A DNA stretch of 48,925 nucleotides from contig CAMAWF010000018.1 of the NCBI GenBank assembly GCA_945861895.1, forward strand, positions 1 through 48,925, read 5' to 3'. The stretch's first letter is position 1. Each line of letters begins with the position of its first letter. Positions 1 through 48,925 of the stretch are shown one piece after another. A program made the position numbers and the translations under genes. The notes under the pieces were generated by a model. The model saw only the letters and a list, made by a program, of their open reading frames with translations. It was not told the DNA's origin and searched no databases. This DNA comes from Rhizobium sp. Q54. Its GTDB lineage: Bacteria; Pseudomonadota; Alphaproteobacteria; Rhizobiales; Xanthobacteraceae.

Positions 1-1
1 C

Positions 2-73
2 CGCTCGCTCGAGCGCGCCGCCGCCGAGCCGGCCGAGGTCAAAACCGGCGCCGGCGCGGCGCTGTGGTGGTGA
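2..73 (+). CDS. C-terminal end of an unrecognised protein (5' truncated)
   Basis: One open frame runs in from the window edge and stops at TGA 71-73, giving 23 residues that are Ala/Glu-rich and end in GAGAALWW. The composition and third-position GC look coding, and the stop lies just before a dispersed repeat, a usual place for a gene to end in this genome. There is too little sequence to assign a family, and a chance open frame cannot be excluded. Confidence 0.45.
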   Translation, partial: RSLERAAAEPAEVKTGAGAALWW

Positions 74-82
74 CGCCGGCCG

Positions 83-195
83 TCATTCCGGGGCGCGCCG
101 ACGGCGCGAACCCGGAATCCATAACCACGCCGCTATCGATCAGTCGCTACACAGGGGTTATGGATTCCGGCTCTCGCTTCGCTCGGCCGGAATGA
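83..195. repeat. Paired-hairpin palindromic element A (113 bp)
   Basis: Two hairpins face each other. The left begins TCA, has stem TTCCGG/CCGGAA and is followed by TCC (83-120). The right begins GGA, has the same stem and ends TGA (163-195). An inner pair, ATAACC (121-126) and GGTTAT (156-161), lets the whole element fold into one longer stem. The TCA/TCC flanks are the same as in elements at 18005, 32770 and 36068, although the stem sequence differs. It lies between the end of one gene and the alcohol dehydrogenase start and is non-coding. Confidence 0.85.
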
Positions 196-235
196 CAGTG
201 TAGTATCCCGAGGTCATCAGCCGGGAAAATTCAAA

Positions 236-1291
236 ATGAAAAGCTACCAAGTCTGCGAGTGCGGCGCGCCGCTGCAAATGGTCGAGGGGCCGACGCCCGA
301 GCCGGTCGGCACGCAGGTGCTGCTCAAGGTGATCGCGGCCGGGGTCTGCCACAGCGATCTGCACATCTGGGACGGCTATTACGAGATGGGCGGCGGCAAG
401 CGGTTGCAGCTGCTCGAGCGCGGCATCAAGCTGCCGCTCACCATGGGCCACGAGAATGTCGGCGACGTGGTCGCGTTCGGTCCCGGCGCAAACGGCGTCA
501 AGATCGGCGACCGGCGGCTGGCGCATCCCTGGATGGGCTGCGGCGAATGTTCCGTCTGCAAGCGCGGCGAGGAGCAGCTCTGCAAGACGCCGCGCAATCT
601 CGGCGTGTTCAGCCATGGCGGCTATGCCGACTATCTGATGGTGCCGCATCCGCGTTATCTGTTCGACATCGGCGATCTGCCGCCGGAAAAAGTCGCGCCG
701 CTCGCCTGCTCGGGCATCACGACTTATGGCGCCTTGAAGAAGGCAGGCTCCATCCTCAAGGACGAGCCGCTGGTGATCGTCGGCGCCGGCGGGCTCGGCC
801 TGATGTGTCTGGCGCTCAACAAGATGATGGGCGGCAAGGGCGCAATCGTGGTCGACATTGATCCGGCCAAGCGCGAGGCCGCCAAGCAGGCCGGCGCGCT
901 GGCGGTGATCGACGGCAAGGCGCCGGACGCCGCCAAGCAGATCGTCGCGGCGACCAAGGGCGGCGCCTGGGCGGTGATCGATCTGGTCGGCTCGTCGAGC
1001 ACGGTGCAGCTCGGCATCGACAGTCTCACCAAGGGCGGCAAGCTCATCGTCATTGGTTTGTTTGGCGGCGACATCACGATCTCGACGCCGTATTTTCCGC
1101 TACGGGCGATGGCGATCCAGGGCTCTTACGTCGGCAGCCTGCCGGAGATGAAAGAGCTGCTCGACCTCGTGCGCGCCAAGGGCCTGCCGCCGATTCCGCT
1201 CGCCACCCGTCCGCTGGCGCAGGTCAACGCCGCGCTCAACGATCTGCGCGCCGGCAAGATCGTCGGCCGCGTGGTGCTGACGCCGGTGTAG
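236..1291 (+). CDS. Zinc-dependent alcohol dehydrogenase (MDR superfamily)
   Basis: A 351-residue cytosolic medium-chain dehydrogenase/reductase that would oxidise an alcohol, or reduce an aldehyde or ketone, with NAD(P). Visible motifs are the catalytic zinc site C38-H39, H72-E73 and C158, the structural zinc cysteines C102, C105, C108 and C116, and the Rossmann motif GAGGLG at 183-188. All metal ligands are present, so it should be active. The ATG at 236 lacks a strong Shine-Dalgarno sequence, but the family motifs begin a few residues in, so the start is reasonable. The substrate cannot be read from sequence. A repeat element lies on each side, so it is probably transcribed alone or only loosely with the downstream osmC-like gene. 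Confidence 0.9.
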   Translation: MKSYQVCECGAPLQMVEGPTPEPVGTQVLLKVIAAGVCHSDLHIWDGYYEMGGGKRLQLLERGIKLPLTMGHENVGDVVAFGPGANGVKIGDRRLAHPWMGCGECSVCKRGEEQLCKTPRNLGVFSHGGYADYLMVPHPRYLFDIGDLPPEKVAPLACSGITTYGALKKAGSILKDEPLVIVGAGGLGLMCLALNKMMGGKGAIVVDIDPAKREAAKQAGALAVIDGKAPDAAKQIVAATKGGAWAVIDLVGSSSTVQLGIDSLTKGGKLIVIGLFGGDITISTPYFPLRAMAIQGSYVGSLPEMKELLDLVRAKGLPPIPLATRPLAQVNAALNDLRAGKIVGRVVLTPV

Positions 1292-1297
1292 TGACCG

Positions 1298-1399
1298 TCA
1301 CCCTGAGGCGCTCGGCCGATGGGCCGAGCCTCGAAGGGGTGACGGCCTCAATGTCTGCCGCCATCCTTCGAGGCTCGCTTTGCTCGCACCTCAGGATGA
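1298..1399. repeat. Paired-hairpin palindromic element B
   Basis: A non-coding stretch between the dehydrogenase stop and the osmC-like gene. It starts with TCA before CCCTGAGG and ends with CCTCAGGA directly followed by TGA. The left half has an inner stem CTCGGCC/GGCCGAG with a short loop, and the right half has GGCTCG facing CGAGCA-type arms. It resembles repeats common in Bradyrhizobium-like genomes. The outer TCA...TGA boundary agrees with the other paired-hairpin elements here, but the inner TCC/GGA flanks are less clean. Confidence 0.7.
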
Positions 1400-1424
1400 C
1401 GGCGAAAGAAAGTAGGAGACCATC

Positions 1425-1934
1425 ATGGACGCCGGGCAATTGCGCGCGATGCAGGCGCCGATCAAGGATCGCTACAAGAGCGATCCGCAGGCCGCCGTCA
1501 TCACGCTCAAGGCAAATGGCACGCTTGACGATGCCCACATCGCCTGCAAGGTCGAGACCGGCCGCGCATTGGCGGTGGCCGGCCTGCATCCCGCGACCGG
1601 CGGTTCGGGCTTGGAGCTTTGTTCCGGCGACATGTTGCTGGAAGCGCTGGTCGCCTGCGCCGGGGTCACCTTGAAGGCGGTTGCCACCGCGCTCGACATT
1701 CCGCTCAAGTCGGGACGCGTGTCGGCCGAAGGCGATCTGGATTTTCGCGGCACGCTCGGCGTCGCCAAGGATGCGCCGGTCGGATTTGCGCAAATCCGCC
1801 TGCGGTTCGACCTCGACACCGATGTCGGCCAGGACAGGCTCGACCAGTTGCTCAAGCTCACCGAGCGCTATTGCGTCGTTTACCAGACTATCAAGCGCGG
1901 CCCGCCGGTGGAGGTGAAACTGGCGCGCGCGTAG
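1425..1934 (+). CDS. OsmC/Ohr family protein
   Basis: A 169-residue protein of the OsmC fold, a family of small cytosolic thiol peroxidases that detoxify organic or inorganic hydroperoxides. The two redox cysteines expected for the family are present: C78 in the helix context LVACAG and C150 in ERYC. The central E/R-rich strand region (FAQIRLRFDLDT) also fits. GGAG lies nine bases before the ATG, which supports this start. The partner reductant and the peroxide preference cannot be told. It is separated from the upstream dehydrogenase by a repeat element, so co-transcription is possible but not shown. Confidence 0.85.
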   Translation: MDAGQLRAMQAPIKDRYKSDPQAAVITLKANGTLDDAHIACKVETGRALAVAGLHPATGGSGLELCSGDMLLEALVACAGVTLKAVATALDIPLKSGRVSAEGDLDFRGTLGVAKDAPVGFAQIRLRFDLDTDVGQDRLDQLLKLTERYCVVYQTIKRGPPVEVKLARA

Positions 1935-2018
1935 TTTGCGGCATCATTTCCATGTCATTCCGCCGGGTGAGGGGGACTTTCCCTTTGACCTGCGGTTTGC
2001 TAACGCCCCTCACCCCGA

Positions 2019-2044
2019 CCCTCTCCCCGCCAGCGGGGAGAGGG
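2019..2044. repeat. C/T-rich repeat hairpin in front of a membrane-protein gene
   Basis: A perfect 12-bp inverted repeat, CCCTCTCCCCGC facing GCGGGGAGAGGG with a two-base loop. It is a member of the same C/T-rich palindrome family seen at 12049 and 34755. Its 3' arm runs straight into GGGAGAAATCAC and then the ATG at 2054, so the likely ribosome-binding site is partly inside the stem. Folding in the mRNA could lower translation of the downstream gene. Confidence 0.8.
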
Positions 2045-2053
2045 AGAAATCAC

Positions 2054-2848
2054 ATGCCCGCCGACCTTTATTTCGCGCTCACCCTCATTGCAAAAATGGC
2101 CGCCACCGCCGCCGTTGTGCTGGCGGCGACCGTCACCGCGGAGCGCGCCGGCCCGCTGGTCGGCGGCCTGGTCGCGTCGCTGCCGATCGGCGCCGGGCCG
2201 GTCTATGTCTTCCTCGCGCTCGATCAAGATTCGCAGTTCATCGCGGCAAGCGCGGTGGGGAGCCTGGCGGTCACCGCCGTCAACGTCGCCTTGGCGCTGA
2301 CCTACGCCATGCTGGCGCAGCGCTACCGTCTCGCGATCAGCCTGCCGGTTGCGTTCGCGGTCTGGGTGGTACTCGCGCTTGCGATTAATTTAGTCGAATG
2401 GACGCTGTTGAGCGCCGGCCTGATGAACGTCGCGGTTACCGGCGTCGCGCTTTGGCTGGTGCGGCCGCTGCGCAACGTGCCGATGCCGCGCGTGCACGCA
2501 AGCTGGCACGATCTGGCGATGCGCGCGATTCTGGCCGCGGCTCTCGTCGCCGTCGTCGTTACTTTCAGCTTTCGCATCGGACCGGCGGCGAGCGGAATCC
2601 TCGCGGTGTTCCCGGTCGTGCTGATGAGCATCATGTATATTCTTCACCGTCGCGTCGGCGGCAAACCGTCCGCCGCGGTGCTTGCCAATGCAATCCTCGG
2701 TCTGGTCGGGTTCGGCTTCGCCACCGTGGCGCTGCATTTATCCGCCGTGCCGCTCGGCTCGGCGCTGGGCTTGTCGCTTGCGCTGGCGGTGTCGGTTGGC
2801 TGGGGCTTCCTGATCTATGGCGCCCGCCGGCGCGGCATTCCGGTATGA
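2054..2848 (+). CDS. Multi-pass membrane protein of unknown function, first of a paralogous pair
   Basis: A 264-residue, very hydrophobic protein with about eight predicted membrane segments and few charges, ending in a short basic tail (ARRRGIPV). The ATG at 2054 follows GGGAG. Longer upstream frames run through the repeat and are not credible. It is clearly related to the next gene: both begin with a segment containing KMA.TA, then ER.GP followed by ASLP with nearby Gly/Ala, and both have H.RVGG before the last two membrane segments. The pair overlaps by ATGA, implying translational coupling and possibly a heteromeric complex. I do not recognise the family and assign no substrate. Confidence 0.8.
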   Translation: MPADLYFALTLIAKMAATAAVVLAATVTAERAGPLVGGLVASLPIGAGPVYVFLALDQDSQFIAASAVGSLAVTAVNVALALTYAMLAQRYRLAISLPVAFAVWVVLALAINLVEWTLLSAGLMNVAVTGVALWLVRPLRNVPMPRVHASWHDLAMRAILAAALVAVVVTFSFRIGPAASGILAVFPVVLMSIMYILHRRVGGKPSAAVLANAILGLVGFGFATVALHLSAVPLGSALGLSLALAVSVGWGFLIYGARRRGIPV

Positions 2849-3657
2849 CGGCGCTATCGCCCGAAACGCTGTTCTGGTTCGGACTGCTGCTCAAGATGGC
2901 GATGACCGCGACCATCGTCGTGGCGGCGTCAGTGGTGGTGGAACGCAGCGGACCGTTCATCGGCGCGCTGATTGCGTCGCTGCCGACCGCGGGCGGCGCG
3001 GCGATGATCATCCTGGCGATCGAGCATCCGCCGGCCTTCGTTGCGCAAAGCGCCGTCGGCAGCATCGTCTCCAACGCCGTGTGTGCGATCTTCGCGCTCA
3101 GCTATGCCGCGCTGGCGCAGCGCCGATCGTTGCCGGTGAGCCTCGGCGGAGCGTTTCTGGTGTGGTTTCTCGCCGCCGCCTTGACGCGATACGTGGATTG
3201 GAGCGCGGCGACTGCCGTGCTGTTGAATGCTTTGGTTTACCCGGCAACGATCCTTGCCGGCCGTGGCTTTCGCGCCGACGCCGCTGCGAAAACGCGCGTG
3301 ACCTTGACCGGCGCCGATCTCGCCTGGCGCGCGGCCATCGTGACGCTCTGCGTCATCGTCGTCACCGCCGCCAGCCATTCGATCGGTTCGTTCGCGTCGG
3401 GACTGTTCGCGTTCTTTCCCGTGGCGATGGGATCGTTCTTCGTCATCCTGCATTTGCGCGTCGGCGGGCCGGCGTCCGGTAGCGTGGCCGCGCATGTGCA
3501 GGCCCCGCTGATCGGGCTCGGCCTCGGTCTCTTGATTGTGCATCTGCTGGCGGAGCCTGCCGGCGTGTGGTGGTCCTACGCGGCAGGCCTGAGCGTCGGC
3601 ATCGGCTGGAACGCGCTGCTGTGGCTCGCGCGGCAGCGGATGCAAAAGGCGGCTTAA
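2845..3657 (+). CDS. Multi-pass membrane protein of unknown function, second of a paralogous pair
   Basis: A 270-residue membrane protein whose ATG at 2845 overlaps the TGA of its paralogue. It has the same layout as the first gene (N-terminal [31 protein letters not shown], and HLRVGG near residue 205) but has diverged throughout. The pair looks like an old tandem duplication rather than a recent one. Its stop codon overlaps the mutS stop on the other strand within 3654-3657, so the two genes converge with no terminator between them. A small-molecule exporter or an envelope role is possible but unsupported. Confidence 0.8.
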
Positions 3658-6398
3658 GACTTCGATCCGGCCAGTTTTGCCTTCAGCGCGTAGAGCGCAT
3701 CCATCGCCTCGCGCGGCGACATTTCATCGGGATTGAGCGCCGCGAGTGCGCTCGCGAAATCATCCAGCGCGGAATTTTGCGGCAGGAGTGTGCTGCGCAC
3801 GGGTGCTGCGAACAGCGGCAGATCGTCGAAGCCCTTCGGCGCCGCGCGGTCTTCCCGCTCAAGCGTCGAGAGCACCACCTTGGCGCGCTCGATTACGCTC
3901 GCCGGCAGACCTGCGAGCTTGGCCACTTGAATGCCGTAGCTGCGGTCGGCGGCGCCGGCCACCACTTCGTGCAGGAACACCACCTCGCCCTGCCATTCCT
4001 TCACGCGCACGGTCGCATTGTGCAGCCGGTCGAGCCGCGCCGACAGCGCGGTGAGTTCGTGAAAATGCGTGGCGAACAGCGCGCGGCAGCGGTTGTTCTC
4101 GTGCAGATGCTCGATCGTCGCCCAGGCGATCGACAGCCCGTCGAAGGTGGCGGTGCCGCGGCCGATTTCGTCGAGAATGACCAGCGCGCGCTCGCCCGCC
4201 TGATTGAGGATCGCCGCCGTCTCCACCATCTCGACCATGAAGGTCGAGCGCCCGCGCGCGAGATCGTCGGCGGCCCCGACGCGCGAAAACAGCCGGTCGA
4301 TGACGCCGATGCGCGCGGCGCGCGCCGGAACGTAACTTCCCATTTGCGCGAGGATAGCGATGAGCGCGTTCTGCCGCAGGAATGTCGACTTGCCCGCCAT
4401 GTTGGGGCCGGTCATCAGCCAGATGCGGCCGGCGGCGGCTTTGGCGGGCGGAGAAAGATCGCAATCGTTGGCGACGAACGGCCCGCCGTCGCGCGCCAGC
4501 GCCTGCTCCACCACCGGATGGCGCCCGCCTTTAATCGCGAAATGCAGCGTGTCGTCGATTTCGGGGCGCACATAGTCGCGCTCGGCGGCAAGCGTTGCGA
4601 GCGCGGAAGCCACATCGAGCACGGCGAGCGCTTCGGCGGCTTGTTTGATCGAGGCAGTTGCTGCGGTCACTTGCGCTGCGAGCCGGTCGAAGGTTTCGAG
4701 TTCGAGGCCGAGTGCGCCGTCGGCGGCGCTGGCGATTTTCGCTTCCAGTTCGCCAAGCTCGGTCGAGGTGAAACGAACTTGGCCGGCGAGCGTCTGGCGG
4801 TGGATGAAGGTGGCATTGTGCGGCGGCGCCATAAGCTTGTCGCCATGCTGCGCGGTGACCTCGACGAAATAACCGAGCACGTTGTTGTGGCGAATCTTCA
4901 GCGCGCGGATGCCGGTCTCTTCCGCGTAGCGCGCCTGCAGCGTTGCCACCACGCGGCGGGATTCATCGCGCAGCGCGCGCGCTTCGTCGAGCGCCGTGTC
5001 GTAGCCTGCGCGCACGAAACCGCCGTCGCGCTTCCACGCCGGCAACTCGTCGGCGAGTGCGGCGGCGAGTTCATCGGCGAGCGCCGGATCGGGGCTGCGG
5101 CAGGCAATAGCGGCTTGCGCAATCTCGGCCGGCAGATTGCCCAAGGCCGAAAGCCGCTGCGCCAGACCGGCGGCGGCCCGCGCGCCGTCGCGGATGGCGG
5201 CGAGATCGCGCGGCCCGCTGCGGCCAACGACAATACGCGCCAGCGCGCGCGCAAGATCCGGCGCCGCGTTAAGACGCGCGCGGACATCGGCGCGGGCTGC
5301 AGCGTCGCGCACGAAAATCTCCACAGCATCTAGCCGTCGCGCGATTCCCGCCGGTTCGGTGAGCGGCGCCGAAAGCCGCTGCGCCAGAAGCCGCGAGCCG
5401 GCGGAGGTCACCGTGCGGTCGATGGTGGCGAGCAGCGAGCCGCGCCGCTCGCCCGCCAGCGTGCGCATCAGTTCGAGATTAGCGCGCGTGGCCTGATCGA
5501 TCGCCATCGTCGCGCCGGCGCGTTCGCGCAGTGGCGGCGACAGCGGCAGGCGCTTGCCGATCTGCGTGCGCTCCACATAGGTGACGCAAGCGGCAGCAGC
5601 CGTGAGCTCCAGCCGCGACAGCGCGCCGAACGATTCGGTTGTCGTCACGGCGAAGAACGACGCCAGCCGCCGCTCGGCGGTGGCGCCGTCGAACACGTCG
5701 CGCGCCAGCGGCGTCACCGCCGGCAGCGAACGGAAATAGGGCGCAAGCTCCGCGTCGCCATAGAGCGCATCGGAGACGATGATTTCGCCCGGTTCCAGCC
5801 GGGCGACCTCGGCGGCGAGCATGGCGCGGTCGCATTCCGCGATGTGGAACTCGCCGGTGGAAATATCGATCCAGCCCAGACCGAAACTGTCGCGACCATC
5901 GGCCGCGGATGCCCGGGCACGGACCAGCGCCAGCAGATAATTGTTGCGGGTCGGGTCGAGCAGCGTGTCTTCGGTCAGCGTGCCGGGCGTCACCAGCCGC
6001 ACCACGTCGCGGCGCACGATGCTTTTTCCGCCGCGTTTTTTTGCTTCCGCCGGGTCTTCCAGTTGCTCGCACACCGCCACGCGATGGCCGAGCGCGATCA
6101 GCCGGTGCAGATATTCGTCGGCGCGCACCACAGGCACGCCGCACATCGGAATGTCGCGGCCATGATGCTTGCCGCGTTTGGTGAGCACGATGCCGAGCGC
6201 GCGGCTCGCCACCTCGGCGTCGTCGAAAAACAATTCGTAGAAATCGCCCATCCGGTAGAACAGCAGGCAATCCGGATTGGCGGCCTTGATCTCGATATAT
6301 TGCTCCATCACGGGCGTGGTGCGCCCGGCCGCCTCGGCAGGCGGCGGCGCGTCAGGCTCGGACAGGCCGATGGGTTGCGCGAGGGCCATGGGGCGCAA
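3654..6398 (-). CDS. mutS: DNA mismatch repair protein MutS
   Basis: A 914-residue cytosolic ATPase that recognises mismatched bases and starts methyl-independent mismatch repair with MutL. The mismatch-reading motif F53-Y-E55 lies in the N-terminal domain. The connector, core and clamp domains follow. The C-terminal ATPase carries a Walker A ([10 protein letters not shown]) near residue 662 and a Walker B (ILDEIGRG) near 740. The length fits alphaproteobacterial MutS, including the short extra N-terminus. An in-frame ATG at 6389 is an alternative start. The gene is monocistronic or follows the amidohydrolase on the same strand after an 84-base gap holding a small stem-loop. Confidence 0.97.
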
Positions 6399-6431
6399 CG
6401 CTAGCAGATGGCGCGCGGCCTTTCATGCGTG

Positions 6432-6456
6432 CCGCCGCAATAACCCACAGCGGCGG
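6432..6456. other. Small stem-loop between amidohydrolase and mutS
   Basis: The 7-bp arms CCGCCGC (6432-6438) and GCGGCGG (6450-6456) enclose an 11-base loop, just downstream of the amidohydrolase stop in the direction of transcription. No run of T follows on the minus strand, so it is not a canonical Rho-independent terminator. It could separate the two transcripts. Confidence 0.35.
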
Positions 6457-6482
6457 ATGCCCGATGCCCGCAAATCCGCCTG

Positions 6483-7493
6483 TTACTTCACAAACTTATG
6501 CCCGGTCAGGTTTTCCAGATTTTTGTAGTCGATTTTCTCGCGGTCGGCTTTGGAGAGCCCAAGTTCGTCGAGGATTTTCAGCGTCTCGCGGATGTAGCCG
6601 GTGCCTTTTTCCGGATCGAACGGGCAGTCGGACGCAAACACGATCTTGTTGATGTCGTAGAACGACATGCCGCAGACGGTCGCCGGCTTGCCGCCGAACA
6701 CCGCGGTATCGGCGTAGAAATCCTGCTTGAAGTAGTCGAGCGGACGCTTCTTCAGGCTCTTGCGCACCAAGCTCAAATCCTCGTCCGAGGTGCGGGCGCC
6801 GAGCTGGTCCCAGCCGGGGCCGATGCGGCCTTCCAGCATCGGCACGATGCCGCCGAAATGGTGGGTGATGATCTTGAGGTTGGGATATTTGTCGAGCGTC
6901 TTGGAGAATACCAGCCGCGCCATCGCCGCCGCGGTCTCATACGACCAGCCGAGCGTCCACCAGATTTCGTATTTCGATTTTTTCTCGGTGAGATAGTCGG
7001 GAAAATTCGAGGCGCGGGCCGGATGCATCCAGATCGGTTTGCCGAGCTTGTTCATGGCGGCGAAGAAAGGCTCGAACTCCGGATTGTCGAGCGGCTTGCC
7101 GGCGACATTGGTGTACATCTGCACGCCGAGCGCGCCGTTCTTGATCGCGCGCTCGCATTCGCGCACGCCGGCATCCGGCGCAGCGAGCGGCGCCTGCGCC
7201 ACCCAGCCGGGAAATCGGTCGGAATGCTTGGCGCAAATCTCAGCAAAGCCGTCATTGACCAGCTTGGCGTATTCCTCCACCTGGTCGCCCTTGCCAATCA
7301 ACTCGAGCGGCGGCATCGGGTAGGACAATATCTGCGCGTAATCGGGAAACGAATCGACGATCTTCATGCGCAGGTCGAGGTCGTGAATGCATGGAATTTC
7401 GCGCACCCGCTTGCCGATATCGGCATGGCCGCTTTCGACGATCTTGTCGAAGAATTTTTTCGGAATGAAGTGCGTGTAGGCGTCGATCCGCAT
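6483..7493 (-). CDS. Amidohydrolase-2 (ACMSD-like) family protein
   Basis: A 336-residue TIM-barrel protein of the amidohydrolase_2 family, which includes aminocarboxymuconate-semialdehyde decarboxylase and gamma-resorcylate decarboxylase. Expected metal-site residues are H8, H157 (WMHPAR), H211/H212 (THHFGG) and D289 (FASDCPFD). The first ligand of the usual HxH pair is replaced: the N-terminus reads DAYTH, so Tyr6 takes that place. This may mark a subfamily with different metal binding. The enzyme probably decarboxylates or hydrolyses an aromatic or ring-cleavage acid, in keeping with its position downstream of a ThDP enzyme and a binding protein on the same strand. The exact reaction is unknown. 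Confidence 0.82.
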   Translation of the reverse strand: MRIDAYTHFIPKKFFDKIVESGHADIGKRVREIPCIHDLDLRMKIVDSFPDYAQILSYPMPPLELIGKGDQVEEYAKLVNDGFAEICAKHSDRFPGWVAQAPLAAPDAGVRECERAIKNGALGVQMYTNVAGKPLDNPEFEPFFAAMNKLGKPIWMHPARASNFPDYLTEKKSKYEIWWTLGWSYETAAAMARLVFSKTLDKYPNLKIITHHFGGIVPMLEGRIGPGWDQLGARTSDEDLSLVRKSLKKRPLDYFKQDFYADTAVFGGKPATVCGMSFYDINKIVFASDCPFDPEKGTGYIRETLKILDELGLSKADREKIDYKNLENLTGHKFVK

Positions 7494-7543
7494 TTAATTT
7501 CTCCACCCAGAGTTTCTTGTTTGGTTTGGCACAGGTCTATGCG

Positions 7544-7573
7544 CAATTGTCTTTCGCGCGCGCAAGAAAATTG
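7544..7573. promoter_or_regulatory. 30-bp imperfect palindrome upstream of the amidohydrolase
   Basis: The arms start CAATT and end AATTG and are joined by an alternating CG core (CGCGCGCG). They match over about 14 of 16 positions. The site is 51-80 bases before the amidohydrolase ATG and after the stop of the upstream gene. It could be an operator or a transcript hairpin. Confidence 0.4.
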
Positions 7574-7606
7574 TTTGCATGACAGGTCTGCCGCCGGTCT
7601 CCCTTC

Positions 7607-9322
7607 TCAGTAAGGACAGATGACGTTGACGAGAGCTTGTTTCTTGTCGTTGACGACAGCGTCGCGCGCGCGGGCAAGCGCATCCGGCAGATCGGCCGGC
7701 CGCTCGACGCGTTCGGCGTGGGCGCCTTGCGCCTTTGCCAATACTTCATAGGCGGGCGAGGGATCGAGATCGGCCAGCGTGCGGCCGTCGTTTTCCCCGG
7801 CGGCGCCCTCCTTGAACATCGACAGCGTGGCGTTGCGCACCGCGCCGTAGCGGCTGTTGTTGAAGATGACGGTGAGGATCGGCAAGCCATGCTTTTCCGA
7901 TGTCCAATGCCCGACAGTCGGATTGGAAAACAGATACGCGCCGTCGCCCAGCGCCGCCACGACAAGCTTGTCGGGTGCGGCAAGCTTGGCGCCGAGCGCT
8001 GCGCCAAATCCCCAGCCGAGGCCGCCGGCCGGCCCGAGCGCAAACAACGTGCCGGGTTTTTCGCGCAGGCAGTGATCGGGCCGCAGCGAATATTCATTGA
8101 AAATAATCGCATCGGGTCCGACCGCTTCGCCGATCGCGCGGCTGAGATAAGCCGGCGAGATGCGGTCGGTTGCGCTCGAATCCTTCACCAATTGCGCGCG
8201 GCGCGTGCGCATGCGCTCGGTGAGCCGCGTCCGGCGCGCGGCGATGCGTGCTTCGGCCATTTGCAGGCGATGATCGAGCGCCTCGCTCAAACCGGTCAGC
8301 GCGTTCGCCGGCGCGGCCTTGATCGCAAGGTCGCTCGGAAAGCTGCGCATGGGATAGCGCGCGAAGGAAGGCTCCTCGCCGATATGCGCCGTGCGGCAAC
8401 CGGCGGGCGGATGTTGCAGGCTCGGGATCCACGGCACGTCCGACTCCAGCACGATCACCAGATCGGCGTCGGTCAGCAGCGCACCCGGCTCAAAGCCGAA
8501 ATGCATCGCATGGCTCGACGGCAGGCACATCGTGCGCGGATTGTGCGTGACCACGGGGATGGCGCAACGTTCGGCGAGATGGGCGAGCGGCTCCACCGCG
8601 TCGGCGGCAAGCGCCGCGGTGACGATCAGCGGGCGTTCGGCGGTCGCGATCCATTCGGCGAGCGTCGCGACGGCGTGCGGATCGGGATGTGCGGGCGCCG
8701 CGACCGCGCGCGGTTTCATCGGCGCCGGCGGTTCGGTCAGCGGCGCCGAAAGCGGCTCGCGCGGCAGCACCAGATAGACCGGCCCGCGCGGATATGACAT
8801 GGCGATCTCGAAAGCGCGGGCGACGATGTCGCCGATCTGCCCCGGCACGCGCAACTCGTAGTCCCATTTCACCAGTTCGCGCACCATGCCGGCCTGGTCG
8901 AACATTTCCTGCGCCCAGTGGATCGGCCGGTTGCGCGCGCCGAAACTTCCCTTCTCGGTGATCGGCGTGCGCCCGGCCGCGAGAATGACCGGCGCGCGGT
9001 CGCGGCTCATATTGGTCAGATTGTTGATGCTGTTGGCGGTGCCGACATTGACGTGCACCATCACCGCCTGCGCGCGGCCGGTGATCAGATAGACGCCGTG
9101 CGCCATCGCCATTGCGAGATTTTCGTGCGGCACCAGGATCGGGCGCGGCACTTTGGCGTTGGTCTTGGCTGCGCGGCTGAAGGCTTCGACGATCGGCGGA
9201 AAATCGGTGCCGGGGTTGGCGAAAAAATAATCGGCGCCGTGATCGGCGAGCGCGCGCAGGAATGCGTCGGCGGCGATGGGCCCGCGCGCGGCGGATTGAG
9301 ATGCTTGCACGGCCATTGCCAT
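7607..9322 (-). CDS. Thiamine-diphosphate-dependent enzyme (acetolactate synthase/benzoylformate decarboxylase superfamily)
   Basis: A 571-residue ThDP enzyme. The Pyr domain has the activating glutamate E67 in PHENLAMAMAHG. A central domain follows, and the C-terminal ThDP/Mg motif begins GDG near residue 458 and closes with the Asn pair of IFNN. A decarboxylase or carboligase acting on a 2-oxo acid is expected. The neighbourhood (aryl-pyruvate oxidoreductase, transporter) makes an aromatic 2-oxo acid plausible, but this is inference. Of the two close ATGs, the one at 9316 is better spaced from GAAGGA than the one at 9322. The gene sits 58 bases after the bug gene and is likely part of the same transcript. 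Confidence 0.85.
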   Translation of the reverse strand: MAMAVQASQSAARGPIAADAFLRALADHGADYFFANPGTDFPPIVEAFSRAAKTNAKVPRPILVPHENLAMAMAHGVYLITGRAQAVMVHVNVGTANSINNLTNMSRDRAPVILAAGRTPITEKGSFGARNRPIHWAQEMFDQAGMVRELVKWDYELRVPGQIGDIVARAFEIAMSYPRGPVYLVLPREPLSAPLTEPPAPMKPRAVAAPAHPDPHAVATLAEWIATAERPLIVTAALAADAVEPLAHLAERCAIPVVTHNPRTMCLPSSHAMHFGFEPGALLTDADLVIVLESDVPWIPSLQHPPAGCRTAHIGEEPSFARYPMRSFPSDLAIKAAPANALTGLSEALDHRLQMAEARIAARRTRLTERMRTRRAQLVKDSSATDRISPAYLSRAIGEAVGPDAIIFNEYSLRPDHCLREKPGTLFALGPAGGLGWGFGAALGAKLAAPDKLVVAALGDGAYLFSNPTVGHWTSEKHGLPILTVIFNNSRYGAVRNATLSMFKEGAAGENDGRTLADLDPSPAYEVLAKAQGAHAERVERPADLPDALARARDAVVNDKKQALVNVICPY

Positions 9323-9380
9323 TCCTTCATTCGCCCGCCCGGCCTACCGGGCCGGCGTTCTCGACTGCGAGGCGGGAGGC

Positions 9381-10358
9381 TTACTGCCCCATCTTGAGGC
9401 CGAGCAATTTGGCCACGCCGGCGACCTGGGCGCGCTGTTCTTCGTAAGCGGCTGCGAATTCGGCCGACGTGCCGGGGCTCACGTTTTGCCCGGTGGCGGT
9501 CAGCCTGGAAGTAACCTCCGGGTCGGCGGTTATTTCCTTTACGTCGGCCGCAATCTTCGCGCGCACGTCATTGGGCATGGTGCGCGGCCCGAAAATGCCG
9601 ACGAGACCGTCGAAGCCGAGGCCGGGAAAGCCGGCTTCCTTCGCCGTCGGAATTTCAGGGGCGCCTTTGGCGCGCTCGCGGTTGGTGACGGCGAGCAGTT
9701 TGATCTTGCCCGCCTGGACTTGCGGCCGCACGATCGCATAAGCCGCAATGTAAGCTTGGATGCGCGCCTCGGCGAGGTCGTTGACCGCCGACACCGTGTC
9801 GCGATACGGCACCTTGATCATCTCGAGGCCGGATTGCTTGAGGAATCCTTGAAAAAGAAAATCGTTGGTGCCGGTGGCGGTCGCCCAATTGAGCTTGCCG
9901 GGCTGCGCACGCGCCATATCGAGCAGCTCTTTCACCGAATTAATGTTGAGCGATGCCGGGACCGCCAAAACGACAATGGTGTTGGTCACGCGCGTGATCG
10001 GGCCAAGCGCGCTCGCGTCGTAGGGCAGCTTGTCGTGCAAGTAAGGATGCGATGCGAAGGCGCCGGTCGGCGTAAATAACAGCGTGTGATCGTCGTTGGC
10101 GCTGATGAAAGCCGTGACCGCCACGATGGCATCGCCGCCGGGCCGATTTTCCACGACGACCGGCTGGCCCCATTTCTTTGAGAGTCTGTCCGCTAACACG
10201 CGCGCGGTGATGTCGACGCCGGAGCCGGGCCCGAGCGGCACGAAGAATTTCACCGTCCGGTCCGGCCAGGCAAAGGCCGGCGCGGCCGAGACGGACCACA
10301 CGATGGCGGACAGCATGACCGCCGCAGCGATAGGAAAAAGTCTCATCGTTTTGTGCAT
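9381..10358 (-). CDS. Bug-family (TctC) periplasmic solute-binding protein
   Basis: A 325-residue secreted binding protein of the tripartite tricarboxylate transporter type. The first 29 residues form a signal peptide ending in APAFA before WPDRTVKF. Features of the mature protein are GPGSGVDITAR, ENRPGGD and the C-terminal PGT.AEFAA stretch typical of Bug proteins. These bind carboxylates through two water molecules. The ATG at 10358 has AGGGAG eight bases before it; a longer N-terminal extension has no support. No tctA or tctB membrane genes are nearby, so it is an orphan binding protein that may serve a distant permease or act as a sensor. Confidence 0.9.
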   Translation of the reverse strand: MHKTMRLFPIAAAVMLSAIVWSVSAAPAFAWPDRTVKFFVPLGPGSGVDITARVLADRLSKKWGQPVVVENRPGGDAIVAVTAFISANDDHTLLFTPTGAFASHPYLHDKLPYDASALGPITRVTNTIVVLAVPASLNINSVKELLDMARAQPGKLNWATATGTNDFLFQGFLKQSGLEMIKVPYRDTVSAVNDLAEARIQAYIAAYAIVRPQVQAGKIKLLAVTNRERAKGAPEIPTAKEAGFPGLGFDGLVGIFGPRTMPNDVRAKIAADVKEITADPEVTSRLTATGQNVSPGTSAEFAAAYEEQRAQVAGVAKLLGLKMGQ

Positions 10359-10484
10359 GTCGGGCTCCCTGCGGCATTTATATTTGTCTTGAGCTGAAGT
10401 TACGCGAGGCGGCGATAGCTGACAACCGCGCGGTGGCGCCGCCGCCTGCGAAAACATCAATGAATCAACGCTTGGGAGCGCGTC

Positions 10485-13400
10485 TTATTCCGCCGCGACG
10501 CGCAATGCCGGCGCGGAATCGAGCGCTGCAAGACAACGGGCGAGGCTTTCGCCGTCCGGATCGACCAGCGCCGCGGTGCGCGCGCTGGCCAGCGCATCGG
10601 CGCCTTGCGGTGGCGGGATGTGTCCCGTCAGGATTGGGCGGATGACGCGCGCCTCGATGGCGCGGTAGTTGGCGACGCCGCGCGCATGGGTGTCGCCATA
10701 GCCTTTGATCAGCCGGGCGCATTCGGCGACCTCGATGGCGAGTTCGGCGGAAAATTTCGCCGCCTCGGCGATAAGCGCGAGCCACCCCTCGATGGATGCG
10801 CGTTCCTCCGCGAAACGGTGGCTGAACGGTCGCCACGGCTTGAGCTTCGCCAGCATCCAGAAACGCAGGAAACCAGAAATCGAGGTCGAATTGACTTCCA
10901 TGCCGAAATGGAATTTTCCGAGCCAGCCGCGGCGTGCGGAGATGCGCAGGATCGGCCGCGCCAAAAAGCCGGGCAATATCTGGCACATCTCCTCGATGCC
11001 GGGCTTGAGGAAATCGTAAACGACGAACGGTTCGTTCGGGCCCGCGCGCAGCTCTTGTTGGGCGATGCGCGCCATGCGCTCCGGCTCGATTTTCGCTTCC
11101 GCAACGCGGATCACGTCCTCATACGACATGCGGACGGCAAGATGCCGCGCAGTCTCGCGCAGCAGGCGTCCGTCCGCCTTGCTGCGCGCGTCGGCCTCGC
11201 GGATCGGCGCCAGGCGGTCGAGATAGAGCCGCGCATATTTGATGTTTTGATAGCCGGCGAGGCGGCGCACGCCCTCGATGGCGAACGCCTGCGCGGCAGC
11301 GGGAAATTGTGTGGCGATTTCGCGCTCAAGCGATGCAACCGTCATTTGCGCCGGGCGTTTGGCTTCTGCATGACGAGCCGGAACGGCCTTTACCCGCGCC
11401 GCTTCCAGCCCGGCGCGGAAGCCGCGCAGGTTTCCCTCCACCGCCTTGCCGTCCTCGCGGATCGCGGCTTCGAACGTCTCGGCCGGGATCGGCAGCCGCC
11501 CGCTGCCGGCAATGGCGCCCAGCATCACCGCGTTGATCATGGCGCCGCTGTTGTTGGCGAGCGCCTCCATGTCGATGAGCAGGCTTTGCTGCGAATTGTC
11601 CCTGATGGCGTGGGTGAGCCGCTCGCTGTCGTAACGGCCGTCGCCCATGCCGGATTTTTCATCGATGGCGTAGAAGCGGCTGGTCGAGGCGATGGTCAAT
11701 GTGCGCTCGGCGGTGGCAAAACCGTTGGCGATCCCGCGGCCGGCCTCCATCAGTTCGCTCGCCACCAATATGTCGATGTCGCCGATGCCGGGCGCCAGCG
11801 CCAGCACCGGCCGCCGCGCGCCCAGTTCGCGCGACTGCATCGGAACGATCTCGACATAATAAGTGGTGGCGCCGGTGCGCTGGGCGACGCCGGGGATCGA
11901 GGTGCTTTGCACCGGAAAGCCGCTGTTGGCTGCGGCGACGACAATCCAATTGGTGAGCACGCCGCCGCCTTCGCCGCCGAGTGCGGCGATCAGCAGCGTG
12001 ATCGGGCGGTTGTCGAGTTTCGCGAACGTGCGGCTTGCTGGTGCGAACTCCCTCCCCCCTTGTGGGGGAGGGTTGGGGAGGGGGGTAACCGAAGAGTTTG
12101 GTGAAAGTGATTCACCCCTCTCCCTGTCCCTCCCCCGCAAGGGGGGAGGGGACGATGTGGCATCGACCCCGTTCAACCGGACAATAACTGTTTGACGGAA
12201 CCGATGCAGCGCGCGGTCGCGCCAGGTCGGATTGCGGATCAGTTCGGCGCGGTAGAACGAGGGACAAAGTACTGCGGCGTGCGCCACCTCGCCGCACAAT
12301 CCGCAACCGACGCAAGAATCGACCACGGTCGCCACCGGGTCGCTGCGCAGCGGGTCGGGCGAGGGCTTCAACGTGAGCGAGGGGCAGCCCGACAGGCGAA
12401 TGCAGGAATGATCGCCAGTGCAGATATCGTCGTCGATGCCGTAGCGCGCGCGCACCACGCGCTTGCCGGCTTTGAGCTTCTCGGCGTCCTCGGCGCGCAC
12501 GCGGCGCTGGCGCGCGAGCTGGCATTCGCCGTCGGCGATGATCACCTTCAAGCCGCGCTCGGCGGTGCGCATCGCTTCCTTCAGCGTCTTGACCATATTG
12601 GCGACGCCGTAGGTGCGCACGGTGCGCAGCCATTTCACGCCGAGCGAGCGCAGTGTTTTTTCGATGTCCATGCCGGGCGCCGAGCCGTCGCGGCCGGAAA
12701 GACTCGACGGCATGTATTGCTGGCCGGTCGCCGAGGTGTAGCCGTTCTGCATCACGATCAGCACGCCGTCGCCCTTGTTGAACAGATTGCTGGCGACGCC
12801 GGTGATGACGCCGTTGTGCCAGAAACCGCCGTCGCCCATCACCGAGATCGGCCGCCGCGACATATTGGGGCCGACGGCGGCGGCGGCGGCGAGCGACATG
12901 CCGTAGCCGAGGATGGAATTGCCGAGGCTAAACGGCGGCAGCGTCGCAAACGAATGGCAGCCGATGTCGGTGCTGATGTGGGTGGGGCCGAGCTCGCGCT
13001 GCATCAGCTTGATGGCGGAAAACACCGGCCGCTCCGGGCAGCCGGTGCAGAATGCCGGCGGGCGCGGCGGCAACTGGCCGACGGCGGCGAGCGCGCCCGG
13101 CGTGTGCCCGAGCATCCGCTCGACATTGCGAAGAATCGCATCGGTATCGACACCGGCGGGACGCACGTCGCGGAAAAATGCCGCAAGCCCATTGAGCACC
13201 ACGTCGGAGGTGTATTCGCCCGCTTTCGGCAGCGCTCCCTTGCCGTAGATGCGCGTTTGAATGTCGGCGCGGCGCAATTCGGTATTGATCTGCTGCTCGA
13301 CAAATTCCGGATTGCCTTCCTCGACCACCAGAATTGCGCGCTTGCCGGCGCAGAACTCCTTCAATTCGTCCGGCAGCAGCGGATAGGCGACGTTGAGCAC

Positions 13401-14285
13401 ATAAATCGGAATGCGCGAGGCGCCGAACATGTCGGCAAGCCCGATGCGCGAGAGCGCACGGATCACGCCGTTGTAAAGCCCGCCGAGCACGACGATGCCG
13501 ACCTCGCTCACGTCGCCCGGGAAAATTTCGTTGAGCTTGTGTTCGCGGATGAAAGCCCGCGCGGCCGGCAGGCGTTCGTCCACTTTCAGCTTTTCATGCA
13601 GGAAAGTGACCGGCGGGTGCGACAGCCGCGCGTAATTGAATTTCGGCGGACCCTTGAGCCGGTTCTGTCCGGAAAATTCGCCGCGCTTGTTGTCCTTGGC
13701 GGCGAATGCGCCGGTGACGTGGCAGGCGCGGATGCGCAATTCCAGCATCACCGGCGAATGGCTGGCTTCGGAAAGCTCGAAGCCTTTTTCCACCGCGCGC
13801 ACGATGACCGGCAGATCGGGGCGCGGGTCGAGCAGCCAGATCGAGCATTTCATCGCGTAGGCGTAAGAGCGCTCCTGGATGACGCTGGCGCCTTCGCCGT
13901 AGTCCTCGCCGATGATGATGAGCGCGCCGCCGATGACGCCGGGCGAGGCGAGGTTGGACAGCGCATCGGCCGCCACATTGGTACCGACCACGGATTTCCA
14001 GGTGACGGCGCCGCGCAGCGGATAATTGATCGAGGCGCCGAGCATGGCGGCGGCGGAGGCCTCGTTGGTGCAGGTTTCCAGATGCACGCCAAGTTCGGAC
14101 ATGATGTCCTCGGCATCCACCAGCACGTCGAGCAGATGCGACACCGGCGCGCCCTGGTAGCCGCCGACATAGGACACGCCGGATTGCAGCAGCGCCTTGG
14201 TGACCGCGAGGATGCCTTCGCCCTGGAAGGTTTCGCCGTCGCCGAGCGTGAGCGCCTGCACTTCTTTCTTGAACGAACGTTCCAT
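10485..14285 (-). CDS. Fused indolepyruvate:ferredoxin oxidoreductase (alpha + gamma subunits)
   Basis: A 1266-residue cytosolic enzyme that would convert aryl-pyruvates and CoA to aryl-acetyl-CoA with ferredoxin. The order is: Pyr-type domain (1-200), central domain, ThDP motif GDGGFWHNG near 482, ferredoxin-like cysteines (near 620-635 and CVGCGLCG near 658), then the gamma domain starting near 767 (LGGEGGGVL), and a C-terminal helical region. The two halves, separate iorA and iorB in archaea, are one chain here. Residues about 711-746 are low-complexity Pro/Arg/Gly and are the translation of a palindromic repeat (see 12049-12151). Upstream lies an operator-like palindrome at 14303-14324. 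Fused IORs occur in other proteobacteria, so the fusion itself is not new. Confidence 0.9.
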   Translation of the reverse strand: MERSFKKEVQALTLGDGETFQGEGILAVTKALLQSGVSYVGGYQGAPVSHLLDVLVDAEDIMSELGVHLETCTNEASAAAMLGASINYPLRGAVTWKSVVGTNVAADALSNLASPGVIGGALIIIGEDYGEGASVIQERSYAYAMKCSIWLLDPRPDLPVIVRAVEKGFELSEASHSPVMLELRIRACHVTGAFAAKDNKRGEFSGQNRLKGPPKFNYARLSHPPVTFLHEKLKVDERLPAARAFIREHKLNEIFPGDVSEVGIVVLGGLYNGVIRALSRIGLADMFGASRIPIYVLNVAYPLLPDELKEFCAGKRAILVVEEGNPEFVEQQINTELRRADIQTRIYGKGALPKAGEYTSDVVLNGLAAFFRDVRPAGVDTDAILRNVERMLGHTPGALAAVGQLPPRPPAFCTGCPERPVFSAIKLMQRELGPTHISTDIGCHSFATLPPFSLGNSILGYGMSLAAAAAVGPNMSRRPISVMGDGGFWHNGVITGVASNLFNKGDGVLIVMQNGYTSATGQQYMPSSLSGRDGSAPGMDIEKTLRSLGVKWLRTVRTYGVANMVKTLKEAMRTAERGLKVIIADGECQLARQRRVRAEDAEKLKAGKRVVRARYGIDDDICTGDHSCIRLSGCPSLTLKPSPDPLRSDPVATVVDSCVGCGLCGEVAHAAVLCPSFYRAELIRNPTWRDRALHRFRQTVIVRLNGVDATSSPPPLRGRDRERGESLSPNSSVTPLPNPPPQGGREFAPASRTFAKLDNRPITLLIAALGGEGGGVLTNWIVVAAANSGFPVQSTSIPGVAQRTGATTYYVEIVPMQSRELGARRPVLALAPGIGDIDILVASELMEAGRGIANGFATAERTLTIASTSRFYAIDEKSGMGDGRYDSERLTHAIRDNSQQSLLIDMEALANNSGAMINAVMLGAIAGSGRLPIPAETFEAAIREDGKAVEGNLRGFRAGLEAARVKAVPARHAEAKRPAQMTVASLEREIATQFPAAAQAFAIEGVRRLAGYQNIKYARLYLDRLAPIREADARSKADGRLLRETARHLAVRMSYEDVIRVAEAKIEPERMARIAQQELRAGPNEPFVVYDFLKPGIEEMCQILPGFLARPILRISARRGWLGKFHFGMEVNSTSISGFLRFWMLAKLKPWRPFSHRFAEERASIEGWLALIAEAAKFSAELAIEVAECARLIKGYGDTHARGVANYRAIEARVIRPILTGHIPPPQGADALASARTAALVDPDGESLARCLAALDSAPALRVAAE
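12049..12151. repeat. C/T-rich palindromic repeat inserted in frame in the iorAB fusion gene
   Basis: Two hairpins, CCCTCCCCC/GGGGGAGGG at 12050-12072 and again at 12128-12150, are separated by about 55 bases. The same repeat type is intergenic at 34755-34855 and, as a single hairpin, at 2019-2044. Here it keeps the reading frame and adds roughly 35 residues at the join between the ferredoxin-like and gamma domains, where an added linker would be tolerated. Confidence 0.85.
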
Positions 14286-14302
14286 CGTCGAGCCTCGGGA
14301 CA

Positions 14303-14324
14303 GATGGTTGGGGTCCCAACTATC
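14303..14324. promoter_or_regulatory. Operator-like palindrome upstream of the fused oxidoreductase
   Basis: A perfect 14-base core, GTTGGGGTCCCAAC (14307-14320), is extended by GAT on the left and ATC on the right with one mismatched pair. It lies 22-39 bases before the oxidoreductase ATG, immediately downstream of a possible -10 (TAAGAT read on the minus strand, 14322-14327), a place where a repressor would block transcription. It matches the palindrome beside the marR gene (17400-17419) at 13 of 20 aligned positions, including GTTGGG and AACTA. Confidence 0.65.
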
Positions 14325-14367
14325 TTAGCATAAGTCGCATTAAAAAGGGCAAGTTTTGCTCACCGCC

Positions 14368-15666
14368 TCACATATGGGACGGCAACCACAAGGCCAGGAC
14401 TGGAAAGGCGATCAGCAATATCAGCCGGATAATATCGGTGACGATGAACGGCATAACGCCATAAAAAATCGTCGATATTTTCACGTCCTCCACCACGCTT
14501 TTTATCACGAAAATATTCATGCCGACGGGCGGATGGATCAGGCCAAGCTCCACCGTCATGACGATGATCACGCCGAACCAGATCGGATCGAAGCCGAGCG
14601 CGACAATGACCGGAAACACGATCGGAACGGTGAGGATGATCATGGCAAGCGCGTCCATCAGGCATCCGAGGATCAGATACATCACCATGATCAGCGCCAG
14701 CACGCCGTAGCGGCCGAGGCCGAGCGCGGTGAGAAATTCCGTCACCTTCTGCGGCGTCTGGGTGATGGTGAGAAAATAGCCGAGCAGCAACGCGCCGATC
14801 AGAATGGTGAAGACCGCGGCGGTCGTGCGCGTCGTCTCCAGCAGCGAATTGAGGATATCCCGCCAGCTCAGGCGCCCGCGCGCGACGCCGATGATAAACG
14901 CGCCGCCCGCGCCCATGGCGGCGGCTTCGGTGGCGGTGAACAGTCCGCCGTAGATGCCGCCGAGCACGAATGCGAACAGCAGCATGATCGCCCAGATATT
15001 TCGCAGCGCCGCCAGCCGCTCCGGCCAGGCACTGCGCGGGCCGGCGGGCAGATAGGACGGCCGGACGATGCCGATGATATTGATCGTCACGATGTACATC
15101 AGGATGGCGAGAATGCCGGGAACGATGCCGGCAACGAACAGTTTGCCGATGTCCTGTTCGGTAATCAGCCCGTAAACCGCAAACACGGTGGACGGCGGGA
15201 TCATGATGCCGAGCGTGCCGCCCGCCGCGATCACGCCGGTCGCGAAGGATTGCGGATAATTGTGGCGCCGCATCTCCGGATAGGCGACGCGGGAGAATGT
15301 CGCCGCGGTGGCGACCGAGGAGCCGCAAATCGCCGCGAAGCCGCCGCAGGCGGCGATGGTGGCGATGCCGAGCCCGCCGCGGAAGTGGCCAAGAAAAGCA
15401 TTGGCGCCGCGAAACAGTTCGCGGCTCATCCCGGATGTCGAGGCGAACGAACCCATCAGCAGGAACAGGGGAATCACGGCGAAGTTGAAGTCCGTCACCG
15501 TGCGCATGGTGGTGTGGCCGACGATCTTGAGCGCCGGTCCGCCGCCGCTGAGATAGGCAAAACCGGTGACGCCGACCAGGCCCATCGCCATGCCGATCGG
15601 CACGCGCAGCAGCATCAGCGCGAACAGGACCACGAAAGCCAAGATGGTGACGGTGTCGGCGCTCAT
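14368..15666 (-). CDS. dctM: TRAP transporter large permease (DctM type)
   Basis: A 432-residue inner-membrane protein with about 12 hydrophobic segments, the ion-coupled transport subunit of a tripartite ATP-independent periplasmic transporter. Family features are the start PIGMAMGLVG, the re-entrant-loop region GSSVATAATF and the segment IMIPPSTVFAVYG. The length is normal. It begins 10 bases after the dctQ stop and completes a dctP-dctQ-dctM set. The likely substrate is an organic (possibly aromatic) acid, judged only from the neighbouring catabolic genes. Confidence 0.93.
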   Translation of the reverse strand: MSADTVTILAFVVLFALMLLRVPIGMAMGLVGVTGFAYLSGGGPALKIVGHTTMRTVTDFNFAVIPLFLLMGSFASTSGMSRELFRGANAFLGHFRGGLGIATIAACGGFAAICGSSVATAATFSRVAYPEMRRHNYPQSFATGVIAAGGTLGIMIPPSTVFAVYGLITEQDIGKLFVAGIVPGILAILMYIVTINIIGIVRPSYLPAGPRSAWPERLAALRNIWAIMLLFAFVLGGIYGGLFTATEAAAMGAGGAFIIGVARGRLSWRDILNSLLETTRTTAAVFTILIGALLLGYFLTITQTPQKVTEFLTALGLGRYGVLALIMVMYLILGCLMDALAMIILTVPIVFPVIVALGFDPIWFGVIIVMTVELGLIHPPVGMNIFVIKSVVEDVKISTIFYGVMPFIVTDIIRLILLIAFPVLALWLPSHM

Positions 15667-15676
15667 GATGCGGTTT

Positions 15677-16186
15677 TCATTCGATCGGCTGGATGGCGGG
15701 ACGCGCCATCAATTCGGGCCGGAACAGCAGCCGGTAGGTGCGCACCGCGATGAGCAACACCGCCGCCACGTCGCCGAGCCAGGCCAGCAGGAAGAACGGC
15801 CACACCGGCAGCCGCAAGTCGAACGTTTGCAGGTTGGCCTCGCGCGTGCTGATCACTTTATCGAACAGCGTATAGGTTTGAACCGTCACCACGAACAGCA
15901 ACACCAATGTCGCGAACACGTCGATCCAGCGCTGATATTTCGGGCCGACATTCGACCACACCAGATCGACGGTGATGTGCGTGCCGCGATAAGAGGTCGC
16001 GGCGATGCCCCAGAAAATGAGGATGCCGAGCAACAATTGCCCGAAGTCGTAGGAGTCTGGGATCGAAATGGAAAAGAAATAACGCAGCAAAACGGTGGCG
16101 AAGATATCCACGGCGACGATGCCGACGAATGCCGCGGCCACCCATTCGATGGAATCGATAAAGCGATCCATGTAATTGCGTGGCAC
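15677..16186 (-). CDS. dctQ: TRAP transporter small permease (DctQ type)
   Basis: A 169-residue inner-membrane protein with four hydrophobic segments, the small membrane subunit that pairs with DctM. The aromatic-rich first part (MDRFIDSIEW), the GTHITVDLVW stretch and the length are typical of DctQ. It follows dctP after a 100-base gap with a strong stem-loop and precedes dctM by 10 bases, so the two permease genes are coupled. Confidence 0.9.
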   Translation of the reverse strand: MPRNYMDRFIDSIEWVAAAFVGIVAVDIFATVLLRYFFSISIPDSYDFGQLLLGILIFWGIAATSYRGTHITVDLVWSNVGPKYQRWIDVFATLVLLFVVTVQTYTLFDKVISTREANLQTFDLRLPVWPFFLLAWLGDVAAVLLIAVRTYRLLFRPELMARPAIQPIE

Positions 16187-16213
16187 GCGCGCGTCTCCAC
16201 GGCCGTTAAATCG

Positions 16214-16245
16214 CGTGACGGCGGCGAAATTCCACCGCCGTCACG
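16214..16245. other. Intercistronic stem-loop between dctP and dctQ
   Basis: A perfect 11-bp inverted repeat, CGTGACGGCGG (16214-16224) and CCGCCGTCACG (16235-16245), with a 10-base loop. It lies after the dctP stop in the direction of transcription, with no long T-run. Such hairpins often stabilise the mRNA for the abundant binding protein and reduce read-through into the permease genes. That role is inferred from position. Confidence 0.65.
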
Positions 16246-16286
16246 GCTGTTGCGATGAACGCCCGCGCGGCGCGGGGGCAAGAGTT

Positions 16287-17324
16287 TCAATAGGCCGCGC
16301 TGGCCTTCGCGAGCTGCGCCTTGAGCTCCTTGATGATCGCATCCGGATTGCCGCCGGCCTTCTTGACGTTGTCGGCCCAGGTCTTTTCCAGCGGTTCCGC
16401 AGCCTTCTTCCACTGCGCGAGCTGCGCCGGCGAGATCGCATAAACCTCGTGCGCGGCGTCGGCCTTGAGCTTGGCGACGCCGGTGCGCTCGAAGTCGGCC
16501 CAGGGACCTGCAACCTTGAGCGACCATTCGTTGGTGCAATGCGAGTCGATCACTTTCTTCTGCGCCGCCGACATCTGCGCGTATTTGTCCTTGTTGAAGA
16601 CGAACGCGAAGGTGGTGGCGTAGAGCGGCACGTCCATGTGGTACTTCGTCACCTTGTCGATGCCGAACAGCGGGATCGAGCCCCACGGGAAGGTGACGGC
16701 CTCGGCCACGCCCTTGTCCAGGATGTCGCGCACTTCCGGCGCGCTCGACTGCACATTGGTGCCGCCGAGCAGCGTCACGAATGTCGCCATCGTCGCATGC
16801 GCCGGACGGATCTTCATGCCCTTGATGTCGTCGGGCACCATGATCTTCTTGGCCTTCGCGTGAAACGTGCCCGGGTCGTGGGCGAAGGCGAGGCAGAATT
16901 TCACGTCCTTCATCTCTTTGTCGGCGTATTTGCGATACCAGGCGTCGAGCGCCTGCGAGCCGCCCTTGGCGTTGGTCATCAGGAACGGCAGTTCGCCGGC
17001 GCCGATGATCGGGAAGCGGCCAGGCTGATAGCCGGGATTGATGTAGGTGAGATCGGCGATGCCGTCGCGCGCCATGTCGTAATGGTCGAAAGCTTTGCCC
17101 AATTGCTGCGATGGATAGACCTTGTATTTGATCGTGCCGTTGGAAGCTTTCTCCACCGAGGCGCCCCATTCCTCCAGCGCCTTCTGCAACGGATGCGACG
17201 GCGGCACCCAATGCGCGAGCTTGAGTTCGAATGTCTTGTCCTGGGCGAGCGCAAGCGGCGCGCTGCCGATCAGTGCCGCTCCGAGGGCGGCGGCGTAGAA
17301 ATATCCGGTGACACGGGCCTTCAT
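16287..17324 (-). CDS. dctP: TRAP transporter periplasmic solute-binding protein (DctP type)
   Basis: A 345-residue secreted binding protein. The signal peptide is residues 1-27 (cleavage after ALA, before QDKTF). The mature part starts ELKLAHWVPPSHP and contains the GMKIRP segment, whose arginine normally pairs with the ligand carboxylate. This indicates an organic-acid substrate. AGGGAGG lies just upstream of the ATG, and a TATAAT on the minus strand (17345-17350) is a likely -10. It is the first gene of the TRAP set and is divergent from marR, with an operator-like palindrome in the shared gap. Confidence 0.93.
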   Translation of the reverse strand: MKARVTGYFYAAALGAALIGSAPLALAQDKTFELKLAHWVPPSHPLQKALEEWGASVEKASNGTIKYKVYPSQQLGKAFDHYDMARDGIADLTYINPGYQPGRFPIIGAGELPFLMTNAKGGSQALDAWYRKYADKEMKDVKFCLAFAHDPGTFHAKAKKIMVPDDIKGMKIRPAHATMATFVTLLGGTNVQSSAPEVRDILDKGVAEAVTFPWGSIPLFGIDKVTKYHMDVPLYATTFAFVFNKDKYAQMSAAQKKVIDSHCTNEWSLKVAGPWADFERTGVAKLKADAAHEVYAISPAQLAQWKKAAEPLEKTWADNVKKAGGNPDAIIKELKAQLAKASAAY

Positions 17325-17399
17325 CTTTGCCTCCCTGGCGTTAAATTATAGAGCCGTTTTTTTAATATTCAGCCGCATGTCGCCGCCGATGTAAAGCCG

Positions 17400-17419
17400 T
17401 TAGTTGGGTATCAAACTAA
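17400..17419. promoter_or_regulatory. Operator-like palindrome in the marR-dctP divergent gap
   Basis: A 20-base inverted repeat with arms TTAGTT and AACTAA and core AGTTGGGTATCAAACT. It lies about 75 bases upstream of dctP and about 70-90 upstream of marR. It shares GTTGGG and AACTA with the site before the fused oxidoreductase. Its size and symmetry suit a dimeric winged-helix regulator, most simply the adjacent MarR protein controlling itself and the transporter. Confidence 0.6.
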
Positions 17420-17487
17420 TCGCCTAGGCGCGCCGGCTTGCGCCGTGTATAGCTCGCGCCCGCATATTGGCTCGATTTTCCGGGGAG

Positions 17488-17994
17488 ATGATCTTGACGC
17501 GGCCAAAATCCTCGGCCCGCCGCGACAAGCGGACTAAAAACCCAGCCGGTGGCGCGGCGGCGCCGATCAATTTCGGTCCGCTGGCGGACTGGACGGGGTT
17601 CAACCTGCGCATGGCGCAGGCCTCCTCGTTCCAGGCGTTTTCGCGGCTGTCGCAGGAGGTCGGCGAGAACCCCGGCCGTTTCGCCACGCTGTTGCTGATT
17701 TCGGAAAATCCCGGCATCAGCCAGACCATGCTCAGCCGCGCCAACGGCCGCGACAAGTCGACATTGACGCCGGTGCTGGAAGATTTAGTGCGGCGCGGGC
17801 TGGTCAAGCGCCGGCGCACGCACAACGACCGGCGGACCTATCGGCTCAAGCTGACGCCCGCGGGCGAAAAAACTCTCGCCAAGCTCACCGGCTGCGCGCG
17901 CCGGCACGAGCGCAATCTCGACCGGCTGATCGGGGCGCGCGAGCGGAAAAAATTTATCGCGATTCTGAAAAGGATCACGGCGGAGTTGGGATAG
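17488..17994 (+). CDS. MarR-family transcriptional regulator
   Basis: About 168 residues. A basic, disordered N-terminus is followed by a MarR winged helix: recognition helix ISQTMLSRANGRDKSTLTP and wing RTHNDRRTYRLKLTPAG. MarR proteins of this group typically repress aromatic-acid catabolic genes and are released by the substrate or its CoA thioester. Start choice is uncertain: ATG 17488 is directly after GGGGAG (too close), TTG 17494 is spaced six bases from it, and TTG 17467 extends the frame. It is divergent from dctP, with a palindrome between. Effector unknown. Confidence 0.88.
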   Translation: MILTRPKSSARRDKRTKNPAGGAAAPINFGPLADWTGFNLRMAQASSFQAFSRLSQEVGENPGRFATLLLISENPGISQTMLSRANGRDKSTLTPVLEDLVRRGLVKRRRTHNDRRTYRLKLTPAGEKTLAKLTGCARRHERNLDRLIGARERKKFIAILKRITAELG

Positions 17995-18004
17995 CTGCTA
18001 TCTG

Positions 18005-18089
18005 TCATGGCCGGGCCCCGTCCCGGCCATCTCGCTTAGGGGAGCACTGTGCCCGCCACGCGGGATCGCCGGGACAAGCCCGGCGATGA
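18005..18089. repeat. Paired-hairpin element C (85 bp), ORF-less relative of the GIY-YIG element
   Basis: The left hairpin (18005-18034) has stem TGGCCGGG/CCCGGCCA preceded by TCA. The right hairpin (18061-18089) is identical over all 29 bases to the right end of the GIY-YIG element at 36411-36439. The left ends also continue alike past the hairpin (TTAGGG). Only 26 bases lie between the hairpins. The element sits between the convergent marR and thioesterase genes, where it may also help end both transcripts. Confidence 0.88.
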
Positions 18090-18095
18090 CACCGA

Positions 18096-18509
18096 TTAGA
18101 GTTCAAACTTTCTGCGCACTTCGTCCGGGATCGGATGCGATTTGATGCCGCCGGCCTCGCGCACCACCCACACCCGCGTCTCCACGCCCTCGACCGCCAG
18201 TTCGCCGTCCTTGCGGAGAAAGTGTTTCACTTCGAAGCTCGATGTTTTGAAGGCGATGCTGGTTTCGATATCGACATCGTCGCCGAAGCGCGTGGGCTTG
18301 AGGAAACGCGCATCGGTATCGACCAGCGGATAGCCGGCGAAGTCATAGGCTTTGAGAAATTTGATTTTGGTCATGCCGAGCGCACGCTCGAACAGCGCCG
18401 TCGTGCAGGCGTCGAAAATCGCGAAATAATTCGGATAGTAGATGATGCCGGCGGGGTCGCAGTCGCCCCATTCGATGCGCACGGTACGGCTGTTGCGGAG
18501 TGTCGGCAT
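18096..18509 (-). CDS. Acyl-CoA thioesterase, 4-hydroxybenzoyl-CoA thioesterase family
   Basis: A 137-residue single hot-dog protein. The family signature is clear: EWGDCDPAGIIYYPNYF near residues 13-29, including the catalytic Asp. The predicted role is hydrolysis of an aryl-CoA to the free acid and CoA in the cytosol. It is the last gene of a minus-strand operon (start four bases after the SDR stop) that contains all steps of side-chain beta-oxidation. It would therefore release 4-hydroxybenzoate or vanillate from its CoA ester. That substrate is inferred from context. Confidence 0.88.
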   Translation of the reverse strand: MPTLRNSRTVRIEWGDCDPAGIIYYPNYFAIFDACTTALFERALGMTKIKFLKAYDFAGYPLVDTDARFLKPTRFGDDVDIETSIAFKTSSFEVKHFLRKDGELAVEGVETRVWVVREAGGIKSHPIPDEVRRKFEL

Positions 18510-18513
18510 TTAA

Positions 18514-19275
18514 TTATCGCGGCGCCATGCGCAGCGCGCCGTCGAGGCGTACGACCTCGCCGTTGAGATAGACGTTGCGCACCATGTGCAGCACCAGTTC
18601 GGCGAATTCGCTTGGGTTCCCGAGCCGCTTCGGGAACGGCACCGAGGCGCCGAGCGAATCCTGCGCCTCCTGCGGCAGCGCGCGCAGCATCGGCGTGGCG
18701 AAAATTCCCGGCGCAATGGCGAGCACGCGAATGCCGAATTGCGCCAGCTCACGCGCCGCCGGCATGGTGAGGGCCGCGACCCCGCCTTTCGACGAGGCAT
18801 AGGCGGCTTGCCCGATCTGGCCTTCGAACGCCGCCACCGACGCGGTGCTCACGATAATGCCGCGCTCGCCGTCGGCGAACGGTGTGAGGCCCTGCATCGC
18901 GGCGGCGGCAAGGCGGAGCATGTTGAAGGTGCCGATCAGATTGACCTTGATGACGCGCTCGTAGTCGGCAAGCGGCATGGCGCCGTCGCGGCCGACGATG
19001 CGTTTGGCCGGCCCGATGCCGGCGCAATTCACCAGCACGCGCGCTACGCCGTGCTTCGACTTTGCCTCATTGAGCGCTTTCGCCGCGCCGTCGGCATCGG
19101 TGACGTCGCATGCGACGGCAATGCCGCCGCATTTTTCCGCCACCGCCCGCGCAGCCTCGATATTGACGTCGAGCAGGGCAACTTTCGCTCCGGCTTCGGC
19201 GAGGCGCATGGCGGTCGCGGCACCAAGCCCGGAGCCCGCGCCGGTGACCACCGCTGCCTGTCCCTCGATCTCCAT
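18514..19275 (-). CDS. SDR-family 3-hydroxyacyl-CoA dehydrogenase (type II, HSD10-like)
   Basis: A 253-residue short-chain dehydrogenase. The NAD motif TGAGSGLG is at the N-terminus, NCAG is in place of NNAG, and the catalytic Ser (STASVAA) and YASSK Tyr/Lys are present. The closest recognisable type is 3-hydroxyacyl-CoA dehydrogenase type 2, which suits the operon: it would oxidise the 3-hydroxyacyl-CoA made by the hydratase for the adjacent thiolase. The ATG at 19275 is preceded by GAAAGAA and lies just after the thiolase stop. A longer frame to 19320 would overlap the thiolase and is less likely. Confidence 0.88.
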
Positions 19276-19279
19276 CGAT

Positions 19280-20536
19280 TTAGTTCTTTCGTGCCGCCGG
19301 TGCGGCGGCGGGATTTTCAATCAGCAATGCGATGCCCTGGCCGCCGCCGATGCAGGCGGAAGCGATACCATATCGTTCGCCGCTGCGCTTGAGTTCGCGC
19401 GAAAGCGTGAGCGCGAGCCGGATGCCGGTTGCGCCGAGCGGATGGCCGATGGCGATGGCGCCGCCGTTGACGTTGAGCTTATCCTCGTCGAGCCCAAGTT
19501 CGCGCGCGCAAGCCATCACCTGCGCGCCGAACGCCTCGTTGATCTCGAAGCGGCCGATGTCGGAAAGCTTCAACCCGGCGCGCGCGAGCACTGCATTGAT
19601 CGCCGGCACCGGGCCGATGCCCATGATCTCCGGCGGCACGCCGACCGCAGCGCCGCAAATAATGCGCGCGAGCGGCGGCTTGCCGTTTCGCTTGGCGTTT
19701 TTCTTTGCGTAATCCGCCGAGCCGACCAGCACCGATGCTGCGCCATCGACGATGGCGGAGGAATTTCCGCCGGTCTGCACGCCGCCGAAGGCCGGCTTGA
19801 TCTTGGCCAGCGATTCGAGCGGCGAGGGGCGGATATGCGTGTCGGCGGTGACTTCGCTGTCTTTGATCTTGATGCCGCGCGGTTTTAAGCCGTCGGCCTC
19901 GAAACTTTCGCTCGTTACGGCCGCGATTTCGCCGCCGAGGAACCCGTTGTCCTTTGCCGAAATGGCGCGCGCGAAACTGCGTGCGGCGTATGCGTCCACG
20001 TCCGGCCGCGCGATCTGGTATTGCCGCGCGAGATTTTCCGCCGTGTCGCCCATCGTGGCGTCGGCTGAGGGATCGCGCAGCGCTTCCCAGAGGAAATCCT
20101 TGAACTCGATCTGCCCCATGCGGAAGCCACTGCGGTGCGTATAGGCGGCGATTGGGTTGCGGCTCATGGATTCGGTGCCGACGCAAAGCGCCAACGCGAC
20201 GCGGCCGAGCGAAACCGCGTCTGCCGCCTGCATGATGACTTCGATGCCGGTGCCGCAGACGCGCTGCACCTGATGCGCGGGCACCTCCACCGGCACGCCG
20301 GCATAAAGCCCGATATGCCGCGGCAGCATGTAGGCGTCGAAGCTCGCCTGCGCCATCGAGCCGGCAATGACGGTGCCGACGTCGGCGGGAGACGCGCCGG
20401 CGCGCTTGAGCGCCTCGCGCGCAACCTTGATGCCGAGGTCGATCGGCGAGACGGCAGCGAGCGCGCCGTTGTAATCGGCAAACGGCGTGCGCACGCCGTC
20501 GATCAGCCAGGCGTCGTTGAAACTTGCGGCTATCAC
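19280..20536 (-). CDS. Thiolase (acetyl-CoA acyltransferase)
   Basis: A 418-residue thiolase with the nucleophile C94 (QRVCGTG), the NEAFGA motif, the GHPLGATG histidine and the second cysteine in ACIGGGQG. It should cleave a 3-oxoacyl-CoA with CoA to release acetyl-CoA. It overlaps the acyl-CoA ligase stop by four bases (ATGA), showing translational coupling. In this operon it would cleave the aryl 3-oxopropionyl-CoA to aryl-CoA. A biosynthetic acetoacetyl-CoA thiolase is an alternative, but the context argues for degradation. Confidence 0.92.
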   Translation of the reverse strand: MIAASFNDAWLIDGVRTPFADYNGALAAVSPIDLGIKVAREALKRAGASPADVGTVIAGSMAQASFDAYMLPRHIGLYAGVPVEVPAHQVQRVCGTGIEVIMQAADAVSLGRVALALCVGTESMSRNPIAAYTHRSGFRMGQIEFKDFLWEALRDPSADATMGDTAENLARQYQIARPDVDAYAARSFARAISAKDNGFLGGEIAAVTSESFEADGLKPRGIKIKDSEVTADTHIRPSPLESLAKIKPAFGGVQTGGNSSAIVDGAASVLVGSADYAKKNAKRNGKPPLARIICGAAVGVPPEIMGIGPVPAINAVLARAGLKLSDIGRFEINEAFGAQVMACARELGLDEDKLNVNGGAIAIGHPLGATGIRLALTLSRELKRSGERYGIASACIGGGQGIALLIENPAAAPAARKN

Positions 20537-22428
20537 GGCATGTTCCCAATCGCGATCACGCGCGGCGATATCGCTCCGGCATAGAGTTCGTCAACCAGCG
20601 CGGCGCGATGTTGCAGCACCGCGCGCTGGTTGATCGAGCCCTTGTCGGTCATCTCGCCTTTGTCCATCGACGGCAGCTCGTCGAGCAAAATCGCGCGGCA
20701 GACGCGCGTCGAACTGCCGGGATTATGCCGCGCCAATCGGTTGAGCAGATCGGCGAAATGGCCGCGCACGCGCGGATCGGCCAGCACTTTGGCCGGTGCG
20801 GCGTCCGCGGCCAAATCCGCGCACAGCCGGCGGCAGGCCTCGATATCGGGGAACACCAGCACGGCGATGTCGTCGCGGTCCATGCCGGCGAATACCACGT
20901 CGCGCACATAGGGCGCGCAATGGTCGATGAATTTCGCGCGCAACGGCCCGACGCTCACCCAGGTGCCGGTCGCGAGCTTGTAATCTTCCGCCAGCCGCCC
21001 GTCGAACAGCAATCCCTTTCCGGGATCGGCCGGGTCGGCGAATTTGAGCGCGTCGCCGAGCTTGTAAAAGCCTTCCTCGTCGAACGCTGCGCGCGTGAGC
21101 TGCGGCTGCCGCCAATAGCCCGGCGTGATGTGCGGGCCGCGCAGCCGCGCTTCCAGCTTGCCCTCGTTCGGCACCAGTTTGAGTTCGACGCCCGGCGCCG
21201 GCAACCCGATATTTCCGGGCCGGTCGAAATCCCAGGTGCAGGCGAGCGCCAGCGGCGCGGTCTCGGTGGAGCCGAGCGAGGAAAGAAAGATGATGCGCGT
21301 GCCGGTGGTTTCCACCGCAAGCTGCGTGAGATCGTCCCAGGTATTCTGCGCCAGGCCCGCGCCGGCATAGAACAGCACTTTCAGTTTGCTGAAAAAATTC
21401 TCGCGCAATTGCTTGTCGGCCCGGAAATGCGCCACCAGCGCCTCGAAGCCTTTCGGCACGTTGAAATAAATCGTGGGGGCGATCTCGCACAGGTTGCGCG
21501 CCGTCTTCGCGATGCCGGCCGGCGTCGGATTGCCGTCGTCGATATAGAGCGAGCCGCCGTTGTCGAGCACCAGGCCGAAATTGTGATTGCTGCCGAAGGT
21601 GTGGCTCCACGGCAGCCAGTCGACCACCACCGGCGGCTCGTCGCGCAAGAAGGCAAAACCGGCCGCGATCATCGCCTGATTGGAGCACAACATGCGGTGG
21701 GTGTTGATGACGCCCTTCGGCGATCCGGTCGAGCCGGAGGTGAAAAGAATTTTTGCAATCGTGTCGGGGCCGACCTTGGCGTGGGCGGCATCGACCGCGC
21801 CGGTTGCCGCCTGCAACTGCGCGAACAATGTCGCGGCGCGCCCGGCGGGCGGATTGCGCGTCACGGCCAATTCGGCGTCCGCCGGCACGACGGCGGCAAT
21901 CGCACGCGCAAACGGCGCGCCGTCATTGACAAACACAAGACCGGGCGTGAGCAGATCGAGGATATAACGCAGCTTGCCGAAGTCGCTCGACATCAGCGAA
22001 TAGGCCGGCGAGATCGGCGCATAGGGAATTCCCACATACTGCGCCGCCAGCGCCAGCAGCGCGTGCTCGATGTCGTTGCCGGAAATGATCGCGATCGGTC
22101 TTTCCGGCGAAAGATCGCGGGTCAGCAACGCCGCGCCGATGCGGCGCACGTGTTCGAGCACCTGCGCGTAAGTGAAACTGCGCCAGGCGCCTGTTGCATC
22201 GCGCTGCGCGAGATAAACGCGCTCCGGCGCATGCTTTGCCCAATACTCCAGCCGCTCGGTCAGCTTGCGCGGATAGGGCCCAAGCGGCTGCGCGCAGCGG
22301 ATAACAATGACGCCATCGGGCCGGCGGTCGAGCACGGCGTCGAGCGCGCCGAGCTTGACCGGCCGCAACGGCGCGGCGTCTTTGCGCGTGGCGTTTTTGC
22401 GCGCGGCGGCTTTGCGATTGTCGGTCAA
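20533..22428 (-). CDS. Acyl-CoA synthetase, feruloyl-CoA synthetase-like
   Basis: A 631-residue ANL-superfamily adenylating enzyme. The AMP-binding P-loop motif LFTSGSTGSPKGV is near residue 225, SLGSTETAP is the A5 motif, and the C-terminal catalytic lysine lies in EMTDKGSINQRA near 596. The long N-terminus, the WLPWSHTFG motif and the overall length resemble feruloyl-CoA synthetases (FerA/Fcs type) more than acetate or long-chain ligases. It would activate a hydroxycinnamate or related aryl acid with ATP and CoA. The gene overlaps both neighbours by ATGA. Substrate specificity is inferred. Confidence 0.88.
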   Translation of the reverse strand: MTDNRKAAARKNATRKDAAPLRPVKLGALDAVLDRRPDGVIVIRCAQPLGPYPRKLTERLEYWAKHAPERVYLAQRDATGAWRSFTYAQVLEHVRRIGAALLTRDLSPERPIAIISGNDIEHALLALAAQYVGIPYAPISPAYSLMSSDFGKLRYILDLLTPGLVFVNDGAPFARAIAAVVPADAELAVTRNPPAGRAATLFAQLQAATGAVDAAHAKVGPDTIAKILFTSGSTGSPKGVINTHRMLCSNQAMIAAGFAFLRDEPPVVVDWLPWSHTFGSNHNFGLVLDNGGSLYIDDGNPTPAGIAKTARNLCEIAPTIYFNVPKGFEALVAHFRADKQLRENFFSKLKVLFYAGAGLAQNTWDDLTQLAVETTGTRIIFLSSLGSTETAPLALACTWDFDRPGNIGLPAPGVELKLVPNEGKLEARLRGPHITPGYWRQPQLTRAAFDEEGFYKLGDALKFADPADPGKGLLFDGRLAEDYKLATGTWVSVGPLRAKFIDHCAPYVRDVVFAGMDRDDIAVLVFPDIEACRRLCADLAADAAPAKVLADPRVRGHFADLLNRLARHNPGSSTRVCRAILLDELPSMDKGEMTDKGSINQRAVLQHRAALVDELYAGAISPRVIAIGNMP

Positions 22429-23219
22429 CTGCGCGTCACTTTCGGTGCGCGTTTTTCGAGAAACGCCTTGAGCCGCGTCTTGGCCTCTTCGTCGGCCTGC
22501 GCCAGCGCCGAGACCAGCGCCTCCATCGCATAGCCGCTGGCCGGATCGCTCTCGGCGATGCGCGGCAGCCCCTGCATGACGGCGAAGTTCGTCAGCGGCG
22601 CATTGCTCGCGATGCGTTGCGCCAGTTCAAGTCCCTTGGCGAAGCCCTGTCCCGCCTCCACCAGATAGGTCGAGAGGCCCATCGCCTGGCCTTCTTCCGC
22701 CGAAAAAGTGCGGCCGGTGAGCATCATGTCCATCATGCGCGCAACGCCGATCAGCCGCGGCAGCCGCACCGAGCCGCCGCCGCCGACATAGATGCCGCGG
22801 CTGCCTTCCGGCAGCGCGTAGAATGCCGAGCGCTCGGCGACGCGGATATGCGCGGCGGCGGCGAGTTCGAGCCCGCCGCCCACCACGGCGCCATGCAGCA
22901 CCGCAACCACCGGCACCTTGCCGAACTGGATGCGCTCGAAGGCGCGGTGCCATGACTGCGAATGCTCGATGCCCTGCGCGATGTCGCGTTCTTTAAGTTC
23001 GGCGAGATCCAGCCCGGCGGAGAAATGCTCGCCCTCGGCGGCCAGCACTACGGCCTTGATGCCGTCCGGCAACGAGGTGAAGAATGTCTCGATCCCCAGG
23101 ATCGCTTCATCGTTGAGCGAATTGCGCTTCTCCACGCGGGCGAGCCGCAGAATGGCGACCGCTTCGTTGCGCTCGGCTTTCAGCGAAGACGGCAAATTCA
23201 TCTTCAACGCGGCGGCCAT
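22425..23219 (-). CDS. Enoyl-CoA hydratase/isomerase family protein
   Basis: A 264-residue crotonase-fold protein. The oxyanion-hole segment is HFSAGLDLAEL, and both glutamates of a true hydratase are present: E118 in GGGLEL and E138 in LPEGS. Feruloyl-CoA hydratase-lyases lack the first of these (Ser instead), so ordinary hydration feeding beta-oxidation is favoured over retro-aldol cleavage. The ATG at 23219 has GAGGTG upstream and starts one base after the DUF3237 stop. Its stop overlaps the ligase start by ATGA. Confidence 0.9.
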   Translation of the reverse strand: MAAALKMNLPSSLKAERNEAVAILRLARVEKRNSLNDEAILGIETFFTSLPDGIKAVVLAAEGEHFSAGLDLAELKERDIAQGIEHSQSWHRAFERIQFGKVPVVAVLHGAVVGGGLELAAAAHIRVAERSAFYALPEGSRGIYVGGGGSVRLPRLIGVARMMDMMLTGRTFSAEEGQAMGLSTYLVEAGQGFAKGLELAQRIASNAPLTNFAVMQGLPRIAESDPASGYAMEALVSALAQADEEAKTRLKAFLEKRAPKVTRS

Positions 23220-23220
23220 G

Positions 23221-23673
23221 TCACAGCACCTCATGCACTTCGAGGCGCACCGCGCGCGCCTCGCGCGTGCCGCGCGCCAGCGCCAGAATGCGATTGAGCC
23301 AATCGGACGCGGGATCGGCGGTTTCGAAGCGCATCACGGTGCGGAAATAATAAAGCTTCGGGTCGACGGCCTCGCCGCCGGTCAGACGCGCCATCACATC
23401 CGGCGGCCCGTGCCGCAAGCCGTTGCTTGAAACCAAAATGCGGCCCCCGCTTTCCGTTTCTATCGCATAACTGGCGCTGATGTCGGCAACGCCGTCCGCC
23501 CGCACGATCTGCAAATCCGCGCCGCCCGGCAGGATGCGGCCCTTGAGCTTCGGCCCTTCCACCCGGCCGCCGAGGATATTGACGACGCGCCGATCGCCCT
23601 GGGGCGTACGGCCGAAGTGCAGAATGTCCGCAAGTTCGGCGTGGACGCGAAAAATGGGTTGCGGCGAAAGCAT
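23221..23673 (-). CDS. DUF3237 family protein
   Basis: A 150-residue protein recognisable as DUF3237 by GRVEGPKLKGRILPGGADLQIVR-type residues (near 33-55) and the RADGVADI strand. Function unknown; family members are small beta-barrel proteins often found beside aromatic or CoA-ester catabolism genes. The ATG at 23673 gives the normal family length. A longer frame to 23853 would run through the divergent promoter into pcaI and is rejected. It is the first gene of the minus-strand CoA operon. Confidence 0.82.
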   Translation of the reverse strand: MLSPQPIFRVHAELADILHFGRTPQGDRRVVNILGGRVEGPKLKGRILPGGADLQIVRADGVADISASYAIETESGGRILVSSNGLRHGPPDVMARLTGGEAVDPKLYYFRTVMRFETADPASDWLNRILALARGTREARAVRLEVHEVL

Positions 23674-23716
23674 GCAAGCTGCCTGAATTGCTGCGGGCTC
23701 GGGGTCTATCTGCCAT

Positions 23717-23745
23717 TTGACCCTGCCGGTGGCGAGCCGTAAATA
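23717..23745 (+). promoter_or_regulatory. Sigma70-type promoter for the pca operon
   Basis: The -35 TTGACC (23717-23722) and -10 TAAATA (23740-23745) are separated by exactly 17 bases. The likely start site is near 23752, leaving a leader of about 22 bases before the pcaI ATG at 23774. The minus-strand operon must start in the same 100-base gap, but its promoter is not clear. No obvious operator palindrome was seen here. Confidence 0.6.
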
Positions 23746-23773
23746 CGGGTCGCAACCAGGATCAGAAATTAGC

Positions 23774-24634
23774 ATGGCGCGTATCTTGTCACTCGCCGAA
23801 GCCGTGAAGGAAGCCGTGTGCGACGGCGACACGGTGGCGATGGAAGGCTTCACCCACCTGATTCCGCATGCGGCGGGTCATGAGATCATCCGCCAGGGCC
23901 GCAAGCATCTCACATTGATCCGCATGACGCCGGACCTGATCTACGACCAGCTCATCGGCATGGGCTGTGCCGATAAACTGGTATTTTCCTGGGGCGGCAA
24001 TCCGGGGGTGGGCTCGCTGCATCGTTTTCGCGATGCGGTGGAGAACGGCTGGCCGCACAAGCTCGCGATCGAGGAACATTCCCATGCCGCCATGGCGAAT
24101 GCCTATGAGGCGGGCGCCGCCGGCCTGCCGTGCGCGATCTTCCGCGGCTATCGCGGCACGGATTTCCACAAGGTCAATCCCAACATCAGATCGGTGAAAT
24201 GCCCGTTCACCGGCGAGGAGCTGGCGGCGATCCCGGCGCACCGGCCGGATGTCGCCGTCATCCACGCGCAGCGCGCCGACAAGGCCGGCAATGTCATGCT
24301 GGAAGGCGTGCTCGGCGTGCAGAAGGAAGCCGTGCTCGCGGCCAAGCGCTCGATCGTCACGGTGGAAGAGATCGTGGACGATTTCGGTCCGCGCAGCCTC
24401 AACGCCGTGATCCTGCCGGGCTGGACCGTCGGCTATGTGGCGGAAGTGCCGGGCGGCGCGTTCCCCTCCTATGCGCAGGGCTATTACCCGCGCAACAACA
24501 ATTTCTACAAGGAATGGGACGCGGTCTCGCGCGAGCGCGATAGCTTCCTTGCCTGGATGAAGACGAACGTGCTGGAAAAAGGTCCTGAGGCATTTGCTGC
24601 GCATGCGCGCAAATTGCGCGCGGCGGCGGAGTAG
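23774..24634 (+). CDS. pcaI: 3-oxoadipate CoA-transferase subunit A (CatI/PcaI type)
   Basis: A 286-residue alpha subunit of a family I CoA transferase. The length and the pairing with a 257-residue beta subunit match the CatI/CatJ type, rather than the shorter Acinetobacter-like PcaI/PcaJ. Together they move CoA from succinyl-CoA to 3-oxoadipate. Recognisable stretches are FSWGGNPGVGS and RADKAGNVMLEG. The ATG at 23774 is the first in frame after the promoter and begins MARILSLAEAV. It is the first gene of pcaIJFHG. Another 3-oxo-acid specificity is possible, but the adjacent pcaF and pcaHG support 3-oxoadipate. Confidence 0.85.
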   Translation: MARILSLAEAVKEAVCDGDTVAMEGFTHLIPHAAGHEIIRQGRKHLTLIRMTPDLIYDQLIGMGCADKLVFSWGGNPGVGSLHRFRDAVENGWPHKLAIEEHSHAAMANAYEAGAAGLPCAIFRGYRGTDFHKVNPNIRSVKCPFTGEELAAIPAHRPDVAVIHAQRADKAGNVMLEGVLGVQKEAVLAAKRSIVTVEEIVDDFGPRSLNAVILPGWTVGYVAEVPGGAFPSYAQGYYPRNNNFYKEWDAVSRERDSFLAWMKTNVLEKGPEAFAAHARKLRAAAE

Positions 24635-24639
24635 CGACG

Positions 24640-25413
24640 ATGACCGATTACAAGCCGAACGAAATGATGACGATTGCCGCCGCCCGCGCGCTTGGCAATG
24701 ACGACGTCTGCTTCGTCGGCATCGGCATGCCCTCGGCGGCGGCGAACCTGGCGCGGCTTTCGCACGCGCCCGGCGTCACGCTGATCTACGAGTCCGGCAC
24801 GCTGGCGACCAAGCCGACGGTGCTGCCGCTTTCCATCGGCGACGGCGAATTGTGCGAAACCGCGCTCACCACCGTCGCGGTGCCGGAAATGTTCCGCTAC
24901 TGGCTGCAAGGCGGGCGCATCAGCATCGGGTTTCTGGGCGGCGCGCAGATCGACAAATACGCCAATCTCAACACCACCGTGGTCGGCCCCTACGACAAGC
25001 CGAAAGTGCGGCTGCCCGGCGGCGGCGGCGCGCCCGAGATCGCCACCTCCTGCGGCGAAATTTTCATCATCATGGCGCAAGGCAAACGAAGCTTCGTCGA
25101 AAAACTCGACTTCGTGACTTCCATCGGCCACGTCCAGGGCGGCGACAGCCGTGCCAAGCTCGGCATCAAGACCAAGGGCCCGACCAGGCTCATCACCGAT
25201 CTCGCGTTGTTCGAGCCCGACCCGCAGACCAAAGAGATGACGGTGGTGTCGATCCATCCCGGCGTGACGCGCGAGCAGATTCAGGACAACACCGGCTGGC
25301 AGGTGCGCTACGCCGCCAAGGTCGCGCAGACGCTGCCGCCGACCGTGCGCGAATTGGAAGTGCTGCGCGATCTGCATGCGCGCACCGCACGCGTGCAAGG
25401 CGAGGCGGCGTGA
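24640..25413 (+). CDS. pcaJ: 3-oxoadipate CoA-transferase subunit B (CatJ/PcaJ type)
   Basis: A 257-residue beta subunit of the CoA transferase. The catalytic glutamate that carries the CoA thioester is E51 in YESGTLATKP, followed by PLSIGD. It begins five bases after pcaI, and its TGA overlaps the thiolase ATG by one base (TGATG), so pcaI, pcaJ and pcaF form one translationally coupled unit. Confidence 0.86.
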   Translation: MTDYKPNEMMTIAAARALGNDDVCFVGIGMPSAAANLARLSHAPGVTLIYESGTLATKPTVLPLSIGDGELCETALTTVAVPEMFRYWLQGGRISIGFLGGAQIDKYANLNTTVVGPYDKPKVRLPGGGGAPEIATSCGEIFIIMAQGKRSFVEKLDFVTSIGHVQGGDSRAKLGIKTKGPTRLITDLALFEPDPQTKEMTVVSIHPGVTREQIQDNTGWQVRYAAKVAQTLPPTVRELEVLRDLHARTARVQGEAA

Positions 25414-26624
25414 TGGCGGCGCGCGACGTCTTCCTCTGCGATGCGGCGCGCACGCCGATCGGCCGCTACGGCGGCGCGCTCGCCAAGGTGCGCCCCGACG
25501 ATCTCGCCGCGGTGCCGATCAGGGCGCTGATGGCGCGCAATCCCAAGATCGACTGGGAAAAACTCGATGAGGTCTATTACGGCTGCGCCAATCAGGCCGG
25601 CGAGGACAACCGCAACGTCGCGCGCATGGCGCTGCTGCTGGCGGGGCTGCCGGCGAGCGTGCCGGGCGTGACGCTCAATCGTCTTTGCGCGTCGGGCCTG
25701 GAAGCGGTCGGCACCGCGGCGCGCGCCATCCGCGCCGGTGAAATGGAATTCGCCATCGCCGGCGGCGTCGAATCGATGACGCGCGCGCCGTTCGTGCAGG
25801 GAAAGAGCGCGGAGGCGTTTTCGCGCAGCGCCGAAATCTACGACACCACCATCGGCTGGCGCTTCATCAATCCGCTGATGAAGCAGCAATACGGCGTCGA
25901 TTCCATGCCGGAGACCGGAGAGAACGTCGCCGAGGAGTTCCAGGTCACGCGCGCGGATCAGGACGCTTTCGCCGTGCGCTCGCAGCAGCGCGCCGGCAAG
26001 GCCATCGCGTCGGGCTATTTCGGCAAGGAAATCGTCGCGGTCGAAGTGCCGGGCGGCAAGGCCGGGCCCGTCATTGTGGACAAGGACGAGCATCCGCGCC
26101 CCGAAACCACCTTGGAGCAGCTTGCCAAGCTCAAGACGCCGTTCCGCAATCCCGGCACGGTGACGGCGGGCAATGCCTCCGGCGTCAACGACGGCGCGGC
26201 CGCCATGCTGGTGGCGTCCGAAAACGCAGTGAAGGCGTATGGCCTCACGCCGCGGGCGAAAATCCTCGGCATGGCTTCGGCCGCCGTGCCGCCGCGCATT
26301 ATGGGCATCGGTCCGGTGCCCTCCACGCGCAAGCTGATGGCGCTTCTCAAGCTCAAAATTAGCGACTTCGATTTGATCGAAATCAATGAAGCGTTCGCAT
26401 CACAGTCGTTAGCCTGTCTGCGCCAGCTTGGGCTCGCCGACGATGCCGAACAGGTCAATCCGCACGGTGGCGCCATCGCGCTCGGCCATCCGCTCGGGAT
26501 GTCGGGCGCGCGGCTGGCGATGACGGCGGCGCATGGCCTGCACGCAAGACATGGTAAGCTCGGGCTTGCCACCATGTGCGTCGGCGTCGGCCAGGGCGTG
26601 TCGCTTGCGATCGAGCGCGTCTAA
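25413..26624 (+). CDS. pcaF: 3-oxoadipyl-CoA thiolase
   Basis: A 403-residue thiolase with nucleophile C92 (LNRLCASG), NEAFASQ, GHPLGMSGAR and the second cysteine in MCVGVGQG. The family motifs NQAGEDNRNVARMA and PHGGAIALGHPLG are those of 3-oxoadipyl-CoA thiolases, and the position directly after pcaIJ supports cleavage of 3-oxoadipyl-CoA to succinyl-CoA and acetyl-CoA. The start ATG 25413 is fixed by the TGATG overlap. It differs from the thiolase at 19280, so the two are not recent duplicates. Confidence 0.92.
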   Translation: MAARDVFLCDAARTPIGRYGGALAKVRPDDLAAVPIRALMARNPKIDWEKLDEVYYGCANQAGEDNRNVARMALLLAGLPASVPGVTLNRLCASGLEAVGTAARAIRAGEMEFAIAGGVESMTRAPFVQGKSAEAFSRSAEIYDTTIGWRFINPLMKQQYGVDSMPETGENVAEEFQVTRADQDAFAVRSQQRAGKAIASGYFGKEIVAVEVPGGKAGPVIVDKDEHPRPETTLEQLAKLKTPFRNPGTVTAGNASGVNDGAAAMLVASENAVKAYGLTPRAKILGMASAAVPPRIMGIGPVPSTRKLMALLKLKISDFDLIEINEAFASQSLACLRQLGLADDAEQVNPHGGAIALGHPLGMSGARLAMTAAHGLHARHGKLGLATMCVGVGQGVSLAIERV

Positions 26625-26644
26625 TTACGACCGGGGAAAGTGAA

Positions 26645-27343
26645 ATGCCGCTCGTCTATCCGAAGGAAAGCCTCAGCGTTTATCCAAAACATCTCAGCCC
26701 CGGCTATCGCAGCACGGTCAAGCGCTCGCCTTCGAAGCCGCTGATCATCATGCCGCACACTTTGTCGGAACTCACCGGACCGGCCTTCGGCCACGACGCG
26801 GTGCAGGAAGGCGACAACGATCTCACCAAGCAGCACAAGGGCGAACCGCTGGGCGAGCGCATCATCGTGCACGGACATGTGCTCGACGAGGACAAGCGCC
26901 CGGTGCCCGACACGCTGGTGGAACTCTGGCAGGCCAATGCCTGCGGCCGCTACGTGCACAATGTCGACCAGCATCCGGCGCCGCTGGATCCGAACTTCAC
27001 CGGCGCCGGCCGCGCCGTCACCGACAAGAGCGGCTATTACAAATTTATCACAGTCAAGCCCGGTGCCTATCCCTGGGGCAACCATCACAACGCCTGGCGG
27101 CCGAACCACATCCACTTCTCGGTGTTCGGCCATTCGTTCCTCACAAGGCTGGTCACGCAAATGTATTTTCCCGGCGACCCGCTGTTCCCGTTCGACCCGA
27201 TCTATAATTCGGTGACCGACGAGAAGGCGCGCGCGCGCATGGTCTCAAGCTTCGACCTCGACAACACCGTTCCCGACTGGGCGCTCTGCTTTCGCTTCGA
27301 CATGGTCCTGCGCGGGCGCGAGCAGACCCCGATGGAGCATTGA
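26645..27343 (+). CDS. pcaH: Protocatechuate 3,4-dioxygenase beta subunit
   Basis: A 232-residue non-haem iron(III) intradiol dioxygenase subunit. The four iron ligands are all visible with correct spacing: Y103 (GRYVHN), Y142 (GAYPW), H155 and H157 (RPNHIHFS). The enzyme cleaves protocatechuate to 3-carboxy-cis,cis-muconate. The start ATG 26645 follows GGGGAAAGTGA. It is 20 bases after pcaF and abuts pcaG. It carries the active site for the alpha/beta pair. Confidence 0.95.
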   Translation: MPLVYPKESLSVYPKHLSPGYRSTVKRSPSKPLIIMPHTLSELTGPAFGHDAVQEGDNDLTKQHKGEPLGERIIVHGHVLDEDKRPVPDTLVELWQANACGRYVHNVDQHPAPLDPNFTGAGRAVTDKSGYYKFITVKPGAYPWGNHHNAWRPNHIHFSVFGHSFLTRLVTQMYFPGDPLFPFDPIYNSVTDEKARARMVSSFDLDNTVPDWALCFRFDMVLRGREQTPMEH

Positions 27344-27967
27344 ATGTCCGAGCTCACGCCATCGCAAACGGTCGGCCCGTTTTTCGCCTATGGTCTTGCG
27401 CCGAACAACCGCTGCGAGTGGCGGCCGCCGGGCGGTGAAAAACTCTATGACTGGAAGGACACGGTCGGAGCCAATCTGGTGACGCCGGACGCCTCTGGCG
27501 AGCGCATCCGCATCGAGGGCCGCGTGATCGACGGCGACGGCGCGCCGATCAACGACGCCATGATCGAGATCTGGCAGGCGGACGCGCAGGGCCGCTACGC
27601 GCATCCGCGCGACAACCGCGCGCTGCCGAACACCGCGTTCAAAGGCTTCGGCCGCTCCGCCACCGACAAGGACGGTGTCTACAGCTTCGACACCATCAAG
27701 CCGGGTGCGGTGGCGGGCCCGAATGGAAAAGCCCAGGCGCCGCACATCGTCGTGTGCATTTTTTCGCGCGGCATGTTGCGGCAGATTTACACGCGCATGT
27801 ATTTTTCCGACGAGAAGGCAAACGCGAGCGACCCCATCCTCGCGCTTGTGCCGGTGGATCGCCGGCCGACCCTGGTGGCAACGAAAGATAAGGCCGCAAC
27901 AAAGCCGCTCTACCGTTTCGACATCCGGGTGCAGGGCGGCAACGAAACCGTCTTCTTCGACATCTAA
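27344..27967 (+). CDS. pcaG: Protocatechuate 3,4-dioxygenase alpha subunit
   Basis: A 207-residue partner of PcaH with the usual intradiol fold features TPSQTVGPFFAYGL and EIWQADAQGRYAHP. As expected for the alpha subunit, it does not supply the full iron-ligand set. Its ATG follows the pcaH stop directly. It ends the pca operon; pcaB, pcaC and pcaD are not downstream. Confidence 0.95.
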   Translation: MSELTPSQTVGPFFAYGLAPNNRCEWRPPGGEKLYDWKDTVGANLVTPDASGERIRIEGRVIDGDGAPINDAMIEIWQADAQGRYAHPRDNRALPNTAFKGFGRSATDKDGVYSFDTIKPGAVAGPNGKAQAPHIVVCIFSRGMLRQIYTRMYFSDEKANASDPILALVPVDRRPTLVATKDKAATKPLYRFDIRVQGGNETVFFDI

Positions 27968-27987
27968 ATCGGCTGCGATTTCCAGCC

Positions 27988-28026
27988 TGCCCACCCATTT
28001 GTGGGCATAGTGGGCAATTGCCCACT
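27988..28026. promoter_or_regulatory. Array of GTGGGCA half-sites with an 18-bp perfect palindrome
   Basis: Four half-sites are seen: TGCCCAC (27988-27994), GTGGGCA (28001-28007), and GTGGGCA with TGCCCAC in the perfect palindrome AGTGGGCAATTGCCCACT (28009-28026). They alternate in orientation in the 251-base gap between pcaG and the methyltransferase-like gene. No T-run follows, so terminator function is doubtful. The rest of the gap (to 28218) shows a weak TTGACG at 28153 and AGGAAA before the next ATG, and nothing else I can identify. Confidence 0.5.
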
Positions 28027-28218
28027 TTACCTCGTAAGCTTGCTCGGATAGCGGTACAGCAGCCTAACAATCACCCGGTATCGCCCCATGCAGGCGACGG
28101 TGGGAAATCGCCCAAATTCTTGGCCCATCTTGGAACATCGTGTTTTGTGGTTGACGTAAAAGCCCGCGCTTGGTTCGCTTTCCGATAAAGGCCGCAGAGC
28201 CACACAGGAAACGCCGCC

Positions 28219-29622
28219 ATGAACGAGCAAATCCTGCAAGAGATCGCCGACTTCTGCCGTCAGCGCGGGCTGGCGGAATCGACCTTCGGCCGCCGCGCCG
28301 TCAACGACGGCAAACTGGCAAGCCGTCTGCGCAACGGCGGCCGCATCACCACCGATACGCTCGATCGCATCCGCTCGTTCATATCGCGCACCGGCGAGGG
28401 CGCCGTCGCCAACCGCCGCGTGCTGATCGATGCTTCGGCGGAGCGCGCGCACCGATCGGCGCCTCCGCTGGCGCCAGCCGCGCCGCTGCGTTCCGACGAC
28501 CCGCAACGCAATTTCCGCTTTTTCGACAACCGGCAAAAATATCTGCTGTTCGTGAACACCTGCAGCGAGAAATGGGAAATCGCCAATCGCGTCGGACTTG
28601 AGCTTTCCAGCCTGCATCCGCGGCCGCCGGCGGTGCGGGTGTTCGACGCCGGCGTCGGCGACGGCACCGTGCTCGCGCGCGTCATGCGCCAGATGCACGA
28701 CAATTTTCCGCACATGCCGTTCTATATCGTCGGCAAGGAAATCAGCCTGGAAGACGTTCGCCTCACGCTGCAAAAAATGGCGGACCGCTTCTTCGAGCAT
28801 CCCTCGACCGTGCTGGTGCTCACCAATCTCGCTTATGCGGAGGCGCCTTGGCTCGCCGTGAAGTCGCTCAGCGCCGCGACCAGCCTGGTGTGGAACGAGA
28901 TCGCACTGACGGGGAATTCGTCGCACCGGTTCGAGGAGCAGATCACCGAGCTGGAGCCGTTCCTGGCGGCGAACTGGAAGGCCAAGGTGAGCCCGAATAG
29001 CGGCAACCCGGTCTACGAGCGGCCGGTCATCCTGGTGATCTACCGCGCCGATCATCGTTTCCTGCTCGATCCGATCCTGCCCAAGCCGGGTGGCACGGTT
29101 GCGGATTACGACCTCGTTCTCGCCTCGCAGCCCTATCGCGCGCGCGCGAGCGTCGAGTTCAAGGCCAAGCGCGTCATCGCGCCGCTCGCCCGTGCGCTCG
29201 GGCCCGGCGGCCGCATGATCGCAATTCACTCCTATGGCTACGATCCCGGCATGGAGATCATTCACAAGGTCTGGCCGGAGGACAATCCGTTTTCGTCCAA
29301 CCGCCACGAAATCCTCAAGACGGTGAAGCAGGAGCTCGGGCCCGCCGGACGCGAGCTTAATTTCAACGCCTATTCCGATCACCGCTCGTTGTTCCGCTAC
29401 GATATGCACACGCTGCCGTCGGAGATTTCCGCCTCGATCGGCACCTCGACGCTGCTGGCGGCGTGGAATGCGGCGATTTACGTGGCGCAGATCGAAGACG
29501 ACCGGCTTTCCGATGTGAACAGCGACCGCCGCTACATCGAGGCGACGCGCGAGGTGCTGCAAAAACACGGCGGGCTGTGGTTCTACGATGAATCCTACGT
29601 CATCTCCCGCCGGCGCGAGTAA
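28219..29622 (+). CDS. SAM-dependent methyltransferase-like protein with N-terminal HTH-like segment
   Basis: A 467-residue protein. Residues about 140-152 are a class I SAM-binding motif I (VFDAGVGDGTVL). The N-terminal 60 residues (GLAESTFGRRAVNDGKLAS then LRNGGRIT) look like a small DNA-binding or recognition segment, joined by an Ala/Pro linker (80-92). I do not know the substrate. AGGAAA precedes the ATG. The next gene begins nine bases downstream and is folate-related, so a one-carbon role is possible, but methylation of a small molecule or protein unrelated to folate is equally open. Confidence 0.7.
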   Translation: MNEQILQEIADFCRQRGLAESTFGRRAVNDGKLASRLRNGGRITTDTLDRIRSFISRTGEGAVANRRVLIDASAERAHRSAPPLAPAAPLRSDDPQRNFRFFDNRQKYLLFVNTCSEKWEIANRVGLELSSLHPRPPAVRVFDAGVGDGTVLARVMRQMHDNFPHMPFYIVGKEISLEDVRLTLQKMADRFFEHPSTVLVLTNLAYAEAPWLAVKSLSAATSLVWNEIALTGNSSHRFEEQITELEPFLAANWKAKVSPNSGNPVYERPVILVIYRADHRFLLDPILPKPGGTVADYDLVLASQPYRARASVEFKAKRVIAPLARALGPGGRMIAIHSYGYDPGMEIIHKVWPEDNPFSSNRHEILKTVKQELGPAGRELNFNAYSDHRSLFRYDMHTLPSEISASIGTSTLLAAWNAAIYVAQIEDDRLSDVNSDRRYIEATREVLQKHGGLWFYDESYVISRRRE

Positions 29623-29630
29623 CCGGGGCC

Positions 29631-30479
29631 GTGCCGGCGCGCGGCTTTTCGCTTGAGGCGACACGGCCGTCTTCCGCCGAATTGACCGAGCTTGCCGGGC
29701 TGCTGGACAAGGCAACGCCGATCTATCTCAGCGCCGTGCCGGCGCAAAGTCATCGCGAACTTGCCGAGACGGCGGCGATGGTGCGCAAAGCCGGCTTCGA
29801 GCCGGTCGCGCATCTTGCGGCTCGGCGTTTCTCCTCGGCGGTGGAGCTCAACGATTTTCTCAAGCGCGTTCGCGGCGAAGCCGATATGCGCCGCCTGCTT
29901 GTCATCGCCGGCGACAGCGAGCGTCCCGCCGGGCCTTTCAGTGACGCGCTGGCGGCGATCGCGAACGGCGCCTTGCGCGCGGCCGGCATCGAGGAGGTCG
30001 GCATTGCGGGCCATCCGGAAGGTCATGCGCGCATCGTGCAGGAGGCGATCGAGCGCGCGCTTGACGATAAAATAGCCGCGGCGGCGAAGGCCGGCCTGCG
30101 CGTCCATATCGTCAGTCAGTTTTCGTTCCAGCCCGAGGCCATTGTCGCCTGGCTCAAGCGGCTGCGCGCGCGCGGCATTGCCGCGCCGGTCAAGGCCGGC
30201 ATGGCCGGGCCGACCAGCCTGCCCGCGCTATTGCGTTATGCCAAACGCTGCGGCGTGCGCGCCTCGGTCCAGGGCCTGATGTCGGGTGCCGCCGCCGCGC
30301 TCGCCGGTCATGTCGGGCCGGACCGGATCGTCGAGGCGCTGATGGCGGCCGGCAATGACATTGGCGACGTCTCGCCGCATTACTTTTCGTTCGGCGGCAT
30401 CGTGCAGACCGCGCGTTATGCGCGCGATACGGCGATGGGACGCCTCGCCGCGGGACGTGCTATCAATCATGCAAACTAA
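29631..30479 (+). CDS. Methylenetetrahydrofolate reductase-like protein
   Basis: A 282-residue TIM-barrel protein resembling MetF. A glutamate in FSLEATRP takes the place of the catalytic Glu of FEFFPP, PVAHLAARRF corresponds to the HLT segment, and VSQFSFQP plus PVKAGMAGPTS match the C-terminal flavin/folate regions. Similarity to true MetF is distant, so the reaction (5,10-methylene- to 5-methyl-tetrahydrofolate, or reverse) is a hypothesis. The GTG at 29631 is the first start after the upstream stop; its ribosome-binding site is weak. It is followed by two MetE-like genes. Confidence 0.72.
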   Translation: MPARGFSLEATRPSSAELTELAGLLDKATPIYLSAVPAQSHRELAETAAMVRKAGFEPVAHLAARRFSSAVELNDFLKRVRGEADMRRLLVIAGDSERPAGPFSDALAAIANGALRAAGIEEVGIAGHPEGHARIVQEAIERALDDKIAAAAKAGLRVHIVSQFSFQPEAIVAWLKRLRARGIAAPVKAGMAGPTSLPALLRYAKRCGVRASVQGLMSGAAAALAGHVGPDRIVEALMAAGNDIGDVSPHYFSFGGIVQTARYARDTAMGRLAAGRAINHAN

Positions 30480-30529
30480 GCCCGCGGCCTTCGGGCGATA
30501 AGCGGGCCATTGTTGGAGGAGCCGTCATC

Positions 30530-31636
30530 ATGCAACGAACCAAACCACCCTTCCGCGCCGATCATGTCGGCAGCTTTTTACGCACCGCCGCGATCAAGGA
30601 CGCGCGCGCCAAGCGCGACAAGGGCGAAATCAGCGCCGCGCAACTTAAGGAAATCGAGGACCGCGAGATCGAGAAGATCGTCAAGAAGCAGGAGGAGATC
30701 GGTCTGCAGCTTGCGACCGACGGCGAATACCGGCGCTCGTGGTGGCATTTCGATTTTTTCAGCATGCTCGACGGCGTCGAGCTTTATCAGCTCGACCACG
30801 GCATTCAATTCCAGGGCGTGCAGACCAAGGCGCAGAGCATTCGCATCAAGAGCAAGCTCGGCTTCTCCAAGCATCCGATGCTCGAGCACTTCAAATTTCT
30901 CAAGGCGCATACCCGCGTGGTGCCGAAAATGACTATTCCTGCGCCGAGCGTGATGCACTTCCGGCTGGAGCCGGGCGCGGTGAACAAAGACGCCTATGCC
31001 GACCGCGACGCGATTTTCGACGATCTGGCGAAGACCTATCAGCAGGCGATCCGCGCGTTCTACGACGCCGGCTGCCGCTATCTGCAATTCGACGACACCG
31101 CCTGGGCTTATCTCTGCTCGCAGGAAGAACTGAAAAAAGCCAAGGACCGCGGCCTCGACATCGGCCACTTGCAGCAGACCTACACCCGCACCATCAACAA
31201 GGCGCTCGAGGCGAAGCCCGCCGACATGACGATCACCACGCATGTTTGCCGCGGCAATTTTCGCTCGACCTGGATTTCATCCGGCGGCTACGAGCCGGTG
31301 GCCGAGCAATTGTTCGGCAAGTGCAACTACGACGGTTATTTCCTCGAATATGACAGCGAGCGCGCCGGCGGATTCGAGCCGCTGCGTTTCATCCCCAAGG
31401 GCAACAAGATCGTGGTGCTCGGCCTCGTCACCTCCAAGTCGGGGCGGTTGGAGCCGAAAGCCGACATCAAGAAACGCATCGAGGAGGCGACCAAATTTGT
31501 CGCGCTCGACCAGCTTGCGCTCTCCCCGCAATGCGGCTTCGCCTCCACCGAGGAAGGCAATGTGCTGGCGGAGGAGGAGCAATGGGCGAAGCTCAAGATG
31601 ATCGTGGATTTGTCGAAGGAAGTGTGGGGCAAGTAA
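30530..31636 (+). CDS. MetE C-terminal-like methyltransferase, copy 1
   Basis: A 368-residue protein matching the zinc-dependent C-terminal domain of cobalamin-independent methionine synthase. Zinc ligands are H238 and C240 (THVCRGN), E273 (FLEYDSE) and C335 (SPQCGF). It lacks the N-terminal MetE half, as do the YxjG/YxjH-like family members, so it probably uses a donor other than polyglutamyl methyl-folate. GGAGG precedes the ATG. A tandem paralogue lies 13 bases after its stop. Confidence 0.85.
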   Translation: MQRTKPPFRADHVGSFLRTAAIKDARAKRDKGEISAAQLKEIEDREIEKIVKKQEEIGLQLATDGEYRRSWWHFDFFSMLDGVELYQLDHGIQFQGVQTKAQSIRIKSKLGFSKHPMLEHFKFLKAHTRVVPKMTIPAPSVMHFRLEPGAVNKDAYADRDAIFDDLAKTYQQAIRAFYDAGCRYLQFDDTAWAYLCSQEELKKAKDRGLDIGHLQQTYTRTINKALEAKPADMTITTHVCRGNFRSTWISSGGYEPVAEQLFGKCNYDGYFLEYDSERAGGFEPLRFIPKGNKIVVLGLVTSKSGRLEPKADIKKRIEEATKFVALDQLALSPQCGFASTEEGNVLAEEEQWAKLKMIVDLSKEVWGK

Positions 31637-31649
31637 GGGGACTGCGAGC

Positions 31650-32756
31650 ATGACCAAGCGTACGGCGGCGCCGTTCCGCGCCGATCACGTCGGCAGCCTG
31701 CTGCGCACGCCGGCGCTGCAACAAGCCCGCGCCAAACGCGCCAAGGGCGAGATCGATGCCGCGCAACTTAAGGAAATTGAGGACCGCGAAATCGAAAAGA
31801 TCATCCGCAAGCAGGAAGAGATCGGCCTGCAACTCGCGACCGACGGGGAATTCCGCCGCTCCTGGTGGCATTTCGATTTCTTCCGCAACCTTGAAGGCAT
31901 TGAGTTTTATTTCACCGACAAGGGCATCAAGTTTCACGGCGTCGATACCAAGGCGGAAAGCGTGCGCACCGTCGGCAAGGTCGGCTTTCGCGGCCATCCG
32001 CACATCGAGCATTTCAAGTTCGTCAAAGACCACACGCGCGTGGCGGCGAAGATGACGATCCCCGCGCCCGGCGTTGTGCACTTCCGGCAAGGGCGCGTGT
32101 CGATCAGCAAACAGGTCTATCCCGAGCTTGACGCCTTCTTCGACGATCTCGCGCAAGCCTACAAAAAAGCCGTGCAGGCGTTTTACGATGCCGGCTGCCG
32201 CTATCTGCAGCTCGACGACACCACCTGGGCGATGATGTGCGACGCCGCCGAACGGCAGCACTCGCGCGAGCGCGGCGACGACCCGGACAAGCTGCCGAAA
32301 ATCTACGCCCGGATGATCGCCACCGCGATCAAGGATCGCCCCGCCGACATGGTGGTCACCATGCACTCCTGCCGCGGCAATTTCCGTTCCACCTGGATCG
32401 CCGAAGGCGGCTACGAGCCGGTGGCCGAAGTCATGTTCAACGAGACGCCGCTCGACGGTTATTTTCTCGAATACGACAGCGAGCGCTCCGGCGGCTTCGA
32501 GCCGCTGCGCTTTTTCCCCAAGGGCAAGAAGCAGCTTGTGCTCGGTCTTGTCACCTCGAAAAGCGGCCGGCTGGAGCCGAAAGACGAAATCAAGCGGCGC
32601 ATCGACGAGGCGACGAAATATGTGGCGCTCGATCAGATTTGCCTTTCGCCGCAATGCGGCTTCGCCTCGACCGAGGAGGGCAATATTCTTGCCGAGGACG
32701 AGCAATGGGCGAAGCTGCGCATGATCGTCGAATTGGCCGACGAGGTGTGGGGCTGA
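31650..32756 (+). CDS. MetE C-terminal-like methyltransferase, copy 2
   Basis: A 368-residue paralogue of the preceding gene, same length and same zinc site: H239 and C241 (MHSCRGN), E274 and C336. Identity is high across the N-terminal third and the zinc region. Variation concentrates at about 80-120 and 195-220, which suggests different substrates or a heteromer. AGGGGA lies upstream of the ATG. A duplicated pair kept in full is more consistent with specialisation than with redundancy. Confidence 0.85.
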   Translation: MTKRTAAPFRADHVGSLLRTPALQQARAKRAKGEIDAAQLKEIEDREIEKIIRKQEEIGLQLATDGEFRRSWWHFDFFRNLEGIEFYFTDKGIKFHGVDTKAESVRTVGKVGFRGHPHIEHFKFVKDHTRVAAKMTIPAPGVVHFRQGRVSISKQVYPELDAFFDDLAQAYKKAVQAFYDAGCRYLQLDDTTWAMMCDAAERQHSRERGDDPDKLPKIYARMIATAIKDRPADMVVTMHSCRGNFRSTWIAEGGYEPVAEVMFNETPLDGYFLEYDSERSGGFEPLRFFPKGKKQLVLGLVTSKSGRLEPKDEIKRRIDEATKYVALDQICLSPQCGFASTEEGNILAEDEQWAKLRMIVELADEVWG

Positions 32757-32769
32757 TCGCCCTCCTTTG

Positions 32770-32856
32770 TCATTGCCGGGCTTGACCCGGCAATCCATCA
32801 TAAGAAACAACAAATCTCGCGTTCGAGATGGACCCCCGGGTCAAGCCCGGGGGTGA
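32770..32856. repeat. Paired-hairpin element D (87 bp)
   Basis: The left hairpin (32770-32799) has stem TTGCCGGG/CCCGGCAA with loop CTTGA, preceded by TCA and followed by TCC. The right hairpin (32827-32856), in reverse complement, has stem CCCCCGGG/CCCGGGGG with the same loop and the same flanks. Compared with elements at 18005 and 36068, the outer three stem positions change on both arms together. It lies between the methyltransferase pair and the SDR gene. Confidence 0.88.
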
Positions 32857-32889
32857 CCGGTGTGAGATCGTCGCGTCTGGGGGAATAGA

Positions 32890-33804
32890 ATGTCAGGTAT
32901 CGCCGCAGGCAAGGTCGCCATCGTCACCGGGGCGGGGCGCGGCATCGGCCGCGCCATTGCGATGCTGATGGCGAGCGAAGGCGCCAGCGTATTGGTCAAC
33001 GATGTCGGCGCCGGCCTCGACGGCGCCGGCAACGACGCCGGCCCGGCGCAGGCGGTGGCCGCGGAAATCGCCAAGGCGGGCGGCAAGGCGATCGCCTCGA
33101 CATTGACCATCACCGAGCCGAAAAACGGCGACGCAATCGTCAAGGCCGCGCTCGACGCCTTCGGTCGCGTCGATATTCTGGTCAACAATGCCGGCATTCT
33201 GCGCGACCGCATTTTCCACAAGATGAGCTGGTCGGATTGGTCGGACGTCATCGCCGTGCATCTGCACGGCTCGTTCAACATGAGCCGCGCGGTGGCCGGG
33301 CATTTCCGCGAGCAGAATTCCGGCGCCTATGTGCACATGACGTCGACCTCGGGACTGATCGGCAATTTCGGCCAGGCCAATTACATGGCGGCCAAGCTCG
33401 GCATTGTCGGCCTCTCGCGCGGCATCGCGCTCGACATGGCGCGGTTTAACGTACGCTCGAATTGCATCGCGCCGTTTGCCTGGAGCCGGATGATCGGTTC
33501 GATCCCGGCGGAAACCGAGGCGGAGAAAAAGCGCGTCGAACGCTTGCAGCAGATGACGCCGGAGAAGATCGCGCCGCTCGCGGTCTATCTTTCCTCCGAC
33601 CGCGCCGAAGGAATTTCCGGGCAGATTTTTTCCGTCCGCAACAACGAGATTTTTCTGTTCAACCAGACCCGTCCGATCCGTTCGTTGCAGCGCTCCGACG
33701 GCTGGACGCCGCAGCAACTCGACGCGCAGCTTAAAGGCGCCTTCGCGCCGTCGTTTACGCCGCTCGATCGCTCCGGCGACGTGTTCAGTTGGGATCCGGT
33801 GTGA
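32890..33804 (+). CDS. SDR-family 3-hydroxyacyl-CoA dehydrogenase-like protein
   Basis: A 304-residue short-chain dehydrogenase with VTGAGRGIGRA for NAD(P), NNAGI, a Ser in TSTSG and the YMAAK Tyr/Lys. It resembles the dehydrogenase domain of peroxisomal multifunctional enzyme 2, with a C-terminal extension (ETEAEKKRVERLQ to FSWDPV). GGGGGAA precedes the ATG. The MaoC hydratase follows at once; in multifunctional enzyme 2 the two activities are fused, so here they may act as separate partners in (R)-3-hydroxyacyl-CoA beta-oxidation. Acyl chain unknown. Confidence 0.85.
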   Translation: MSGIAAGKVAIVTGAGRGIGRAIAMLMASEGASVLVNDVGAGLDGAGNDAGPAQAVAAEIAKAGGKAIASTLTITEPKNGDAIVKAALDAFGRVDILVNNAGILRDRIFHKMSWSDWSDVIAVHLHGSFNMSRAVAGHFREQNSGAYVHMTSTSGLIGNFGQANYMAAKLGIVGLSRGIALDMARFNVRSNCIAPFAWSRMIGSIPAETEAEKKRVERLQQMTPEKIAPLAVYLSSDRAEGISGQIFSVRNNEIFLFNQTRPIRSLQRSDGWTPQQLDAQLKGAFAPSFTPLDRSGDVFSWDPV

Positions 33805-33823
33805 CGGGAAGCCGGCCCCTCAG

Positions 33824-33842
33824 CCGACAAGCCCGGCCATGA
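33824..33842. repeat. Degenerate half of a paired-hairpin element
   Basis: CCGACAAGCCCGGCCATGA matches the right-hand arm, loop and TGA end of the family, with the outer part of the other arm lost. It is between the SDR and MaoC genes and is a probable remnant. Confidence 0.5.
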
Positions 33843-33855
33843 CGGGAAATCTCTT

Positions 33856-34728
33856 ATGCCCATCGTCTACGAAAAACTTCTGGCGCTGAAAATTCCCGGC
33901 GTCGAGCAAGGTTACGGCGCCAAGGATTGCATGCTGTATGCGCTTGGCGTCGGGCTTGGCCACGATCCCATGAACGAAGACGAACTCGCCTTCGTCTATG
34001 AAAAAAATCTCAAAATCCTGCCGACGATGGCCGTTGTGCTCGGCTATCCCGGATTCTGGGCGCGCGATCTCGACACCGGCATCGATTGGGTCAAGGTCGT
34101 GCATGGCGAGCACAGCATGGTGCTGCACAAGCCGCTGGCGCCGGCGGGAACCGTCACCAGCCGCACCCGCGTGCTCGACGTGGTCGATAAGGGCGCCGGC
34201 AAGGGCGCCATCGTTTATTCCGAACGGTTGCTGCACGACAAGACGAGCGGCGAACTCATTTGCACCATTGTGCAGACGACGTTCTGCCGCGGCGACGGTG
34301 GCTTCGGCGGCCCGCCGCGCGAGACGCGTCCGGCGCATCCGCTGCCCGAACGCGCGGCGGATATTGTCTGCGATCTGCCGACGCGGCCGGAGGCGGCGCT
34401 GATCTACCGGCTGTCGGCCGACCCGAACCCGCTGCATGCCGATCCCGCGGTGGCGAAAGCCGCCGGTTTTCCGCGCCCGATCCTGCATGGGCTGGCGAGT
34501 TTCGGCGTCGCCGGTCACGCGCTGCTGAAATCCGTTTGCGGCTACGATCCGGCGCGGCTGTTGAGCATTGCCGGGCGTTTTTCCGCGCCCGTTTTCCCGG
34601 GCGAAACCATCCGCACCGAGATCTGGCGCGACAATAATAAGGATTCGGGCGTGGTAAGCTTCCGCGCGCAGGTCGTGGAGCGCGATGTCGTTGCGATCAA
34701 CAACGGGCGCGCCAAGATAAAGGATTGA
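33856..34728 (+). CDS. MaoC-like (R)-specific enoyl-CoA hydratase
   Basis: A 290-residue protein of two hot-dog folds. The hydratase-2 motif is in the second half: D189 and H194 (YRLSADPNPLHAD), then GFPRPILHGL with H211. It hydrates trans-2-enoyl-CoA to the (R)-3-hydroxy form. GGGAAA lies upstream of the ATG. With the preceding SDR it reproduces the composition of multifunctional enzyme 2, and the acyl-CoA dehydrogenase downstream would make the enoyl-CoA. Confidence 0.9.
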   Translation: MPIVYEKLLALKIPGVEQGYGAKDCMLYALGVGLGHDPMNEDELAFVYEKNLKILPTMAVVLGYPGFWARDLDTGIDWVKVVHGEHSMVLHKPLAPAGTVTSRTRVLDVVDKGAGKGAIVYSERLLHDKTSGELICTIVQTTFCRGDGGFGGPPRETRPAHPLPERAADIVCDLPTRPEAALIYRLSADPNPLHADPAVAKAAGFPRPILHGLASFGVAGHALLKSVCGYDPARLLSIAGRFSAPVFPGETIRTEIWRDNNKDSGVVSFRAQVVERDVVAINNGRAKIKD

Positions 34729-34754
34729 TGATGCAGCGCGTGTTGCTTTCGTTT

Positions 34755-34855
34755 CTCCCTCCCCCGCTTGCGGGGGAGGGTTGGGGAGGGGGAACGTTCG
34801 CCATGCCCCCTCCCGACGAGCTTCGCTCGTCGACCTCCCCCGCAGGCGGGAGAGG
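34755..34855. repeat. C/T-rich palindromic repeat, intergenic copy
   Basis: Three hairpins: CCCTCCCCCGC/GCGGGGGAGGG (34757-34780, two-base loop), GACGAGC/GCTCGTC (34815-34831, loop TTC), and CCTCCCCCGC facing GCGGGAGAGG (34834-34855). It fills most of the 157-base gap between the hydratase and the acyl-CoA dehydrogenase and is the free-standing form of the repeat found inside the fused oxidoreductase gene. Reading frames through it are not genes. Confidence 0.85.
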
Positions 34856-34885
34856 TAAGCAAGCGCGCACCTTTCGGGCGGGCGC

Positions 34886-36058
34886 ATGAGCAAAGCGCGC
34901 TCTTCCGAACACGACGACCTCGCGCCGATCCGCGAGGCGGTGCGCGCGCTGTGCGCGGATTTTCCCGGCGAATACTGGCGTGCGCTCGATCGCGAGCGCG
35001 AATATCCGGCGGAATTCGTCGCCGCCTTGACCAAGGCGGGATTTCTCGCCGGACTCATTCCGGAACAATACGGCGGCAGCGGGCTTAACCTTCGCGCCGC
35101 CGCCGCGATCATGGAAGAAATCCACGCCGCCGGCTGCAACGGCGCCGCCTGTCATGCGCAGATGTATACGATGGGCACCATCCTGCGCCACGGCAGCGAC
35201 GCGCAGAAGAAAAAATATCTGCCCGCCATCGCCAAGGGCGAGTTGCGCTTGCAGGCGTTTGGCGTGACGGAACCGACATCCGGCACCGATACCTTGTCGC
35301 TTCGCACCACTGCCGCCCGCACGAACGACGGCTACGTCGTCAACGGGCAGAAAATCTGGACCTCGCGCGCCGAGCATTCCGACCTGCTGCTGCTGCTGGC
35401 GCGCACGACGCCGAAGGACGAGGTGAAAAAACGCACCGAGGGCTTGTCGGTGTTTCTGGTCGACATGCGCCAGGCTTTGGGCAAGGGGCTTACTATCCGT
35501 CCGATCCGCACCATGATGAATCACGCCACCACCGAAGTGTTCTTCGACGACATGCAGGTGCCGGCGGAAAACCTGATCGGCGAAGAGGGCCAGGGCTTTC
35601 GTTACATTCTTTCCGGCATGAATGCCGAGCGCATTTTGATCGCGGCGGAATGCATCGGCGACGCCAAATGGTTCATCGCCAAGGCGGGCGCTTATGCCAA
35701 GGAGCGCGTGCTGTTCGAGCGGCCGATCGGGCAAAACCAGGGCGTGCAGTTTCCGATTGCGCGCGCCTATGCGCAGATGCGCGCCGCCGAATTGATGGTG
35801 CAGGAGGCCGCGCGCAAATACGACGCCGGCGAGGATGCCGGCGCGGAAGCCAACCTGGCGAAGCTGCTGGCGGCCGACGCCTCCTGGTTTGCCGCCGACA
35901 TGTGCGTGCAGACCCACGGCGGCTTCGGCTTCGCCGAGGAATACGACATCGAGCGCAAGTTCCGCGAAACGCGGCTCTATCAGGTGGCGCCGATCTCGAC
36001 CAATTTGATCCTGTCTTATCTGGCCGAGCACGTGCTGGGATTGCCGAGATCGTATTAA
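34886..36058 (+). CDS. Acyl-CoA dehydrogenase
   Basis: A 390-residue FAD enzyme of the acyl-CoA dehydrogenase superfamily: VTEPTSGTDT and NGQKIWTSRA for flavin/substrate, RPIGQNQGVQFPIA in the C-terminal domain, and QTHGGFGF. The usual catalytic Glu of the YEGT motif is absent (LYQVAPIST instead), but E248 in MNAERILIA sits where isovaleryl- and long-chain acyl-CoA dehydrogenases place their base, so it is probably active. The ATG is close to the repeat. It is predicted to form the 2-enoyl-CoA used by the MaoC hydratase upstream. Confidence 0.92.
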   Translation: MSKARSSEHDDLAPIREAVRALCADFPGEYWRALDREREYPAEFVAALTKAGFLAGLIPEQYGGSGLNLRAAAAIMEEIHAAGCNGAACHAQMYTMGTILRHGSDAQKKKYLPAIAKGELRLQAFGVTEPTSGTDTLSLRTTAARTNDGYVVNGQKIWTSRAEHSDLLLLLARTTPKDEVKKRTEGLSVFLVDMRQALGKGLTIRPIRTMMNHATTEVFFDDMQVPAENLIGEEGQGFRYILSGMNAERILIAAECIGDAKWFIAKAGAYAKERVLFERPIGQNQGVQFPIARAYAQMRAAELMVQEAARKYDAGEDAGAEANLAKLLAADASWFAADMCVQTHGGFGFAEEYDIERKFRETRLYQVAPISTNLILSYLAEHVLGLPRSY

Positions 36059-36067
36059 ACTCAGTCG

Positions 36068-36439
36068 TCATGGCCGGGCTTGTCCCGGCCATCCCGTTTA
36101 GGGACGTACAGCCTTGCGTGAGTTCTACGTTTATATCCTGGGGAGCCGGCCCGGCGGAGCGATCTACGTCGGCGTCACCAATGATCTTGTGCGCCGAATC
36201 CGCGAGCACAAAAATCGCTTGGTGCCCGGGTTCACGAAGACATATAGAATCGATCAACTGGTTCACTTTGGAGTTTATTCATCGGCCTATCAGGCTATTC
36301 AACGAGAGAAAAACATCAAACATTGGCCGCGCGCGTGGAAGACCAGACTTATCGGACAAACAAACGCGGCGTGGCGTGATCTTTATGACGAGATTGCGTA
36401 GTCAATGAATCGGGATCGCCGGGACAAGCCCGGCGATGA
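36068..36439 (+). mobile_element. Candidate mobile element: two inverted hairpins flanking a GIY-YIG nuclease gene
   Basis: A 372-bp unit. The left hairpin (36068-36096) has stem TGGCCGGG/CCCGGCCA and loop CTTGT. The right (36411-36439), read in reverse complement, is the same 29 bases except for one compensating stem pair (G:C becomes C:G). Between them, from 17 bases after the left hairpin to 9 before the right, is a single GIY-YIG ORF. An ORF-less copy with the same ends is at 18005-18089. No target-site duplication is obvious by eye. Mobility is inferred, not shown. Confidence 0.65.
36114..36401 (+). CDS. GIY-YIG nuclease domain protein
   Basis: A 95-residue single-domain GIY-YIG protein of the small UPF0213-like class. 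Motif one is YVYIL, followed by IYVGVTN; the catalytic Arg lies in LVRRIREH and the Glu in AIQREKNIKHW. A TTG start is used (36114), as no other start is in frame upstream. Such proteins are thought to nick or cleave DNA. Small copies are abundant in rhizobial genomes. The tight fit between two hairpins suggests it acts on those structures, which has not been shown here. Confidence 0.85.
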   Translation: MREFYVYILGSRPGGAIYVGVTNDLVRRIREHKNRLVPGFTKTYRIDQLVHFGVYSSAYQAIQREKNIKHWPRAWKTRLIGQTNAAWRDLYDEIA

Positions 36440-36476
36440 TTGTGGAGTTGCTGGACGTGCCGAGATTTCAAATCCC

Positions 36477-37601
36477 ATGATGCTCCCGCTCGAAGGCCTC
36501 CTCGTCGTCTCGCTCGAGCAGGCGGTGGCGGCGCCGCAATGCACCTGCCGGCTGGCGGATGCCGGCGCGCGCGTCATCAAGGTCGAGCGGCCGGAGGGCG
36601 ACTTCGCGCGCGAATACGATCGTGTCGTGCACGGCGAGAGCGCGAATTTCGTCTGGCTCAATCGCGGCAAGCAATCTGTCGTGCTCGATCTCGCGCGCGC
36701 CGAAGACAAAACGCTGCTGGAGAAGATGCTCGCGAAGGCCGACGTGTTCGTGCAGAACCTCAAGCCCGGCGCGATTGCCAAATTGGGATTCGATGTCGCG
36801 CGGCTGCGGCGCGATCATCCGCGGCTGATCTGCTGCTCGATCTCCGGTTACGGCGAGAGCGGGCCTTACGCCAAGCGAAAAGCCTACGATCTACTGATCC
36901 AGGCGGAGTCGGGATTGTCGTCGGTCACCGGCGGACCGGACGGACCGGCGCGGGTCGGCGTTTCCGTCGTCGATATCGCCGCCGGGCTCAACGCCTACGA
37001 AGCGATCCTGGAAGCGCTGATCGCGCGCGGCAAAGACGGCAAAGGCGCGGACATTTCCGTCTCCATGTTCGACGCCATGGCGGAATGGATGACGGTGCCG
37101 CTGCTGCACGATGAAGGCGGCATGCCGTTCAAGCGCATCGGGCTTGCGCATGCGGCGATCGCGCCCTATGGCGTGTTCAAGAGCAAGGACGGCGCCGACA
37201 TTCTCATCGCCATCCAGAACGACCGGGAATGGCGCGTGCTGGCGGACAAAGTGCTGGGCGACGCGCGGCTCGGTGCGAATTCGAAATTCGCCAGCAATCC
37301 GAAGCGCGTCGAAAACCGGCGCGAGACCGATGCATTGGTGGCGGACGCGTTTGCGCGAATGGATGTCGCGCCGCTGATGCGCGCGTTGGAAGCAGCCGAC
37401 ATCGCCTTTGCGCGCGTCAACGACACTTCATTGCTGTCGAAACATACGCATATGCGGCGCATCACGGTCGCGGCACCAAGCGGTCCGGTAAGCATGCCGG
37501 CGCCCGCGCCGCTGCGCGCCGATGAAAACCGCCGCTATGGCGCGATCCCCGCGCTTGGCGCGCACACGGCAAAAATCCGCGCCGAATTCGGAGATACATA
37601 A
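36477..37601 (+). CDS. Class III CoA-transferase (CaiB/BaiF family)
   Basis: A 374-residue protein of the formyl-CoA transferase fold. The catalytic aspartate that carries the acyl group is D138 in AYDLLIQAESGL, followed by the ALHG-like region. It transfers CoA between organic acids. The start is ATG 36477 or 36480. A longer frame from 36405 only translates the end of the repeat element and is rejected. Its TAA overlaps the next ATG by one base, so it is coupled to the dehydrogenase downstream. Substrates unknown. Confidence 0.88.
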   Translation: MMLPLEGLLVVSLEQAVAAPQCTCRLADAGARVIKVERPEGDFAREYDRVVHGESANFVWLNRGKQSVVLDLARAEDKTLLEKMLAKADVFVQNLKPGAIAKLGFDVARLRRDHPRLICCSISGYGESGPYAKRKAYDLLIQAESGLSSVTGGPDGPARVGVSVVDIAAGLNAYEAILEALIARGKDGKGADISVSMFDAMAEWMTVPLLHDEGGMPFKRIGLAHAAIAPYGVFKSKDGADILIAIQNDREWRVLADKVLGDARLGANSKFASNPKRVENRRETDALVADAFARMDVAPLMRALEAADIAFARVNDTSLLSKHTHMRRITVAAPSGPVSMPAPAPLRADENRRYGAIPALGAHTAKIRAEFGDT

Positions 37602-38515
37602 TGGATATCGGTTTCATCGGTCTCGGCAATATGGGCCGGCACATGGCGCGCCGTCTGATCGAAGCGGGACATAAGCTCACCGTGTTCGATACTCGGCGCG
37701 AAGCGATGGACAAGCTCGTTGCGCTCGGCGCGCAAGCCGCCCGCTCGCCGGCCGACGTTGCCGACCGGACGGAGACCGTGATGGCGAGCCTGCCGTCGCT
37801 CGACGCCGTGCTGGCGGTCGCCACCGGCGGCGACGGCGTCATCGCCGGCAAACGCGTGCGCCGGTTTGTCGATCTCTCCACCACCGGTTCGCGCGTCGCC
37901 CGGCAGATCGCGCAGGCGCTGGCGGCCCGCTACATCGTGCAGATCGACAGCCCGGTGAGCGGCGGCGTCAACGGCGCGCAAAAGGGAACGCTGGCGGTGA
38001 TGGTCTCAGGCCCGCCCGCCGACGTCGCGCTGGTCAAGCCGCTGCTCGACATATTCGGCCGTGTGTTTGTCGTCGGCGAAAAACCCGGCCTCGGTCAGAC
38101 CATGAAGCTCGCCAACAATCTGCTCACCGCGACGGCGCTTGCCGCCACCTCGGAGGCGATGGTGATGGGCGTCAAGGCCGGGCTCGATCCCACGCAGATG
38201 ATCGAAATCATCAATGCCGGCAGCGGGCGCAACACTGCAAGCATGGACAAGTTTCCGAAATCGATCCTGCCCGGCACGTTCGATTTCGGCTTCACCACCG
38301 GGCTGATGATGAAAGACGTGCGGCTCGGTCTGGAAGAGGCGAAGGCGCTCGGCGTTCCGACCGAAGTCGTCAGCGCCGTCGGACGATTGTGGGAGCTGGC
38401 CTGTTCCGAAATCGGACCGGAGAAGGATTTCACCACCATCGTTCAGCCGGTCGAGCGGCGCGCCGGCGTCACCGTGCGCGCCAAAACCGAACACAAATCC
38501 GGACACAAGCAATAA
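37601..38515 (+). CDS. 3-hydroxyisobutyrate dehydrogenase-like oxidoreductase
   Basis: A 304-residue beta-hydroxyacid dehydrogenase. The NAD motif is GFIGLGNMG at the N-terminus, with S120 (DSPVSGG), catalytic K169 and N173 (KLANN). It oxidises a 3-hydroxy acid or reduces a semialdehyde in the cytosol. It is coupled to the CoA-transferase by TAATG and is followed by doxX. The last 25 residues are a basic, low-complexity tail. 3-Hydroxyisobutyrate, tartronate semialdehyde and similar substrates cannot be distinguished. Confidence 0.88.
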   Translation: MDIGFIGLGNMGRHMARRLIEAGHKLTVFDTRREAMDKLVALGAQAARSPADVADRTETVMASLPSLDAVLAVATGGDGVIAGKRVRRFVDLSTTGSRVARQIAQALAARYIVQIDSPVSGGVNGAQKGTLAVMVSGPPADVALVKPLLDIFGRVFVVGEKPGLGQTMKLANNLLTATALAATSEAMVMGVKAGLDPTQMIEIINAGSGRNTASMDKFPKSILPGTFDFGFTTGLMMKDVRLGLEEAKALGVPTEVVSAVGRLWELACSEIGPEKDFTTIVQPVERRAGVTVRAKTEHKSGHKQ

Positions 38516-38535
38516 CTCATGTTGGAGAAACCGAA

Positions 38536-38994
38536 ATGACCGCCAAGATCGACCGCAGAAAGCTCATCGTTCCCGCCCTCGGCGCCGTCTACGAAAAATT
38601 TTCGCCCTACAGCTACGCCTTCATGCGTTTCAGCGCCGGCGCAATCCTGGTGCCGCATGGCGTGCAAAAGCTGGTCTACGGCACGGCAGTCAACACGGCG
38701 CAGGGCCTTGCGGCGAAGGGATTTCCGTTTCCGCTGCCGCTCGCCTATTTCGTCGGCTTTGTCGAATTGTTCGTGGCGGCGGCGCTCGCCGTCGGCCTGT
38801 TCACGCGTCTCGCGGCGGCGATCCTGTGGATCGAGATGGCGGTAATCATCATCTGGTTCGTCGGCCCGAATGGATATTTCTGGGGCCGCCAGGGCTACGA
38901 ATTCGCGCTGCTCTGGTTGCTGCTGTTCACAGCCATTTTCTTTGGCGGCGGCGGGCGATATTCCGCCGACCGTTACCTTCGCAAGGAATTCTGA
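38536..38994 (+). CDS. DoxX family membrane protein
   Basis: A 152-residue protein with four predicted membrane segments; SAGAILVPHGVQKL is typical of DoxX. Family members are inner-membrane proteins, some linked to thiosulfate or oxidative-stress functions, but this one has no informative partner. The ATG at 38536 is 20 bases after the preceding stop, with GGAGAAA upstream. The following gene is on the other strand with a short gap. Confidence 0.82.
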   Translation: MTAKIDRRKLIVPALGAVYEKFSPYSYAFMRFSAGAILVPHGVQKLVYGTAVNTAQGLAAKGFPFPLPLAYFVGFVELFVAAALAVGLFTRLAAAILWIEMAVIIIWFVGPNGYFWGRQGYEFALLWLLLFTAIFFGGGGRYSADRYLRKEF

Positions 38995-39027
38995 CGACCG
39001 TAACGTGGCGGCTTGCGAGGAAATTTC

Positions 39028-40116
39028 TTACGCCCGCTCGACCTGCACTTCGGCTTCGAGATCGACCGTGCTGGCCACGCCGATATCGTCGAAATGCGCA
39101 TCGAGAAAACGCCGCGCCGCGCGCCGGCCGTCGGTACGCAGCATTTCGAAGAAGTCATAGTCGGTGCTCAGCCGGTTGGCGGCGTCGCGCGTCTTGTTCG
39201 TGCCTTCCAGCACGATGCGATGCACATTGATGCGCCGGTATTCGCCCGGTCCGCTGCCGCGCGGCAGCCGGCCCTCGTCGATCAGCCGGTCGACGAAGGC
39301 TATTCCGCGCAGTTCCGCCATCAGCGACGAATTAAACGTGATCTCGTTGACCCGGCCGATGATCTCCTCGGTGGTCTTCGGGATCGCATGGCGCTTGAGC
39401 GGATTGATCTGCACCAGTAGCAAATCCTCGGTCTGCGTTTCGCCGAACAGCGGAAACAAGGCTGGGTTGCCCATATAGCCGCCGTCCCAATAGGGCACGC
39501 CGTCGATTTCCACGGCGCGAAACAACAGCGGCAGGCAGGCCGAGGCGACGATGACATCGGCGGTGATCTTCTCGCGCGCGAACACGCGCAGCCTTCCAGT
39601 CTCTACGTTGGTGGCGGAGACGAACAGCCGCAGATGCTTGCACGCGCGCACAGCGTCGAAATCGACAAAGCGCTCGATCAGATCCTTGAGCGGATTGATG
39701 TTGAGCGGATTGAGATCGTAGGGCGACAGATAGCGCGACATCGCCTTGACCCAGATGTCCATCGGCGTGCCCTCGATCGGCACAAACGAAAACAGCCGGT
39801 CGACCGCGCGCCGTTGCAGGTCGGGCAGGTTGCCGCCGAGGCTCGCCGCGCGCCAGAAATCCGCGAGCCGCTTGCGCGCTTCCTCCGCGCCGCCGCGCGC
39901 CAGCCCGTCGGCCAGCATGATGGCGTTGACCGCGCCGGCCGAGGCGCCGGAAATGCCGTCGATTTCGAGCCGCCCGTCGTCGAGCAGATGATCGAGCACG
40001 CCCCAAGTGAAAGCGCCGAGCGCGCCGCCGCCTTGCAGCGCCAGATTGATGCGCTTCTTGCCCTTGATGGGCTTGCGACGCTCGGGCTTGCCGAATTTGC
40101 GCGACAGAAAATTCAT
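39028..40116 (-). CDS. Patatin-like phospholipase/esterase
   Basis: A 362-residue patatin-fold hydrolase. The oxyanion loop is LQGGGALGAFTWG (near 28-39), the nucleophile S59 lies in GASAG, and the catalytic Asp is in WDGGYMG. The basic N-terminus (FLSRKFGKPERRK) has no signal peptide. Its ATG overlaps the stop of the dehydrogenase bdhA by TGATG. The pairing with 3-hydroxybutyrate dehydrogenase raises the possibility of a role in polyhydroxybutyrate or lipid turnover; this is inference. Confidence 0.88.
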   Translation of the reverse strand: MNFLSRKFGKPERRKPIKGKKRINLALQGGGALGAFTWGVLDHLLDDGRLEIDGISGASAGAVNAIMLADGLARGGAEEARKRLADFWRAASLGGNLPDLQRRAVDRLFSFVPIEGTPMDIWVKAMSRYLSPYDLNPLNINPLKDLIERFVDFDAVRACKHLRLFVSATNVETGRLRVFAREKITADVIVASACLPLLFRAVEIDGVPYWDGGYMGNPALFPLFGETQTEDLLLVQINPLKRHAIPKTTEEIIGRVNEITFNSSLMAELRGIAFVDRLIDEGRLPRGSGPGEYRRINVHRIVLEGTNKTRDAANRLSTDYDFFEMLRTDGRRAARRFLDAHFDDIGVASTVDLEAEVQVERA

Positions 40117-40910
40117 CACTGCGCGGTCCAGCCGCCGTCGATCGAATAGGCCGCGCCGGTGATCGTCGCCGCCGCATCGCTGCAAAGAAATACCGCGAGT
40201 GCGCCGATGCTCTCGGGCGTTGAGAAGGCGTGCATCGGCTGCTTCTCCGACAGCAGCGCCAGTTTTTCCGCCTCTACCGTCGCGCCGGAAGCGGCGGCGC
40301 GATTTTCGATCTGCCGTTCGACCAGCGTTGTCAGCACCCAGCCGGGGCAGATGGCGTTGCAGGTGATGCCGTCATTGGCGGTCTCGATCGCGACAACTTT
40401 TGTCAGCCCGACGAGACCGTGCTTGGCCGCGACATAGGCCGCCTTCTGTGCGCTGGCGACGAGGCCGTGCGCCGAGGCGATGTTGATGATGCGGCCCCAT
40501 TTGCGCTTCTTCATGCCCGGCACGGCGGCGCGCATGCTGTGGAACGCCGACGAGAGATTGATCGCGATCACCGCGTCCCATTTCTCGGCTGGAAAGTCCT
40601 CGATCGGCGCCACGTGCTGGATGCCGGCGTTGTTCACCAGCACATCGACCGCGCCGAAATTCTTTTCCGCCGCGCGCACCATGGCGGCGATCTCGGCCGG
40701 CTTGCTCATGTCGGCCGGCGAATGGAGCGCCTTGACGGCGAACTGCTTCTCGATGCCGGCGCGCAGGCTCTCGATCTCGGCCGCCTCGCCGAAGCCGTTG
40801 AGCATGACGTTGGCGCCCTGCTGCGCCATCGCCGTTGCGATGGCGAGCCCGATGCCGGAGGTGGAGCCGGTGACCAGGGCGGTTTTGCCCGCAAGGCTGC
40901 CTGTGCGCAT
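40116..40910 (-). CDS. bdhA: 3-hydroxybutyrate dehydrogenase
   Basis: A 264-residue SDR. TGSTSGIG (NAD), NNAGIQHV, the Ser in NIASAHG and YVAAKHG are typical of D-3-hydroxybutyrate dehydrogenases, including the conserved HGLVAS stretch. It oxidises 3-hydroxybutyrate to acetoacetate. It is first in a two-gene operon with the patatin-like gene. A TTGCAGTGCAA palindrome 60 bases before the ATG may be the operator. Confidence 0.88.
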   Translation of the reverse strand: MRTGSLAGKTALVTGSTSGIGLAIATAMAQQGANVMLNGFGEAAEIESLRAGIEKQFAVKALHSPADMSKPAEIAAMVRAAEKNFGAVDVLVNNAGIQHVAPIEDFPAEKWDAVIAINLSSAFHSMRAAVPGMKKRKWGRIINIASAHGLVASAQKAAYVAAKHGLVGLTKVVAIETANDGITCNAICPGWVLTTLVERQIENRAAASGATVEAEKLALLSEKQPMHAFSTPESIGALAVFLCSDAAATITGAAYSIDGGWTAQ

Positions 40911-40969
40911 GAGAAATCCTCGTAATGTCCGGCTTCGGCGCGGAGCCAGCCTGAGATAGCGCTTTTTTG

Positions 40970-40980
40970 TTGCAGTGCAA
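40970..40980. promoter_or_regulatory. TTGCAGTGCAA palindrome upstream of bdhA
   Basis: A perfect 11-base inverted repeat with a central G, followed on the plus strand by ATATAAAACTGCACC, which repeats the TGCA motif. PhaR-type regulators of polyhydroxybutyrate genes bind TGC-rich palindromes of this kind, so the site fits bdhA control. A TATA-rich stretch overlapping it could be the bdhA -10. The site also lies 80 bases upstream of the Zur-like gene, so it could control either gene. Confidence 0.45.
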
Positions 40981-41059
40981 TATAAAACTGCACCACAGGT
41001 GAATTTATCGCGATTTGCCCCTTCAAACCGCTACATTCCGCATCGAAAACGAGGTTCGC

Positions 41060-41551
41060 GTGGCCAGAAAGACGACCCAGGCGGTTTTTCCCGCGCCCGA
41101 TCACGACCACGGCCGCTGCGCCAGCGACGCCATCGCGCATGCCGAGCAGCTCTGCGCCGCGCGCGCGCAACGCCTCACCCCGATCCGCCGCCGCGTGCTG
41201 GAAGCGCTGCTCTCGCGCCACAAGCCGCTTGGCGCCTACGAGATCATCGCGCGCCTGCGCGCCCGCGGCGCTGCGCCGGCGCCGATCACGATCTACCGCG
41301 CGCTCGAATTCCTGCGCGAGAACGGGCTGGTGCACCGCATCGAAAGCCGCAACGCCTTCGTCGCCTGCATCAACAACCATGCGAGCGGCGATCCCGTCGT
41401 GTTCCTGTTGTGCGAGCGCTGCGGCGCGGTGGGCGAGGCGGGCTCGGCGGCGATCGCCGATACGCTCAAGAGCGCCGCGCGCGCGGCCGGCTTTACGCCG
41501 AAGGCGCCGGTGATCGAGATCGCCGGCACCTGCGCCCATTGCCGGGGATAA
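41060..41551 (+). CDS. zur: Fur-family regulator, Zur-like
   Basis: A 163-residue Fur-superfamily protein: N-terminal winged helix (LTPIRRRVLEALL to TIYRALEFLRENGLVHRIES) and a dimerisation domain with structural zinc cysteines C118, C121, C158 and C161, plus C103 and H107. The His/Asp-rich N-terminus (DHDHGRC) suits Zur. GAGG lies eight bases before the GTG at 41060, a better start than the TTG at 41015. No znu genes or zinc-uptake operon are nearby, so its targets lie elsewhere. A Fur, Mur or Irr-like role cannot be fully excluded. Confidence 0.82.
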   Translation: MARKTTQAVFPAPDHDHGRCASDAIAHAEQLCAARAQRLTPIRRRVLEALLSRHKPLGAYEIIARLRARGAAPAPITIYRALEFLRENGLVHRIESRNAFVACINNHASGDPVVFLLCERCGAVGEAGSAAIADTLKSAARAAGFTPKAPVIEIAGTCAHCRG

Positions 41552-41651
41552 ATTACGCGCGCCGCAGCATGACGGTCATGCTTGCATCGTCTATCTAGTC
41601 CGGGCGCCGCGCGTTAGAAGCGTGGCACTACTTCCGCCGGGATTTTCCGTC

Positions 41652-42563
41652 ATGTCGAATATGCCGCGCGCGCACGACGCCACCACCCGTGCGCTCGACC
41701 CGCTGGCCGCCGCGATCGTGGTGGTGCTGTGCCTGTCCTGGGGCTTCAACCAGGTCGCGGTGAAGCTCGCGATCTCCGACATCCCGCCGCTGATGCAAGC
41801 CGCGATCCGCTCGGCCGGAGCGGCGTTGATCGTCGCCGCCTGGGCGAAGCTGCGCGGCATTTCGCTCACCGCGCGCGACGGCACGCTGGTTGCCGGAATT
41901 GTCTGCGGATTATTTTTCGGAATCGAATTCATCTTGATCTATCAGGGTCTCAACTACACCACCGCCAGCCGCGCAGCGCTGTTCATCTATCTGGCGCCGT
42001 TTTTCGTCGTCATCGGCGCGCGCTGGGTCTTGCCGGTGGACCGTTTCAGCCTGCAGCAATGGATCGGCCTCGGACTGTCGTTCGCCGGCATGCTGGTGGC
42101 GTTCGGCGCGCCGACGCCGGCGCTCGATCCGCGCCAGATCGCCGGCGACATCATGATGGTTGGTGCGGCCGCCGGTTGGGCGGTGACGACGCTGATCATC
42201 AAGGCCAGCGCGCTCAACCGGGTGGCGTCCGAAAAGGTGATGATCTATCAGCTCATCATGTCGGCGCCGATGCTGGCGGTGGGCGCGCTCATATTGGGTG
42301 AACGTATCGTTGCCATGCCCGGCGCGGTCGCGCTTGCTGCGCTCGCCTACCAGACCGTCTGGGTGGTGAGCGTCACATTCATGATCTGGTTCGCGCTTAT
42401 TGTGCGCTATTCGGCGAACCGGCTTTCCGCGTTTACCTTTCTGACGCCGCTGTTCGGCGTCGCCGCCGGCCATTTCGTGCTCGGCGAGCCGCTGACTTTG
42501 GCGTTCGCGGTGGCGGTGGCGCTGGTCGCCGGCGGGCTCGTGCTGGTGAACCAGGCGCGTTGA
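41652..42563 (+). CDS. EamA/DMT-family transporter
   Basis: A 303-residue protein with ten predicted membrane segments in two EamA repeats (first near LSWGFNQVAVKLAISD, second after DIMMVGAAAGWAV). Members of the drug/metabolite superfamily export amino acids or metabolites. The ATG at 41652 has GGGA upstream; GTG 41622 is an alternative. The neighbours (zur-like and ispG) give no clue to the substrate. Confidence 0.87.
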   Translation: MSNMPRAHDATTRALDPLAAAIVVVLCLSWGFNQVAVKLAISDIPPLMQAAIRSAGAALIVAAWAKLRGISLTARDGTLVAGIVCGLFFGIEFILIYQGLNYTTASRAALFIYLAPFFVVIGARWVLPVDRFSLQQWIGLGLSFAGMLVAFGAPTPALDPRQIAGDIMMVGAAAGWAVTTLIIKASALNRVASEKVMIYQLIMSAPMLAVGALILGERIVAMPGAVALAALAYQTVWVVSVTFMIWFALIVRYSANRLSAFTFLTPLFGVAAGHFVLGEPLTLAFAVAVALVAGGLVLVNQAR

Positions 42564-42610
42564 CCCTGCTATACTGGCACGGCGCGCTTTTTCGAACTTA
42601 ACTTGTGCAT

Positions 42611-43867
42611 ATGAATCCGATGTCCGCATCAGTGCAGGAACGACACAAATCGGTCGCCGTCGATGTCGGCGGCGTCGCCGTCGGCGGGGCCGCGCCGATC
42701 GTCGTGCAATCGATGACCAATACCGACACCGCCGATGTCGAGGCGACGGTGGCGCAGGTGGCGGCGCTGGCGCATGCGGGCTCGGAGATCGTGCGCATCA
42801 CGGTCGACCGCGACGCGGCGGCCGCCGCCGTTCCCCACATCAAGGAGCGGCTGCTGAGGCGCGGCGTCACGGCGCCGCTGGTCGGCGATTTCCACTATAT
42901 CGGCCACAAGCTGCTGGCCGATCATCCGGCTTGCGCGCAGGCGCTCGACAAATACCGTATCAATCCCGGCAATGTCGGCTTCAAGGACAAGAAGGACCGG
43001 CAGTTTTCCGCGATCGTCGAAATGGCGATCCGCCACAACAAGCCGGTGCGCATCGGCGCCAATTGGGGCTCGCTCGACCAGGAATTGCTCACCCGGCTGA
43101 TGGACGAGAACAGCCGCAAGGCTGCGCCGTTGGAAGCCCGCGCGGTGACGCGCGAGGCAATGGTGCAGTCGGCTTTGCTTTCGGCCGCGCGCGCGGAAGA
43201 GATCGGCCTTGCGCGCAACCGCATCATCCTGTCGGCGAAAGTCTCCGCGGTGCAGGATTTGATCGCGGTCTACATGGAGCTCGCGCGCCGCGCGCCTTAC
43301 GCGCTGCATCTCGGCCTCACCGAAGCCGGCATGGGCTCCAAGGGCATCGTGGCCTCTGCCGCCGCCATGGGCGTGCTGCTGCAACAGGGCATCGGCGACA
43401 CGATACGTGTTTCCTTGACGCCGGAGCCGAACGGCGACCGCACGCTGGAAGTGCAAGTGGCGCAGGAATTGTTGCAGACCATGGGGCTGCGCACCTTCGT
43501 GCCGCTGGTCGCCGCCTGTCCCGGCTGCGGGCGCACGACCTCGACCACGTTCCAGGAACTCGCCAAGGACATTCAGGATTTCATCCGCAGCTCGATGCCG
43601 GCCTGGAAAGCGCGCTATCCCGGTGTCGAGAATCTCACGGTCGCGGTGATGGGCTGCATCGTCAACGGGCCGGGCGAGAGCAAACACGCCGACATCGGCA
43701 TTTCGCTGCCCGGCACCGGCGAGCAGCCGACGGCCCCCGTGTTTATCGACGGCAAGAAGGCCGCGACCCTGCGCGGGCCGACGCTGGTGTCGGATTTCAA
43801 GGCGATGCTGACCGACTATATCGAGCGCCGTTTCGGGCAGGGCGCGGGCCGCAGCGCGGCGGAATGA
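42611..43867 (+). CDS. ispG: 4-hydroxy-3-methylbut-2-en-1-yl diphosphate synthase
   Basis: A 418-residue [4Fe-4S] enzyme of the MEP isoprenoid pathway that converts MEcPP to HMBPP. The cluster ligands are C303, C306 (CPGCG) and C349 with E356 (GCIVNGPGE). The TIM-barrel half begins near [16 protein letters not shown]. The ATG at 42611 is taken; GTG 42605 and ATG 42620 are close alternatives. A TATACT (42570-42575) upstream could be its -10. It is followed on the other strand by a DUF1345 gene and by ispA, another isoprenoid gene. Confidence 0.96.
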
Positions 43868-43874
43868 TCGTATT

Positions 43875-44555
43875 CTAAATCGCGCTCGCCGCGATGTTCA
43901 CCGTGAGCGCCAGCAAAGCGACGTTAAACAAGAATGCGATGACGCCGTGCGCGGCGACGGTGCGCCGGATCATCTTCGAGGAGATCGTCACGTCCGACAC
44001 CTGCGAGGTCATGCCGATGACGAACGAGAAATAGACGAAATCCCAGTAGTCCGGTTTTTCGCCGCCGGGAAATTCCAATCCGCTCTTTTTCCCGCCCCCT
44101 TCGCCGTAAAATTCATGCGCGTAATGCAGCGCAAAAATCGTGTGAATGAAGGCCCACGACAGCACGATCGTCAGCGTCGCCAGCAGGAGATAGATCGGAT
44201 CGCGCGCAGCGCCGGCCAGCGGCGACCCGAGCAGCGCGACGATGGCGCCGATGCTGGCGAGCGCGGCGGCGACCGTGAGCGCAAGAATGCCGAACTGGCT
44301 TTCATCCTCGATCGCCGCACGCCGGCGAATGTGCGCGACATCGGCGCGATTGATGATCTCGAAAGCAGCGATGAGATAAAGAATGACGCCGGCATCCCAG
44401 CCAACCAGCGCGCGGGTCGCGAACCGCCAATCCGCCGGCAGCGCCGCGACCACGATGAGGCCGATGATGGCTGAAATGAATAGCCGCGGTCGCGCGCGCA
44501 CGATGCGCACGAAGCGCGGCAAGTGACGATGGGGATTTAAATTCTTAGCCGCCAT
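43875..44555 (-). CDS. DUF1345 family membrane protein
   Basis: A 226-residue membrane protein with four or five hydrophobic segments and the conserved PDYWDFVYFSFVIGMTSQ region of DUF1345. Function unknown. GGAGG lies nine bases before the ATG. Its stop is eight bases from the ispG stop (convergent). It is downstream of ispA on the same strand with a 33-base gap. Confidence 0.85.
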   Translation of the reverse strand: MAAKNLNPHRHLPRFVRIVRARPRLFISAIIGLIVVAALPADWRFATRALVGWDAGVILYLIAAFEIINRADVAHIRRRAAIEDESQFGILALTVAAALASIGAIVALLGSPLAGAARDPIYLLLATLTIVLSWAFIHTIFALHYAHEFYGEGGGKKSGLEFPGGEKPDYWDFVYFSFVIGMTSQVSDVTISSKMIRRTVAAHGVIAFLFNVALLALTVNIAASAI

Positions 44556-44588
44556 TCGTTTCCTCCAGATTGCTCCCTGTGCGGCGTC

Positions 44589-45512
44589 TCAGGACTTGCG
44601 TTCCGCCACGAAGCGCGCGGCGGCCATGAGGACATCGGCCTTGGCGCCGAAAGGCGCCAGCGCAGCATCGGCCTCGGCGACCAGTGCGGCAAGCCGTGCG
44701 CGGGCGCCGGCGGCCCCAAGCGCATTCACCAGCGTCGCCTTGCCGGCGGCGGCGTCCTTGCCGGTCTGCTTTCCCATGAGTTTCGCGTCGCCTTCGATAT
44801 CGAGCAGGTCGTCGGCGATCTGAAACGCCTGCCCGATGGCGCGGCCGTATGTGTCGGCGGCCGCGCGCATGGCAGGTTCGGCATTGCCGAGGATCGCGCC
44901 GGCGCGGCAGGCGAAACGCAGCAATGCGCCGGTCTTCATGGCTTGCAGGGTGGCGATTTCGATTTCGGCCAGCTTGCGCGGCGCCGCGAAGCGCCCCTCG
45001 GCGGTCAGATCGAGCATCTGCCCGCCGGCCATGCCGCCGATGCCGGCCGCGCGCGCGAGTTCCGAAACCAGCGCGATGCGCACCGCCGCGTCGGGATGCG
45101 TTTCCACGCGCGACATCAGGTCGAAGGCAAACGTCAAAAGCGCATCGCCCGCCAATATCGCGGTGGCCTCGTCGAACGCCTTGTGCACGGCCGGCTGCCC
45201 GCGCCGTACATCGTCGTCGTCCATCGCCGGCAAATCGTCATGCGCCAGCGAATAGCCGTGCACACATTCGAGCGCCGCGCCCGCCATCAATGCGCGCTCG
45301 CGCGGCACATCGAACAGCGCCGCGCTTTCGATCAGCAGGAACGGCCGCAGCCGTTTGCCGCTGCCCAGCGTGGCATAGCGCATGGCTTCGAGCAGGCGGG
45401 GCGGGCGCGCGATCTCGCCCTCGGCCATTCGCTCGCTCAGGAGCCGGTCGAGCAGGGCTTCCATCTCGGCGGCGGCGGCGTCGAGCCGTGCGGCAAACTG
45501 GGTCAAAGGCAT
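44589..45512 (-). CDS. ispA: Farnesyl diphosphate synthase-type polyprenyl synthetase
   Basis: A 307-residue prenyltransferase that condenses IPP with DMAPP/GPP. The first Asp-rich motif is DDLPAMDDDD, the second DDLLD, with GKRLRPFL at the substrate site. The length and motifs fit short-chain (C15) IspA. No dxs gene is adjacent. It is separated from ispG by the DUF1345 gene and divergent from mtgA. Confidence 0.92.
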   Translation of the reverse strand: MPLTQFAARLDAAAAEMEALLDRLLSERMAEGEIARPPRLLEAMRYATLGSGKRLRPFLLIESAALFDVPRERALMAGAALECVHGYSLAHDDLPAMDDDDVRRGQPAVHKAFDEATAILAGDALLTFAFDLMSRVETHPDAAVRIALVSELARAAGIGGMAGGQMLDLTAEGRFAAPRKLAEIEIATLQAMKTGALLRFACRAGAILGNAEPAMRAAADTYGRAIGQAFQIADDLLDIEGDAKLMGKQTGKDAAAGKATLVNALGAAGARARLAALVAEADAALAPFGAKADVLMAAARFVAERKS

Positions 45513-45588
45513 TCCCCGTGGGCCGCTAGTGTTAGCCTTAGCGCAGTATCGTCCGCAAACGGCTTGGCAGATAGGCTAGAATCCGCGC

Positions 45589-46320
45589 GTGTTCCGGCCG
45601 GCGAAAAGATACGGGCTCATTCGCGACCTGCGGGTGCCGCTGTTGCCGCGCCCGGTCCGCATCGTCGCGTTCGCCGTGCTGGCGGTTCTGCTGCTGCCTT
45701 ATGCAATCGCGCCGTTTTATCGTTTCGGCGAGCCGATCTCGACCGTGATGCTGTGGCGCTGGGCGACCGGGCAACGGGTGCAGCGCGATTTCGTCCCGCT
45801 GGCGCGCATAGCGCCGGTGCTGCCGCTCACCGTCATCCTGTCGGAAGACGGCCGCTTCTGCGGGCATCGGGGCGTGGATTTGCAGGAGCTGAAGGAGGCG
45901 CTCGCCGACGCCGAGGATTTTGACGATCTGCGCGGCGGCTCGACCATCACCCAGCAGGTGGCGAAAAACCTGTTCCTGTGGCCGGGGCGCAGCTTCGTGC
46001 GCAAGGCGCTGGAATTTCCTCTGGCGCTCTGGATCGATCTGGTGCTGCCGAAACGGCGCGTGCTGGAAATCTACCTCAACATCGCCGAGTGGGGACCGCG
46101 CGGCGAATTCGGCGTCGAGGCCGGCAGCAGGCGGGCGTTCGGCAAGCCGGCAAAGGACGTGCGGCCGCACGAAGCTGCGCTGCTCGCGGCCATGCTGCCG
46201 AACCCGATCCGGCGCGATGCCGGCAAACCCGGTCCCGGATTGCGGCGGCTTGCCGCGCTCTATGTGCGCCGCGCAGCCGGCGCGCCCAATGCCGATAGCT
46301 GCCTGCGGCGCGCGCCTTAA
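45589..46320 (+). CDS. mtgA: Monofunctional biosynthetic peptidoglycan transglycosylase
   Basis: A 243-residue inner-membrane GT51 enzyme that polymerises glycan strands from lipid II. One N-terminal membrane segment (26-43) is followed by the catalytic motif [11 protein letters not shown] with E86, then [15 protein letters not shown] and [13 protein letters not shown]. No transpeptidase domain follows, so it is MtgA rather than a class A penicillin-binding protein. A GTG start is used. Confidence 0.95.
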
Positions 46321-46343
46321 CCCTCACCCTCCTAGAATTCGAT

Positions 46344-46433
46344 CTGCTCCAATTGGATCAGGGCCTGTTTCTGTCTTTTTGCTTGAGCATGATCTTTTCC
46401 GAAAACCGGTTCCCACTTTTCGGGATCATGCTC
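46344..46433. repeat. Rhizobial palindromic repeat upstream of rpmF
   Basis: GAGCATGATC (46385-46394) faces GATCATGCTC (46424-46433), with an inner pair CCGAAAA/TTTTCGG. A second near-palindrome around CCAATTGG (46344-46361) precedes it. The unit is common in Hyphomicrobiales genomes. It fills most of the 192-base gap between mtgA and rpmF; no other feature was seen there. Confidence 0.75.
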
Positions 46434-46512
46434 TCACCCCCTAGCCTTGGCGGATGCCTTCCTCTATAAGCCCGCCTTCATCCAGACATTCGCGATATCC
46501 GGGAGTTCCGCC

Positions 46513-46698
46513 ATGGCCGTGCCAAAAAGAAAAACCTCGCCGTCCCGCCGTGGCATGCGCCGCTCCGCCGACGCGTTGAAGCGGCCGAGCTATATCGAGG
46601 ACAAGGATTCCGGCGAGTTGCGCCGGCCGCACCACATCGATCTCAAGACCGGCATGTACAATGGCCGGCAGGTGCTCAAGGCGAAGAAAGAGGCCTGA
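46513..46698 (+). CDS. rpmF: 50S ribosomal protein L32
   Basis: A 61-residue basic protein beginning [18 protein letters not shown], the conserved L32 start. The zinc-finger cysteines of some L32 proteins are absent, as usual in alphaproteobacteria (a C-minus form). The ATG at 46513 gives the usual length; the frame to 46447 would add non-conserved residues. Confidence 0.97.
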
Positions 46699-46735
46699 CG
46701 CCGGCCGAACGCATAGGCGGTAAGGGAGGCTTCGC

Positions 46736-47152
46736 ATGTTCCTCATCGGCTTTCCGCTGCTGATCGTTCCGTTCGCGATCTACAACATCGTCGCTTTCCT
46801 GATGCCGGGCCTCAATTGGACCGATCCGCTCACGCGCGTCCACATGACCTCCGGCGTCGATTGGGTCATGGCGCTCGGCGACATGCTGATCGCGCTGGCG
46901 ATCTTTTTGCTGTTTCTCGAAATGCTGAAGGCGACGCGCATCGGCGTTCGCACCATCATCGATCATTCGCTTTCGCTCGTGCTGTTTCTTGCCATGGGCG
47001 TTGAATTCCTGCTGGTGCGGCAGGCCGCGACCTCGACCTTCTTCCTGCTGCTGGTTGCGAGCTTCGTCGACGTGATCGGCGGATTCGCGGTGACGCTGCG
47101 CTCGGCGCAGCGCGATCTCAATGTGGAAGGGATCGAGCGGATCTCGTCTTAA
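46736..47152 (+). CDS. Small membrane protein of unknown function
   Basis: A 138-residue protein with four hydrophobic segments (about 4-24, 44-63, 76-96, 100-117) and a charged tail (LRSAQRDLNVEGIERISS). GGGAGG is before the ATG. I do not recognise the family. It lies 37 bases after rpmF and 29 before ggt, so the three may share a transcript. Confidence 0.75.
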   Translation: MFLIGFPLLIVPFAIYNIVAFLMPGLNWTDPLTRVHMTSGVDWVMALGDMLIALAIFLLFLEMLKATRIGVRTIIDHSLSLVLFLAMGVEFLLVRQAATSTFFLLLVASFVDVIGGFAVTLRSAQRDLNVEGIERISS

Positions 47153-47181
47153 AACTTCGGCCGCGCGAAGCGCCTGAATTC

Positions 47182-48762
47182 ATGTCCCGCGATTTTCACC
47201 TGCCCGGCCGTTCGCCTGTCATCGCCCGCGAAGGAATGGCGGCGACGTCGCATCCGCTGGCGACGATGGCCGCCGTCGAGGCGCTGCGCGCCGGCGGCAG
47301 CGCGGCCGACGCCGCGGTGGCCGCGTCCGCGGTGCTTTGTGTCGTGGAGCCGCACTCGACCGGCATCGGCGGCGATTGCTTCTGCCTGGTGGCGCAGCCG
47401 GACAAGCCGGTCTGGGGCTATAACGGCTCCGGCCGCGCCGGCGCCAAAGCCTCGACCGAAGCGCTGCTGGAACAGGGCATGCACGAGATCGGCATGTCGA
47501 TTCATGCCGTCACCGTGCCGGGGGCGATCGATGCCTGGGCGGAAATTCTTAAAGCCCACGGCCGTTTCGGCCTCGACCGCGCACTCGCGCCCGCGATTGC
47601 TTATGCCGAAGGCGGATTTCCCGTCGCCGCGCGCGTCGCGTCCGACTGGGCCGGACATGTTGCGAGGCTCAAAAACGATCCCGGCGCATCGAAGCATTAT
47701 CTCTTCAACGGCCGCGCGCCCGCGCAAGGCGATGTCATCAGATTTCCGGTGCTTGCCGCGACGCTGAAAACCATCGCGGCCAAGGGGCCGCGCGCCTTCT
47801 ACGAAGGCGAGATCGCCGACGACATGGCGGCGACCGTCGCCGCGCGCGGCTCGTTTCTGACGGCGGAGGATTTCGCGCGGCATCGCGGCGAGCAAGCCGC
47901 GCCGATCGCAACCAGCTATCGCGGCCTCGACCTTATCGAACTGCCGCCGAACGGACAGGGCGTCACCGCGTTGGTGCTGCTTAATATCCTGGAGAATTTC
48001 GATCTCGCCGCGCTCGATCCGCTCGGGCCGGAGCGCTTTCACATTGTGCTGGAAGCCGCGCGCATGGCGTTCGCGGTGCGCGACACGCATGTCGCCGATC
48101 CGGCCTGCATGCGCGCTTCCGTGCCCACGTTGCTCGACAAGGCGTTTGCGAAAAAGCTCGCCGGCAAGATCGACCGCTCGCGCCGCGTGGCGCTGCCGGA
48201 TGTGGCCGCGCCCGGCGGCGACACCATTTATCTCAGCGTGGTCGACCGCGACCACATGGCGGTGTCTTTCATCAACTCGCTCTATTCCGGATTTGGCGTC
48301 GGCATCTGCACCGAGAAAACCGGAATCATGCTGACCAACCGCGGCGCCTGTTTCGTGCTGGACCCCGCGCATCCCAATACGTTCGGCGCCGACAAGCGGC
48401 CGATGCACACCATCATCCCCGCGCTCGGGATGCGCAACGGCCGCTGCGAGATGTCGTTCGGCGTGATGGGCGCGCACTACCAGCCGATGGGCCAGGTGCA
48501 GATTGTGCTCAACATGCTCGACTACGGCATGGACGTGCAGCAGGCGATCGACGCGCCGCGGGCGTTTTTCGAAGGCGCGCAAACGCTGGTCGAGCGTGGC
48601 ATGCCGGCCGCGACCGTCGAGGGTCTCAGGGCGCGCGGGCATACGGTGGCGGTGAGGGCTTCGCCGTGGGGTGGCGCGCAGACCATTCGTATCGATTGGG
48701 ATCGCGGCGTGCTGATCGCCGGATCGGACGCGCGCAAGGACGGCTGCGCGATGGGTTACTAG
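47182..48762 (+). CDS. ggt: Gamma-glutamyltransferase family protein
   Basis: A 526-residue N-terminal-nucleophile hydrolase. The autoprocessing/catalytic threonine is T348 in GGDTIYLSVVD, followed by the small-subunit stretch FINSLYSGFGVG. It would cleave glutathione or a related gamma-glutamyl amide. There is no signal peptide (MSRDFHLPGRSP), unlike the periplasmic E. coli enzyme, so it may be cytosolic; cephalosporin acylase-like relatives share the fold. Confidence 0.9.
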   Translation: MSRDFHLPGRSPVIAREGMAATSHPLATMAAVEALRAGGSAADAAVAASAVLCVVEPHSTGIGGDCFCLVAQPDKPVWGYNGSGRAGAKASTEALLEQGMHEIGMSIHAVTVPGAIDAWAEILKAHGRFGLDRALAPAIAYAEGGFPVAARVASDWAGHVARLKNDPGASKHYLFNGRAPAQGDVIRFPVLAATLKTIAAKGPRAFYEGEIADDMAATVAARGSFLTAEDFARHRGEQAAPIATSYRGLDLIELPPNGQGVTALVLLNILENFDLAALDPLGPERFHIVLEAARMAFAVRDTHVADPACMRASVPTLLDKAFAKKLAGKIDRSRRVALPDVAAPGGDTIYLSVVDRDHMAVSFINSLYSGFGVGICTEKTGIMLTNRGACFVLDPAHPNTFGADKRPMHTIIPALGMRNGRCEMSFGVMGAHYQPMGQVQIVLNMLDYGMDVQQAIDAPRAFFEGAQTLVERGMPAATVEGLRARGHTVAVRASPWGGAQTIRIDWDRGVLIAGSDARKDGCAMGY

Positions 48763-48763
48763 C

Positions 48764-48925
48764 TTACATCGCGCGCGAAAAATTACGCCCGCTCAAAGTC
48801 GAATTTGCCGCCAATCCCGATTCATAGCTTTGCACGGCGTCTTCCGGCTGCGCGCGCCGCCGCTCGCGCGTCTGCGGGTGCTGGGCATGTGTCGCGATGA
48901 GATGGGCGAGGAAGGCGGCGGGGCG
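48764..48925 (-). CDS. C-terminal part of a small unknown protein (5' truncated)
   Basis: Read from the window edge on the minus strand, 53 residues end at TAA 48764-48766. The frame starts RPAAFLAHLIATHAQHPQTR, then ERRRAQPEDAVQSY. It resembles small conserved proteins of unknown function in Rhizobiales (Arg/Ala-rich, AFLA.LIAT plus TR.RRRA). It is tail-to-tail with ggt. Confidence 0.55.
   Translation of the reverse strand, partial: RPAAFLAHLIATHAQHPQTRERRRAQPEDAVQSYESGLAANSTLSGRNFSRAM

Follow-up and report, generated by a model that had tools for sequence, protein, structure and literature searches.

A GIY-YIG nuclease gene between inverted CGTC-tagged hairpins: a probable REPtron-like mobile unit

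The window, i.e. the whole analysed stretch of DNA (48,925 nt), spans all of contig C18 of its genome and contains a unit of approximately 375 bp in which, as read from its sequence, a lone GIY-YIG ORF is bracketed by inverted CGTC-tagged REP hairpins. This is probably a REPtron-like mobile unit in which the enzyme that recognises its cognate CGTC REP ends and mobilises them is a GIY-YIG nuclease instead of an HUH transposase. The mobility of the ORF and its ends as a unit is well supported; from sequence comparison, we infer that the nuclease catalyses the movement.

The window unit and its counterparts in the genus

The relevant features of the window are the following.

36066..36096, + strand: left end, with CGTC tag (36066-36069), hairpin (36070-36092) and tail CCCG
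36114..36401, + strand: GIY-YIG nuclease ORF, 95 aa, TTG start; PF01541, E=1e-13, above the cut-off
36411..36441, - strand: right end, inverted, with tail CGGG (36411-36414), hairpin (36415-36437) and degraded tag (36438-36441)
18004..18090, no strand: ORF-less inverted pair in the same window (L402), hairpin class of the window unit
32769..32857, no strand: ORF-less inverted pair in the same window, of a related hairpin class with the loop CTTGA and the tail CCATC

The left hairpin (36070-36092) reads ATGGCCGGG-CTTGT-CCCGGCCAT, with a stem of 9 bp and a loop of 5 nt, and the subterminal sequence of this end, CCCGTTTAGG, extends to 36102. The right hairpin (36415-36437), ATCGCCGGG-ACAAG-CCCGGCGAT, differs from the left one by a single compensating stem pair (G-C to C-G), and its outer tag is degraded to AATC in place of CGTC when read on its own strand. 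A 95-residue GIY-YIG ORF between inverted hairpins with one compensating pair had been described in the sequence-only reading; the sequence confirmed it, and it is not a product of chance. The neighbours, named from their translations, are an acyl-CoA dehydrogenase gene that ends at 36058 upstream and a CaiB-like gene that starts at about 36480 downstream. The hairpin also occurs at other places in the genome of the window, where 75 of 76 BLAST matches were to the two ends; the places are fewer than the matches, since either orientation of a palindrome can give a match. Hairpins of this type were not seen by eye at L010, a third small GIY-YIG gene of this genome.

The ORF was multicopy and patchy, with protein matches in 36 of 43 same-genus genomes and up to nine in each. 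From these genomes, 91 of 118 matches were read, the 27 weaker than E=6.5e-17 being left out, and removal of one duplicate (L078) gave a genus set of 90 distinct elements. For each, the two flanks of 200 nt on either side of the ORF were compared and their best inverted repeat was scored, with a threshold of at least 30. The results showed that 81/90 elements had matching inverted ends, bearing out the prediction that ORF-containing copies with matching ends would recur at different loci. Among the nine sub-threshold elements, L019 nonetheless carries both hairpins. The threshold was reached by 0/900 shuffled flanks, by 5/170 pseudo-elements from windows displaced by 700 bp, and by 17% of 1800 flanks mispaired between genomes, the last because genomes have hairpin classes in common. 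In a gene-level control, only 2/344 ordinary ORFs reached 30 (ORFs of at least 300 nt, not size-matched to the nuclease, drawn from the window and 400 kb of four relatives). Chance hairpins were thus ruled out by the shuffle, displaced and ordinary-ORF controls.

The gene-level control also speaks against a passive association, in which hairpins collect near small non-essential genes or in permissive intergenic gaps, and other enzymes, RAYT for example, do the moving. This explanation, which we regard as very improbable, is already disfavoured. A Y1/RAYT transposase (PF01797, E<=1e-5) was found in 1/43 genus genomes, as one match with E=2.7e-6, and the genome of the window had none; on this count we reject the idea that RAYT mobilises the hairpins of this genus, and the count likewise tells against passive association.

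When the ends were sorted into clades by eye, one clade had the hairpin GTCATGGCCGGG with the tail CCCGCTTAGG, and a second had the same GTCATGGCCGGG hairpin with the tail CCACGTCTT. The other hairpins were GTCATTCCGGG with the tail CCAGGG or CCATA, GTCATGCCCGCGAAGGCGGGCAT with CCAGTAA, CGTGTCCCGG with CCCAG, and CGTCCCCGCGAAGGCGGGGAC with CCATAGCC or CCAGG. The loop and the start of the stem vary in clades other than that of the window. A loose CC tail pattern was present at 76/81 left and 76/81 right ends of the genus set. In one genome (G007), two tandem units of one clade (L065) were identical at 223/267 nt, and one of the ORFs was frameshifted. The distant members L098 and L102 adjoin another repeat, GTCATTGCGAGGAGC...GACGAAGCAATC, and L241 has a similar end.

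Nuclease conservation, covariation with the ends and distribution

The GIY-YIG superfamily has conserved Tyr, Tyr, Arg, His, Glu and Asn residues, and Y7, Y18, R28, H32, E65 and N84 were invariant in two alignments, one of 26 and one of 29 sequences. The AlphaFold2 model of the window ORF had a mean pLDDT of 91.7. Its fold matches were led by UPF0213 (1zg2) and Slx1, with I-TevI and UvrC also listed, and the closest solved relatives by sequence were 1zg2 and 1ywl (UPF0213 / small GIY-YIG proteins). No NCBIfam family was found for the window protein, and the ORF had no transposase family match in NCBIfam or in the domain search, which gave PF01541 only. Compared with insertion sequences, the unit has inverted repeats as its ends, while its ORF matched no transposase family. 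Phage carriage was considered and rejected, as a search with L168, a relative of the window protein, matched no phage record.

The median dN/dS was 0.06 (51 non-independent pairs), and the nuclease ORF is under strong purifying selection. Such selection and the Slx1-like fold would suit a domesticated REP-processing enzyme, i.e. a structure-selective nuclease that the host retains to resolve REP cruciforms or process REP RNA/DNA and that is not a mobiliser, its gene perhaps being regulated by the flanking REPs. We consider this quite unlikely, in view of the patchy presence, with maxima of 9 to 11 matches in a genome, and of the clade-specific ends of each copy.

To examine the relation between nuclease and ends, left ends were compared with the right ends of other elements, a comparison that shared flanks cannot bias. 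In the identity scores, stop codons of interrupted ORFs, of which the genus set holds five, were set to X. Between genomes, the proportion of end pairs scoring at least 30 rose from 0.02 at 40-50% protein identity to 0.94 at 80% or more. The Mantel correlation was r=0.617 for 3868 between-genome pairs (0/999 permutations as high) and r=0.650 for 137 within-genome pairs (0/999 permutations); label permutation restricted to within genomes also gave 0/999 in the genus set. In the two wider samples introduced below, r was 0.286 for the class set and 0.414 for the named set, with 0/499 permutations each. From the sequence of the nuclease one can thus predict that of the ends, at different loci and in different genomes, which argues against passive association and agrees with the earlier expectation that the hairpins track the ORF. 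Linked descent of a single unit would also predict this covariation, which by itself does not prove recognition.

Beyond the genus, a class-level sample contained relatives in 100/289 genomes and 80/224 genera, with up to 11 matches. One locus per genome was taken; 69 were read, and two with short flanks were dropped, leaving a class set of 67. Matching ends were present at 40/67 loci, compared with 1/670 shuffles, 1/126 displaced windows and 5.3% of 1005 mispaired flanks. In a named set comprising the best 80 of 317 loci, matching ends were present at 61/80, and shuffles gave 0/800; 274/960 mispaired flanks scored at least 30 because many of these loci have one hairpin class in common. By record title (that of L329 names no class), the ends matched at 44/52 alphaproteobacterial and 17/28 other loci of these best 80. 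Among these 17 others are Beta-, Gamma- and Deltaproteobacteria, Nitrospirae, Omnitrophota, Moranbacteria, Planctomycetota and a cyanobacterium; MAG binning errors could account for single cases. The unit pattern therefore appears to reach across Alphaproteobacteria and into other phyla, less completely than in the genus. A loose GTC pattern at the outer end, counted without a chance control, occurred at 60/81 left and 54/81 right ends in the genus set, at 23/40 left and 24/40 right ends in the class set and at 38/61 left and 42/61 right ends in the named set; the outer GTC tag is not universal among units.

In Neisseria gonorrhoeae (L404:1-2267), a GIY-YIG relative lies amid 11 dRS3-like repeats, with an inverted-repeat score of 106. 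On a plasmid of Planktothrix agardhii (L405), repeats of the TGTCATTCTGAG type enclose a relative, which is flanked by an MmeI-type restriction-modification gene and the DISARM gene drmA.

Occupied, empty and reduced sites

Each empty-site search gave 30 loci, which at the window position were the window and 29 relatives. In 15/29 relatives the site was empty, with 14 nt or less separating the two genes; the comparison of occupied and empty sites that the sequence-only reading had proposed thus came out in its favor, and a fixed host gene with incidental hairpins is countered by the same count. One relative (L117, G022) had an ORF-less pair. Both of its hairpins and the first bases of its tail are those of the window unit, but its interior bears no resemblance to the ORF. 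Other hairpin pairs were found in 7/29 relatives and a DUF559-type ORF in 2/29 (L130 in G029, confirmed; L108 in G036, decayed, by reading); 1/29 had a short spacer devoid of CGTC hairpins, and 3/29 were long, masked or ended at a contig edge. The protein search found a GIY-YIG match at this locus in none of the relatives. Since the locus gathers other hairpin pairs and DUF559-type genes, some gaps must be permissive, a point on the side of passive association.

A subset of DUF559 (PF04480) genes, which encode a Vsr-like nuclease, lies between inverted CTCTCCCC-type palindromes (L130, L108, L267, L274, L275, L277, L278 and L282). The score was at least 30 in 6/26 readable loci, four with short flanks having been dropped, and a further enzyme-hairpin system is possible.

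At a second locus, the unit was present in G041, G037, G020 and G024, broken in G011 and reduced to a single hairpin in G028; it was not seen in most other relatives, and G039 and G010 have the ORF next to the same downstream gene. Its presence in several relatives indicates that vertical inheritance occurs too, and the long stay at one locus is a point for a domesticated enzyme. The sequence-only reading had named, as evidence against mobility, an ORF that keeps one locus throughout the relatives; this was not what the window locus displayed, but the second locus does hold the unit in several relatives.

In named plasmids, Azospirillum lipoferum 4B carries the unit between sufB and sufC, and A. 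ramasamyi, A. oryzae and strain B510 have this junction without it, the flanks being 94.9-96.2% identical. At this A. lipoferum locus (L168), the ORF is flanked by two complete REP pairs and not by two single hairpins. A Sphingobium unit was present in TomMM7A, MM15 and TYG46, frameshifted in TYG73 and missing in TYG72 and TYG65. TYG64 (L175) and TYG74 (L177) have one symmetric chimeric palindrome, tagged on both sides and made from the outer hairpin halves, which is probably a deletion or excision scar, as expected from deletion between short repeats. In Rhizobium tumorigenes (L165), ends of this type were not found, and the strain comparison yielded no empty site.

The precise insertion junction was not readable at the empty sites compared, because the intergenic DNA has diverged even at the closest of them. 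Target-site duplication was not found in 110 pairs, for which GTCAT served to set the ends: 2 matches of 2-4 nt were observed, compared with 3.1 expected, and a match of 5 nt once, compared with 0.06 expected. The result fits single-strand or recombination-based insertion and not a staggered cut with duplication.

To describe the ORF-less pairs, we took 20 regions hand-picked as apparent pairs, the common orientation of which is therefore not an unbiased count; in 17/20, two hairpins faced one another as in the nuclease unit. After the left hairpin, 7/17 had exactly CCCGCTTAGG, as in nuclease units, 2/17 had the other tail (CCACG), and most of the remaining regions had a variant. L388 (G032), one of these regions, has both ends and the beginning of the ORF, with an internal deletion, and is identical to the complete unit L018 at 171/208 aligned bases. 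It is an intermediate form. Decayed copies that retain hairpins (L388 and Sphingobium TYG73) are not what a domesticated enzyme would predict.

These sites also bear on REP homing, in which the nuclease would cut ORF-less pairs or solo REPs. An ORF-bearing copy would then act as the repair template, with the hairpins and tails as homology arms, and the cut repeats would become ORF-bearing pairs; the ORF would be a homing gene that targets the repeat, and the REPs would be spread by something else. GIY-YIG is a classic homing-nuclease fold, and I-TevI is among the fold matches of the nuclease. Subterminal bases are common to ORF-bearing and ORF-less pairs, both kinds occur at one locus in different genomes (L103, L117), the non-ORF-like interior of L117 is as expected of a pre-insertion state, and the absence of target-site duplication in the 110 pairs would agree. 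Against it, many sites in relatives have no repeat at all, so that whole pairs do arrive; Y1/RAYT enzymes, as possible spreaders, were found in one genome of the 43; and the change in L388 runs in the direction of deletion. We therefore regard REP homing as unlikely.

Exact hairpin patterns were present in 34/43 and 39/43 genus genomes, and the control with backwards patterns gave 0. Hairpins per genome were then counted with two per unit subtracted, and the tests, which use hand-assigned clades and ignore shared ancestry, gave medians of 8 vs 2 for genomes with and without the cognate nuclease clade (p=0.0036; n=8 and 35) and of 17 vs 5.5 in a second cognate comparison (p=0.036; n=7 and 36), while comparison with the non-cognate clade gave p=0.15 and 0.23. 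Seven of the 43 genomes had no protein match. Six of these carry hairpins of one or both tail types, 14 of them in G026, and G018 is the only one with none.

Hairpins in genomes devoid of the nuclease are a point for passive association, and the sequence-only reading had listed them as evidence against its own proposal. Taken literally they are there, in six of the seven genomes; we do not consider them fatal, because non-autonomous copies can outlive the enzyme and some genomes are incomplete, and because cognate hairpins were more numerous where the cognate nuclease was present.

Relation to known systems, proposed mechanism and meaning

GIY-YIG nucleases are found in mobile units as homing endonucleases of the I-TevI type, to which the fold matches also point. 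I-TevI carries an extra DNA-binding module, whereas the window protein is a free-standing domain of 95 aa with hairpin ends of its own at many unrelated sites. A homing endonuclease gene takes up one conserved target site, often inside an intron or a conserved gene, whereas the unit is intergenic and lies at many unrelated sites; it differs from most insertion sequence families in that target-site duplication was not found. The closest proteins by fold are the UPF0213 / small GIY-YIG proteins, which are also closest by sequence, and Slx1. Slx1 is larger and was solved with Slx4, and two Slx1-Slx4 structure entries are titled as processing branched DNA. No report of UPF0213 / small GIY-YIG proteins with flanking palindromes was found in the literature searched.

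As in a REPtron (RAYT/TnpA-REP), a single-domain enzyme gene lies between inverted hairpins of its own class and, as with REPINs, ORF-less hairpin pairs occur elsewhere in the genome. RAYTs and REPINs are the subject of PMC2817692, PMC3116915 and PMC8266576. The likeness to REP/RAYT units with an unrelated enzyme, as first read from the sequence, therefore holds: the ends are inverted and of one class, and the enzyme is a PF01541 GIY-YIG protein and not the HUH/Y1 PF01797 enzyme of RAYT. The tag is CGTC here and GTAG in RAYT-linked REPs, and a genome can hold several dissimilar copies, each with its own ends.

The hairpins resemble the CGTC REPs surveyed by Di Nocera et al. (2013, PMC3733652), which have a CGTC or TGTC/CCTC tag, a stem of 8-9 bp starting from A-T, a loop of 4-5 nt and a CC(A) tail. 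Our left tag is CGTC and the right one degraded; the 9-bp stem ATGGCCGGG starts with AT, the loop is CTTGT and the tail is CCC. The hairpins are dispersed in many copies, often as pairs, like those of CGTC-3. CGTC REPs occur in five phyla and in all alphaproteobacterial orders, with a predominance in Alphaproteobacteria (PMC3733652). They "apparently lack a dedicated transposase", and early disappearance of the enzyme or stand-in transposases were proposed (PMC3733652). No flanked transposase gene was described in that survey, the main text of which does not contain "GIY", whereas here a GIY-YIG ORF lies between matching ends in 81/90 elements. The survey equated CGTC-1 with the neisserial dRS3 repeats. 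At the one N. gonorrhoeae locus examined, the dRS3-like repeats around the GIY-YIG relative are clustered.

Among the matches listed in a search of open-licence literature (no preprints), no paper linking GIY-YIG genes and REPs was found, and the earlier statement that GIY-YIG proteins had not been described in such a role stood within this scope. The part of one paper that was available (PMC10688885) reports two regulated Caulobacter GIY-YIG genes and does not mention palindromes there; the parts seen of PMC12306157 and PMC6006769 added nothing on the link.

In the REPtron-like mechanism that we propose, the nuclease would recognise the hairpin and tail extruded as a single strand or cruciform, e.g. 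on the lagging strand, and would nick next to the cognate hairpin. In cis, the nick would set off the copying of its own unit, or else its excision and re-insertion, and in trans the nuclease would do the same for ORF-less hairpin pairs; insertion would proceed without target-site duplication. The ORF-less pairs (CGTC REPs) would then be non-autonomous and would stand to the nuclease as REPINs do to RAYTs.

On balance, we lean towards the broader view that the GIY-YIG nuclease is the dedicated mobiliser of CGTC REPs, both throughout Alphaproteobacteria and in other phyla and perhaps also of repeats of the neisserial dRS3 type, and that the units form a class of autonomous elements of <400 bp, the enzyme of which is unrelated to DDE, HUH, serine and tyrosine transposases. 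CGTC REPs, for which the 2013 survey (PMC3733652) named no enzyme, now have a specific candidate in many intact, selected copies. If the proposal is true, a fold of repair, restriction and intron homing also powers a transposon-like system, there have been two or more origins of REP systems, based on unrelated enzymes, and few autonomous mobile elements are smaller than this unit. The proposal would also account for intergenic repeats of rhizobia, sphingomonads and azospirilla, and possibly of neisseriae.
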